Source: Haliotis asinina (Eukaryota > Mollusca > Gastropoda > Lepetellida > Haliotidae). From it: a DNA stretch of 64,000 nt. Location: positions 12,344,501 through 12,408,500 of the forward strand of contig NC_090283.1 in NCBI RefSeq assembly GCF_037392515.1, in the 5' to 3' direction. The notes beneath the pieces were generated by a model. That model was not told the DNA's origin and ran no database searches. It saw only the letters and a program-made list of their open reading frames with translations. Positions 1 to 64,000 of this stretch are shown here, in pieces (the first letter of the stretch is position 1; every line of letters begins with the position of its first letter). Position numbers and translations under genes: made by a program.

Positions 1-2
1 CA

Positions 3-1128
3 AAAGGCATACACGGCATAGCAGGAGATGTTAAAAACGTTAGACATTTGCGTTCAGGTCCTCTTCTTATCGAATGCAGTAAGAAACAACAGGCACCTAA
101 CCTCCTGTCAACTAAATCTTTTGTCGACATTCCTGTATCAGTATCTGCCCACCGAACGCTTAACACCAGCAAAGGCATAGTGAGAGACCGAGACCGCCTT
201 TTTGCTGATTGGCTGGACATTGATATTGCCTCTAGATCTGAAATGAGGGAACAAGGTGTGCTATATGTAAAACGTTTCACTACCCGGAAACACAATGAGA
301 TCCAACAAACAAACACCTATTTGTTTTCTTTCTCTACTCCGACTGCTCCTAAATCGATAAAGGCTGGTTACTGTCATATCAAAGTGGAAGCGTATATTCC
401 AAATCCACTGAGATGTTTCAAGTGCCAAAAGTATGGGCATGCCGTAAATACTTGCACATTGTCTGTTGTGTGTGCTCACTGTGGTGAGAAGACATACAAA
501 ACAGAAGATTGTGACAGTAGTTATAAGAAATGTACTAACTGTTCAGGAGATCATTCTTCTTTTTCTAAAGAATGTCCAATATGGAAGCAGCAGATGGAGA
601 TAAACAAACTCAAATTCACCCAAAATATTAGTTTTTCTGAAGCAAAACAACTTGTCCAGAGATCTGAATTAACAGAAAGGTATGCTTCAAAAGCTAAGAA
701 AATATCTGAGGCGACGAATACAACAACCTCATCAATTTCAGGCTGTCAAACAGATTTGATGTGGGTGAACACTGATTCCCCACAGACTTTTGCGCCTGCA
801 ATATCTACACAAACTGCCGAGATACTTCCTGGCACGTCTCAAAGTCAACCTGAGTCAGATGGTGATCATAATGCATCATCTCAGTCTACCACAAGGTCTC
901 AGTTGTGTAACATACAACATATTACCTAAGGCAAAAGTAAACCTAAGTCTGATTTTTTCCCAAAAACAAAGTGGCAGAGCCTCAAAAGGGTCTGAAAATA
1001 AGATTAAACTTTACAACACATATGGATCACTTGAGGACATGGACGTGTCCAAAAATTCTAGAGCACACAGCTTGTCGCCCACCAAAAAAGTGCGGGGTAG
1101 GTCCCCAATAAGTCCCCCTGAAAGATAG
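3..1128 (+). pseudogene. LINE L1 ORF1, gag-like zinc-knuckle protein, 5' partial and broken
   Basis: Frame is open from the window start to TAA at 927-929. The C-terminal tail continues in another frame to TAG 1126-1128, so there is a frameshift before the stop. Visible in order: the end of the conserved N-terminal RNA-binding region (motif HRTLNTSKGIVRDRDRLFA), then CFKCQKYGHAVNTC, CAHCGEKTYKTEDC and CTNCSGDHSSFSKEC (CX2CX4HX4C twice, then CX2CX3HX6C), then a Ser/Thr/Gln-rich stretch and a basic C-terminus. ORF1 proteins of I/Jockey-type LINEs bind element RNA and form the ribonucleoprotein that carries ORF2 to the nucleus. That role is family knowledge. Confidence 0.85.
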
Positions 1129-1142
1129 TTTACTCCCACAAT

Positions 1143-4100
1143 ATTGTACAGTGGAATTGCAAAGGACTAAGGCATAATTATAATGAGTTACAGTTAGTGA
1201 TCCTAGAATGTGCGCCGTCAGCTGTCTGTCTGCAGGAGACTTATTTAAAGCAGACAGATCCTTTTGAGCTACTTCATTTCAATGCTTATCATTGTTTCTC
1301 ACCTCCGGGTGACAGAGTCACTGGAGGATCTTCAATACTTGTCAAACAGAATGTTATCCATTGCCCAATTACACTCACTTCTAATCTTCAAGCAGTTGCT
1401 GTCCGACTCACTTTACATGTTGCGCTCAGATTATGGTCTTTGTATGTCTCACCGTCTGCAGCTCTTCAGAAGACTGACCTTCAAACCCTACACGATCAAC
1501 TCCCCAAACCGTGTATTATTATGGGAGACTTGAACGGCCACAACCCACTCTGGGGTGATACAATTACTAATACTAAAGGTAAAGTTTTGGAAGAGTTCTG
1601 TTCAGATAACGATTTATGCTCTATCACATATTTACATACTGGTTCGGGAACATATTCAGCTCTTGATCTATCAATTACAGACCCTGAACTATTGGATGAA
1701 TTTGAATGGTCAGTCCATTATGACCTTTGTAGGAGTGACCATTTTCCAACGGTCCTAACACCTGTAAATCCATCTGATACTACCCCATCTTCGAGATGGA
1801 ACTTTAAAAAAGCTAACTGGAACTCATATCGAACTTTGTGTTCTAAAAGACTAAAATCTGAACTTTTTACAGATGTTCCTTATGCCATGAAGAATTTCTC
1901 TCATGAACTCAACAATATAGCTGGCGAGTGTATCCTTAAAACTTCTGCAGTTCCACACATACGAAAAGCATGGTTTACCGATGAGTGCTAACAGGCTAGG
2001 AAGGCACAGAAGACAGCTGAACGTTATTTCGGTCACCATCCCATGGTCCATTACTTGAATAATTTCAAGATTTTAATCGCTAAGGCATGGCATACTTTCA
2101 TGTACAGTAAGCGCCAATCTTGGCGCAGTTATGTGTCAAAAATAAACTCCCGAACACCGATATCAAAGGTATGGAATATGATCCAGAAAATAAAAGGTAA
2201 GGGCTCTCAAACTAGCATTAAACATATCAGAGCCGGAGTCGAATTATGAACTAGTAAATCTGATATTGCACATAAACTTGGAGAAACTTTAGCCAAACAC
2301 TCTTCCTCATCGAATTATGTACCTCAATTCCAAATATATTTAATGAAATATTTTCTATTCATGAGCTTCATACTGCTCTGGAACAAGCTCATGATACTGC
2401 TACAGGAGCTGATAACGTACATTATCAGCTTCTGAAACACTTACCAGAGTCATGTTTAGAGACGCTCTTAAACGTTGCTGATGATATTTGGACCTCTGGA
2501 AACTTTCCTTCTTCATGCTATCGTTGTCCTGGACGTGATCATACCAATCATTCGACCTATCGACCTATTTCCATTACCATGGAGCGCACGATCAATAATC
2601 GACTTGTTTGGTACTTGGAAACCAATAACCTAATTACAGATATTCAATGTGGTTTCCGTCAAAACAGAAGTACCGTTGATCACTTAGTGCGTTTAGAATC
2701 ATTTGTTAAAAACGCTCTAATTAATAAACAACATGCAGTGTCTATCTTTTTTGATCTGGGTGGGTTCTACCCTGCCTGATCATTACAATCAGGATCAGGG
2801 TGTTCCACAGGGCAGTATTTTGTCAGTCACGCTTTTTAGCATAAAGATAAATAGTTTATCAAAAGTTTTAAACGATTCAATTGATGGATCGTTATTTGTG
2901 GATGATTTTGATATTTCTTGTCGTGCTTCAAATTTTCTAAATCAAAAACCAGTTGTATACACTTCTGTCGTAAATACAAACCCCATAAAGACCCAGAGCT
3001 ATTTCTAAGTGGCACCCCTATCAAAGTGGTCAAGGAGGCTAAGTTCTTGGGACTTATTTTTCATTCACATTTGACCTTTTTGCCCCATATTAAATCCCTA
3101 AAAGCCAAATGCTTGAAGGCACTCGATGTATTAAAGGTTGTTTCTAATTCAAAGTGGGGAGGGGATCAGACTACCCTCCTTCACTTATATAGATCACTCG
3201 TCCGCTCAAAACTTGATTATGGCTCCATCATATATTGGATTCTGTCCATCACCAAGACCTAAGACTTTGTCTTGGGTCCTTCAGAATTTCACCTATCGAC
3301 AGTGTCCACGTTGAGGACGATGAACCATCTCTTACACAACGTCGTATTAAATTTTCTTTACAATACATTACTAAATTACACTGTAATGAATCTAACCCTG
3401 CATATAACTGTATGTTCAATAAACTGAGGATTTATACGACAAGAAGTCATCTCTTGTTCCACCTCTAGGACACCCTTTCTTTCTTCAGCCGGCATTGAGC
3501 TGGAAAACATAGCTCCCTCCCGTCTTCTTTCTTCTCCTCCTTGGCAGGTGGTTAGGCCTCAAGTTGACCTAACATTAACTTCATTTCAAAAATCAGAAAC
3601 GAATGAATTACAGCATAAACAAGAACATAATCAATTGAAACATAAATATAGCAATTATAAATCCTTATTTACAGATGGGTCCAAGGATGGTGGCGCAGTG
3701 GCTACCAGCCTTCAGGCTATAAAAATCTTTCTTGCAAACATCCACTTTTAATTGAAATCATTGAATTGTATAATGATCCTGCCACTGGTCAATACGACAT
3801 CGTCTTTTGTTGGTTAGCAAGCCACGTAGGCATTTCTGGTAACATGATGGCTGATCTTACTGCCAAGGCAGCACTCAACAAATCTGTGACACCACTTCTT
3901 ATTCCATACTCTGATTACAAAGCGAGCATTAGAACCTACATCCGTGATCTGATGCAGAAGAAGTTGGACACCCAAGTAGGTATAAATAAATTACATGAAA
4001 TAAAACCTTATATTGGTTACACCTACTTGGACTGTCAGTCCAGATTTGAAGAGGTTATTTTACGACGATGTCGTTTCGGCTATATATGCTCATCCATACC

Positions 4101-4306
4101 TGTTAAAAGGTGAGGATCGTCCCTTTTGTATCCCCTGTGATGAGAGAGTCACGGTCAAGCATATACTGCTTGATTGTGTTGAATTCTGCATTACAAGGGA
4201 TAAGTGTTTTACAGTTAAAACAATTAAAGATCTTTTTACCAGCGTTAGTTCTCATTTAATGATTGTTTCTGTTTTAAAGAAATTGATTTTTTTGGTTGAA
4301 TTTTGA
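1143..4306 (+). pseudogene. LINE L1 ORF2, endonuclease-RT-RNase H, heavily deleted
   Basis: The frame begins at IVQWNCKGLR, with no ATG. Endonuclease motifs LQETYL, IMGDLNGHNPLWG and SDHFP lie at 1230-1750, then a stop at 1989-1991. The RT part is scattered across frames (FRQNRSTVDHLVRLESF near 2655, QGVPQGSILSVTLF near 2800, VDDF near 2895). RNase H has lost its centre: TDGSKDGGAVA is followed directly by LQAIK at about 3706. The C-terminal CCHC (FCIPCDERVTVKHILLDC) is at 4123-4176. The stop is TGA 4304-4306. The product would cut and reverse transcribe at the target in an intact element; here it is a relic. Confidence 0.88.
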
Positions 4307-4851
4307 GTAATATGTTCTGTAAATAGATGTATTTTGATTATTGGTAGTTTGGATTAGCAACTTAAATTAATAGTGGCTGTACCCTCAAAGGGGCACTGTA
4401 AAATTATTGTCCTCCTGAGAGGGTATGTAAGTCCAAAAATATTCACAATAAATTTAAACTTTCCACTGCTCTCAGCGGTAGCATATGTGTATTTTTAATT
4501 TTTGGCTAGATGTGTCTAAATTGCTAACAGCTGAGGGGATGATGTAAATCCAGCTAGGGTCCATGCAGGTAGCAAAGGTACTGTCAGTCCCCATGGTCCC
4601 TAGTATGGTGATCAACCTCCTGTTGTTGGCAATCTATAGCCTGATTTTATATTGTATTGTCCGAATGGTGATATTACTTTCACCTTTACATGTTAGTTTT
4701 AATTCCATTTTTGATATTCTAGTTGTTTACTGTCCTTCGTTGACAGGTTTTTATAGTAGACATATATTTCATGTCAGTATTAAATGTTCTCGTCACGATA
4801 TGACTGAGATATTGCCGATGTGACGTAAAATATTAACTCACTCACTCACTC

Positions 4852-4996
4852 TTCAGATCAGGAATAAGCAATTGGCAAATCAGATGGGAGAAGTGTGTGA
4901 AGTTGGAAGGGGGCTATGTTGAAAAATAAAGCAATATGAATTCCAGAATCTTGCATTTTCAGGGCGAGGCTCAAAACGTTTTGACATCCCTTCGTA
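4852..4996 (+). mobile_element. mariner 3' end remnant
   Basis: The minus-1 context is the LINE tail. The segment encodes the C-terminal end of a mariner transposase (in one frame RWEKCVKLEGGYVEK then TAA near 4884-4929), followed by about 65 nt of 3' non-coding DNA ending in a degenerate inverted repeat and TA at 4995-4996. The last 30 nt resemble, with many differences, the right terminal repeat of the better preserved mariner at 15844-17137. So this is a related but older element, cut by the insertion of L1. Confidence 0.7.
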
Positions 4997-5017
4997 TGCT
5001 TCGTTTATTTTTGTTAC

Positions 5018-5060
5018 TGTGATATACTTATTGGTTTTACTGTCCTTCGTCGCCATTTTT
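5018..5060 (+). repeat. possible scrap of the LINE 3' UTR
   Basis: About 40 nt around gttttactgtccttcgtcg match the distal 3' UTR of the LINE family (the same motif occurs at about 4725-4745 and 11020-11042). It is short and diverged, and chance or an older insertion cannot be told apart. The rest of 4997-5122 shows nothing recognisable. Confidence 0.35.
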
Positions 5061-5122
5061 GAAAGAATTGCACAATTAATTTGCATAAACTTAAATTACT
5101 GAATAAAATGCCTGTCTGTAAA

Positions 5123-5273
5123 ATGGATGATCCTCACCTTTCCGTAACTATTCATGTACCTGCTGTGGCCAATGCTACATTCTCGCATTATGACCTCTGG
5201 AAATGTCGACAGATAGCCCAGATAATGTAAACGATAGCTGGCTTCATTTCATGTTATTTATTGATAATCTGGG
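5123..5273 (-). mobile_element. old LINE fragment L2, first part
   Basis: Reads on the minus strand as the C-terminal RNase H/CCHC region of ORF2 (the part around KGEDPPFCIPC), with many substitutions and stops. It stops abruptly where L3 begins and resumes at 11144. It is therefore an older copy split by L3. The repeated 15 nt tattgataatctggg (5259-5273) is the target duplication of L3. Confidence 0.75.
5259..5273. repeat. target site duplication of L3, left
   Basis: tattgataatctggg, identical to 11144-11158, flanks L3 directly. It fixes the first base of the element as the G at 5274. Confidence 0.92.
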
Positions 5274-5331
5274 GGCACCCGTGGCGAGCCACCTCCTCGT
5301 GGTGGGTGCTGGGTAACGCCAAGAGCTCGCC
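5274..5331 (+). ncRNA. HDV-like self-cleaving ribozyme candidate at the 5' end of L3
   Basis: 58-nt block that can fold as a nested double pseudoknot. P1: nt 1-7 GGCACCC pairs with nt 31-37 GGGUGCU (G1-U37 wobble). P2: nt 10-16 GGCGAGC with nt 52-58 GCUCGCC. P3: nt 18-20 ACC with 28-30 GGU. L3 is UCCUCGU, and C22/C23 can form P1.1 with G38/G39. Position 46 is C, followed by N-A-A before P2, as expected for the catalytic J4/2 strand. P4 is vestigial (U41-G45). In this family the cut is just 5' of nt 1, here exactly the first base after the target duplication. The activity itself is inferred from the fold. Confidence 0.8.
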
Positions 5332-5333
5332 GA

Positions 5334-5420
5334 CACCCCCGTAGTGGACCCGGGGGGATATTTGGTCCACCAACCCGTTTGCCGTGGGTTGCGGCCCTGT
5401 GTCGGTGGAGGAAGGGATCC
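5334..5420 (+). other. GC-rich hairpins after the ribozyme in the 5' UTR
   Basis: GTGGACC (about 5344-5350) and GGTCCAC (about 5364-5370) form a 7-bp stem. AACCC / GGGTT around 5372-5392 forms a second. CCGACAC at 5330-5336 can pair with GTGTCGG near 5398-5404 and would close the domain in this copy, but that pairing is not kept in L6 and L8. Function unknown; a structured leader or promoter region is possible. Confidence 0.5.
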
Positions 5421-5501
5421 TGGTGGTTGAGAGCATGGGAGCAGGACCATTGCTCCTATTGCTCAACACACCAGTTTGGCTCTGACTTCACCTAGACGGG
5501 T

Positions 5502-5524
5502 GGTTGAATGGGCCCGGTTCAACC
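5502..5524 (+). promoter_or_regulatory. covarying 5' UTR hairpin
   Basis: GGTTGAA (5502-5508) pairs with TTCAACC (5518-5524) around the loop TGGGCCCGG. The stem differs between copies while pairing is kept: GGTCGAA/TTCGACC in L7 (39595-39617) and L5, GGTAGAAT/ATTCTATC in L6 (23221-23243). The loop GGCCC core is constant. It looks like a functional RNA element of the leader; role unknown. Confidence 0.65.
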
Positions 5525-5852
5525 AATCGGCTGGTCATGCTAAGCCCTGTACATGTAAATGTTGTTTCACAAATTTGAGAAAATATTTAATTTTTTGTCT
5601 TGGCTTCATGATGATTCATTTGTATTTCGATTGTACAATTCAAATTTCGTAACTTGCCTAGAGTCCTATGTCCAGAAGGCAGTGGCTCATGGGCCAATCA
5701 AGTGGAATAATTACTTTTGTATTATTCTGCTTGAGTATATCATCTGGGTATCCTTTGTGGTGCAGGCAGGAAACCCGCCTACTTTTAGCATTGTCCTTGT
5801 GATACTCCGTGGCGGGTGGGGAGCTCGGATGATGAAACAATATAAACTTACC

Positions 5853-6916
5853 ATGGCTTATGAAACTCCCCTAAAAAAAACAAAACGTCCTCTTGATACT
5901 ACTGTCCTGATGTTGAAGACCAAGGACTGTCCACATCCATTGACTACTGGCCACGGTTTATTGTGATTGAGACCACTGACAACACTCCGTTAAAGCTTAA
6001 CCCTTTTGCAGTATCAAAAGGCATACAGGGCATTGCAGGTGATGTTAGAAACGTTAGACGTTTACGAACAGGTTCTTTGCTTGTTGAGTGCAATAGGAGG
6101 CAACAGGCAACCAATCTCCTTTCAACAAAATCATTTGTAGGCATTCCAGTGTCAGTCTCTCCTCACCGTACTCTTAACACTAGTAAGGGTATTGTGAAAG
6201 ACTGTGATAGACTATTTGCTGATATGCTGGAAATTGACATTGCTGCAGAGATGAAGGACCAAGGTGAGAAGACCCACACAACAGAAGATTGTGACAGTAA
6301 TTACAAGAAATGCACCAATTGTTCAGGAGACCATTCGTCTTTCTCAAAAGAGTGTCCGATTTGGAAGTACCAGATGGAAATAAACAAACTAAAATTTACT
6401 CAAAATATAAGCTTTGCCGAAGCGAAACAACTTGTTCAAAGATGCGATCCGCAAGAAACATATGCTTCTAAAACAAAACCATCATCTGAACCATCCTCTA
6501 AGGCTTCTAAGCCTTCTTCAGCTGCTCAAACAAACTTGACTTGGGTGCACACTTATTCCCCAGAGGTTTTTTCACCAGCTATTTCCACTCAGACCGCTGA
6601 GCTACTTCCTCGCATGTCGCAAAGTCAATCAGGGCCAGCTTCGGATCATGATTCATCATCACAGCCACCTGCAAGGTCTCAATCTTTGTCAAATGTCCAA
6701 AAAATTCCTAAAGGAAAAACTAAACCTATGCCTGATTCTTCCAAAAAGCAAAGTGGCAGAGCCCCAAAGGGGTCTGAAAACAGAATTAAGCTTTATAACA
6801 AATATGGATCACTTGAGGACATGGACGTGTCCGAAAACGTCCAATCAAGGGCGCACAGCTTGTCGCCCTAAAAACAAGCACGGGGTAGATCCCCAATCAA
6901 CCCGCCCAAACGATAA
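5853..6916 (+). pseudogene. LINE L3 ORF1, frameshifted, first zinc knuckle deleted
   Basis: Start ATG 5853 in a good context (accATGG), beginning MAYETPLKKTKRP. A frameshift before about 5966 moves the frame; the main body runs 5963-6871 with IETTDNTPLKLNPFAVSKG and HRTLNTSKGIVKD. Then MKDQG jumps straight to GEKTHTTEDCDSN: 228 nt, counted against the copy at 39365, are missing in frame, with GGTG at both edges. That removes the first knuckle CFKCQ..C and half of the second; CTNCSGDHSSFSKEC remains. TAA at 6869-6871 is premature, because the family C-terminus GRSPINPPKR follows in the same frame to TAA 6914-6916. Confidence 0.88.
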
Positions 6917-6930
6917 TCCATTCCAAAAAT

Positions 6931-9900
6931 ATTGTACAGTGGAACTGTAGAGGCCTAAGGACCAATTTCAACGAGTTACAGCTACTTGTCCAGGATTTTG
7001 CACCATCCGCTTTCTGTCTCCAGGAAACCTATCTGAAGGAGACAGACACTTTTGATATACGTCAGTTCACTCCATATAATTGTTTTTCACCCCCAGGTGA
7101 TAGGGCCACTGGAGGGTCTTCAATTCTTGTAAAGCAGGATGTTATCCATAGTCCTGTAACACTCACAACTAGTCTCCAAGCTTTTGCAGTGAGACTAACT
7201 CTTCACGTTACCTTTACACTATGCTCTTTATATATTTCACCTTCTTCAGCACTCCAGCAGTCTGATCTTCAAGCTCTCTATGACCAGCTTCCTAAACCTT
7301 GTATTTTAATGGGTGATCTCAATGGACATAACCCGATTTGGGGTGGTACAAATACAAACTCTACAGGTAAAATACTGGAAGATTTTATAGCCAATAATGA
7401 CTTGTGTATATACAATGATGATTCAAGCACTTATCTGCACCCTGCAACTGGCACCTGCTCTTCTCTGGATCTGTCTCTTGCAGACCCTTCTCTACTAAAT
7501 GAATTTGAGTGGTCAGTCCACAATGACCTCTGTGGAAGTGACCACTTTCCAACTATCTTAACAGCAATTAATCCATCTGATTCTCCATCTTATACAAGAT
7601 GGAATTTTGCCAAGGCAGACTGGTCGTTATTTAAAACGTTATGCACATCTAAACTACGGCCGCAGTGTTTCAGTGAAGTAACTGGTCCTATTCGGCTTTT
7701 TTCTGACACTTTAAATGAAATAGCTGATGAGTGTATACCAAGGTCTTCTACTGCTCCACATGTACGGAAACCATGGTTCAATTTCGATTGTAGGCAAGCC
7801 AGAAAAGCGAGGAAAAAGGCGGAAAATTATTTCCGCTATCATCCAACTGCCCACAACTCGAATAAGTTTAAAATCCTCAATGCGAAAGCCCGTCGTACCT
7901 TCAAACAAAACAAACGGCAATCTTGGAGGAACTACGTTTCCAGGATTAATTCGCGCACGCCAATGTCCAAGGTATGGAACATGGTTCAAAGAATTAAAGG
8001 TAAAGGTTCTAAATCTTCAGTTCACCATCTCAAAGATGGTGATAATTTAATTACTGACAAGTCTCATAATGCAAATAAAATTTGCGAAACACTTGCCAAA
8101 AATTCTTCATCGGTAAATTATGTCCCTGAGTTTCAGAGATATCAGAAACAACAGGAAAAGAAAAAAACTTAATTTCGAATCAAATAATTGTGAAGATTAT
8201 AATGAAGTTTTCTCATTACATGAGTTGTATACAGCTCTTGACCAAGCTCTTGACACTGCAGCAGGTGATGACAATATTCATTATCAGCTACTGAAACATT
8301 TGCCTGAACCATGTCTGGTCACACTTTTAGATATATTTGACAAAATATGGACGTCTGGAGCATTTCCTCCTTCGTGGCGTAATGCCATTGTAGTCCCAAT
8401 ACCAAAACCTGGCAGGGATCATACAGATCCGTCGAATTACAGACCGATATCTCTCACTAGCTGTGTCTGTAAAACCATGGAACGTATGGTGAATAATAGA
8501 TTAGTTTGGTATCTTGAAACCAATAATCTTATTACAAATATTCAGTGTAGTTTCAGGAAAATTCGCAGTACCATTGATCATTTGGTACGCTTAGAATCCT
8601 ACGTGAAAAATGCAATAGTAAATAAACAACATGCTGTATCAATTTTCTTTGATCTTGAGAAAGCTTATGATACGATCTGGAAGCATGGTATTTTGAGGGA
8701 TTTACATGAATTTGGATTGAGAGGTTTGCGTCTTTTTATATCAGAGTTTTTAAAAGACAGGCCATTTCAAGTCCGAGTAGGTTCTACCCTGTCTGATCAT
8801 TACAATCAGGATCAGGGTGTCGCCCAAGGTAGTATTTTGTCTGTCACTTTGTTTAGTATTAAGATCAACAGTTTATCCAAGGTTTTAAATGATTCAATTG
8901 ATGGATCATTTATTGTGGATGATTTTAATATTTCTTGTCGTGGTAAAAATATGCACACTATTGAAAGACAACTGCAGTTATGTTTGAACAAAATAAATAA
9001 ATGGTGGCTTGAAAATGGCTTCAAATTTTCTAAATCCAAAACTAATTGCATACATTTTTGTAGAAAATATAAGCCGCATAAGGACCCTGAACTATCTTTA
9101 AATGGCACTCCCATCAAGGTTGTAAAGGAGGCCAAGTTCCTGGGTTTAATTTTCGATTCTCATTTAACCTTCTTGCCACACATCAAATCCCTTAAAGCTA
9201 AATGTCTGAAGGCACTAGATTTGTTAAAGGTTGTTTCAAATTCAAAGTGGGGAGGGGATCAAGTTACCCTCCTTCACTTATACAGATCATTGGTACGATC
9301 TAAACTTGATTATGGCTCCATTGTGTATGGTGGAGCCTGTAAAAGCAGCCTCAAACTATTAGATTCTGTCCATCACCAAGGTCTAAGACTTTGTCTTGGA
9401 TCTTTTAGAACCATACCTGTTGCCAGTCTCTATGTTGAGGCTGATGAATCATCTCTTTCACAACGCCGTATAAAATTGTCTTTACAATACATTACTAAAC
9501 TATATTCTAATAAATCTAACCCAGCCTATGACTGTGTCTTCAATCCGCTTTATGAAAATTTGTACGACAATAGGTCTTCTCTTGTTCCACCTCTAGGACA
9601 CAGAATTAAACCCTTTCTTTCTTCCTCCGGCATTGAGCTGGAAAACATAGCTCCCTCCCGTCTCCTTTCTTCTCCTCCTTGGCAGTTGGTTAGGCCACAA
9701 GTTGACCTAACATTAACTTCATTTAAGAAATCAGTAACTAATGAATTACAATATAAACAAGAATATAATCAATTAAAAACTAAATATAGCAGTTATAAAT
9801 CCTTATTTACAGATGGTTCCAAGGAAGGTGGTGCAGTAGCTTGTGCCACTGTCATTGGATCGAGAACAATATCTTCTAGACTTCCCGATAACAGCTCTAT

Positions 9901-10606
9901 TTTTACTACAGAAGCAAACGCCATATTAACCTGCTCTTCAATATATTCAAAGACACCCTAGGCATAAACAGTATGTAATCTATTCAGACTCTCTCTCTTG
10001 CCTTCAGGCTATTAAAAATAGTTCTTGTAAACATCTACTTTTAATAGAAATTGAATTGTACAATAATCTTGCTAATGGCCAGTGCGACATTGTTCTTTGT
10101 TGGTTACCTAGTCACGTAGGCATTTCTGGTAACACAATGGCCGATCTTGCTGCTAAGGCAGCACTCAACAAATCTGTGACACCACTTCTTATTCCATACT
10201 CAGATTATAAAGCTGCAATAAGATCTTATATCCGTGGTCTGATGCAGAAAAAGTGGGACACCCAAGTGGGTATAAATAAATTACATGAAATAAAACCTTA
10301 TATCGGTTATACTTACTTGGGTTGTCAGTCCAGATTTGAGGAGGTCATTATGCGACGATGTCGAATTGGCCATACAAGGTATCAAGGTATACTCACGAGT
10401 TTTTATTAAAAGGTGAAGATCCTCCGTTTTGTATCCCTTGTGATGAAAGAATCACAGTCAAACATGTCCTGCTTGACTGTGTTGAATATTGCATCACAAG
10501 GGATAAATATTTTAATTCACGAACTTTGAAGGATCTTTTTAATTCTGTTAGCTCTCATTTAATTATTGCATTTTTAAAAGAATTAGATTTGCTAAATGAA
10601 TTGTAA
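6931..10606 (+). pseudogene. LINE L3 ORF2, endonuclease-RT-RNase H, three frame breaks
   Basis: Begins at IVQWNCRGLRTN in a frame that is open back into ORF1 (minus-1 relative to ORF1), with no ATG at the start. Endonuclease to about 7580: CLQETYL, LMGDLNGHNPIWG, SDHFP. A frameshift in an A-run near 8160 separates it from RT (8186-9450: WRNAIVVPIPKPGRDHTDPS, FFDLEKAYDT motif A, QGSILSVTLFSIKIN motif B, FIVDDFNIS motif C, LGLIFDSHLTF motif E). RNase H begins SLFTDGSKEGG near 9810. Frame is lost near 9930 and again near 10378. The C-terminal CCHC FCIPCDERITVKHVLLDC lies at about 10427-10480. Stop TAA 10604-10606. Confidence 0.92.
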
Positions 10607-10846
10607 ATAGATAAATATTTTATGCTTGCAAGTTTGAATTAGTAACTTAGAGTGTTAGTGGCTGTATCCTCGAGGGGGTTAAAGCACTGTAAAATTATTG
10701 TCCTCCTGAGAGGGTACATAAGTCCCAAAACGTTTGAAGTCAAATTTGATCTTCCATTTTGTCTTAGCCGTAGAATATGTGTCATTTTAATTTGTGACTA
10801 ATGTTGCTTACAATCACCAGCAGCTGAGGGGATGATGTAAATCCAG

Positions 10847-10896
10847 CTAGGGACCATGCAGGTAGCAGAAGTACTGTCAGTCCCCATGGTCCCTAG
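10847..10896 (+). promoter_or_regulatory. 12-bp 3' UTR hairpin of the LINE family
   Basis: CTAGGGACCATG (10847-10858) is perfectly complementary to CATGGTCCCTAG (10885-10896) with a 26-nt loop. The same hairpin, with small changes, is in all copies that keep the 3' UTR. It may guide RNA recognition or stall reverse transcriptase. Two composite insertions in the window have junctions at it. Confidence 0.7.
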
Positions 10897-11084
10897 TATG
10901 GTGATCTACCTTCAGTTGTTGGTGATCTATATAGCCTGTTTTTTATATTGTATTGTCTGAATACGAATATTAGTTTTAACTTTTCACGCTGGTTTTATTT
11001 CTTATTGTGATATTCTAGTTGTTTTACTGTCCGTCGTCGACAGGTGTTTATCATATACATAGATTCCTTTTTTAAGAATGCTCT

Positions 11085-11119
11085 CGTCACGATATGGCTG
11101 CAATACAGCCGATGTGACG
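11085..11119 (+). promoter_or_regulatory. 3'-terminal stem-loop of L3
   Basis: CGTCAC (11085-11090) pairs with GTGACG (11114-11119), with a 23-nt loop starting GATATGGCTG. It sits directly before TTAA and the ACTC tail. In LINEs with stringent RNA recognition the terminal 3' structure is what RT binds; here that is inferred from position and from its recurrence in a SINE (34701-34736). Confidence 0.7.
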
Positions 11120-11143
11120 TTAAATGTTAACTCACTCACTCAC

Positions 11144-11158
11144 TATTGATAATCTGGG
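11144..11158. repeat. target site duplication of L3, right
   Basis: tattgataatctggg, perfect copy of 5259-5273. Confidence 0.92.
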
Positions 11159-11635
11159 TGTCCCACTTCTACTGTATCAGATCGCGAATGTAAGATCTAA
11201 TGATAGCTTTATAATCAGAGAATGGGATCAGAAGTCACGAATTTGTTGCGTGTTGCCTTAGCAACAAAATCGGCCATTGTGTTACCAGAAATTCCAACAC
11301 TGCTGAGTAACGAACAGAGGACGACATAGTATTGGCCAGCAGCAAGACCTTTATACGATTCAATTATTTTAATTAAAAGTGGATGTTTACATGATAAACG
11401 TTTAATAGCCACAAGGCACGAAAGATAGTCCGAAAAGATGACATATTGTTTATATTTAGGGTGTTTATTAACATATTTTGAGTTAATATGGCGTTTGCTT
11501 CTGCTGTAAACATGGAATTGTTATCCTCTATTGTTGAAGATATTGTTCTGGATCCAATGACTGTGGCAGAAGCCCAGAAGCCACTGCGCCACCATCCTTT
11601 GACACATCTGTAGATAAGGATTGTATGCATGATTA
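11144..11635 (-). mobile_element. old LINE fragment L2, second part
   Basis: Continues L2 after the L3 insertion: minus-strand RNase H with motifs still legible (TVIGSRTISS and TAEANAI near 11500-11570; LVAKAT region near 11260) but several frames and stops. It ends near 11635, where similarity stops; the copy is 5' truncated, about 0.65 kb in total. It is more diverged than any other copy, so it is the oldest LINE layer seen. Confidence 0.8.
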
Positions 11636-12000
11636 TGAATTTTAATACACGACCGTGGAAGATACTCTAGTGTAATATTTTTTATGGCAGTATTACACTA
11701 GTGTAATACCATCTGACGTCAAAATGGTTCAAAGTTGTGACGTCAGAATGCTAATGTCAATGTCGCAATTTTAATAGCCCTTACTTGACTCGCGGAGAGC
11801 AGAGAGTCCTCACACTGTAGGCAATTTCGCCGCAGTTTCTGTCATTTATGTTTGCGAGAATAGTCTATACGATGGGGGTTTTGGATCACAAATAAGGCTT
11901 TTGTCAGGCCTTAGGTCTCGCCTAATTGTGTTTTACTTAATTTTTTATCAATGTATTTTGAGACTTAAGGTTTTATAGTATTGCCTAGGGAAATAGGTGT
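11636..12000. other. non-coding stretch with inverted repeat and two TGACGTCA sites
   Basis: No gene or known repeat seen. There is an inverted repeat around 11670-11707 (ctagtgtaatatt against its complement in agtattacactagtg), and two perfect TGACGTCA palindromes at 11714-11721 and 11738-11745, 24 nt apart. TGACGTCA is the CRE/ATF binding sequence in animals; use as a promoter here is speculative. Confidence 0.4.
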
Positions 12001-12162
12001 GAGTTTAATTGGTAAATCTACACCAACAATAATCCCGAGATGTTTACTTCCATCGACGGTTGGATGCCTGACAGTTGTATGATGATACGGTGTTGTATGA
12101 AGTTTTCGGCCTTCCAAGTGTATATCATAACCCCAGGTAAACGTTGTTGGAGCTTAAACTCA

Positions 12163-12462
12163 TCAGTGAATGTTGTATAGAACCATAGGCGAATTGTTAA
12201 AATTCTTATTTGGAATGCAAGACACGATTAAGTAACCACTGTTTTTAATTTCAGCGACAAGTTCATTTTCGTCAAAAGAGAGGTAAGGTGTGGTGAGGAC
12301 CATGTTGACCGCCCAATTAGGTTCTTTATTATCTCTTAGGCGCACCCGCTTAAACACCCCATCTTGATAATGTAGAACATACAAGGTGTCTTCCTCAGGT
12401 TGATCAACCACCTCCACACCTCCTAGGTCGTTAAGCGTCAAGCTGGGACGATGATTGGTCAT
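12163..12462 (-). pseudogene. unrecognised 99-residue frame in the Polinton-like segment
   Basis: Minus-strand open frame starting MTNHRPSLTLNDLGGVEVV, acidic in the first third, no signal peptide or membrane segment. Possibly the 5' part of a longer decayed gene, as coding-like sequence continues below 12163 in other frames. I do not recognise it. Confidence 0.4.
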
Positions 12463-12499
12463 TGTTATATGTTATTACAAGATAGTTTCCAATTGTTTT

Positions 12500-12885
12500 C
12501 TTGATAACCTCTCAGGGGTGCACTTTAACTACATGAGGTTTATGTTGTTGGGTAGGAAGATCTTGGTGAGTGATATCGTGTCTTCCACGGCCACGGTGAC
12601 CAGTGAACACTGGTACGAGAGTCGGCACCCACCCTCACGTAAACAGTGCAAATGTTAAACAGTTCAAATGTCGTTTTGGCCACCGGAGTTTGATTCCCTT
12701 CATGACCTTGACTTCGTCCTGTGATGGCTTCCCTTGGTATACTTGGATGACCAGCATGGAATTCGCGGGTAACTCTTCCAGGATTTTGATCACATCGGCG
12801 AATTCAGACACTGCAATGCCACGTCGTCCTTACCAGGTTTACTCGATAGCATGGGTGCCGCCATGCTAGAGACTTGGCTGATGAT
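12500..12885 (-). other. coding-like remnant between the minus-strand frames
   Basis: The minus strand has a readable stretch in one frame (ADVIKILEELPANSMLVIQV, near 12735-12800) that reaches a stop before 12640. It would lie downstream of the structural-like frame on the same strand. Product unknown. Confidence 0.3.
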
Positions 12886-12889
12886 TACA

Positions 12890-14031
12890 CTACGCTTCTG
12901 CACTGGTACGTAAGCCAGTAGCAGGGTTCCATTGTTTGCAGTTTTGTTCAGTAGTTGTCTTTGTTCTCCTTGAACACGTATGGGGAACTGAGACTAACGT
13001 GGAGAAACCAATCAACTTGAGCGGGCAACAACACCCACTTGTTGCTATCGGTGAAGACGCGGGAATGTGGCTTATTTTTGGTGATGACCGCTTTGGTGAT
13101 GCTCGCAAGATCTTCTAAGGTGAGCAGTTTGCCCTCGAACGACGGGTGTACAGTCCATCTATAATCGCTGATGCGGACAAGGTCGAACCTAGTGTTGAGA
13201 GCAGCTCCTGAGGTATCGGCTATATCACTTAGATTTCAACCCCACCACAAATGAGGGGGACTTCCACGCGTTTGTAAACGTTGTTTTTAAACTGCAAGGT
13301 GTACAATTTACCATCTACTCCGGGGTCGTCGAATCCGCGAGTGTCCTCGAGGTCGGAGATTCCCACATTGAAGCATTTTCCGGGGCCTTGTCCGCAGGTA
13401 ATTTTATGCGCAGTGTTATGCTGAGGTATCCTATATCCACAGGACTGTTTTATATCTAAAATATTACTAACTCAGGGATGGAGACCCGAGTTAACTTCCT
13501 GTACTGCCACGGTGAAAACGACTCGGTTTTGCCGTCGTTGTACTTCTCCGTTTTCACAGGCACGGCTCTCAGTATCGTCGAAGGGTAGTCACCTTGAATG
13601 TTGTCCGTCGTGCTCAGCTGACTAAGATGAATGCACAGCTCTCGGTACGGCCCTAGGCTAGGCAACTTCATGCCAGTGATGGTACTTGTCGGTTTTATCT
13701 CATCCGGCGGCAAACCCCAGCAACCTCGCCAATGGACGGCCGAGTCTCAAGGGGTTTAATCCGTTGTTGGTTTACACCACTGTACCATTTGAGTTGGGTT
13801 TTTTTGAGTTCGGCTCCCGGGGGTTTGAAGACCTGCTCCCTTAGCGAACACACGCTGTACTAGCCCTCGGTCATCTGATTGTGGGTGCCACTGACGAACA
13901 GCATGTTGTTGTTGTCTTTGATGTTGGTCCATCCCGGGACGTAGGTGATATTGCAGAGTGCGACTTCGAGTTGACTCACCGGTCGTTATTCCCGTCAGCG
14001 TCACGCACATATTGTTAGTACATATAACCAT
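12890..14031 (-). pseudogene. broken gene resembling a Polinton-like structural protein
   Basis: One gene seems to run on the minus strand from ATG at 14029-14031 to about 12890, about 1.1 kb, in at least three frames. Pieces: an N-terminal MVICTNNMCVTLTG, then EVALCNITYVPGW (near 13955), a middle piece PYRELCIHLSQLSTT with VPVKTEKYNDGKTESFSPWQ (13456-13713), and a piece ending KWVLLPAQVDWFLHV. The order EVAL..ITYP..W then a Y-strand then VPV matches what I recall of a conserved invertebrate mobile-element capsid-type protein. Breaks include an in-frame stop near 13861 and frameshifts near 13720 and 13440. Left unjoined on purpose. Confidence 0.4.
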
Positions 14032-14140
14032 TATGTAACACTTTAAAAATGCACAACTCTGATTTTACGGACATGAAGATCGTGGTGAGTGTGGTCCTTT
14101 ACTGATATATTCAAGAACTATATCGTGACCATGACCGTCA

Positions 14141-14472
14141 ATGACCGCCTGGATGAAGATGATCTCAAAAACATCGAAAGGATTCACTCGTGCCGGTACC
14201 ATCTGCTTGAATGACTCTATTCGAAAGTACGTGTTGGGCGTAGAAGATGCAGACGCAGATGCAGTATATAAGAAAAACTGGATAAGAAAACATCTCAGAT
14301 CCCTCGGGGAGGCCCTGGCTAAACTCGCGGGGAAGGCCGCTGGAGCCCTGCCCGGCATCCTGGGTAGCATCCTATCGTGGCTGCTAAGCACGCTGGGTAA
14401 AACTGTCACGTGGGTGGGTCAAAATCTGTGGGCATTCGTCGTTGGGCTGGTGTACGTGGCCGCTAAGGAATT
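14141..14472 (+). pseudogene. hydrophobic protein of the Polinton-like segment, split by L4
   Basis: Open frame from ATG 14141, GC-rich, running into L4 at 14487. The first 60 residues are polar with an acidic patch; then a basic helix (WIRKHLRSLGEALAKLAGKA) and a strongly hydrophobic part with GILGSILSWLLSTL and LWAFVVGLVYVAA, likely membrane-active or membrane-spanning. The frame stays open on the far side of L4, from 34467 to TAG 34518-34520. An earlier frame with ATG 14130 runs to a stop at 14210, so a frameshift near the N-terminus is likely. Confidence 0.5.
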
Positions 14473-14486
14473 TGTAACCAAACGAG
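14473..14486. repeat. target site duplication of L4, left
   Basis: tgtaaccaaacgag, identical to 34466-34479, 20 kb away. It shows that 14487-34465 entered as one LINE which later took further insertions. Confidence 0.9.
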
Positions 14487-15843
14487 TGAGTGAGTGAGTT
14501 AATATTTAACGTTACATCGGCAATATCTCAGTCATATCGTGACGAGAACATTTAATACTGAAATGAAATATATAGCTATTATAAAACCTGTCAACGAAGG
14601 ACAGTAAAACAACTAGAATATCACAGATGAGAATATAAAACTAGTAACTATACCTAAAACAATTTTTCTATAGAGGACAATACAAAATAAAAATGGGCTA
14701 TAGATTGCAAACAACTGAAGGTAGATCACCATACTAGGGACCATGGGGACTTACAGTACCTTTGCTACCTGCATGGGCCCTAGCTGGATTTACATCATCC
14801 CTTCAACCGTCAGCAATTTGGGAAATATAGCAATGCAAATAAAAAGACACTTATGCTACGATTAAAAACGTGGAAAGTTTGAATTTACTTTGAATGTTTG
14901 TGGACTTACGTACCCTCTCAGGAAGACAATAGTTTTACAGTACTTCAACCCCCTTTGAGGATACAGCCACTAACAAGCACAGTTATGAATTTAAACTTCC
15001 AATAATAAAATATTTATCTATTTACAATTCAGTCAATAAATCTAATTCTTTTAAAAATGCAATGATTAAATGAGAGCTTGTGTTATTAAAAAGATCCTTC
15101 AGAGTTCGTGAATTAAAATACTGATCCCTTGTGATGGAATACTCAACACAGTCAAGCAGGATATGCTTGACTGTGATTCTTCCATCACAAGGGATACAAA
15201 ACGGAGGATCCTCACCTTTAAGCAAATATTTATGTGTATGTCTTGTGTGGCCAATACGACATCGTCGCATGATGACCTCCTCAAATCTGGACTGACAATC
15301 CAAGTAGGTGTATCCAATATACGGTTTTATTTCATGTAATTTATTGATACCTACTTGGGTGTCCCACTTCTTCTGCATCAGATCACGGATATACGTTCTA
15401 ATGCAAGCTTTGTAATCTGAATATGGAAGAAGAAGTGGTGTCACAGATTTGTTGAGTGCTGCCTTGGCAGCAAGATCGGTCATCACATTCCCAGAAATAC
15501 CTACGTGACTGGGTAACCAACAAAATATGATGTCGTATTGGCCAGTAACAAGGGTATTATACAGTTCAATAATTTCTATTAAAAGTGGATGTTTTTTACA
15601 AGAAATATTTTAATAACCTGGAGGCAAGAAAGAGAATCGGAATATATTATATACTGTTTACGTTTAGGGTGTCTTTGAATATATTTAAGAGCTGTTAATA
15701 TGGCGTTAGCTTCAGCTGTAAAAATAGAACTATTGTCTGGTAATCTAGAAGATATTGTCCTGGATCCAATGAGAGTAGCACAAGCAACTGCGCCACCGTC
15801 CTTGGACCCATCTGTAAATAAGGATTTGTAATTGTTATATGTA

Positions 15844-17137
15844 CGAGGGTTGGCTGAAACGTTCTAAGCCTGAGTGGTTGTTCCCCACCAGGTAGAGACA
15901 GGTGTTTGCCACCAATGAGGACAATCATTTAGTGAATCATAGACACAAGAACTACAAACGTACTAATAGTTTTACCTCAACTACAGCTCTTTTGGTACAC
16001 CTACCCTCTGAAATCATCAGGAATGGACAAAACTGAATACAGGGCAGTCATCAAGTACTTGCAAAGAAAGCTATGTCCCCAACACAGATACATGCTGACA
16101 TGGTCTCCACTCTAGGGGATGATGCTCCTTCATTTTTCACAGTAAAGAAGTGTGCTGCAGAATTTAAGCGTGGCAGACAAAGCCTTGATGATGACCCGCG
16201 CTCAGGAAGGCCTTCAACAGCAACCACTCCAGAAAACATCACGCGAGTGCTCGATATGTTGATGGATGATCGACGATTGACTACTCGACATATTGCTAGT
16301 GTAGTGGGCATCTCTCATGAGAGGGTTGAGCATATTATCACCAACGAATTAGGAATGACTAAAGTTTCTGCAAGATGGGTGCCAAAGCTCTTGACAGCAG
16401 AACAGAAACGTGTCAGGTTCCAGACGTCCCTTGACAATTTGCGTCGTTTTGAAGCAGATCCCGATGATTTTGTGGCACGATTTGTAACCATGGATGAGAC
16501 CTGGATACATCACTTTCAGCCAGAAACAAAACTACAGTCACAACAGTGGAAGCATCCTGATTCACCAGCTCCGAAGAAAGCCAAGTCTGTTCCTTCAGCT
16601 GGAAAGGTGATGGCATCAGTCTTTTGGGATTCCAGGGGTATTCTGCTCATTGATTATCTTGAAAAAGGTCAAACTGTCAACGGCAGATACTATGCTGATC
16701 TACTGCACCAGTTACGAGAAGCAATCAAAGCCAAACGACGAGGGATGTACGCTAAAGGTGTCCTCTTCCACCAAGACAATGCGCCTGTTCATAAATCGGT
16801 GGTGGCCATGTCAACAATCCGCGATTGTGGCTTTGAACTCATTGACCATCCTCCTTATTCACCTGATTTGGCTCCTTCTGACTTCCACCTGTTCCTCAAA
16901 ATGAAGAAGGAACTCGCCGGGCCCCATTTTGCAAGTAATGATGACGTCATTTCCGCTGTGACTGACTTTTTTTAGGGTAGCTGAAGAAGATTTCTTCCTG
17001 ACCGGGATTCGGGCCTTGCAGCATCGCTGGCAAAAGTGTGTGAACTAGGAAGGGGACTATGTTGAAAAATAAATTACAAACATAGACTTTGTAACTTTTT
17101 TTCACAGTGAGGCTTAGAACTTTTCAGCCAACCCTCG
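15844..17137 (+). mobile_element. mariner element (DD34D) inserted in L4
   Basis: 1294 nt flanked by TA at 15842-15843 and 17138-17139. Left terminal repeat cgagggttggctgaaa and onward (15844-15871) matches the inverted right end at 17110-17137 with one mismatch in 28. Size, TA duplication and repeats are typical of mariner. It interrupts the RNase H of L4 cleanly. It codes for one transposase with two frameshifts. Confidence 0.95.
16023..17048 (+). pseudogene. mariner transposase, two single-base frameshifts
   Basis: N-terminus MDKTEYRAVIKYLQRK at 16023-16070 is one base out of frame with the body, which opens at 16073. Body: helix-turn-helix type DNA-binding half (residues 1-110: STVKKCAAEFKRG-like motif, WVPKLL linker), then catalytic DD34D: D of VTMDETWIH, D of FHQDNAPVH and, 34 residues on, D of YSPDLAPSD. 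A run of seven T at about 16967-16973 shifts the frame to TAG 16973-16975; the expected C-terminal RWQKCVN continues in the next frame to about 17048. With one T fewer the frame would be whole, so a recent loss or a sequencing slip are both possible. Confidence 0.93.
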
Positions 17138-17584
17138 TATGTTTCAATTGATTATATTCTTGTTTATACTGTAATTTATTCGTTTCTGATTTTTTTAATG
17201 TAGTTAATGTTAGGTCAACTTGTGGTCTAACCAACTACCAAGGGGGAGAGGAAAGAAGCACGAAAGGAGCTATATTGTCCAGCTCAATACCAGCAGCAGC
17301 AATAAACGGCTTTGTTCTGAGCCCAAGAAGTGGAACAAGAGAAGACATTTTGCTGTATAAATCCTCATAAAGAGGATTGAAGACACAGTTATTTGCAGGG
17401 TGAGATTCATTAGAGCATAGTTTTGTGATATATTGTAAAGATAATTTGATACGGCGTTGTGCAAGAGATGGTTCATCGGCCTCCACGTAAAGACTGTCAA
17501 TAGGTGAAGTTCTGAAGGACCCAAGACAAAGTCTTAGACCTTGGTGATGGACAGGATCAAGAAGTTTAAGACTGCTTTTGCAGG

Positions 17585-17595
17585 CTCCACCATAG
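17585..17595. repeat. target site duplication of L5, left
   Basis: ctccaccatag, matching ctccactatag at 30245-30255 with one mismatch, inside ORF2 of L4. Confidence 0.85.
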
Positions 17596-18155
17596 AGTGA
17601 GTGAGTGAGTGAGTTAGTTAATATTTTACGTCACATCGGCAATATCTCAGCCATATCGTGACGAGAACAACTAATATCAAAATCAATTATATGTCTACTA
17701 TAAAACCTGTCAACGAAGGACAGTAAAACAACTAGAATATCACAAATGGAATTAAAACTAGCATGGAAAGTTAAAAACAACATCACCATTTGGACAATAC
17801 ACTATAAAATCAGGCTATAAATCGCCAACAACAGAAGGTAGATCACCATACTAGGGACCATGGGGACTTACAGTACCTTTGCTACCTACATGGACCCTAG
17901 TTGGATTTGCACCATCCCTTCAGCTGCTGGAGAGTGTACAATATGCTAGCCAAAATTAAAACAACAAGAATACTACGATTAAAAACCCTGGTAGAATTAA
18001 ATTTACTATCAATGTTTTTGGACTTACGTACCCTCTCAGGAGGACAATAATTTTACAATACTTCAACCCCCTTTGAGGGTACAGCCACTAACAATTCTAG
18101 TTACGAATCCAAACTACCAATTATTGAAATACATCTTTTTACAGAAACATATTGC

Positions 18156-21100
18156 TCAAAATTCAATCAACAAATCAATTTCTTTTAAAAAACCAAGAAT
18201 TAAATGAAAACTAACGCTGTTAAGAAGATCCTTCATTGTTTTAACTGTAAAATACATATCCCTTGTGATGGAGAATTCAACACAGTCAAGCAGGATATGC
18301 TTGACCGTAACTCTCTCATCACAAGGGATACAAAATGGAGGATCCTCACCTTTTAACAGCTACGCATGAGTATATCTAGTGTGGCCAATACGACATCGTC
18401 GTAGAATAACCTCTTCAAATCTGGACTGACAACCCAAGTGGGTATAACCAATGTAAGGTTTTATCTCATGTAATTTATTTATACCTATTTGGGTGTCCCA
18501 CTTCTTCTGCATCAGGTCACGGATATATCACCTAATGGTGGCTTTGTAATCACTGTAAGGAATAGGCAGTGGTGTCACAGATTTGTTGAGTGCTGCTTTA
18601 GCCGCTAGGTCAGCCAATGTGTTACCAGAGATCCCTACATGGCTGGGTAACCAACAGAAGACGATGTCGTATTGGCCAGTAGCAAGATCATTACACAATT
18701 CAATACTTTCTATTAAAAGTGGATGTTTACAAGAAATATTTTTAATAGCCTGAAGGCAAGAAAGAGAGTCGGAATATACTATATACTGTTTACGTATCGG
18801 GTGTCTTTGAATATATTTAAGGGCTGTTAATATGGCGTTAGCTTCAGCTGTAAAAAGAGAACTATTGTCTGGTAATCTAGAAGATATTGTTCTGGATCCA
18901 ATGAGAGTAGCACAAGCAACTGCGCCACCGTCCTTGGACCCATCTGTAAATAAAGATTTATAATTGTTTTATTTATGTTTCAATTGACTGTATTCTTGTT
19001 TATACTGTAATTCATTGGTTTCCGATTTTTTAAATGTAGTTAATGTTAGGTCAACTTGTGGCCTAACCAACTGCCAAGGAGGAGAAGAAAGAAGACGGGA
19101 GGGAGCTATATTGTCCAGCTCAATGCTAGAAGCAGCAAGAAATGGCTTAATTCTGAGCCCAAAAGGCGGAAGAAGGGAAGATGTTTTGTTATACAAATCC
19201 TCATAGAGAGGATTAAAGACACAATTAAATGCGGGATTAGACTCATTAGAAGCTAATTTTGTAATGTATTGTAAAGATAGTTTGACACGACGTAAGTTGA
19301 GAGAAGGCTCATCAGCTTCGACGTATAGACTGTCAATAGGAGATGTTCTAAAAGAACCGAGACAAAGTCTTAGGCCTTGGTGGTGAACAGGATCAAGTAG
19401 TTTTAGGTTGATTTGACAAGCTCCACCATATACGATGGAGCCGTAATCAAGTTTCGATCGCACGAGTGATCTATATAAGTGAAGGAGGGTAGTTTGATCC
19501 CCTCCCCATTTGAAACAACCTTTAATAAATCGAGTGCCTTCAGGCATTTGGCTTTATGGATTTAATACGCGGCAAAAAAGTCAAATGTGAGTCGAAAATA
19601 AGTCCCAAGAACTTGGCCTCCTTGACCACTTTGATTGGGGTACCATTTAGATATAGTTCTGGGTCTTTATGGGGTTGGTATTTACGACAGAAGTGTATAC
19701 AATTGGTTTTTGATTTAGAAAATTTGAAGCCGTTTTCAAGACACCATTTATCTATTTTGTTTAAACACAGCTGCAGTTGCTGTTCAATAGTATGCATATT
19801 TTTACCACGACAAGAAATATTAAAATCATCCACAAATAAAGATCCATCTATTAAATCGTTTAAAACTTTAGATAGACTGTTGATCTTGATGCTAAAAAGA
19901 GTGACAGACAAAATACTGCCTTGTGGAGCACCCTGATCCTGATTGTTATGATCAGACAGGGTAGAACCCACACGGACTTGAAATTGCCTGTTATTTAAAA
20001 AGTTGGCTATGAATTCAGGGAAACGACCTCGCAAACCGAAATCATGAAAATCTGCCATATTTCCAGGTTGTGTCATATGCTTTTTCGAGATCAAAAAAGA
20101 TAGACACAGCATGTTGTTTATTAATCAGCGCATTTTTAACAAATGATTCTAAACGCACTAAGTGATCGACTGTACTTCTGTTTTTACGGAAACCACATTG
20201 TATGTCTGTGATAAGGTTATTGGTTTCCAAGTACCAAACAAGTCGATTATTTATCATGCGTTCCATGGTCTTGCAAACACAGCTAGTTAGTGAAATAGGT
20301 CGATAATTGGACGGATCCGTATGATCACGTCCAGGTTTAGGTATTGGTACTACTATGGCGTCACGCCATGAGGGAGGAAAGTTACCCGATGTCCAAATAT
20401 CATCAAAAATATTGAGAAGAGTTTCTAGGCAGGATTCCGGTAAGTGCTTCAGGAGTTGATAATGTATGTTATCAGCTCCAGTAACAGTGTTATGAGCTTG
20501 ATCAAGAGCAGTATGGAGTTCATGAATAGAAAAAGTTTCATTATAATCTTCCCCATTATCTGAGTTGAAATTAATAGTTTTCTTTTCTTCTTGTTTTTGA
20601 TACTGCTGGAATGTAGGTAAATAATTAGAAGAGGAAGAGTGTTTAGCGAGGGTTTCGCCCAGTTTATTTGCAATATCTGATTTATCAGTAAGTAACTTTC
20701 AGATGATGGACTGTAGATTTAGTACCTTTGCCTTTAATTTTTTGGACCATGTTCCATATCTTGGACATGGGTGTCCGATAATTTATTTTAGATACATAAT
20801 TTTGCCAAGATTGACGTTTGTTCTGTTGAAAAGTACGCCGTGCTTTAGCATTTAAAATTTTAAATTTATTTAAATTATGCACCATAGGATGGCGACGGAA
20901 ATAATGTTCTGCTTTTTTCCTTGCCTTCCTAGCTTGTTTGCAGTCATCGTTGAACCATGGTTTTTTTATGTGTGGAACTGCAGAGGACTTTGGTATACAC
21001 TCATCAGCTATGGAATTCAGTTCATCAGAAAAGCATTTTATAGCATCGGGAACGTCAACAAAAAGTTCAGGTTTAAGTTTTTCAGCACACAGTGTTTCAT

Positions 21101-21799
21101 ATAAAGCCCAGTTAGCCTTTTTAAAATTTGTCTTGATGATGGAGGAACATCAGATGGAGTTACAGCTTTTAATACAGTAGGAAAATGGTCACTTCCACAG
21201 AGATCATCGTGGACTGACCATTCGAATTCATCTAGTAGTTATGAATTTGTGAATGACAAGTCGAGAGCAGAATAGGTCCCTGTCCCAGGGTGTAAATATG
21301 TGCTGGAACCATCATTATAAATACATAAATCATTGTCAGAACAAAAGTCCTCCAACAACTTACCTTTAGTGTTTGTAGTTACACTACCCCAGAGTGGGTT
21401 ATGCCCATTTAAATCTCCCATTATAATACAGTACTTCGGGAGTTGGTCATACAGGGCTTGAAGATCAGTTTTGGCAAATGTCGAAGACGGCGAAATATAG
21501 AGTGAGCATAGCGTAAACGCTACATGTAAAGTAATTCTCACTGCAACAGCCTGCATATTAGTATTTAGTGAAACAGGGCTTTGAATAACGTTTTGTCTGA
21601 CTAGAACGGATGACACGCCAGTGGCCCTATCACCCGGAGGTGAAAAACAATGATATGCATTGAAATGACGAAGGTCAAATGTATCTGTTTCCTTTACATA
21701 TGTCTCTTGGAGACATATCGCTGAAGTTGTGAAATCTTGGACTAATAGCTGTAATTTATGTAAATTAATCCTTTATCCTCTGCAGTTCCACTGTACAAT
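18156..21799 (-). pseudogene. LINE L5 ORF2, endonuclease-RT-RNase H, broken
   Basis: All domains are present. Endonuclease 20700-21799 (IMGDLNGHNPLWG near 21400-21430, YLHPGTGTYSALDLSF near 21250-21300). RT 19000-20470 (FRKNRSTVDHLVRLESF, FFDLEKAYDTTW, QGAPQGSILSVTLF, LFVDDFNIS, LGLIFDSHLTF). RNase H and CCHC down to TCA 18156-18158. TAA at codon 9 (complement of 21773-21775) interrupts the start; further breaks lie near 18530, 19540, 20080 and 20700. The stop at codon 9 is shared with L4. Confidence 0.9.
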
Positions 21800-21813
21800 A
21801 TTATTGGAATAAA

Positions 21814-22983
21814 CTATCTTTTGGGGGGATTTATTGGGGATCTACCCTGCACTCTTTTGGAGGGCGACAAGCTATGTGCCCTAGAATGGACGTTTTCAAA
21901 AATGTCCATGTCTTCAAGAGATCCATATTTATTAAACAGTTGAATTTTGTTCTGTGACCCTTTAGGAGCTCTGTCACTTTGTTGTTTTAAAGCATCAGGC
22001 TTTGGCTTAGGTTTACTTTTCATAATTTGTTGACTATCAGCTGTCGATTGAGACTTTGAGTATGACTGAGATGATGATGATTTGTGGTCAGAAGAAGACT
22101 TTGATGTAGTAGGAAGTGATTCCTCAGTCTGAGATGATATGGCAGGGTACAAAAGCTGAGGAGAATCACAATTTACCCAAGTGAAGGTAGTCTGGCAGCC
22201 TGTGGACGATTGTGTTATTTTAGGGGTAGACCCCAGTGATGTTTTTGCTACTGTAGCATACCTTTCTGGAAAATCAGACCTCTTTACCATTTTTCTTGCT
22301 TTAGAAAAGGAGATATTTTGAGTAAACTTTATTCTGTTTATCTCCATTTGCTCTTTCCAAACAGGACACTGTTTTGAAAATGAGGAGTGGTCGCCTGAGC
22401 AGTTGGTGCATTTTTTGACGTTACTGTCACAATCTTCTGTTGTGTGTGTCTTTTCACTGCATTGAGCACACACAACAGACAATGTACAAGTACTGACACC
22501 GTGGCCGAACTTTTGGCATTTGAAACACCGAAGGGGATTCGGAATGTACTTTTCCACACTGATATTACAGTATCCAGCTTTAAGTGATGGTGGAACAGTG
22601 GGTGATGAGAACGAAAACAGATAGGTATTAGTTTGAATAGTTGTGTTGTTTTTACGGGTTGTGAAACGTTTGACATATAATACACCCTGATCTTTCATTT
22701 CGGAAGCGATATCATGTTCAGACATGTCTGCCAGTAAGCGATCTCAATCACGTGCGATTCCCTTACTCGTGTTCAGTGTTTTGTGGGCCGTGACAGTTAT
22801 CGGAAACAACGAAAGTGTCAGTGTTCAGAAGGTTCGTTGACTGTTGCCTATTGGCACACTCGATCAACAGTGCACCAGAACGTAATTTCCTAATGTTCTT
22901 TACATCACCGGCAATGCCTTGGGTACCCTTAGACACCGCAAAAGGGTTTAACTTTAAAGGTGCATTATCTTTGGTCTCAATGA
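21814..22983 (-). pseudogene. LINE L5 ORF1, main part
   Basis: Frame open from 22725 to TAG at 21814-21816, ending GRSPINPPKR. Knuckles CFKCQKFGHGVSTC, CAQCSEKTHTTEDC and CTNCSGDHSSFSKQC, then a Ser-rich linker and basic C-terminus. The part upstream of 22725 (LKLNPFAVSKGTQGIAGDVKN) is in another frame because of a disruption near 22745-22800. The first about 45 codons lie beyond L6, at 29561-29655. Confidence 0.88.
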
Positions 22984-22994
22984 CAGTACAACGT
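22984..22994. repeat. target site duplication of L6, left
   Basis: cagtacaacgt, identical to 29550-29560, inside ORF1 of L5. Confidence 0.88.
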
Positions 22995-23052
22995 GGCACC
23001 CGTGAACGGCCACCTCCTCGTGGTGGGTGCTGGGTCATGCCAAGAGCCGTTC
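22995..23052 (+). ncRNA. HDV-like ribozyme candidate of L6, variant P2
   Basis: Same 58-nt frame as the others without any indel. P2 is GAACGGC (nt 10-16) with GCCGUUC (nt 52-58), against GGCGAGC/GCUCGCC in L3: pairs 11, 12, 13 and 14 all changed on both strands. P1, L3 and C46-N-A-A are unchanged. This compensated change is the strongest evidence that P2 exists as RNA. Confidence 0.82.
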
Positions 23053-23220
23053 ACCCCCCGTAGTGGACCCGGGGGGATATTTGGTCCACCAACCCGTTTG
23101 CCGTGGGTTGCGGCCCTGTGTCGGTGGAGGAGGGGATCCTGGTGGTTGAGGGCATGGGAGCATGACCAGTGTTCCTATTGCTCAACACACCACTTCGGCC
23201 CTGACTTCACCTAGACGGGT

Positions 23221-23243
23221 GGTAGAATTGGCCCGATTCTATC
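23221..23243 (+). promoter_or_regulatory. covarying 5' UTR hairpin in L6
   Basis: GGTAGAAT pairs with ATTCTATC around TGGCCCG. It corresponds to 5502-5524 in L3, with changed stem bases and kept pairing. Confidence 0.6.
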
Positions 23244-23633
23244 AATCGGCTGGTCACGCCATACCCTGTGCATGGACAACATTTTTTATGCAGTTATTGT
23301 ACATGTTTGTACATTTTTGACACTGAATGTTTGTGTTTGAAATTCTATCATATATGTCTGCCTAGAGTCCTATGCCAGAAGGCGGTGGCTCATGGGCCAA
23401 TCTGGAGATGATGACCTCCAAATAATGCATGTCTTTAATTTCTTGGCTTGGGCCTAACCAGTCGGTCATGAAATTTGTAGGCAAATGCAGCTGTTTGTGT
23501 CGTTTTCTCTGGAGTATAACATCCCTGTATCCCTAGTGTTGGCATCTTGAATATCCGGTGCTATTTGACACTGTTCTTGTTGACACTCCGTGGTGGGTGG
23601 GGAGCAGGGGTGCTGAATATTGTTCCTTTCATC

Positions 23634-24788
23634 ATGGCACTTACACCTTCTGGTTCTTCTAGAATCGAAAAAAAGAGACGCTTGGAGGATTTAGATCTCT
23701 CTACTGGAAATGTATGTTCTAACAGTGATTCATGGTTTGGATTTGTTGTTATTGAGTCTTCAGACTTCCTTCCAATTAAACTTGATCCCTTTTCAATCTC
23801 GAAGGCCATCTCAGGAATTTGTGGAGAAGTTAAAAATGTTACTCGTCTTCGCAGTGGCTCACTCCTTGTCGAGTGTGCACGGAGACAGCAATCTCTAAAT
23901 CTTTTATCAATCAAGACATTTGCAAATATAGAGGTTGTTGTATCTGTGCATAGAACCCTTAATTCTTGTTGTGGCATTATCCGTGACAGAGCACGCTGTC
24001 TCGCTGATATGTCAGAGGAGGAAATTGCTTCAGAGTTGGCAGATCAAGGTATATCTTCAGTGAAACGTTTTACGATCAAGAAAGAAGGACTGATCGTGAA
24101 AACAAATACCTATTTACTGACTTTTGACCGTTCATCTTTTCCAAAGTCTGTCAAAGCTGGTTATTTTAACATCGGAGTGGATGTGTATGTCTCCAGTCCT
24201 CTCCGTTGTTATAACTGTCAACATTTCGGGCATGGATTGCAATCATGTCGAAACCAATCAGTATGCCACCGCTGTGGTGATCGACATGAGGGTTCCGACT
24301 GTGAGCGAGAATATAAGTGTGCAAACTGTAATGGTCCCCATTCTGCTTCATCAAGGTCCTGCCCCATGTATCAGCGGGAATCTCAGATAATGAAACTCAA
24401 ATGCCTAAACAATATTTCATACCTCGAGGCCAAGAAATTGTTGACTCCATCAACTCTAACTCCATCAAACCTGAACTACTCGGCTGCAGTCTCTCGCTCT
24501 GTAGCAACTTCCTCCGTTTCATGTCAGACTGACGTGACATGGGTAACATCCACTAAACCCATTCCTTCAACTTCAGCCCTTCAGAGTACTCCGCAAGTCA
24601 CACATTCTACGTCTGCTTCTCAAACAGAAAATCACCATGAGCAACAATCTGAAACGTCTGTTTCTAAACCAGTCAATGACAGTTCAAAACAGAAGAAAGG
24701 AAAGAGATTAAACAGAGACAAACAATCTACTGTCCCTTCCTCTCATAACGTTTTAACACCGAATACATTTGCACCTCTAGATATTTAG
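23634..24788 (+). CDS. LINE L6 ORF1, divergent gag-like zinc-knuckle protein
   Basis: 384 codons open from ATG 23634 (atcATGG), chosen because it aligns with the ATG of sister copies; the frame is open upstream too but that is 5' UTR. N-terminal basic MALTPSGSSRIEKKRR; RNA-binding region with IKLDPFSISKAISGICGEVKN and HRTLNSCCGIIRDRARCLAD. Knuckles at residues 192-205 (CYNCQHFGHGLQSC), 211-223 (CHRCGDRHEGSDC) and 229-243 (CANCNGPHSASSRSC), then a Ser/Thr/Gln tail. The frame has TAG at 24786-24788, but beyond it stays open to TGA 24867-24869, ending LTPIKPP as in L9, so the last 26 or so residues were probably lost by a point change. Confidence 0.9.
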   Translation: MALTPSGSSRIEKKRRLEDLDLSTGNVCSNSDSWFGFVVIESSDFLPIKLDPFSISKAISGICGEVKNVTRLRSGSLLVECARRQQSLNLLSIKTFANIEVVVSVHRTLNSCCGIIRDRARCLADMSEEEIASELADQGISSVKRFTIKKEGLIVKTNTYLLTFDRSSFPKSVKAGYFNIGVDVYVSSPLRCYNCQHFGHGLQSCRNQSVCHRCGDRHEGSDCEREYKCANCNGPHSASSRSCPMYQRESQIMKLKCLNNISYLEAKKLLTPSTLTPSNLNYSAAVSRSVATSSVSCQTDVTWVTSTKPIPSTSALQSTPQVTHSTSASQTENHHEQQSETSVSKPVNDSSKQKKGKRLNRDKQSTVPSSHNVLTPNTFAPLDI

Positions 24789-24865
24789 GTTACTCTATCC
24801 TCACAGGACACACGGAGGAATAATCCCTCCTCACATTCACGTGGCCTGACTCCAATTAAGCCACC

Positions 24866-27800
24866 ATGAATCACTTGACAAATCTAATTCAGTGGAATTG
24901 CAGAGGACTGAGGAGTAACTTAAGTGAAATACAATTACTCATACACGATCTTAAACCGTCAGCATTGTGTCTACAAGAGACATATCTAAAAAACACCGAT
25001 AACTTTAACTTAAGGCGGTATAGTGATTATCACTCTTTTGCCCCTCCAGGTGATAAGGCTACTGGGTGTGCTTCTATTTTGGTACATCAGAGTGTCATCC
25101 ATAGCCCTGTTACTCTAACTACGGATCTTCAAGCTGTTGCTGTTCGTCTGACCTTGCTCATTGCATTGACATTGTGCAGCTTGTATTTACCTCCTTCTTC
25201 TAATATTCAACAATCGGATCTTCAAAATCTGTATGATCAACTTCCGAAGCCTTGTGTCATCATGGGCGATCTTAACGGACACAACCCGCTTTGGGGTAGT
25301 CCTCACACAAATACTAAAGGAAAACTACTTGAAGAATTCATTTCAGATAACAATTTGTGTATTTTCAATGACGACTCTACCACTTACCTACATCCAGCTA
25401 CGGGATCATATTCTTCCCTGGATTTATCACTAACCGATTCCAACTTATATAATGAATTTGAATGGCATGTCCATGATGATCTATCAGGGAGTGATCACTT
25501 CCCTACCATTCTCAAAACAATCGACCCTGGTGATGATCCACCTTTATCTGGAAGGAATTTTGCCAAGGCTGATTGGTCATTATATACAACATTATGTACT
25601 GATCTTTTAAAACATGATGTTTTTGCGAACAGCGATGATCCAATACAATTATTTTCTGATTTGTTGAATGATATTGCTGACCGAACTATACCCCAGGCCT
25701 CTGCAGTTCCACATATTCGTAAGCCATGGTTCAATAACGAATGTAAACAGGCCAGAAAGTGTAGGAAAAAAGCAGAAAAGTATTTTCGCCGACACCCTAC
25801 CGTACATAATCTAGACAGAGTTAAAATTTCCAATGCCAAAGCTAGACGCACTTTTAAGCAAAATAAGCGGCAGTCTTGGCGACATTATGTTGCTAAAATC
25901 AATTCACGCACACCTGTCTCAAAGGTATGGAACATGATTCAAAGAATAAAGGGCAAAGGTTCTAAATCAACAGTTCACCATCTAAAGGATGATATCCACT
26001 ATCAGCTCCTGAAGCATTTGCCCGAATCGTGTTTGGAAACACTCCTAAATATATTTGATATGATATGGACTACAGGGAGTTTCCCACCTTCGTGGCGTAA
26101 TGCCATTGTAGTCCCTATACCAAAACCTGGCCGGGATCATACTGATCCGTCTAACTACAGACCAATCTCTTTAACGAGTTGTGTCTGTAAAACCATGGAA
26201 CGTATGGTGAATAATAGATTAGTTTGGTATCTTGAAACCAATAACCTAATAACAAATATTCAATGTGGTTTCAGGAAAAATCGCAGTACCATTGATCATT
26301 TGGTACGTTTGGAATCCTTCGTCAAAAATGCTATAGTCAATAAACAACATGCTGTATCAATTTTCTTTGATCTTGAGAAAGCTTATGATACGACCTGGAA
26401 GCATGGCATTTTAAAGGATTTACATGAGTTTGGTTTGAGAGGCCGTTTGCCTCTTTTTATATCAGAGTATTTAAAAGACAGGCAATTTCAAGTCCGAGTG
26501 GGATCAACCCTGTCTGACCATTATAATCAGGATCAGGGTGTTCCACAAGGCAGTATTTTGTCTGTAACACTCTTTAGTATCAAGATAAACAGTTTATCCA
26601 AGGTTTTAAATGATTCAATCGATGGATCACTTTTCGTGGATGATTTTAATATTTCTTGTCGTGGAAAAAATATGCATACTATTGAACGGCAACTGCAGTT
26701 GTGTTTAAACAAAATTAACAAATGGTGTCTAGAAAACGGCTTTAAATTTTCTAAAACGAAAACCAATTGTATACATTTCTGTAGGAAATACAAACCGCAT
26801 AAAGATCCAGAATTGTTTCTAAATAGTACTCCCATCAAAGTTGTTGAGGAGGCCAAGTTCTTGATTTTCGACTCACATTAAACTCACATTTAACGTTTCT
26901 CCCCCATATCAAGTCCCTAAAAAATAAATGCCTGAAGGCGCTGGATTTATTAAAGGTCGTTGCTAATTCAAAGTGGGGATTTGATCAAGCTACCCTCCTT
27001 CACTTATATAGATCATTGATACGGTCTAAACTTGATTATGGCTCCATCGTTTATGGTGGAGCCTGTAAAAGCAACCTAAAACTTTTAGATTCTGTCCACC
27101 ACCAAGGTCTAAGACTTTGTCTTGGATCTTTAAGAACTTCACCTGTTGACAGCCTTTATGTCGAGGCTGATGAGCCATCTCTTGAGCAGCGACGTATAAA
27201 ATTAGCTTTACAGTATATCACAAAACTATGTTCCCATGAGTCAAACCCTGCATATGACTGTGTCTTCAATGCTCTCTACGAGGATTTATACAATAAGAAA
27301 TCTTCCCTTGTTCCGCCTCTTGGTTTAAGAATAAAAAATTTAAAAAATCAGAAACAAATGAATTACAATATAAACAAGAATAAAATAAATTGAAACATAG
27401 ATATAGCAATTATAAATCCTTATTTACAGATGGGTCCAAGGATGGTGGCGCAGTGGCCTGTGCCACTGTCATTGGATCCAGAACAATATCTTCTAGATTA
27501 CCAGATAATAGTTCTATTTTTACAGCTGAAGCTAACGCCATATTGACAGCTCTTAAATATATTCAAAGACACCCTAAACATAAACAGTATATAATCTATT
27601 CCGACTCTCTTTCTTGTCTTCAGGCTATTAAAAATATTTCTTGTCAACATCCACTTTTAATTGATATTATTGAATTGTATAATAATCTTGCTACTGGCCA
27701 ATACGACATCGTCTTTTGTTGGTTACCCAGCCACGTAGGCATTTCTGGTAATACAATGGCAGACCTTGCTGCTAAAGCAGCACTCAACAAATCTGTGACA

Positions 27801-28217
27801 CCACTTCTTATTCCATACACTGACTATAAAGCTATCATTAGGTCTTACATCCGTGATCTGATGCAGAAGAAGTGGGACACTCAAGTAGGTATCAACAAAT
27901 TACATGAAATAAAACCCTACATTGGTTACACCTACTTGGGTTGTCAGTCCAGATTTGAGGAGGTCATCATGCGACGATGTCGTATTGGCCACACACGATA
28001 TACACATGAATATTTGCTTAAAGGTGAAGATCCTCCGTTTTGTATCCCTTGTGATGAAAGAATCACAGTCAAGCATGTCTTGCTTGACTGTGTTGAATAT
28101 TCCATCACAAGGGATAACTTTTTTAAATCAAGAACTATGAATGATCGTTTTAGTAATGTTAGTTATCGTTTAATCATTGCGTTTTTAAAGGAATTAGACC
28201 TGTTGCATGACTTGTAA
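24866..28217 (+). pseudogene. LINE L6 ORF2, endonuclease-RT-RNase H with internal deletions
   Basis: ATG 24866 overlaps the ancestral ORF1 stop (ATGA). 671 codons are open to 26881: endonuclease (CLQETYL, IMGDLNGHNPLWG, SDHFP), then HHLKDDIHYQLLKHLPES, where about 90 codons between endonuclease and RT are missing in frame, then RT (IPKPGRDHTDPSNYRP, FFDLEKAYDTTW, QGVPQGSILSVTLF, LFVDDFNIS). The frame breaks near 26865 at LGLIFDSH. 27016-27393 holds the RT end and lacks the linker before RNase H. RNase H 27415-27800 is complete (LFTDGSKDGGA, TAEANAI, IYSDSLSC, LPSHVGISGNTMADLAAK), followed by CCHC FCIPCDERITVKHVLLDC. Stop 28215-28217. Confidence 0.92.
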
Positions 28218-28487
28218 ATAGATAAATGTTTTATGATTGGAAGTTAAATTAGCAACTAAGATTGTTAGTGGCTGTATCCTCGAAGGAGGTTGAAGTACCG
28301 TAAAATTATTGTCCTCCTGAGAGGGTACGTAAGTCCAGAAAAACAGTTGAAGTCAGATTTAATCTTCCACTTTTTTAGTCGTAGAATATGTGTAATTTTA
28401 AATTGTGGCTAATCTTGCATACAGTCGCCAGCAGCTGAGGGGATGGTGTAAATCCAGCTAGGGACCATGCAGGTAGCAGAGGCACTG

Positions 28488-29549
28488 TTGGTTAGCAAGC
28501 CACGTAGGCATTTCTGGTAACATGATGGCTGATCTTACTGCCAAGGCAGCACTCAACAAATCTGTGACACCACTTCTTATTCCATACTCTGATTACAAAG
28601 CGAGCATTAGAACCTACATCCGTGATCTGATGCAGAAGAAGTTGGACACCCAAGTAGGTATAAATAAATAACATGAAATAAAACCTTATATTGGTTACAC
28701 CTACTTGGACTGTCAGTCCAGATTTGAAGAGGTTATTTTACGACGATGTCGTTTTGGCTATATATGCTCATGCATACCTGTTAAAAGGTGAGGATCGTCC
28801 CTTTTGTATCCCCTGTGATGAGAGAGTCACGGTCAAGCATATGCTGCTTGATTGTGTTGAATTCTGCATCACAAGGGATAAGTGTTTTACAGTTAAAACA
28901 ATTAAAGATCTTTTTACCAGCGTTAGTTCTCATTTAATGATTGTTTCTGTTTTAAAGAAATTGATTTTTTTGGTTGAATTTTGAGTAATATGTTCTGTAA
29001 ATAGATGTATTTTGATTATTGGTAGTTTGGATTAGCAACTTAAATTAATAGTGGCTGTACCCTCAAAGGGGGTTGAAGCACTGTAAAATTATTGTCCTCC
29101 TGAGAGGGTATGTAAGTCCAAACATATTCACAATAAATTTAAACTTTCCACTGTTCTCAGCGGTAGCATATGTGTATTTTTAATTTTTGGCTAGATGTGT
29201 CTAAATTGCTAACAGCTGAGGGGATGATGTAAATCCAACTAGGGTCCATGCAGGTAGCAAAGGTACTGTAAGTCCCCATGGTCCCTAGTATGGTGATTTA
29301 CCTTCGGTTGTTGGCGATCTATGGCCTGTTTTTATAATGTACTGTCCAAATAGTGATAATATTAGCTTTTAAGTTTCTACGCTAGTTTTAAATACTAACT
29401 GTGATAGTCTAGTTGTTTTACTGTCCTTCGTTGACAGGTTCTTCATAATATGCCTATATATTCCTTTTTATGTCACGTATATTCTCGTCACAATATGGCT
29501 GCAATATTGCCGACGTGACGTTAAATGATAACTCACTCACCCACTCACT
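28488..29549 (+). repeat. duplicated LINE 3' segment inside L6
   Basis: Second copy of the RNase H end, CCHC, 3' UTR and tail, joined within the first 3' UTR after ccatgcaggtagcagaggc. From 28488 to about 29285 it is nearly identical to L1 3808-4606 (about ten differences by eye, including the shared odd change around 28755-28775); beyond that, the two diverge. ORF fragment 28691-28984 is a piece of ORF2. Confidence 0.85.
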
Positions 29550-29560
29550 CAGTACAACGT
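29550..29560. repeat. target site duplication of L6, right
   Basis: cagtacaacgt, perfect copy of 22984-22994. Confidence 0.88.
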
Positions 29561-29655
29561 AGCCAGTAGTCAGTGTGTTTAGACGGTCTGATGTCATCAA
29601 CAGGGTCATTTTCAAGAGGACGTTTGCTCTTTTTAGTAGGGGTTTCGTAAGCCAT
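29561..29655 (-). pseudogene. LINE L5 ORF1, N-terminal piece
   Basis: Starts at ATG (complement of 29653-29655), reading MAYETPTKKSKRPLEN-like, and runs into the L6 target duplication. It is the missing N-terminus of 21814-22983. Confidence 0.8.
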
Positions 29656-30186
29656 GGTGAGTTATTTAGGTTTCATCATCCGAGCTCCCCACCCACCACG
29701 GAGTATCACAAGGACAATGCTAAAGCGAGCGGGCCTCCAGCCTGCAGCACCAAGGATACCCGGATGATATACTCCAGCAGAAGAATTATGAATAATTGAT
29801 CCACCAGATTGGCCCATGAGCCATCGCCTTCTGGGCATAAGACTCTAGGCAAAGTTTTAAACGTCAGAATTCAAATCAAACATGTTTATAAAAATAAAAC
29901 CAAGACCAAAATTACATCAATTTCAAATTATACTTGTGCAATGATAAATATATATAGATTTCATGCACAGGGCTTGGCATGACCAGTCGATTGGTCGAAC
30001 CGGGCCCATTCGACCACCCGTCTAGGCGAAGTCAGGGCCAAAGTGGTGTATTGAGCAACAGGAACACGGTTGCAAGCTCCTATTGCCCTAAACCACCAGG
30101 ATCCCTTCCTCCACCGACACGGGCCGCAACCCACGGCAAACGGGTTGGTGGACCAAATATCCCCCCGGGTCCACTACGGGGTTGTC

Positions 30187-30244
30187 GGCGAGCTCTTAGC
30201 GTGACCCAGCACCCACCACGAAGAGGTCGCTCGCTACGGGTGCC
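30187..30244 (-). ncRNA. HDV-like ribozyme candidate of L5
   Basis: Same 58-nt layout. P2 is AGCGAGC/GCUCGCC, with the outermost pair lost; nt 17 is G and L3 is UCUUCGU. P1 and C46 are intact. Probably slightly decayed. Confidence 0.7.
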
Positions 30245-30255
30245 CTCCACTATAG
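30245..30255. repeat. target site duplication of L5, right
   Basis: ctccactatag, one mismatch from 17585-17595. Confidence 0.85.
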
Positions 30256-32560
30256 ACAATGGAGCCATAATCAAGTTTAGAACGAACGAGTGATCGATAT
30301 AGATGGAGAAGGGTAGCTTGATCCCCTCCCCATTTTGAATTTGAAACAACTTTCAACAAGTCAAGTGTTTTCAGGCATTTAGTTTTAAGTGATTTAATAT
30401 GTGGTAAAAACGTTGAATGTGAATCAAAGATTAGACTCAAGAATTTGGATTCCTTCACAACTTTAATGGGCGTGGCATCTAGAGACAGTTCAGGGCCTTT
30501 ATGTGGTTTGTATTTACGACAAAAATGTATGCAGTTAGGTTTCGATTTAGAAAATTAAAACCGTTTTCAAGACACCATTTATTAATCTTGTTTAAACACA
30601 ATTGTATTTGCCGTTCAATGGTATGCATGTTTTTACCACAACAAGAATGTTAAAATCATCCACAAACAACGATCCATCAATTGAATCGTTTAAAACTTTA
30701 GATAAACTGTTGATCTTGATGCTAAAAAGAGTGACTGTTTATCTTTTGTACAAAAAAGTGTGACTGACAAAATACTGCCTTGTGGAACACCCTGATCCTG
30801 ATTGTAATGATCAGACAGGGTAGAACCCACACGGACCTGGAATTGTCTGTGATTCAAAAAGTTGGCTATAAATTCAGGCAAACGACCTCGCAAGCCAAAG
30901 TCATGTAAATGTCTTAAAATGTTGTATTTCCAGGTTGTGTCATATGCTTTTTCGAGATCAAAAAAGGTAGACACAGCATGGTGTTTATTAATTAGTGCGA
31001 TTTAACAAATGATTCCAGTCGCACTAAGTGGTCAACAGTACTTCTGTTTTTACGGAGACCTCACTGTATATCTGTTATGAGATTATTTGTTTCCAAATAC
31101 CAAACAAGTCGATTATTTATCATGCGTTCCATGCTCTTGCAAACACAGCTAGTTCATGAAATCGGACGATAATGGGATGGATGTGTATGATCACGTTCAG
31201 GTTTAGGTATTGGTAGTAGTATGGCGTCACGCCATGAGGGAGGAAAGTTACCCGATGTCCATATATCATCAAAAATATTTATGAGAGTTTCCAGACAGGA
31301 TTCTGGTAAATGTTTCAGGAGTTGATAATGTATATTATCAGCTCCAGTAGCAGTGTCATGATCTTGATCAAAAGCAGTATGGAGTTCATGAATAGAAAAA
31401 GTTTCATTATAATCTTCCCCATTATCTGCGTTGAAATTAATATTTTTCTTTTCTTGTTGTTTTTGATATTGCTGGAATTTTGGTACATAATTTGAAGAGG
31501 AAGAATGTTTAGCGAGGGTTTCACCCAGTTTATTAGCAATATCTGATTTATCAGTAAGCTACTGATCTCCATGTTTCAGATGATGGACAGTAGATTTAGT
31601 ACCTTTACCTTACATTTTATGGAACATGTTCCATACCGAGAATTTATTTTGGATAGATAATTTTGCCAAGATTGGGGTTTGTTCTGTTTAAAAGTACGCC
31701 GTGCTTTAGCATCTTAAATTCATTTAAATTATGCATCATGGGATCATCTTATGCCTGGAACTACAGAGGACTTTAGTATACACTCATCAGCTATGGAATT
31801 CAGTTCATCAGAAAAACATTTAATAGCATCAGGAACGTCAATAAAACGTTCAGGTTTAAGTTTTTCAGCAGTTAGCCTTTTTAAAATTTCGTCTTGATAA
31901 TGGAGGAACATCAGATGGAGTTACAGCTTTTAATACAGTAGGAAAATGGTCACTTCCACAGAGGTCATCGTGGACTGACCATTCACATTCATTTAGTAGT
32001 TCTGAATTTGTGAATGACAAGTCAAGAGCAGAATAGGTCCCTGTCCCAGGGTGTAAATATGTGTTGGAGCCTTCATTATAAATACATAAATCATTGTCTG
32101 AACATAAGTCCGCCAACAATTTACCTTTAGCGTTTGTAGTTACACTACCCCAGAGTGGGTTGTGCGCATTTAAATCTCCCATTATAATACAGGGCTTCGG
32201 GAGTTGGTCATATAGAGCCTGAAGATCAGTTTTGGCAAACGTCGAAGACGGCGAAATATAGAGTGGGCATAGCGTAAACGCTACATGTAAAGTAATTCTC
32301 ACAGCAACAGCCTGCATATTAGTAATAAGTGAAACAGGGCTTTGAATAACGTTTTGTCTGACTAGAATGGAGGATCCTCCAGTGGCCCTATCACCCGGAG
32401 GTGAAAAACAATGATATGCATTAAAATGACGAAGGTCAAATGTATCTGTTTGTTTTGAATATGTCTCTTGAAGACATAACGCTGAAGGTGTAAAATCTTG
32501 AACTAATAGCTGTAATTTATGTAAATTAGTCCTTTATCCTCTGCAGTTCCACTGTACAAT
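30256..32560 (-). pseudogene. LINE L4 ORF2, N-terminal part (endonuclease and RT)
   Basis: Endonuclease 31865-32560 (IMGDLNAHNPLWG with H-adjacent A for G, LDLSFTNSELL, SDHFP), then a deleted stretch near 31735-31870, RT 30245-31330 in pieces: FFDLEKAYDTTW, QGVPQGSILSVTLF near 30770-30800, LFDSHSTFLPH near 30400. A small duplication with extra bases sits at about 30735-30765. TAA at codon 9 (complement of 32534-32536) is shared with L5. Confidence 0.88.
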
Positions 32561-32574
32561 ATTATTGGAATAAA

Positions 32575-33874
32575 CTATCTTTTGGGGGGATTTATTGGGG
32601 ATCTACCCCGCACTCTTTTGGAGGGCGACAAGCTATGTGCCCTAGAATGGACGTTTTCAGAAACGTCTATGTCTTGAAGAGACCAATATTTATTGAACAA
32701 TTGAATTTTGTTCTGTGACCCTTTAGGAGCTCTGTCACTTTGTTGTTTTCAAGCATCAGGCTTAGGCTTTGGTTTACCTTTAACAGGTGGCTGACTATCA
32801 GCTGTCGATTGAGACTTTGAGTGTGACTGAGATGGTGATGATGATGATTTGTGATCGGAAGAAGACGTTGATGAAGGAGATACGGTCTTTTGTGTAGACT
32901 GAGCAGTATCTGTCTGAGTGGACTGTTCCGAGGTAGACTGTGGAAGATCAGGAGAGATAGACTGAGGAATATCTGAATTTACCCATGTCAGGTCAGTCTC
33001 ACATGAGCTTGACGAAGTTAGTACTGGCGTAGTTGTTCCTTTTGATAAGGTTTCAGATGTTTTTGTGACACAGGCGTAAATTTCAGTGTGCTCAGTAGAT
33101 TGTACAATCTTTCTTGCTTCAGCAAAACTGACGTTCCTGGAAAATTTGATTTTGTTAATTTCCATTTGCCTTTTCCAAATGGGACATTCTTTCGAAAAGG
33201 ATGAATGATTTCCTGAACAGTTTGCACATTTTTTGTGAATACTGTACCAATATTCGGTTACATGTGTATTCTCAGCACGGGGAGCACATATAACAGACAA
33301 TGTGCAAGTATTAACACCATGGATTTGGAATATATAAGTCAACATTCAGATTGCAGTAACCTGCTTTGATTGACGTGGGAGGTGTTGGAGCTGAAAATGG
33401 AAACAGATATGTGTTGGTTTGGACAGTCTCATTATTTTTCCGTGTTGTGAAACGTTTGTCAAAAGATACTCCTTGATCTTTCATCTCGGACATTATATCA
33501 AGCTCAGTCATGTCTGCTAGAAGACGCTCGCGGTCTCGAACTATACCTTTGCTTGTATGCAGTGTTCTGTGGGCAGAAACTAATACCGGGACTCCGACAA
33601 ACACATCAGTTGATAACAGGTTGGTAGCTTGTTGTTTTCTTCTACATTCAATTAGCAGTGAACCTGATCGCAAGCGTTTGATATCTTTTACCTCACCTGC
33701 AATGCAAGAGATACCTTTTGAAATTGCAAAGGGATTTAATTTCAAAGGAGTCTTGTCAAGGGTCTCAATAATCAAAAAACGTGGCCAGTGATCAATTTGT
33801 ATAGAGGGTCGATGTTGATCATCATTTTCCAGTTGACGTTTGTTTGTTTTTTTGTTAGGGGTTTGGTAATCCAT
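32575..33874 (-). pseudogene. LINE L4 ORF1, first knuckle deleted
   Basis: ATG complement of 33872-33874 (MDYQTPNKKTNKRQLEND), open for 187 codons through IETLDKTPLKLNPFAISKG and HRTLHTSKGIVRDRERLLAD to DLYIPNP. About 35 nt that encode LRCFKCQKYG are then missing and the frame shifts. The rest, from 33345 down, holds CAPRAENTHVTEYW (damaged second knuckle), CANCSGNHSSFSKEC, a Ser/Thr/Gln-rich stretch longer than in sister copies, and the basic end to TAG 32575-32577. Confidence 0.88.
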
Positions 33875-34407
33875 GATTATTGGTATATTGGTTCGTCATC
33901 CGAGCTCCCCACTCACCCCGGGGTATCACAAGGACAATGCTAAAGCAAGCGGACCTCCAGCTTACAGCACCAAGGATACTCGGATGATATACTCCAGCAG
34001 AAACATTAAAAATATTAACAGTTCCTCCAGATTGGCCCATGAGCCACCGCCTTCTGGGCATAAGACTCCAGGCAAAGTTCATGTAATAAAAAATCAAGCC
34101 AAATAATATTCTATGAACAAAGGGAGCCAAGACTAAAATGTAAACAATTCCAAATCAAATTCTGTGCAATGACATAAAATCCATGTACAGGGCTTGTCAT
34201 GACCAGTCGATTGGTTGAACCGGGCCCAATCAACCACCTGTCTAGGTGAAGTCAGAGCCAAAGTGGTTTGTTGAGCAATAGGAACACTGGTTCTGCTCAC
34301 ATTGCCCTCAACCACCAGGATCCACCTCCTCCACCGACACAGGGCCGCAATCCACGGCAAACGGGTTGGTGGACCAAATATCCCCCCGGGTCCACTACGG
34401 GGTTGTC

Positions 34408-34465
34408 GGTGAGCTCTTGGCGTTACCTAGCACCCACCACGAGGAGGTGGCTCGCCACGGGTGCC
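34408..34465 (-). ncRNA. HDV-like ribozyme candidate of L4
   Basis: 58 nt. P1 intact. P2 GGCGAGC/GCUCACC has one mismatch. G38 is changed to A, which would weaken P1.1. Cut site equals the end of the duplication. Confidence 0.7.
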
Positions 34466-34479
34466 TGTAACCAAACGAG
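34466..34479. repeat. target site duplication of L4, right
   Basis: tgtaaccaaacgag, perfect copy of 14473-14486. Confidence 0.9.
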
Positions 34480-34766
34480 ACACAGGTCAACTGACCAGTG
34501 ATGGTCCCGGAGAAGAATAGGCCTTCAGCAACCCATACTTGCCATGAAAAGCGGCTATGCTCGTCGTAAGAGCGACTAATGGGATCGGGTGGTCAGGCTC
34601 GCTGACTTGGTTGACACATGTCATCGTTCCCAGTTGTGCAGATCGATGCTCATGTTGTTGAGCACTGGATTGTCTGGTCCAGACTCGATTATTTAGAGAC
34701 CGCCGCCATTTGGCTGGAATATTGCTGAGTGCGGCGTATAACTAAACTCACTCACTCACTCATTCA
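34480..34766 (+). mobile_element. SINE S2 with LINE-like 3' end
   Basis: About 285 nt ending in CGCCGC (34701-34706), a 24-nt loop with TTGGCTGGAATATTGCTGA, GCGGCG (34731-34736), then TAAACTCACTCACTCACTC. A second, diverged minus-strand copy lies at about 37090-37290, so it is a repeat family. The start is uncertain, and the first about 40 nt may belong to the frame cut by L4. No coding capacity. The 3' end mirrors that of the LINE (see 11085-11119). Confidence 0.75.
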
Positions 34767-35880
34767 TTGTTTGTCAATTCATTTCTAACTGAATAAAATA
34801 TGTTAAAAAAATGTGTCAAAGCTGAAAGACTGACCCTGGTTAAAATTGTTTGTAAAACTATTTTCTAGGAAGCTTCATCCACCCTAATTGATTCATGCAA
34901 CGCTGGAACATTTGAGAAAACTTAATTTTATTACATCAGAAGTTCAATACTAAGCTTCGTAAATTTGTATACAAAAGAATACATATCATGTCGAACCTCA
35001 TCTTCATTCATCAGTAATGCATTATACAATACAAGCAAAGTTTTTTGTAACAAATTACACAGGTAAAACATAGGCCTTTTCACGAAAACCATCACGTATA
35101 CATCTATCCAACGGCAACAAAAACATCACATCTTTCTTTTGACAGTTTCCGACTATCTTAAGTTTTCTCGTAATTCGATGAATCGACATGAACGCTGAGG
35201 ACCATTGCCTAAAAACATTGATTGTTTACTGGTTTATCACAGTGAAACTTTAAGTTATCTGAGAGTTGTCGGTAGTATCTCGCTTCAGCAAGGAGATGTG
35301 GACTCCCCCTTCCGTCCTCCTCTTCCTCATCACTTAATTTTATCATCGGCCTCAGGCACCAGCTTATGTCGACGGGGTAGATGGGATCCATCACAAATAT
35401 ATTAATATGTACCAAATGAGGACTATATCACGGTATTAAAGAATGAAAATGACGGTGTTAACACCTACCTTAATTTGGGGAAAAAAAACATGGAGAAAAA
35501 CTCAACATAGAGCTGAGGTTAGGAATAGAAAGTGAAAACGAAATGATTTGAGAATTAAAGGTGAAGAGTTAGTAAATATTTAGGAAGGTTGCGGGGCACT
35601 CGCAAAGTTAAAGACATACTCCACCAGTCTGATATTGAATACGTTCAGGTGATCGTATCACTGCACAGTATTAAACCTTTGTCGCCCAGCGCAGACCTCG
35701 ATTTGTTATTCTGAGAAATAAAAATAATCTCTGGTGAATGACTTGAAGGTGCAATATGTGTATTGGACAGTTGGCAATGGGTCAGTTTAGTTTGATGCTA
35801 CAATATGGAGGTGTAGAGGGACGTCATGATGGTTCAGCTGTGTCTGTGTGTTTCTCATGGCCCCGAAGTTCAAATATAAA
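34767..35880. other. single-copy DNA, nothing recognised
   Basis: AT-rich, short chance frames only. I see no gene, exon pair or repeat that I can support. Confidence 0.5.
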
Positions 35881-35945
35881 GTGAGTAAGTGAGTTGGATT
35901 GTACGCCGCTTTTAGCAATATTCCAGCAATATCAAGGGATACAGC
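35881..35945 (-). mobile_element. SINE S1 fragment (3' end)
   Basis: Starts gtgagtaagtgagtt, followed by the family segment gccgcttttagcaatattcc; only the 3' end on the minus strand is kept. Confidence 0.7.
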
Positions 35946-37089
35946 TCCTCAAACATGAAGCTTTATGGGAAATGACTGCAGATATAAAAATGGGTAGCAC
36001 TTGGCACAATGGACATTGAATCAGCTGCATGCTACATTCATCTATTGATTACAATGCAAATTGAATAGCGAGAAGCATGCACCATTCATGTCTGTTACAC
36101 AAAATGTTGTTGATAGCAAATGTCACCATACATTAGACTTGCACGTCTTTTGTGTCCTGAATGCATTGAATTAATCATGTGTGAAAGGAATACTGAATTA
36201 ATTTCCTTTTTTTATTTTCCTTATAAATAGTCATGTACACTCATAACAGCTCCACCTTAGTGATATCTTTGAACGCGAGTGTTTGTTATGGTTTCTTGTC
36301 AGTGTGTTCTTAACATACACACGGCAGACATTTATGACACGACATAAACAGATGCACAGAATTCTGTATTAATACAGGAGTTCATTCTGTTTGTTATGAC
36401 ACTCTGGCATATTAATTGTCTCTAAAATTTACAGAAACCATTTCAATGTAGAGGTCAAGACAAGAATGAACGTTCGGTAAAAAATTCAACACTGCGTCGT
36501 CATCTACATTGAAAGACCGTGAACGGTATTGTTACAAAGTTTGTGATCACCAAAGAACAGGCTGATTCGTAAACGATTAACATATCATCCGTAAAAACCT
36601 GTCGACAATGTCACGCATGTAAATTTCTTCCAGAGAACAGTTTGTATTAGTCATGTCTGTCGTAGTGGGGCGGGTAACTACACGATACCTACTGCACAGT
36701 ACACTGCATTATGTTGTAAGCTTTAAAATATCAGACCACATCACTTAATGGCGGATGTACACACCACATGATCACTGACTGTGATAATATATCCCAGTAC
36801 AAAGTTCGCACCATGTCGTGAATAGGGTCCAAATTCATCAACGCAGTTCAACACATTGCCACAACACATGTCCGTGTTGTGAAATTTACATTTGAACCAG
36901 TTTAAATAATTCAGTGGAAAATATATGCAAGTCTTAGACTATGAGATATGAAAGTGTTTTCTAGTTTCAGTATTGCTAATTCATAATTAGATGTAAACCT
37001 ATTCTGGAATGTCAGTCATGTTCCTCCATTTCAGGAAAATGAAAATGAACCCGAAATGCTTTGTAACTTAATACATTTTTATGGTGGGT
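35946..37089. other. single-copy DNA, nothing recognised
   Basis: No supported gene or repeat. AT-rich with stops in all frames. Confidence 0.5.
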
Positions 37090-37290
37090 TTGTTGTTTAT
37101 CGCCGCACTAAAAATATTCCAGGTACACACCTGCGGTCTGTAAATATTCGAACCTGTACCTGGGAATACACTGATCAACAGCATGAGCATCTGTACAATT
37201 GGCATACGAAGACATGTGTCAATCAAGTTCGCGAGTCTGACCATCCAAAACCTATCACGACATGGGTTGCAGTAGACCAATTCTGGGCCG
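37090..37290 (-). mobile_element. SINE S2, diverged copy
   Basis: On the minus strand it aligns with 34560-34745: shared blocks agcatgagcatctgtacaa, acatgtgtcaatcaagtt and gccgcactaaaaatattcc. The open frame here is an accident of the repeat. Confidence 0.65.
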
Positions 37291-37513
37291 GACCTTCATG
37301 CACTTTTATTTTGCTGAATAAAATCGTGATCATTTGATAATTGAAAACTGCTCCTTCAGTAGTAGTAAGTTTGATTTAGTTATCCGAAATAAGGCGTTAT
37401 ACGGTTTATCTCTGGTGCGTGACACGTTGGATCTATTGACATTGTGCCAGGGAATATCTGCTACTTGGCTTGGGGCATAACTCTCTGAAAGCTCTATATC
37501 ACGACAAAATCAT
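37291..37513. other. spacer between SINEs
   Basis: Nothing recognised. Confidence 0.4.
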
Positions 37514-37680
37514 GAGTGACTGAGTGAGTTTGGCTTAGTGCCGCTTTTAGCAATATTGCAGCAATTTCATTGCTGAAAAGTCCAGAAATGGCTTCACTAG
37601 TTTTACCCTGTATGGAATAGAACCCAGGTTTTCTGAGGTACGAGCGAACGCTGTAACCACTAGGCTATCCCACCGGCCGA
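37514..37680 (-). mobile_element. SINE S1, near full-length
   Basis: Minus strand. The tRNA-like head at the right end reads, on the minus strand, TAGCCTAGTGGTTACAGCG (A-box-like) and GGTTCTATTCC (B-box-like), followed by a short body and the tail gagtgactgagtgagtt. Pol III SINE derived from a tRNA; length 167 nt. Confidence 0.75.
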
Positions 37681-38370
37681 CAATGTCAGGAGTATATATT
37701 TGTATACATGTGTTGCAGTAACTCCATGCTCGTTCATATAATCATATAATGTGTGGTAATGTCACTGCTTGACAACGCATACCATGCAGAGAAAAGGATA
37801 TACTTTGTTGCACTCCACACTATCTCACGCCCTCTCAATGCCAGATATTACAACCTTTAGTTGACGTGAACCTGCATGTGCGTTACAGATGAATACGATC
37901 CACGCACGTGGGCTATTTGGGCTCATACTCTCACTGGCCCTTCCGAGGTGAAAAAACCTCTGCATTGAAATTACGAAAGGGAGAGCAGAAATAAACTGAA
38001 TTGTTACCAAGCCAAAACAATTTCAAAAAGAAGAATGTATTGCAGTTGAGCTGAGTGTAGCCACAGACACGGTGAACGCCTACTATTATAACTGCTGGCA
38101 AGTTTCTTTTCTGAAAAAGAAACAACAATAAATCATCATTGAATTTAAATCTGCCTTCTCGAGAATTGTGACTGCAACGAAGCTCGTATGCAGGTATCAG
38201 CCTGTCATGTAGACATTGAATGACAGGCATACCTTTCCATATATGCAGTTAAACTGATATCACAACCATAAACGGAAACGTTCCTCGCTCAACCAGCGAC
38301 ATGGGATGACCCCTGCACATTGCACAATACTATGATTTTAAGTATGTACTGATCTCGCTGGTTTCAAATA
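37681..38370. other. single-copy DNA, nothing recognised
   Basis: Short overlapping frames on the minus strand (37825-38230) have no recognisable domain and no support as genes. Confidence 0.45.
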
Positions 38371-38477
38371 TGACTGACTGACTGGCTGGCTTTGGTTTTA
38401 AGCCGCTTAACAGTATATCAGCAACATCACGGCGGGGAGCGCCAACGCTTTAACCACCAGGCTACCCCAACTCCCCT
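38371..38477 (-). mobile_element. SINE S1, internally deleted
   Basis: Tail tgactgactgactgg, then the family body and directly the head ctttaaccaccaggctacccc (minus strand); the middle part is missing. Confidence 0.65.
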
Positions 38478-38944
38478 TTCAAATATGACTGCAGTCAAGG
38501 GGTATACACAATACTTTACAAATTAATGAATTGTAACAGATATCAGGGTGCTGCCATGAAATTGGACTTGGCCCCCAAGAAGATTAAAGAATAAAAACTA
38601 GTTCATCTTCATTTGACTTTTGATCCTGAAACTGAAACTGTCAAAACAAATGTAAATGCACTATCAAATCACAAAAAATGTGTCCTTGTTTCGTGGAGAT
38701 AAAAATGAATTTACGATCACCATCAGCGTAATACATGGTAAAGTTAATACTGGAACGTTTGAAAGATGTTCCGCTCTGCTGAACCTTTAATGAGGAGAAA
38801 GCATTAGCTTTTTGGAATGAATGAAATGGTTATGAAATAATAATGATAAAAAAATACCTTTCAAGGATCCTTAGTGACAGGGAACATGATTTACACTTTA
38901 ATAGAACGAGCTTCTTTTGCATGTATTGTAGTGGCGTCATAAAA
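38478..38944. other. single-copy DNA, nothing recognised
   Basis: No gene or repeat seen. Confidence 0.45.
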
Positions 38945-39077
38945 TGAGTGAGTTTACTTTTACTCCTGTTTTAGTAATATTCCAGCTATATCACCAGAAA
39001 TGGGCTTCACACATTGCATCCATGGATCTTCAGCGTGACTGGCTAATCTTAACCTTTAGACTACCCCACCGCTCCTG
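38945..39077 (-). mobile_element. SINE S1 copy
   Basis: Minus strand, tail gagtgagtt, body with agtaatattccagctatatc and accagaaatgggcttcacac, head ending gactaccccaccgctcc. Confidence 0.7.
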
Positions 39078-39350
39078 CAGTCTTAAATAGCGACAAAGCC
39101 CTTTCTACTTACATAAGAAATATCTGCTAAAACAGAGTTGATTGTACAATATTATGAGTATATAAAGGACTAAGTGACGAGGTAAGGTGTTTTCATCATG
39201 AACCATACATACACCACCAACATTCAACGTGTGATCTGCAGTGGTACATGTACAGGGTCACACCTTGACAGCCAGAGGCAATTAGATGTACATAACAACG
39301 GATTCTTGAACTCGATTATCACTCCCCTGTCTTTTGATCCTGGGCCGTCT
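39078..39350. other. spacer left of L7
   Basis: Nothing recognised; it forms the left flank of the L7/L8 nest. Confidence 0.4.
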
Positions 39351-39364
39351 TCATAAGTGAGTGA
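39351..39364. repeat. target site duplication of L7, left
   Basis: tcataagtgagtga, identical to 45441-45454. The second half is part of the GTGA tail of L8. Confidence 0.88.
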
Positions 39365-39422
39365 GGCACCCGTGGCGAGCCACCTCCTCGTGGTGGGTGC
39401 TGGGTAATGCTAAGAGCTCGCC
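39365..39422 (+). ncRNA. HDV-like ribozyme candidate of L7
   Basis: P1, P1.1, P2 (GGCGAGC/GCUCGCC), P3 and C46 are all intact. Only nt 44 (U) and nt 47 (U) differ from L3, both in positions that should tolerate change. Confidence 0.8.
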
Positions 39423-39959
39423 GACACCCCCGTAGTGGACCCGGGAGGATATTTGGTCCACCAACCCGTTTGCCGTGGGTTGCGTCCCTGTGTCGGCGGA
39501 GGAGGGGATCCTGGTGGTTGAGGGCAATAGGGACCTGTAACCGTGTTCCTGTTGCTCAATACACCACTTTGGCCCTGACTTCGCCTAGACGGGTGGTCGA
39601 ATGGGCCCGGTTCGACCAATCGGCTGGTCATGCCAAGCCCTGTGCATGAAGTACTTTTTATATTTATCAATGCACACATGTCATTTGGAATTGTTGTATC
39701 TTTGGACTTTGGTTTTTTTATCTAGAACATTTTTGATTTTGAAATATGTTGTTCTGTAATTTGCCTAGAGTCCTATGCCAGAAGGCGGTGGCTCATGGGC
39801 CAATCTGGTGGAATTATTAATCTTTTAATTCTTCTGCTGGAGTATATCATCCGGGTATCCTTGGTGCTGCAAGCTGGAGGCCCGCTTGTTTTTAGCATTG
39901 TCCTTGTGATACTCCGTGGTGGGTGGGGAGCTCGGATGATGAACCAAAATAAACTAACC

Positions 39960-41236
39960 ATGGCTTATGAAAATCCAACAAAAAAACAAAACGTCCACTT
40001 GATATTGACCCTGTTGATAGTGACCATAGACCGTCTGCATCGATTGAGTATTGGCCGCGTTTCATCGTGATTGAGACTCCAGACAAGACACCGTTGAAGT
40101 TGAACCCCTTTGCTGTATCCAAGGGTATTCAGGGTATTGCAGGGGACGTGAAGAACATAAGACGCTTACGTTCAGGTGGCCTACTAGTAGAGTGCGGGAA
40201 AAAGCAACAAGCAACTAATTTGCTTAACATCAAATCTTTCGTGGGCATTCCGGTCACGGTCTCTGCACACAAAACCTTGAACTCCAGCAAAGGTATCGTT
40301 AGAGATCGCGACCGATTGTTTGATGATATGTCGGAACTTGATATAGGATCTGAAATGAAGGATCAAGGTGTACTCTACGTCAAGCGCTTTTCAACTCGCA
40401 GAAACAACGAAACCATCAAAACGAACACGTATCTGTTTACCTTTTCATGTCCTAATGCTCCCAAATCAGTGAAGGCAGGCTACTGTAATATTCCAGTTGA
40501 TACCTACATCCCCAACCCGTTAAGATGTTTTAAATGTCAGAAATATGGACACGGTGTGAATACTTGCACATTGTCTGTTGTGTGTGCTCACTGTGGTGAG
40601 AAGACACACACAACAGAAATTTGTGACAGTGATTATAAAAAATGCACCAATTGCTCAGGCGATCATTCTTCATTTTCTAAACAGTGTCCAATTTGGAAAG
40701 AACAAATGGAGATCAATTAAATAAAATTCACACACAATAACTCTTTTTCTGAAGCCAAAAAACTGGTAAAGAGATCTGATCTTCCAGAAAGTTATGCTAC
40801 AATAGCAAAAATATCATCGGGTTCTAGCTCTAAAACAACATCAACCACAGGCTGCCAAACTACCTTGACTTGGGTAAACTGTGATTCTCCACAGCCTTTG
40901 TACCCTGCTATATCATCACAGACTGAGGAATCACTTCCTAGTACATCAATGTCGTTTTCTGATCACAAATCATCATCATCTCAGTCACATTCAAAGTCTC
41001 AATCAACAGCTGATACTCAACAAACGGTGAAAAGTAAACCGAAGCCAAAGCCTGATGCTTCAAAACAACAAAGTGGCAGACCTCCTAAAGGGTCACAAAA
41101 TAAAGTTCAATTGTTTAATAAGTATGGGTCTCTTGAAGACATGGACGTTTCTGAAAACGTCCATTCTAGGGCACATAGCTTGTAGCCCTCCAAAAGAGTG
41201 CGGGGTAGATCCCCAATAAATCCCCCCAAAAGATAG
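39960..41236 (+). pseudogene. LINE L7 ORF1, one frameshift and two stops
   Basis: ATG 39960 (MAYENPTKK), then one base is lost in the A-run and the frame ends at 40070; the body reads from 40067 (IETPDKTPLKLNPFAVSKG, HKTLNSSKGIVRDRDRLFDD) through CFKCQKYGHGVNTC, CAHCGEKTHTTEIC and CTNCSGDHSSFSKQC to TAA 40718-40720, a K-to-stop change. The tail continues in frame (TWVNCDSPQPLYPAISSQ) with TAG inside SLSP near 41185, and ends PPKR at TAG 41234-41236. Best reference for the complete ORF1 length, about 425 residues. Confidence 0.9.
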
Positions 41237-41250
41237 TTTATTCCAATAAT

Positions 41251-44200
41251 ATGGTACAGTGGAACTGCAGAGGATTAAGGACTAATGTACATGAATTACA
41301 GCTATAAGTCCAAGATTTCACACCTTCAGCGATATGTCTTCAAGAGACATATTTAAAACAAACAGATACATTTGACCTTCGTCATTTTAATGCATATCAT
41401 TGTTTTTCACCTCCAGGTGATAGGGCCACTGGCGGATCATCCATTCTAGTCAGACAAAACGTTATTCAAAGCCCTGTTCCACTTAATACTAATATGCAGG
41501 CTGTTGCTGTGAGAATTACTTTACATGTAGCGTTTACACTATGCTCGCTTTATATTTCACCGTCTTCCGTGTTTGCCAAAACCGATCTTCAAGCTCTATA
41601 TGACCAACTCCCGAAGCCTTGTATTATAATGGGAGATTTAAATGGACACAACCCACTTTGGGGTAGTGTAACTACAAACACGAAAGGTAAGTTGTTGGAG
41701 GACTTTTGTTCTGACAATGATTTATGTATTTATAATGATGGTTCCAACACATATTTACACCCTGGGACAGGGACCTATTCTGCTCTTGACTTGTCATTCA
41801 CAAATGCAGAACTACTAAATGAATTTGAATGGTCAGTCCACGATGACCTCTGTGGAAGTGATCATTTTCCTACTATATTAAAAGCTGTAACTCCATCTGA
41901 TGTTCCTCCATCATCAAGACGAAATTTTAAAAAGGCTAACTGGGCTTTATATGAAACACTGTGTTCTGAAAAACTTAAGCCTGAACGTTTTATTGACGTT
42001 CCTGATGCTATTAAATGCTTTTCTGATGAACTGAATTCCATAGCTGATGAGCGTATACCAAAGTCCTCTGTAGTTCCACACATAAGAAAACCATGGTTCA
42101 ACGATGACTGCAAACAAGCTAGGAAGGCAAGGAAAAAAGCAGAACATTATTTCCGTCGCCATCCTATGGTGCATAATTTAAATAAATTTAAGATTTTAAA
42201 TGCTAAAGCACGGCGTACTTTTAAACAGAACAAACGCCAATCTTGGCAACATTATGTATCCAAAATAAATTCTCGGACACCCATGTCCAAGGTGTGGAAC
42301 ATGGTCCAGAAAATAAAAGGTAAAGGTACTAAATCTACGGTCCATCATCTTAAACATGGAGATCAATTACTTGCTGATAAATCAGATATTGCGAATAAAC
42401 TGGGCGAAACTCTTGCTAAACATTCTTCCTCTTCTAATTATATACCTAAATTTCAGCAATATCAAAAACAACAAGAAAAGAAAACTATTAATTTCAATTC
42501 TGATAATGGGGAAGATTATAATGAAACGTTTTCTATTCATGAACTCCATACTGCTCTTGATCAAGCTCATGATACTGCTACTGGAGCTGAAAACATACAT
42601 TATCAACTCCTGAAGCACTTACCAGAATCCTGTTTAGAGACGCTCTTATCAATTTTTTGATAATATTTGGACTTCCGGGAAATTTCCTTCTTCATGGCGT
42701 GATGCCATAGTAGTACCCATACCTAAACCTGGACGTGATCATACGGATCCATCCAATTATCGTCCGATTTCATTAACTAGCTGTGTTTGCAAGACCATGG
42801 AACGTATGATAAATAATCGACTTGTTTGGTACTTGGAAACTAATAATCTTATCACAGATATACAATGTGGTTTCCGGAAAAACAGAAGTACTGTCGATCA
42901 CTTAGTGCGTTTAGAATCATTTGTGAAAAACGCACTGATTAATAAACCACATACTGTGTCTATCTTTTTTGATCTTGAGAAGGCATATGACAAACTGGAA
43001 ATATGGCATACTGAGAGATTTACATGATTTCGGTTTGCGAGGTCGTTTGCTTGAATTCATTGCTAAATTTTTAAATAACAGGCAATTTCAAGTCTGATCA
43101 TTATAATCAGGATCAGGGTGTTCCACAAGGCAGTATTTTGTCTGTCACTCTTTTTAGCGTCAAGATCAACAGTTTATCTAAAGTTTTAAACGATTTAATC
43201 GATGGATATTTATTTGTGGATGATTTTAATATTTCTTGCCGCGGTAAGAATATGTATACCATTGAACGGCAACTGCAGCTGTGTTTAAACAAAATTGATA
43301 AATGGTGTCTTGAAAACGGCTTTAAATTTTCTAAATCAAAAACTAATTGTATACACTTCTGTCGTAAATACAAACCCCATAAAGAACCAGAACTATTTCT
43401 CAGTGGTACCCCAATCAAAGTTGTCAAGGAGGCCAAGTTCTTGGGACTCACATTTGACCTTTTTGCCGCATATTAAATCCCTTAAAGCCAAATGCCTGAA
43501 GGCACTCGATTTATTAAAGGTAGTTTCAAATTCAAAATGGGGAGGGGATCAATCTACCCTTCTCCACTTATATAGATCACTGATCCGATCTAAACTTGAT
43601 TACGGCTCCATCGTCTATGGTGGCGCTTGTCAAAGCAACCTAAAACTACTTGATCCTGTGCACCACCAAGGCCTAAGACTTTGTCTTGGTTCTTTTAGAA
43701 CCTCTCCTATCGACAGTATATATGTCGAAGCTGATGAGCCTTCTCTCAACTTACGTCGTATTAAACTATCTTTACAATACATTACAAAAATAGCTTCTAA
43801 TGAGTCTAACCCCGCATTTAATTGTGTTTTTAATCCTCCCTATGAAGATTTGTATAACAAAAAGTCTTCCCTTCTTCCGCCTCTTGGGGTCAGAATTAAG
43901 CCATTTCTTGCTGCTTCTAGCATTGAGCTGGACCATATAGCTCCTTCCCGTCTTCTGTCTTCTCCTCCTTGGCAGTTGGTTAGGCCACAAGTTGACCTAA
44001 CATTAACATCACTTAAAAAATCAGAAACGAATGAATTACAGTATAAACAAGAATATAATCAACTGAAACATAAATATAGCAATTATAAATCCTTATTTAC
44101 AGATGGGTCCAAGGACGGTGGCTCAGTAGCTTGTGGCACTGTCATTGGATCCAGAACAATATCTTCTAGATTACCCGATAATAGTTCTATTTTTACAGCT

Positions 44201-44890
44201 GAAGCTAACGCCATATTAACAGCTCTTAAATATATCCAAAGACACCCTAAACGTAAACAATATATAATCTATTCTGATTCTCTTTCTTGCCTCCACGCTA
44301 TTAAAAATTTGTCATGTAAACATCCACTTTTAATTGATATTATTGAATTGTATAATAGTCTTGCTACTGGCCAGTACGACATTGTCTTCTGTTGGTTACC
44401 AAGCCACGTTGGCATTTCCGGTAACGCAATGGCCGATCTTGCTGCTAAGGCAGCACTCAACAAATCTGTGACACCACTTCGTATTCCTTATACTGACTAC
44501 AAAGCTAGCATTAGAGCTTACACTCGTGATCTGATGCAGAAGAAGTGGGACACCCAAGTAGGTATAAATAAACTACATGAAATAAAACCCTACATTGGTT
44601 ATACATACTTGGGTTGTCAGTCCAGATTTGAAGAAGTCATTTTGCGACGATGTCGTATTGGCCATACAAGATACACTCATGCATACCTTTTAAAAGGTGA
44701 GGATCCTCCGTTTTGTATCCCTTGTGATGAGAGAGTCACGGTCAAGCATATTCTGCTTGACTGTGTTGAATTCTCCATCACAAGGGATAAATTTTTCAAT
44801 GTCAAAACTATCAAGGAGCTTTTTAGCACTGTTAGTTGTCATTTAATCATTGGTTTTTTAAAAGAAATTGATTTTTTGGTGGAATTTTGA
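41251..44890 (+). pseudogene. LINE L7 ORF2, endonuclease-RT-RNase H-CCHC
   Basis: ATG 41251 (MVQWNCRGLRTN). TAA follows near codon 18. Endonuclease: E32 in LQETYL, D129 and N131 in MGDLNGHNPLWG, D204 and H205 in GSDHFP. 388 codons are open 41494-42660; a T-run near 42653 shifts the frame; RT core 42660-43440 is broken three times (near 43000, a loss of RVGSTL near 43093, and near 43448). From 43450 to TGA 44888-44890 it is open: RT end, RNase H (FTDGSKDGGSVA 44098, TAEANAI 44198, YSDSLSC 44270, LPSHVGISGNAMADLAAK 44396) and CCHC FCIPCDERVTVKHILLDC 44712-44765. Confidence 0.93.
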
Positions 44891-45440
44891 AAATTATGTT
44901 GTGTAAATAGATGCATTTTAATGATTGGTAGTTTGAATTAGTAACTTGAATTGTTGGTGGCTGTACCCTCAAAGGGGGTTGAAGTATTGTAAAAGTATTG
45001 TCCTCCTGAGAGGGTACGTAAATCCACAAACATTCACAGTAAATTTAAGTCTACCAGGATTTTAATCGTAGCATTCATGTTCTTTTATTTTCGGCTAAAT
45101 TTTCATACAATCGCCAGCAGCTGAAGGGATGGTGTAAATCCAACTAGGGACCATGCAGGTAGCAAAGGTACTGTAAGTCCCCATGGTTCCTAGTGTGGTG
45201 ATCTACCTTCTGTTGTTGGCGATCTATAGTCTGTTTTTATATTGTATTGTCTAAATAGTGCTATTAGTTTTAACTTTCCATGCTAGTTTTAATTGAAATT
45301 GTGATATTCTAGTTGTTTTACTGTCCTTCGTTGACGGGTTTTTATGATTTATATATGGTCTTTTTCATTGTTGAATGTTCTCGTCACGATATGGCTGAGA
45401 TATTGCTGATGTGACGTTAAGTATTAACTCACTCACTCAC

Positions 45441-45454
45441 TCATAAGTGAGTGA
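45441..45454. repeat. target site duplication of L7, right
   Basis: tcataagtgagtga, perfect copy of 39351-39364. Confidence 0.88.
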
Positions 45455-45978
45455 GTGAGTGAGTGAGTGAGTTAATATTTAACGTCACATCGGCAATATT
45501 TCAGCCATATCGTGACGTGAACATAACACTTAAATGGAATATATGTGTAATATAAAAACCTGTCGACAAAGGACAGTAAAAACACTAGAATATCACATAC
45601 ATGAATATAAAACCAGCATGAAAAACTAAAACATTGTAATTAGAGAAGACAATACATTATAAAACACGGGCTATAGAAGGTAGATCACCATACTAGGGAC
45701 CATAGGGACATACAGTACCTTTGCTACCTGTGTAGACCCTAGCTGGATTTACACCATCCCTTCAGCTGCTGGCGAGTGTACGAAATGCTACCCAAATTTA
45801 AAATGACAAGAATACTACGATTAAAAACCTGGTAAACTTGAATTTACATCAGATGTTTTGGGACTTACGTAGCCTCTCAGGAGGATAATAATTTTACAAT
45901 ACTTCAACCCCCTTTGAGGGTACAGCCACTAACAATCTTAGTTACTAATCTAAACTTCCAATAATAAAAAATATCTAT

Positions 45979-46667
45979 TTACAATTCATTCAACAAACCC
46001 AATTCTTTTAAAAATGCAATAATTAAATGAGAACTGATATTAGTAAAAAGGTCCTTCATATTACGTGATTTAAAATAGGTATTCCTTGTGATGGAATACT
46101 CAACGCAATCGAGTAAGACATGCTTGACGGTGATTCTTCCATCACAAGGGATACAAAATGGAGGATCCTCACCTTTCAATAGGTATTTATGCGTATATCT
46201 GGTGTGACCAATACGACATCGTCTCATAATGACCTCTTCAAATCTGGATTCCTACAACCCAAGTAGGAATAACCAAGATAGGGCTTTATTTCATGTAATT
46301 TATTGATGCCTACCTGGGTGTCCCACTTCTTCTGCATCAGACCACGGATATAAGATCTAATGTTAGCTTTATAATCAGTGTATGGAATAAGAAGTGGTGT
46401 CACAGATTTGTTGACTGCTGCCTTTGCAGGAAGATCGGCCATTGCGTTACCGGAAATGCCAACGTGGCTTGGTAACCAACAGAAGTCGTATTGGCCAGTA
46501 GCAAGATTATTATACAATTCAATAATTTCAATTAAAAGTGGATGTTTACAAGAAATATTTTTAATAGCCTGAAGGCAAGAAAGAGAGTCTGAATAGATGA
46601 TATACTGTTTATGTTTAGGGTGTCTTTGAATATATTAAAGAGCCGTTAGTATTGAATTAGCTTCAGC
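45979..46667 (-). pseudogene. LINE L8 ORF2, C-terminal part
   Basis: From TAA 45979-45981: CCHC FCIPCDGRITVKHVLLDC (about 46110-46165), RRCRIGHTRYTHKYLLKG, then LPSHVGISGNAMADLPAK in another frame. The frame breaks near 46224 and 46640. RNase H resumes beyond L9 at 52690. Confidence 0.87.
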
Positions 46668-46679
46668 CGTAAAAATAGA
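46668..46679. repeat. target site duplication of L9, left
   Basis: cgtaaaaataga, identical to 52678-52689, in the RNase H region of L8. Confidence 0.87.
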
Positions 46680-47210
46680 GTGAGTGAGTGAGTTAATATT
46701 TAACGTCACATCGGCAATCTTGCAGCCATATCGTGACGAGAACAGTCTTGAAAAGAGGAATTTATATATATAGTAAACAACCTGTCAACGAAGGACAGTA
46801 ATACCGCTAGAGTATCACAATAATAAATAAAACTAGCTTGGAAAGTTAAAACTAATATCACTATTCAGACAATACCATAAAAACAGGCTCTATAGATCGC
46901 CAACAACAGAAGGTAGATCACCATACTAGAGGCCATGGGGACTTACATTACTTTTGCTACCTACATAGACCCTAGCTGGATTTACACCATCCCCTCAGCT
47001 GCTGGAGATTGTATGCAAGATTAGCCACAAACTAAAATGACAGAAATGCTACAGCTACAAAAAGATGGAAGATTAAATTTGACCTCAAATGTTTTGGGAC
47101 TTACGTACCCTTTCAGGAGGACAATTATTTTACGGTACTTCAACCCCCTTCGTGGATACAACCACTGACGATCTCAGTTACTAACTTCCAATCATAAAAT
47201 GTTTATATAT

Positions 47211-50200
47211 TTACAAGTCAGATAACAAATCTAATTATTTTAAAAATGCAAAAATTAAATCAGAACTTACGTTACTAAAAAGGTCCATCATAGTTCTTGA
47301 TTTGAAATAATTGTCCCTTGTGATGGAATATTCAACACAGTCAAGCAAGACATGCTTGACCGTGATTATTTCATCACAAGGGATGCAGAACGGAGGATCC
47401 TCGCCTTTCAAAAGATATTCATGCGTATACCTGGTGTGGCCAATACGATATCGTCGTATAATGACCTCTTGATATCTGGACTGACAACCCAAGTAGGTGT
47501 AACCGACATATGGTTTTATTGCATGTAATTTATTAATACCTCCCAGCGTGTCCCACTTCTTCTGCATCGGGTCACGGATGTAAGATCTAATGGTAGCTTT
47601 ATAATCTGAATATGGAATGAATAGTGGTGTCACAGATTTGTTGAGTGCTTCCTTGGCAGCAAGATCAGCCATTGTGTTCCCAGAAATGCCAACATGGCTA
47701 GGTAACCAACAAAAGACGATGTGGCCGGTAGCAAGATTATTAAACAGTTCAATAATTTCTATTAAAAGTGGATGTTTGGAAGAAAGATTTTTAATAGCCT
47801 GAAGGCAAGAAAGAGAGTCTGAGTAGATTACATACTGTTTATGTTTGGGGTGTCTTTCAATATATTCAAGAGCTGTTAATATAGCGTTTGCTTCCGCTGT
47901 GAAAATAGAGCTGTGATCCGGTAATCTGGAAGAGATTGTTTTGGACCCAATGACTGTGGCACAAGCCACTGCACCATCACCCTTGGATCCATCTGTGAAT
48001 AAGGATTTATATGTATTGTATTTACTTTTTAATTGATTAAATTCTTGTTTATATTGTAATTCATTAGTCTCTGATTTTCTAAATGATGTCAGTGTAAGGT
48101 CAACTTGTGGTCTCACCAATTGCCAAGGAGGAGAAGAAAGTAAACTGGAAGGAGCTATTTTTTCTAGCTGAATGCCAGCAGCAGAAAGGAAAGGTTTCAC
48201 TCTTATTCCAAGAGGTGGAACAAGAGAAGACTGCTTGTTATACAAATCCTCATACAAAGGATTAAAGACACAGTTATAGGCAGGGTTTAATTTGTTGGAA
48301 CACAATTTTGTTACATACTGTAAAGTTAATTTTATACGGCGTTGATTAAGACATGGTTCATCAGCCTCGACATAGAGGCTGTCAACAGGTGATGACAAAG
48401 TCTGAGACCTTGATGGTGAACAGAATCTAAAAGTTTTAGGTTGCTTTTGCAGGCTCCACCATATATAATGGAACCATAATCAAGTTTCGAACGAATCAAT
48501 GATCCATAAAGTTGTAAGAGGGTAGCATGATCCCCTCCCCACTTAGAATGTGAAACAACTTTCAACAAGTCAAGTGCCTTCAGGCATTTAGTTTTGAGGG
48601 ATTTGATATGTGGTAGAAACGTTAAATGTGAGTCAAAAATTAAACCCAAGAACTTGGCCTCCTGTACAACTGTAATGTGAGTTTCATTGAGAAGCAGTTC
48701 AGGGTCTTTATGCGGCTTATACTTTCTACAAAAATGTATACAATTAGTCTTGGTTTTAGAAAATTTGAAACCGTTTTCAGGACACCATTTATTAATCTTG
48801 TTTAAACACAACTGCAGTTGCCGTTCAATGGTATGCATATTTTTCCAACGACAAGAAATATTAAAATCATCCACAAATAACGATCCATCAACTGAATCGT
48901 TTAAAACTTTTGATAAACTGTTTATCTAAACACTAAACAATGTTACTGACAAAATACTGCCTTGTGGGACACCCTGATCCTGACTGTAATGATCAGACAG
49001 GGTAGACCCCACTCGGACTTGAAATTGTCTGTCTTCTAAAAACTGTGATATAAAAAGGGGTAAACGACCCCTCAAACCAAAATCATGGAGATCTTTCAAA
49101 ATGCCATACTTCCATGTTGTAATCATATGCCTTTTCAAGATCGAAAAAAAATCGATACAGCATGTTGTTTATTTAGCATGGAATGTTTGATGAAAGAGTC
49201 TAAGCGTACCAAATGATCGATTTTACTACGATTTTTCCGGAAACCACATTGAATGTCAGTGATAAGGTTGTTGGTTTCCAGGTACCAAACTAGACGATCA
49301 TTAACCATACGTTCCATTGTCTTGCAAACACAGCTAGTTAAAGAAATTGGTCTGTAATTAGATGGATCTGTATGATCCCGGCCACGTTTAGGAATAGGAA
49401 TAAAAATGGCATTTCGCCATGATGGTGGGAATTTACCAGAAGTCCAGATACTGTCAAAGATATTCAGTAGTGTTTCTAAACACGAGTCAGGTAGATGTTT
49501 AAGGAGCTGATAATGAATATTATCGGCTCCTGAAGCAGTGTCATGGCTTTGCCCAAGTGCAGTTTGGAGCTCTTGAATTGAAAAGATTTAATTATAATCC
49601 TCTCCATTATCTGAACTAAAATTAATTGACTTTTTTCTTGCTGATTTTTAAACTTCTGAAAGGTTGGTGGATAATTGGATGAGGAGGAATGTTTAGCTAA
49701 TGTTTCACCTAACTTGTCAGCAATTGTCTCCCTCTTTAAGATGGTGTACACTACATTTGGAACCTTTACCTTTAATCTTCTTCACCATATTCCATACCTT
49801 AGAAATAGGTGTTCGTGAGGTTATTTTGGAAACACAGTTTTGCCATGACACTCGTTTATGCTGTTTAAATGTACGACGAGCCTTGGCGTTTGAAATTTTA
49901 AATTGGTTTAAATTATGGACTGTTGGATGCCGGCGAAAATATTTTTCTGCCGTTTTCCTAGCCTTTCGAGCTTGTTTGCAGTCAATGGTAAACCATGGTT
50001 TACGAATGTGTGGAACCATAGAGGATTTGGGAATACAATCATCAGCAATCATATTTAATTCACCAGAAAACTGCTGAATAGGATCAGACACATTTAAAAA
50101 GATTTCGGGTTTTAATCTGTTTGTGCATAAGGTCTCAAATAAAGACCAATCTGCCTTGATAAAGTTCCACCTAGACGACGGTGCAGCATCACTTGGGTTT

Positions 50201-50846
50201 ATGGCTGTGAGTATAGTGGGAAAATGATCACTTCCACAAAGATCATCGTGGACTGACCATTCAAATTCATTGTATAAGCTGGTATCCGCAACTGTTAAAT
50301 CTAGAGAGGAGTATGAGCCAGTTGCAGGGTGAAGATATGTGTTAGAATTATCATTGAAAATACATAAATCAGAATTGGTGAAGAAATCCTCAAGAATCTT
50401 TCCTTTTGTGTTGGTGTTATTGGTGCCCCAAAGCGGATTATGACCATTTAAATCTCCCATGATAATACAAGGTTTTGGGAGTTGATCATAAAGCATCTGA
50501 AGATCAGATTGCTGCAGAGACGATGATGGCGGAATATACAGTGAACACAATGTGAAAACAATATGCAGAGTAACACGCACTGCAACTGCCTGAAGAGGGG
50601 TATTGAGAGGAACAGTGCTGTGGATAGTTCCATGATTCACCAAAATAGAGGACCCCCCAGTAGCCTTAGCACCTGGAGGGGAGAAACAGTTGTAGGCATT
50701 ATAGTGCCTTAAATCAAAATTATCTGTGGATTTGAGGTATGTTTCCAGTAAACTTATTGCTGATGGTTTAAAGTCTTGAATTAAAACCTGTAAATCATTA
50801 AAATTATGCCTCTACAGTTCCACTGTATTATATTTTGAGAACTCAT
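47211..50846 (-). pseudogene. LINE L9 ORF2, endonuclease-RT-RNase H
   Basis: ATG 50846-50844 overlaps the ORF1 stop by ATGA. Eight bases are lost near 50812 just after IIQWNCRG, shifting the frame. Endonuclease is open 50643-49717 (IMGDLNGHNPLWG, LDLTVADTSLYNEFEW, SDHFP). RT lies in pieces 48330-49400 (FRKNRSKIDHLVRL, QGVPQGSILSVTLF, MDDFNIS, LGLIFDSHLTF). RNase H to C-terminus is open 48398-47235: LFTDGSKGDGA, TAEANAI, IYSDSLSC, LPSHVGISGNTMADLAAK, FCIPCDEIITVKHVLLDC. A stop at 47235 precedes the family end by about eight codons. Confidence 0.92.
50843..50846 (-). promoter_or_regulatory. ATGA stop-start overlap between ORF1 and ORF2
   Basis: The last codon TGA of ORF1 and the ATG of ORF2 share TGA/ATG bases on the minus strand (ATGA). 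The same arrangement lies in L6 at 24866-24869 if the ORF1 frame is followed past its early stop. Stop-start overlaps let ribosomes restart on the second frame in some LINEs (SART1 is the studied case). Confidence 0.65.
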
Positions 50847-52099
50847 GGAGGTTCTACAGGAGATCTGGGACAGTTTCTACTCCGCTCACTAATCTGCGGA
50901 GTGATATTCATGTGTAAAGGTTCAAATGGATTATGAACCTCCACAGGGACCGTCAAGGGCACTGGGACCTCAACATTTTTCAGAGTTCTTGATTCTTTCT
51001 TTTTTAACGACTTCCTTTCTTTTTTCGTTAAACGTTCTGTGATTGTTGTTGGTTGGGACTCAGCAGATTGGGACACAGCAGATGTCTCCGTCACAGGCTT
51101 TGGAGATGTCTCAGTCTGAGTCTCCGATGTAGATTCACCAGAAATGGTATACAATTTTTTTTGTATGTTCAACACCCAGGATATTGCAGTCTTGCAGCCA
51201 TTATCCACTTTGTGAGCACTGGAAGACACGGCTGCAGAGTGAGATTTTGGGGAAGGAGTTACAGTTGAAAGATCTGCTACAAGTTTTTTTGCTTCTGAAA
51301 AAGAGATGTTATTTGAGTACTTGATTTTATTGATTTTGACTTCTCTCTCAAATTTTGGACACATCTTCGAAGATGACATGTGCTTGCCATGGCAATTTGC
51401 ACACTTGACATCATTTGTGCAATCAGCGGCGTCATGCTGTTCACTACAACGGAAGCACACTGAAACATTCTTACAGAACCTGGCACCATGTCCAAATTGC
51501 TGACATTTGAAGCAACGAAGTGGATTAGGGATAAATATATCCACTCCAAGGCTGAAATATCCATCTTTGATAGAATCTGGAAGTTTAGAGAGAGCAAATG
51601 TCAAAAGGTAGGTATTTGTAGAAACAATTTTATCATGATCTTTCCTTGTAAAACGTTTAACAGAAATAACACCTTCAGATTTGAGTTCTGCAACAATGTC
51701 ATCCTCTGACATGTCAGACAGGCATTTTGAGCGATCCCGGACAATGCCTTTACACGTGTTTTGTGACTTGTGTGCAGAGACAGTGACCTCAGAATCAGCA
51801 AAGTAGTGCGCAGTAAGCAAGTTCACAGACTGCTGTTTCGTGGCACTTTCGACCAGCAGATAACCACTACGAAGACGAGTGACATTTTTCACAGTACCAC
51901 AAATACCCTCTATAGATTTTGAAATAACAAACGGATTGATCTTCAGTGGTGTACCGTTAGTTCCCTCCACAACCAGAAATCGTGGCCAGGAATTAGGGTT
52001 AACTTCAGGACATTCATCATCTGACGATGAAATTGTGTCTGTTTCTACGTGTCTTCGTTTATTTGTAGAACGAGAACCAGCATATTGTAGGTGTGCCAT
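50843..52099 (-). CDS. LINE L9 ORF1, intact divergent gag-like protein
   Basis: 418 residues from ATG (complement of 52097-52099; MAHLQYAGSRSTNKRR), chosen by alignment with sister starts; the frame is also open into the 5' UTR up to 52180. Basic N-terminus, acidic SSSDDECPEVNPN, RNA-binding region WPRFLVVEGTNGTPLKINPF and HKSQNTCKGIVRDRSKCLSD. Knuckles CFKCQQFGHGARFC, CFRCSEQHDAADC and CANCHGKHMSSSKMC, then a Ser/Thr-rich part and a Lys-rich KKERKSLKKKES. Only complete ORF1 in the window; the stop TGA overlaps the ORF2 ATG. Confidence 0.93.
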   Translation of the reverse strand: MAHLQYAGSRSTNKRRHVETDTISSSDDECPEVNPNSWPRFLVVEGTNGTPLKINPFVISKSIEGICGTVKNVTRLRSGYLLVESATKQQSVNLLTAHYFADSEVTVSAHKSQNTCKGIVRDRSKCLSDMSEDDIVAELKSEGVISVKRFTRKDHDKIVSTNTYLLTFALSKLPDSIKDGYFSLGVDIFIPNPLRCFKCQQFGHGARFCKNVSVCFRCSEQHDAADCTNDVKCANCHGKHMSSSKMCPKFEREVKINKIKYSNNISFSEAKKLVADLSTVTPSPKSHSAAVSSSAHKVDNGCKTAISWVLNIQKKLYTISGESTSETQTETSPKPVTETSAVSQSAESQPTTITERLTKKERKSLKKKESRTLKNVEVPVPLTVPVEVHNPFEPLHMNITPQISERSRNCPRSPVEPP

Positions 52100-52619
52100 G
52101 TTGTAAAGAAGTAAATTCGACATCCCTGCTCCCCACCCGCCATCGAGTGTCAACAAGGACGACATAGCAGTGGAAACCAAACTGCAACACCAGGGTTACA
52201 GGGATGTTATACTCCAGCAATTGGGACATGAAAAGCTATGAAATCAAAAAGAATAAATGTCAGGCTGGTTCGGTCCATGACATCATTCCCAAGAACCACA
52301 GATTTCAGAGGCCCATATTACCAGATTGGCCCATGAGCCACCGCCTTCTGGCATAGGACTCTAGGCAAGTTCATGTGATCAAACATTAATACATTCTAGA
52401 TCAGAAAAACAAGACTCATTGATAATGTATTCTGCAAGTATATTCACCATGCGCAGGGCTTGGCGTGACCAGCCGATTGATAGAATCGGGCCAATTCTGT
52501 CACCCGTCTAGGTGAAGTCAGGGCCAAAGTGGTGTGTTAGGCAACAGGCACGTGGGCCGCAACCCACGGCTAACGGGTTGGTGGACCAAATATCCCCCCG
52601 GGTCCACAACGGGGGTGTC

Positions 52620-52677
52620 GGCGAGCTCTTAGCGCTACCCAGCACCCACCACGGGGAGGTGGCTCGCCACTGGTGCC
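52620..52677 (-). ncRNA. HDV-like ribozyme candidate of L9
   Basis: 58 nt. P2 perfect, P3 and L3 (UCCCCGU) kept. P1 lost its last pair (nt 7 A against G31), so cleavage may be weaker. C46 kept. Confidence 0.7.
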
Positions 52678-52689
52678 CGTAAAAATAGA
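52678..52689. repeat. target site duplication of L9, right
   Basis: cgtaaaaataga, perfect copy of 46668-46679. Confidence 0.87.
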
Positions 52690-55572
52690 ACTGTTGTCTG
52701 GTAATCTAGAAGACATTGTTCTGGATCTAATGACAGTGGCACCGTCCTTGGACCTTTCTCTAAATAAGGATTTATAATTGCTATATTTATGTTTTAGTTG
52801 ATTATATTCTTGTTTGTATTGAAATTCATTAGTTTCTGATTTCTTAAATGAGGTCAATGTTAGGTCCACTTGGGTCCTGATCAACTGCCAAGGAGGCGAA
52901 GAAAGAAGACGGGAGGGAGCTATGTTTTCCAGCTCAATGCCGGCAGCAGAAAGAAAGGGTTTAATTCTATGTCCTAGAGGCGGGACAACAGAAGACTTTT
53001 TGTTGTATAAATCCACATAAAGAGGATTGAAAACACAGTTACATGCAGGGTTAGATTCATTAGAGTATAATTTAGTAATGTACTATAAAGCTAACTTTAT
53101 ACGTCGCTGCTCAAGAGATGATTCATCAGCCTCAACATAGAGACTGTCAATAGGTGAAGTTCTAAAAGACCGAAGACAAAGTCTTAGACCTTGATGGTGG
53201 ACAGAATCTAATAGTTTTAAGTTGCTTTTGCTGGCTCCACCATAGACGATGGAGCCATAATCAAGTTGAGAACGTACGAGTGATCGATAGAGATGGAGAA
53301 GGGTAGCTTGATCCCCTCCCAATTTAGAAGTCAAGTGCTTTCAGGCATTTGGTTTTAAGGGATTTAATATGCGGTAAAAAAGTTAAGTGTGAATCAAAGA
53401 TTAGACCCAAGAACTTAGCTTCCTTAACAACTTTAATGGGCGTGCCATCAAGGGATAGTACAGGGTCTTTATGTAGTTTATATTTACGACAAAAATGTAT
53501 GCAGTTAGTTTTCGATTTATACAATTTAACAGCCGTTTTCAACACACCATGTATTTATCTTGTTTGCATATTTTTCCCACGACAAGAAATATTAAAATCA
53601 TCCACAAATAACGATCCATCAATTGAATCGTTTAAAACTTTGGATAAACTATTTATCTTTATACTAAAAAGTGTGACAGACAGAATACTGCCTTGTGGAA
53701 CACCCTGATCCTGATTATAATGATCAGACAGGGTAGAACCCACGCGGACTTGAAATTCTGTGTTATTTAAAAAATTGGCTATGAATTTAGGCAAACGACC
53801 TCGCAAACCGAAATCATGTAAATCTCTCAGAATGCCACATTTCCAGATTGTGTCATATGCCTTCTCAAGATGAAAAAAGATACACACAGCATGCTGCTTA
53901 TTAATCAGCGCGTTTTTCACAAATGACCACTAAGTGATCGACTGTACTTCTGCTTTTCCGGAAACCACATTGTATATCTGTGATAAGGCTATTTGTTTCC
54001 AAGTACCAAACAAGTCGATTATTTATCATGCGTTCCATGGTCTTGCAAACACAGCTAGTTAATGAAATCGGACGATAATTGGATGGACACGTATGATCAC
54101 GTCCAGGTTTAGGTATTGGTCCTACTGTAGCATCACGTCATGAAGAGGGAAATTTCCCGGAAGTCCAAATATCATCAAGAAAAAAAGAGCGTCTCTAAAC
54201 AGGATTCTGGTAAGTGCTTCAGGAGTTGATAATGCATGTTATCAGCTCCTGTAGCAGTGTCATGAGTTTGATCAAGAGCAGTATGGAGTTCTTGGATAGA
54301 AAACGTTTCATTATAATCTTCCCCATTATCAGAATTGAACTTAATAATTTTCTTTTCCTGTTGTTTTTGATATTGCTGAAATTTAGGTGCATTATTAGAA
54401 GAGGAAGAATGTTTAGCGAGAGTTTCGCCCAGTTTATTAGCAATATCTGATTTATCCGTAAGTAATTGATCTCCATGTTTAAGATGATGGACAGTAGATT
54501 TAGTACCCTTACCTTTAATTTTCTGGACCATGTTCCATACCTTGGACATGGGTGTCCGAGAATTTATTTTAGATACATAATTTTGCTAAGATTTTCGTTT
54601 GTTCTGTTCTGTACGCCGTGCTTTAGCATTTAAAATTTAAAATTTATTTAACTTATGCACCATAGGATGGCGACGGAAATAATGTTCTGCTTTTTACCTT
54701 GCCTTCCTAGCTTGTTTGCATTCATTGTTGAACCATGGTTTTCGAATATGAGGAACTGCAGAGGAATTTGGTATACACTCATCAGCTATGGAATTCAATT
54801 AATCAGAAAAGCATTCAATAGCATCAGGAACGTCAATAAAACGTTCAGGCTTACGTTTTTCAGCACACAGTGTTTCATATAAAGACCAGTTAGCTTTTTT
54901 TAAAATTCCGCCTTGATGATGGAGGAACATCAGATGGAGTGACAGATTTTAGTATAGTAGGAAAGTGGACACTTCCACAGAGGTCATCGTGGACTGACCA
55001 TTCACATTCATTTAGTAGTTCTGAATATGTGAGTGAAAAATCCAGAGCAGAATAGGTCCCTGTCCCAGGGAGTAAATATGTGTTGGAACAATCATTATAA
55101 ATACATAAATCATTATCAGAACAAAAGTCCTCTAGTAATTTACCTTTAGCGTTTGTGGTTACACTTCCCCAGAGTGGGTTGTGCCCATTCAGATTATAAT
55201 ACAGGGCTTCGGGAGTTGGTCATATAGAGCTTGAAGATCAGTTTTGTGAAACGTCAAAGACGGCGAAATATATAGAGAGCATTATGCAAATGCAACGTGC
55301 AAAGTTAGTCGCACTGCAACGGCCTGAAAATTAGTAACAAGTGAAACAGAGCTATGAATAATGTTCTCTTTCACTAGAATGGGCGATCCTCCCGTGGCCT
55401 TATCACCTGGAGGTGAAAAACAATGATATGCTTTGTAATGACGAAGCGAAAAAGTATCTGTGTGTTTTAAATAGGTCTCCTGCAGACAGATCGCTGAAGG
55501 TGTAAAATCTTGGACTAATAGCTGTAATTCATGTAAGTTAGTCCTCAATCTTCTGCAGTTCCACTGTACTAT
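52690..55572 (-). pseudogene. LINE L8 ORF2, N-terminal part
   Basis: Endonuclease 54850-55572 with breaks (CLQETYLKHTDTF near 55450-55490; the GDLNGHNPLW segment near 55190 has lost bases). RT 53100-54200: FHLEKAYDTIW (motif A with H for D), QGVPQGSILSVTLF, LFVDDFNIS, LGLIFDSHLTF, with a deletion between motifs C and D near 53560. RNase H start is damaged (FRERSKDG for FTDGSKDG near 52760). Functional loss is certain. Confidence 0.88.
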
Positions 55573-55586
55573 ATTATTGGAATAAA

Positions 55587-56881
55587 CTATCTTTTGGGGG
55601 AATTTATTGGGGATCTACCCCGCATTCTTTTGGAGGGCGACAAGGTATGTGCCCTAGAATGGACGTTTTCAGACACTTCCATGTCCTCCAGAGATCCATA
55701 TTAGTTGTGTAGCTGAATTTTATTTTGTGACCCTTTAGGGGCTCTTCCACTAAGGTTTTTTGAGGCCTCATGCTTCACTTTAGTTTTGCTTGTACTGGCT
55801 GATTGGGTATCAGATGACGATTGAGATTGTGAACGTGACTGAGAGGGTGGCTTAGGATCAGAAGATGACTCTAACCGCTTTTGTGACTTACTAGGAAGTG
55901 ATTCCGTAGTTTGAGAAGTAGTAGGATAGAAAATCTGAGGAGAATCACATTTGACCCAAGTCAAATTTGTTTGACAGCTTGTGGAAGAAGTAGATATTTT
56001 ATGGCTTGGTTCAGCTGATGTTTAGGTTATAGAAGCATAACTGTCTGGAAGTTCAGATCTCTTTACAAGTTTTTTGGCATCAGAAAAACTGATATTTTGA
56101 GTAAATTTGATCTTGTTAATTTCCATGTCTTCTTTCCAAATCGGACACTCTTTCGAAAAAGATGAATGGTTTCCTGAATAGTTAGTGCATTTTTTAAAGG
56201 TACTTGCAGGATCTTCTGTTGTATGTGTCTTCTCACCACACACACAACGTGAGCACACACAACGGACAATGTACAAGTATTTACACCATGGCCGTACTTC
56301 TGGCATTTAAAACATCTGACCGGGTTCGGAATGTACACGTCAACATTGATGTTGCACTAACCAGTCTTCAATGATTTTGGAGCTGTCGGAGATGAAAAGG
56401 AGAACAGATACGTGTTGGTTGGAACAGTTTCATTGTTTTTACGGGTTGAAAAACGTTTGACGTAGAGCACACCTTGATCGTTCATTTCGTACCCAATATC
56501 AAGTCCTGACATTTCAGCAAATAGTCGATCGCGGTCTCTGACGATGCCTTTGCTTGTATTTAAGGTCTTGTGGGCAGTGACAGTAACTGGAACACCGAGG
56601 AACGATTCAGTGCTCATAAGGTTGGCCGACTGCTGCCTTTTAGCGCATTCAACCAGCAGCGCACCCGACCGTAACTTTCTTATGTTCTTGACTTCTCCAG
56701 CAATACCCTGAATACCCTTAGATATGGCGAAAGGGTTCAGCTTTAAAGGTGCCTTGTCAATAGTTTCAATCACTAAAAAACGTGGCCAAAGATCAGTTGA
56801 TTTGGACGGTCGCAGGCCATCATCAATAGGATCAGTTTCAAAAGGACGTTTGGTTTTCTTAGTTGGGGTTTCATAAGCCAT
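55587..56881 (-). pseudogene. LINE L8 ORF1, broken
   Basis: ATG complement of 56879-56881 (MAYETPTKKTKRPFETD), open through WPRFLVIETIDKAPLKLNPF and HKTLNTSKGIVRDRDRLFAE to a stop near 56355, where the codon for Y in GYCN became TAG. Knuckle 1 CFKCQKYGHGVNTC is in frame further on; a repeated GTGTGTG stretch near 56240 shifts the frame in knuckle 2. CTNYSGNHSSFSKEC has lost its second Cys. The C-terminal part is 55964-55587. Confidence 0.88.
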
Positions 56882-57406
56882 GTTTAATGTATACATTTTC
56901 ATCATCCGAGCTCCCCACCCACCACGGCGTATCACAAGGACAATGTCTAATGACAAGTGGGTCTCCGACTTGCAGCACCAAGGGCACCCGGATGATATAC
57001 TCCAGTAGAAAAATTAAAAGTTTAATTATTCCACCAGATTGGCCCATGAGCCACCGCTTTCTGGGCATACGACTCTAGGCAAAAACATACATTTGTAAAA
57101 TTGAAATTCAGAAGACTCAAAAATCGAACAAGACCTAATAATACACACATTACAATTGTCAAAATTGTGTGCATCATTACATATAGTAATGTTCGGGGCT
57201 TGGCATGACCAGCCGATTGGTTGAACCGGGCCCATTCAACCACCCGTCTAGGTGAAGTTAGGGCCGAAGTGGTGTGTTGAGGATTAGGAACACTGGTCCT
57301 GCTCCCATGCCCTCAACCACCAGGATCCCCTCCTCCACCGACACAGGGCCGCAACCCACGGCAAACGGGTTGGTGGAATAAATATGCCCCCGGGTCCACG
57401 ACGGGC

Positions 57407-57464
57407 GAACGGCTCTTGGCGTTACCCAGCACCTACCACGAGGAGGTGGCCGTTCACGGGTGCC
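57407..57464 (-). ncRNA. HDV-like ribozyme candidate of L8, variant P2
   Basis: P2 GAACGGC/GCCGUUC as in L6, again perfectly paired. P1 has one mismatch (nt 31 A). It shows that the compensated P2 type is not private to one copy. Confidence 0.75.
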
Positions 57465-59158
57465 TGGTCCAACACAAAAAAACGTGTACAAACATCAGCC
57501 TCAACAACAGGTGAGGGGATATGGGCGTGGCATTTCTGTTTCAAAATAACATTCATGCCTTTTTGTGTGACGATGGAGTGCAGTAGCAACTGCACGATAC
57601 ATGTTTTATAAACTAAAATATATTTTCAGTTGTAGTTTCACATGAAATCGGGGATGATTTAATAAATATTGCGTTCTTATGACATGTATACCAAAATTAT
57701 ATGTCTCACTTCAGAACAAGTTGAATTGCATTCATAATTTTATACAATAAATTAAAGTTCTTGCTGAATGATTATGATAGAGTTGGCAATGCTTTATGTT
57801 TCATAGTTGGTTACAACTTTAAATCTCAACTTTCATATATTCTCATTATATGACAATTATTTTTCTCTCCCAAATAGTCATGGGCAGACACCCAGGATCT
57901 GTCAATGCATTAGCAACGTGTAAATAAGCAAATTTTAATTAATGTCTTTCAGTGATGTGGAAAACTGACAATTTCACACAATTCTTTAATACAACTACAT
58001 GTATACCATAAAATATATGGATATGTGTTTCATATTATTGTGTGTACTTTATTTCTTTATAAAATCTTGCTAAAATGTACATTAAATACAAATGGGTGAT
58101 GAACTATTTTTGTTTTCAACAGTACCTCTTTGTTTGGTGAATTATTTTGAATCACACATGACTAATGCCATTTATGTCGTTGAAGTAACAGTATATTTAT
58201 CAGAAAATGTTATAATTTGATGTAACTGACACTATGTACCTGTCATAAGTTATATTGTCTCTGGTGAAAGTAAACAGGCCTCGTATTCTGTAAATAGAAA
58301 TTATCCTACCTTATTATCTTTTCCACTAACTTCAGGAGGAAAAATACTACAACACAAGCACCAAATGACAACTGCTATTGAACACAAATAATCTTAAACA
58401 TTTGAAGATGATTGAAAGGTAATTCTGGTGTATAGTATGATCTTACGGGAATTTGAATCAATTTAGAAAACGAATCAATGGTCGTTTTCCAACTCGTTTA
58501 TATTTTACCTCCACAAGTGTAATGCCGTGTATGTGATTCCGGTTTTATCAAGGGTGGATATAATTACAAATATTGTGATATTGTTTCATGATCTGCATTA
58601 TATAGGTATTGAGTCGTTTTATTTCATTGTATATGAGTTCAGATTCTGCTTATGAACGCGTATTTTCAAACATCCTACGTGTCTTGTCACTTAGAAAAAA
58701 CCGCGAGTTTGACCACGCCCTTTCAGGTCACGGCTGTCAACATTGTGAATGTTGGAAGGTTTATCAAACAGAATCAAAATAAACTCGCTAAATGTGGTAA
58801 TTTCTGTGCAGAGACAATAACATTTACCTATTCACATGATGTAATTAATTCCAGATTAAATACAAGTAGTTGGATATGTCAGAAGGATGGTACATTTTCT
58901 TCGGCATCACGATGCATGTGGACTTGTTTGTTTACCGCCGTTGCCATGATCGTTCCTGTTCGTCCAATCGATGATGTAACATTGAGATTAGTTTTGTTTA
59001 TAATTATTTAACCGAAAGTTACCAATTTTTACAAAATGGGAAACTTATGAGCTTTCTGTTCGTCAAAAAACAAAAAACATATTGATTAAACTATCAAAAA
59101 CTATTTCATTATAAAGAAAATATTAGTCTGGGTACCACTCGTCGTGGTGTGCTTTTGT
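57465..59158. other. single-copy AT-rich DNA, nothing recognised
   Basis: No repeat or gene that I can support. A 119-codon frame at 58652-59011 has no recognisable domain and looks accidental. Confidence 0.5.
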
Positions 59159-59230
59159 AACAAGTACAAAATACATAATAAGTACAAAATACATAACAAG
59201 GTTAAAATACATAACAAGTACAAAATACAC
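59159..59230. repeat. 18-bp tandem repeat, four units
   Basis: Units aacaagtacaaaatacat, aataagtacaaaatacat, aacaaggttaaaatacat and aacaagtacaaaatacac in direct succession; a small minisatellite. Confidence 0.85.
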
Positions 59231-60076
59231 AAATTGTAAAAGTGTGCTGGAAATATATACTATTTTAAGATGTCTTGTCTTGTTTATCTGTTTGGGATCA
59301 ATTTAGAACACCTTAAACAATAATATAATTGTCAGTGAAAAGGTTTACATTTTTACAAGTCCATGATGTATTCAAAGTAACCACTGGGTCATGGGTCGAA
59401 AGTAGTTCCTATGCAAATTAGCCAAGTTTTAATGAGGTCAGGCCTGCTGTCTTGTCCCTGGTTTCTATTGGTTGAAGATGTGCAGCATCTTGATTGGATG
59501 TTGAATTTAGTTGCATTTGGAAAGTGTGAAGTTCGTTCACTTGCTGTCTTTCTCCCAAGTGGGAAAGGTGATTTGAAAGTCATGGGAAGAGGATATTGAC
59601 TTTGGTGGATTTCAGGTTGGTTATATTTGATTTTACACAAAACGAATAAACTACAAAAATATGTTCAATTGTTGAAAGGTTCATTGAGTATTTATTGTAA
59701 CTGAATGTATGCATTTGGTGGAGGTATATTGTGACTCAGGGTTAAAGTTGTTGGTGTCGATAATTTCACTTCCAATTGATTCAGATTAATGTTTGAGTCC
59801 AAACAGATTGTACGTTTTCTGTTCTGGTGAGAATTAGCATTTCCATGCTTAACAGAGGGGGAACTGACTGGTACATAAAGCCAGCTGATGGCTAGGCAAC
59901 AAGATCTTTGAAACGGTAGCCTGCACATCGAGACACCACACCTATACCTGCACTACGTGATATGGGCCACAGGAAAAGTGCAAGTGAAAGACAAAAAGGT
60001 TATTTTCGTGTAAACATGCCCTTTTAAACGAAATATACTGTGACATATAGTCTATACTTTGTCATTTTGGGTGGTA
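59231..60076. other. single-copy DNA, nothing recognised
   Basis: Short frames on both strands without domains. No repeat family recognised. Confidence 0.45.
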
Positions 60077-60126
60077 GTTGCTGTGTAGCCAAGTGGTTAT
60101 AGCTGTAGCTCACCACATTGAAGGTA
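60077..60126 (+). mobile_element. tRNA-like SINE head fragment
   Basis: tagccaagtggttatagctg matches the A-box region of the S1 SINE head (compare the minus strand at 37655-37675). It is cut where LINE L10 starts. Confidence 0.5.
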
Positions 60127-60468
60127 CAGATATGAACATAAAACTAGAATTGAAAACTAAAATATTGTAATTAAAGAGGACAATACGATATAAAACACGG
60201 GCTAGGGACCGCTAACAACCGAAGGTAGATCACCATAATAGGGTCCATGGGGACTTACAGTACTTTTACTAATTTCATGGACCCTAGCTGGATTAACACC
60301 ATCGGTTCAGTCATTGGCGGTTATACTGAAAATTAGCATTATTAAAACAACAAAGATACTACGATTAAAAGTTTGGCCGCACTAAATTTACTGAGAATGT
60401 TTTGGGACTTACGTACCCTCTCAGGAGGACAATAATTTTACAATACTTCAACCCCCTTTGAGAGTACA

Positions 60469-60660
60469 TGGACCCTAGTTGGATTTACACCATCCCTTCA
60501 GCTGCTGGCGATTGTACGAAAAGTTAGCCAAAATTAAAATGACATGAATACTACGATTAAAATCCTGGTAGACTTAAATTTACTGTCAACGATTGTGGAC
60601 TTACGTACCCTCTCAGGAGGACAATAATTTTACAATACTTCAACCCCCTTTGAGAGTACA
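60469..60660 (-). repeat. second 3' UTR segment in L10
   Basis: Both segments run from the hairpin arm (ggaccctag..ggattta) to ctttgagagtac. They differ at many positions, so they come from two different copies rather than a fresh tandem duplication. Confidence 0.75.
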
Positions 60661-60716
60661 GCCACTAACAATCTTAGTTACTAATCTAGACTACAAATAA
60701 TAAAATATTTAATTAT

Positions 60717-62627
60717 TTACAATTCATTCAACAAATCTCATTCTTTTAAAAATGCAATAATTAAATAAGAACTTACTTTACTAACAAGATTCTTCATAGT
60801 TCGTGATTGAAAATGGTTATCCTTTGTGATGGAATATTCAACACAGTCAAGCAAAATGTGCTTGACTGTGATTCTTTCATCACGAGGGATCGGGGGATCC
60901 TCACCTTTAAAAAGGTATTCATGTGTATAGCTGGTATGGCCAATACGACATCGCCGCATAATGACCTGTTCAAATCTGGACTGACAACCCAAGTAGGTGT
61001 AACCAATGTAGGGTTTTATTTCATGTAATTTATTTACACCCACTTGGGTTTCCCACTTCTTCTGCATCAGATCACGTATATAAGATCTAATAGTAGGTTT
61101 AAAATCTGAGTACGGAATAAGAAGTGGTGTCACAGATTTGTTGAGTGCCGCCTTGGCAGCAAGATCGGCCATCGTATTCCCAGAAATGCCTACGTGGCTT
61201 GGTAACCAACAAAAGACGATGTCGTATTGGTCAGTGGGAAGATCATTTTACAATTCAATAATTTCAATTAAAAGTGGATGCTTACAAGAAATATTTTTAA
61301 TAGCCTGAAGGCAAGAAATGAGTCTGAAAAGATTATATACTGTTTATGTTTATGTTGTTTTTCAATATATATGAGAGCCGTTAATATGGCGTTTGCTTCA
61401 GCTGTGAAAATAGAGCTGTTAGGAGTTAATCTAGAAGATATTGTTCTGGATCCAATGACAATGGCACAAGCCACGGCGCCACCGTCTTTGGACCCGTCTG
61501 TAAATAAGGATTTGTAATTGATATATTTATTCTTTAATTGATTAAATTCTTGTTTATATTGTATTTAATTCGTTTCTGTGTTTTTAAAAGTAGTTAATGC
61601 TAGGTCAACTTGTGGCCTAGCCAATTGCCAAGGAGGAGAAGAAAGGAGTCGTGAAGGAACTATATTTTCCAGGTCAATGCTGGCAGCAGATATAAATTGC
61701 TTAATTCTGATCCCAAGAGGCGGAACAAGAGAACACTTTTCGTTGTACAGATCCTCATAGAGAGGATTGAAGACACAGTTATGTGCAGGGTTAGATTAGT
61801 TCGAGTATAGTTTTGTAATATATTGTAATGCTAACTTTGTTCGGCGTTGTGTAAGAGATGGTTCATCTGCCTCGACATAGAGACTGTGAACAGGAGAAGT
61901 TCTGAAAGACCCAAGACAAAGTCTTAGACCTTGATGGTGGACAGAATCTAATAATTGTAGGTTGCTTTTGCAAGCTCCACCATAGTTTTGCAAGAGTGTA
62001 GTTTGGTCCCCTCCCCACTTTGTGTTGGAAACAACGTTTAACAGATCTAGGGCCTTCAGGCATTTAACTTTGAGCGATTTGATATGTGGCAGAAAGGTTA
62101 AATGTGAGTCGAAAATAACACCTAAGAACTTGGCCTCCTTTACAACCTTGATGGGTGTACCATTTAGAGATAGTTCAGGGTCTTTATGCGGTTTGTATTT
62201 ACGGCAGAAATGTATACAATTAGTTCTGGATTTAGAAAATTTAAAGCCGTTTTCAAGACACCATTTATTAATCTTGTTTAAACACAACTGCAGTTGTCGT
62301 TCAATAGTATGCATATTCCTACCACGACAAGAAATATTAAAATCATCCACAAAAAGTGATCCATCAATTGAATCTCTTAAAACCTTTGATAAACTGTTGA
62401 TCTTGCTACTAAACAATGTGACAGACAAAATACTGCCTTGTGGAACACACTGATCTTGGAGGTAATGATCAGGCAGGGTAGAACCCACTCGGACCTGAAA
62501 TTTCCTGTCATTTAAAAAGTTGTCATTTATAAATTGCGGCAAACGGCCTCGTAATCCAAAGTCACGTAAATCTTTTAAAATTCCATGTTTCCATGTTGTG
62601 TCGTACGCTTTTTCTAAATCGAAAAAG
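60717..62627 (-). pseudogene. LINE L10 ORF2, RT and RNase H part
   Basis: TAA 60717-60719; C-terminal CCHC is partly lost (GEDPPIPRDERITVKHILLDC, first two Cys gone). RNase H is in pieces to 61510 (TAEANAI near 61400, MADLAAKAALNKSVTPLLIP 61100-61172). RT is open 62632-61796: FDLEKAYDTTW, QDQCVPQGSILSVTLF, LFVDDFNIS, LGVIFDSHLTF. About 60 nt are lost near 61985 (LYRSLVRSKLDYGSI). The upstream end is motif A, where L11 entered. Confidence 0.9.
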
Positions 62628-62685
62628 GGCACCCGTGGCGAGCCACCTCCTCGTGGTGGGTGCTGGGTAACGCTAAGAGCTCGCC
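62628..62685 (+). ncRNA. HDV-like ribozyme candidate of L11
   Basis: P1, P1.1, P2 (GGCGAGC/GCUCGCC), P3, C46 intact; only nt 47 (U) differs from L3. Confidence 0.8.
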
Positions 62686-63210
62686 GACACCCCCGTTGTG
62701 GACCCGGGGGGATATTTGGTCCACCAACCCGTCCCCGTTTGCCGTGGGTTGCGGCCCTGTGTCGGTGGGGGACGGGAGTCTGGGGGTTGAGGGCACTGGG
62801 GGCCTGTGACCGCGTTCCCTTTGCTCAACACACCCCTTCGACCCTTACTTCACCTAGACGGGAGGTTGAATGGGCCCGGTTCAACCAATCGGCTGGTCAT
62901 GCCGAGCCCTGAGCACTAAATTTCATTGCTCTATCATATTTTGGCTTGGTTCTATTTGGATGCAATGTTGAAATGTTCTACTTTGTGTATAAGATAATAA
63001 ATCAATTTTCAATTTTGTGAAAATTTGCCTAGATGCCAGTGCCAGAGGGCGATGGCTCATGGGCCAAACTGGTAGGCCTTACTACTGGTGTATATCATCT
63101 CTGTATCCCTGGTATCTGTCTGATGGACATCCACAGGCAATAGGATATCGCCTTTATTAGCACTCGGTGGCGGGTGGGGAGTAGAGATGATGAAACTTAA
63201 TCATACAACC

Positions 63211-64000
63211 ATGGCTTTTCCAACCCCCATCAAAAAATCAAAACGTACACTGGAAGTTGATTCAGAGAATGATGATATGATTCCTATATCAAAATCAGTA
63301 GAGTATTGGCCCCGATTCTTGGTGATGGAAACACCTGATAAGACACCAATCGGATAAAACCCTTTTGCGGTTGCTAAGGGAATTTATGGAATTGCAGGTG
63401 TAAAAACTATCAAACGTCTGAGGAATGGATCTATTCTCATTGAATGTGCCAGGCGACAGCAAGCCACGAACCTAATGTCAGTCGAGGAACTTGTCGGTAT
63501 ATCAGTGTCAGTATCTCCTCATAGATCATTGAACACCAGCAAAGGCATCATAAGAGATCGTGATCGACTCTTTGATGACATGTCAGAGTTTGATATAGTT
63601 TCAGAAATGCATGATCAAGGGGTTACGTTTGTGAAACGATTTACCAGGCGACAAGGCACTGAAACGTTCAAAACAAACACTTACTTATTCTCTTTTTCAT
63701 CTCCAACGGCGCCAAAATCAGTTAAAGCAGGGTACTGCAACTTGCATGTTGAAATGTACATACCAAGCCCATTGAGATGCTTTAAATGTCAAAAATTTGG
63801 TCATGGGTATAATTCGTGTAAGAACAAAATCACGTGCGCACACTGTAGCCAAACTTCCCACGTTACAGAAGATTGTACCAGTGATGTTAAAAAGTGCCAG
63901 AATTGTTCTGGAGCACACTCATCATCGAGCAAAGCCTGCCCAGTATGGAAAAAAGAAATGGAAATAAGTAAAATAAAATGTACAAAAAATATTTCTTACA
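63211..64000 (+). pseudogene. LINE L11 ORF1, partial, one early stop
   Basis: ATG 63211 (MAFPTPIKKSKRTLEVD), WPRFLVMETPDKTP, then TAA 63355-63357 where sister copies read LKL; the frame is otherwise open to the window end. One codon is missing in GIAGVKTIKRLRNG. HRSLNTSKGIIRDRDRLFDD; knuckles CFKCQKFGHGYNSC, CAHCSQTSHVTEDC and CQNCSGAHSSSSKAC. More diverged from the other ORF1s of its type than they are from one another. Confidence 0.9.

Follow-up and report, generated by a model that had tools for sequence, protein, structure and literature searches.

HDV-like ribozymes cut just 5′ of their P1 helix. Among the LINEs with which the locus described here can be compared, R2 encodes a restriction-like endonuclease in its only ORF, L1Tc possesses RNase H, and Baggins, found in animals, belongs to the LOA clade. 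The occurrence of HDV-like ribozymes at LINE 5′ ends is already established. R2 and R4/Dong have, like the present element, an HDV-like double pseudoknot at the element 5′ end (PMC3774820, PMC5035012); the RNAs of R4, Dong and Drosophila R2 are cut at the 5′ junction, and in some R2 ribozymes the nucleotides available are too few for a P4 helix (PMC3774820). Baggins and RTE LINEs also have a 5′ HDV-like ribozyme with the cut at the junction (PMC3774820), a likeness to the present locus at the level of published description. The superfamily scheme of PMC10294476 groups LOA with I, and thus an animal I-superfamily LINE with a 5′ ribozyme is not new in itself. In trypanosomatids, the L1Tc/ingi elements carry at their very 5′ end the HDV-like Pr77 ribozyme, which frees the element from a co-transcript; in L1Tc, Pr77 is a 77-nt signature that includes a P4 helix and also has a promoter role (PMC4035085, PMC8256844). 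Minimal HDV-like ribozymes that lack P4 occur in phages and metagenomes (PMC10879173).

The window (the entire 64,000-nt stretch of Haliotis asinina DNA analyzed here) contains eight copies of a non-LTR retrotransposon, four per strand, each of which opens with a 58-nt block. The blocks start at 5274, 22995, 39365 and 62628 on the plus strand (5274..5331, 22995..23052, 39365..39422 and 62628..62685) and at 30244, 34465, 52677 and 57464 on the minus strand (30187..30244, 34408..34465, 52620..52677 and 57407..57464), precisely where the original prediction had placed them. The proposed fold is also found in these blocks: P1 pairs positions 1-7 with 31-37, including G1-U37, in all eight copies, P2 (10-16/52-58), P3 (18-20/28-30) and P1.1 (22-23/38-39) hold as claimed, and C46-N-A-A is present in all eight. 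The four copies at 5274, 22995, 39365 and 62628 form all 19 pairs, and the other four lack one or two, namely, one P2 pair at 30244 (18/19), one P2 and one P1.1 pair at 34465 (17/19), and the P1 pair 7-31 both at 52677 (an A7/G31 mismatch, 18/19) and at 57464 (18/19). The constant length of 58 nt, likewise claimed, applies to 8/8 window copies but not to the flanking copy L016 (L016:4789-4860), in which the block measures 72 nt and includes two additional 7-nt TGGGTGC units, in tandem, at the 3′ strand of P1 and P1.1; this copy has a 14-nt duplication at the insertion. The 5′ part is changed in the flanking copy L009 and in one of the L015 copies as well. The 60 nt located 5′ of the block are different in all eight window copies, so that the element itself begins with the block. 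It is very probable, judging from these sequences, that full-length copies of this I-type LINE open with a minimal, P4-less HDV-like ribozyme that would cut 5′ of G1, which is nucleotide 1 of the element.

P1 is separated from C46 by only eight nucleotides, of which two belong to P1.1, and hence the P4 helix is absent, with no room seen for it. Given that P4-less forms are known elsewhere, this absence is unusual but not new. The published minimal ribozyme drz-Mtgn-1 (sequence from PMC10879173) has an identical 7-nt L3 and the same 8-nt spacing from P1 to the C, whereas J4/2 is two nucleotides longer in the present block. The minimal ribozymes (drz-Mtgn, theta) are P4-less like this block but have been traced to phages, where they are often found beside tRNAs (PMC10879173), whereas the present block is located in a LINE. 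In comparison with Pr77, the block consists of 58 nt, lacks P4 and belongs to a two-ORF element. Unlike R2, the present element has two ORFs, an AP-endonuclease and RNase H, and, whereas R2 targets 28S genes (PMC3774820), the eight window copies have differing flanks. The core of the R2 ribozyme, CCUCCUCGUGG, is identical to that of the present block (PMC5035012). The 11-mer CCTCCTCGTGG, present in six of the eight window copies and nowhere else in the window, is reportedly the most conserved sequence of the R2 ribozyme in Drosophila and zebra finch (PMC5035012). Convergence as the explanation of agreement between distant LINEs is discussed by the R2 authors (PMC3774820) and, by analogy, the core shared in this case may be convergent.

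An Rfam covariance search, which the original prediction had suggested as a check, identifies RF02682 at the 5′ ends of six of the eight copies and in the correct orientation, although all these matches are below the gathering score (22.7-25.2 bits against a cut-off of 44); at the gathering score, there are no Rfam matches in the window. The permissive search of the window (E<=10) yields 17 matches, of which six are to RF02682, all at 5′ ends; this is the sole family that matches more than once, and two other families, each with a single match, have better E-values than every RF02682 match. No match to any Rfam family is obtained at E<=10 for the 5′ ends at 52677 and 57464. In the first copy, the RF02682 match spans 5274-5330, and the HDV model itself, RF00094, matches at 5272-5370 (E 0.28 in a 301-nt search), both on the plus strand and below the gathering score; the latter match extends past the block, so that its P4 and 3′ part fall beyond it. 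In five flanking loci, RF02682 matches four further 5′ ends, the best of these, with 30.7 bits, ranking below three matches to miRNA models that are likewise below their cut-offs. The structure lines of both RF02682 and RF00094 leave P2 unpaired, and therefore the low scores limit the filing of the block under these two families rather than its fold class. A covariance model built from the eight window copies and run on the 200 kb flanking the window detects ten more matches, all at an E-value of 1.3e-8 or lower; seven of them align over 58 nt. Another flank match, L017 (E 0.91, 42 nt), lies inside the leader and was rejected as false. The resulting 15-row alignment omits four of the 19 model matches, namely, L016 (72 nt), L009 (54 nt), L015:4095-4147 (53 nt) and L017.

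In the window copies, 96.7% of the helix cells are paired and, in the 15 aligned copies, 95.8%, compared with 33-47% when the partners are slid by 1-3 columns. All 19 pairs are kept in 7 of the 15 copies, the remaining eight lacking one to three pairs. The compensatory changes are found in P2. Within the window, P2 of 22995 and 57464 differs at four pairs, with all four changes compensated, which could be a single event; the blocks of 5274 and 57464 have 9 differences, 8 of these in P2 and all 8 compensated. Among the 15 copies, four P2 pairs are changed on both sides, and there are eight P2 versions, five of which are fully paired (5′ strands GGCGAGC, GAACGGC, GAAGAGC, GAACAGC and GGTAAGC). 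The cells changed on both sides number 18, against 6.1 +/- 1.9 in shuffles, and none of the 500 shuffles reaches this value. The count of doubly changed pairs (4) is not above that in shuffles, being reached by 135/500 for the 15 copies and by 26/500 for the eight, and the count of further pair types in the 15 copies (11) is not unusual against shuffles either. P1 and P3 are nearly invariant and accordingly show little covariation, so that their support comes from the pairing and from the Rfam match. None of the 15 copies deviates at U21, G26, G39, G45, C46 or A48, and 14 of them have C46-N-A-A. U21 and G26 are the L3 letters for the reverse wobble, a feature of HDV-like ribozymes described in PMC3774820; the agreement is in letters, with the contact itself predicted.

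The element copy at 5274-11144 spans 5,871 nt and ends with an (ACTC)n tail. It is bounded by a 14-nt target-site duplication, with the 5′ copy at 5260..5273 and the 3′ copy at 11145..11158 (plus strand), directly after the tail. An exact target-site duplication ending at nucleotide -1 is present in 9 of the 15 copies tested (5274, 22995, 34465, 39365, 52677, 62628, L007, L021 and L016). These duplications are 11-15 nt long as found by the script, with a few letters overlapping the tail, and the border is ambiguous by one G in 39365, 52677 and L021 because the target continues with G. The duplication at 30244 is imperfect (10/11 nt), that of L008 runs four nucleotides on (through GTTC), so that this copy probably begins inside the block, and no duplication was found in 57464, L002, L006 and L010, i.e., in four of the 15 copies tested, a set that left out L009 and both L015 copies. 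In the control, matches of at least 11 nt occur at 19 of 2000 random places in the window, with offsets of 0-3 allowed. Given that the duplications end at the border of nucleotide 1, the start of these copies coincides with the predicted ribozyme cut. Such agreement between the border and the predicted cut in most copies would be expected of a self-cleaved template RNA but fits a transcription start at +1 as well.

Internal promoters starting at +1 are used by many I/Jockey-type LINEs, and the block might be such a promoter, with the uniform 5′ ends resulting from initiation at nucleotide 1 and with a fold that is non-catalytic. The conservation of the leader behind the block, much of which matches that of the block itself, would suit regulatory DNA. 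In the first copy, this leader (5332..5560, plus strand) is largely conserved in the alignment; the conservation extends to about nucleotide 290 and is roughly level with that of the block overall, with a dip midway, and thus the ribozyme cannot be distinguished by its conservation alone. However, a DNA motif would not require P2 to vary in a compensated manner along its length, or the HDV active-site letters to stand in register; a mere promoter palindrome was rejected given the P2 covariation, and a promoter with a non-catalytic fold appears very unlikely. A promoter and a ribozyme can coexist, Pr77 of L1Tc being both (PMC8256844).

The leader also contains a hairpin with covariation (5501..5525, plus strand), in which one pair is of three types, UA/AU/CG. 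Its covariation score is reached by 1 of 500 shuffles, and its number of doubly changed pairs by 82 of 500. In L006:5158-5733 (minus strand), a single ribozyme is followed by two tandem copies of a part of the leader (about 98-282). For R2, involvement in translation or protein binding has been proposed (PMC8256844), and our guess, by analogy, is that the leader of the present element might serve one of these functions. The presence of this second covarying hairpin after the block would also be compatible with the possibility that the block is a former ribozyme that now acts solely as a structured RNA, in protein binding or cap-independent translation, cleavage having been lost in old copies; the one to three missing pairs in 8/15 copies and the disruption of ORF2 in the copy at 5274 would fit such a loss. 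The loss of cleavage is difficult to reconcile, however, with the invariance of C46, U21 and G26 in 15/15 copies, with the full set of pairs kept by 7/15, and with the insertion borders that coincide with the cut site in most of the copies tested, so that this explanation seems highly improbable.

A chance inverted repeat was rejected given a register scan and descriptor counts in shuffled windows. The scan counted standard pairs among the 19 proposed ones in every 58-nt register of both strands (127,884 positions), and the top eight registers are the eight 5′ ends, with 17-19 pairs, the next best having 16; when the 5274 block was shuffled by mononucleotides 200,000 times, the maximum was 17 pairs, reached twice. 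A looser descriptor, composed after the block had been seen, gives latitude in J1/2, J2/3, L3, P4 and J4/2 and accepts at least six of the seven P1 pairs. On the real window, it yields eight matches, exactly the eight 5′ ends, and on 748 dinucleotide-shuffled windows it yields 790, or about 1.06 per window; when all seven P1 pairs are required, six of the eight 5′ ends are recovered. In the 200 kb of flanks, the fixed-register scan gives scores of 16-19 for seven full-length copies, and 18/19 is also reached by three unrelated registers, two in a tandem repeat and one elsewhere. When pseudoknots are disallowed, the fold energy of the first 167 nt does not surpass that of shuffles (z = 0.34), and a competing nested fold is the minimum-energy fold for most of the eight 58-mers, the exceptions being 22995, 52677 and 57464.

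The HDV-like ribozyme reading put forward originally is thus supported by the Rfam matches, albeit below the cut-off, the compensation in P2, the invariant active-site letters, the 11-mer core shared with R2, and the borders at nucleotide 1. Under this ribozyme reading, a copy would be transcribed within a longer transcript, and the nascent RNA would fold into the double pseudoknot, in which C46, like C75 of HDV, would assist cleavage of the phosphodiester bond immediately 5′ of G1. The element RNA would be released with a 5′-OH and with nucleotide 1 as its first letter. Being located 3′ of the cut, the ribozyme would stay in the element RNA and would be reverse-transcribed, so that each new full copy would regain a ribozyme at its 5′ border. 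The same mechanism is already known for the ribozymes at LINE 5′ ends. From the sequence, we infer that self-cleavage would take place, that it would occur from read-through transcripts, and that the leader would have a role in translation or packaging.

The I superfamily is characterized by an ORF1 with CCHC motifs and an ORF2 that combines AP-endonuclease, reverse transcriptase and RNase H; to our knowledge, Jockey-clade elements have no RNase H in ORF2. In the element at 5274, ORF2 is split over two frames, the first part (6889..8172, plus strand) encoding an AP-type endonuclease (Pfam PF14529, PF03372) and the second part, in a different frame (8117..9961, plus strand), the reverse transcriptase (Pfam PF00078). 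In the element at 39365, an ORF1 piece (39971..40720, plus strand) contains CCHC zinc knuckles, and the C-terminal part of ORF2 (43289..44890, plus strand) encodes RNase H (Pfam PF00075). Altogether, CCHC motifs are found in 4 of the 6 ORF1 pieces examined and RNase H, by Pfam, in three open frames. Thus, from the "I/Jockey-type" label of the original prediction, the I-type part can be retained, given the AP-endonuclease, reverse transcriptase, RNase H and CCHC ORF1, whereas the Jockey assignment is rejected because RNase H is present. An R2-type element is rejected as well, the element having an AP-endonuclease and RNase H instead. For the mollusc genomes analyzed in PMC10294476, the I superfamily comprises only the Nimb and Ingi clades plus one unnamed octopus clade. 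A protein search with one ORF2 detects 1464 relatives and, among the 120 listed, nearly all are without a name. Two pattern scans of viral contigs gave no matches each, and a protein-profile scan gave 236 pattern matches, none of which was confirmed. A scan of genome contigs identifies a single 3.8-kb contig with a relative of ORF2 (66% identity in the best segment), on which the covariance model of the block has no match; this contig is binned in a Sulfurovum MAG and is probably animal DNA in a bacterial bin. A text search of the literature for a 17-nt stretch of the element's 3′ end gave no match.

Protein identity among the ORF1 pieces ranges from about 45 to 80% or more. The copies at 5274 and 52677 are 95% identical over the first 124 nt (5274-5397 and 52554-52677) and show about 50% identity over the best-aligned 121 residues of their ORF1 pieces; the excess of 5′-end identity over ORF1 identity suggests that the 5′ ends either are strongly constrained or have been exchanged between lineages. 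Despite sharing the P2 version with 22995, the copy at 57464 can be aligned through both the leader and ORF1 with 5274 and 39365; the alignment of 22995 to these two stops after about 430 nt, and from there on to 24235 only 52677 still aligns with it. This pattern hints at recombination of leaders. At 25988-25992, the identity of the 22995 element with the 5274 element jumps from about 69% to 85%, along with a jump in the alignment, which marks a chimera or a rearranged copy. Some copies are nested (14484-62628): on the evidence of alignment and duplications, the minus-strand copy 52677 lies inside the minus-strand copy 57464, and the plus-strand copy 39365 lies inside the (ACTC)n tail region of what appears to be the same 57464 element. 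Sequence matching the body of the 5274 copy makes up 0-66% of each 10-kb segment of the flanks. The window also contains a 312-aa open frame for a mariner/Mos1-like transposase (16037-16975, plus strand).

No earlier report of an HDV-like ribozyme in a molluscan LINE was found in a literature search that reached few subscription papers, so that priority is not established. What appears to be new, and is well supported at the sequence level, is the LINE family, the compact P4-less form in a LINE setting, and the natural series of compensatory P2 variants. A broader possibility, which we consider unlikely, is that the I superfamily ancestrally possessed an HDV-like ribozyme, such that the present element and L1Tc/ingi would derive theirs from one ancestor; the ribozyme would then have shrunk to the P4-less form in this lineage, with a second structured leader driving cap-independent translation of the 5′-OH RNA. 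The element described here adds another I-type LINE family to those that would define their 5′ ends by an HDV-like ribozyme. The five swapped P2 helices within one 264-kb stretch provide natural compensatory mutants for studying the release of LINE RNA from read-through transcripts and may help to ask whether LINE clades inherit such ribozymes, exchange them or evolve them anew.
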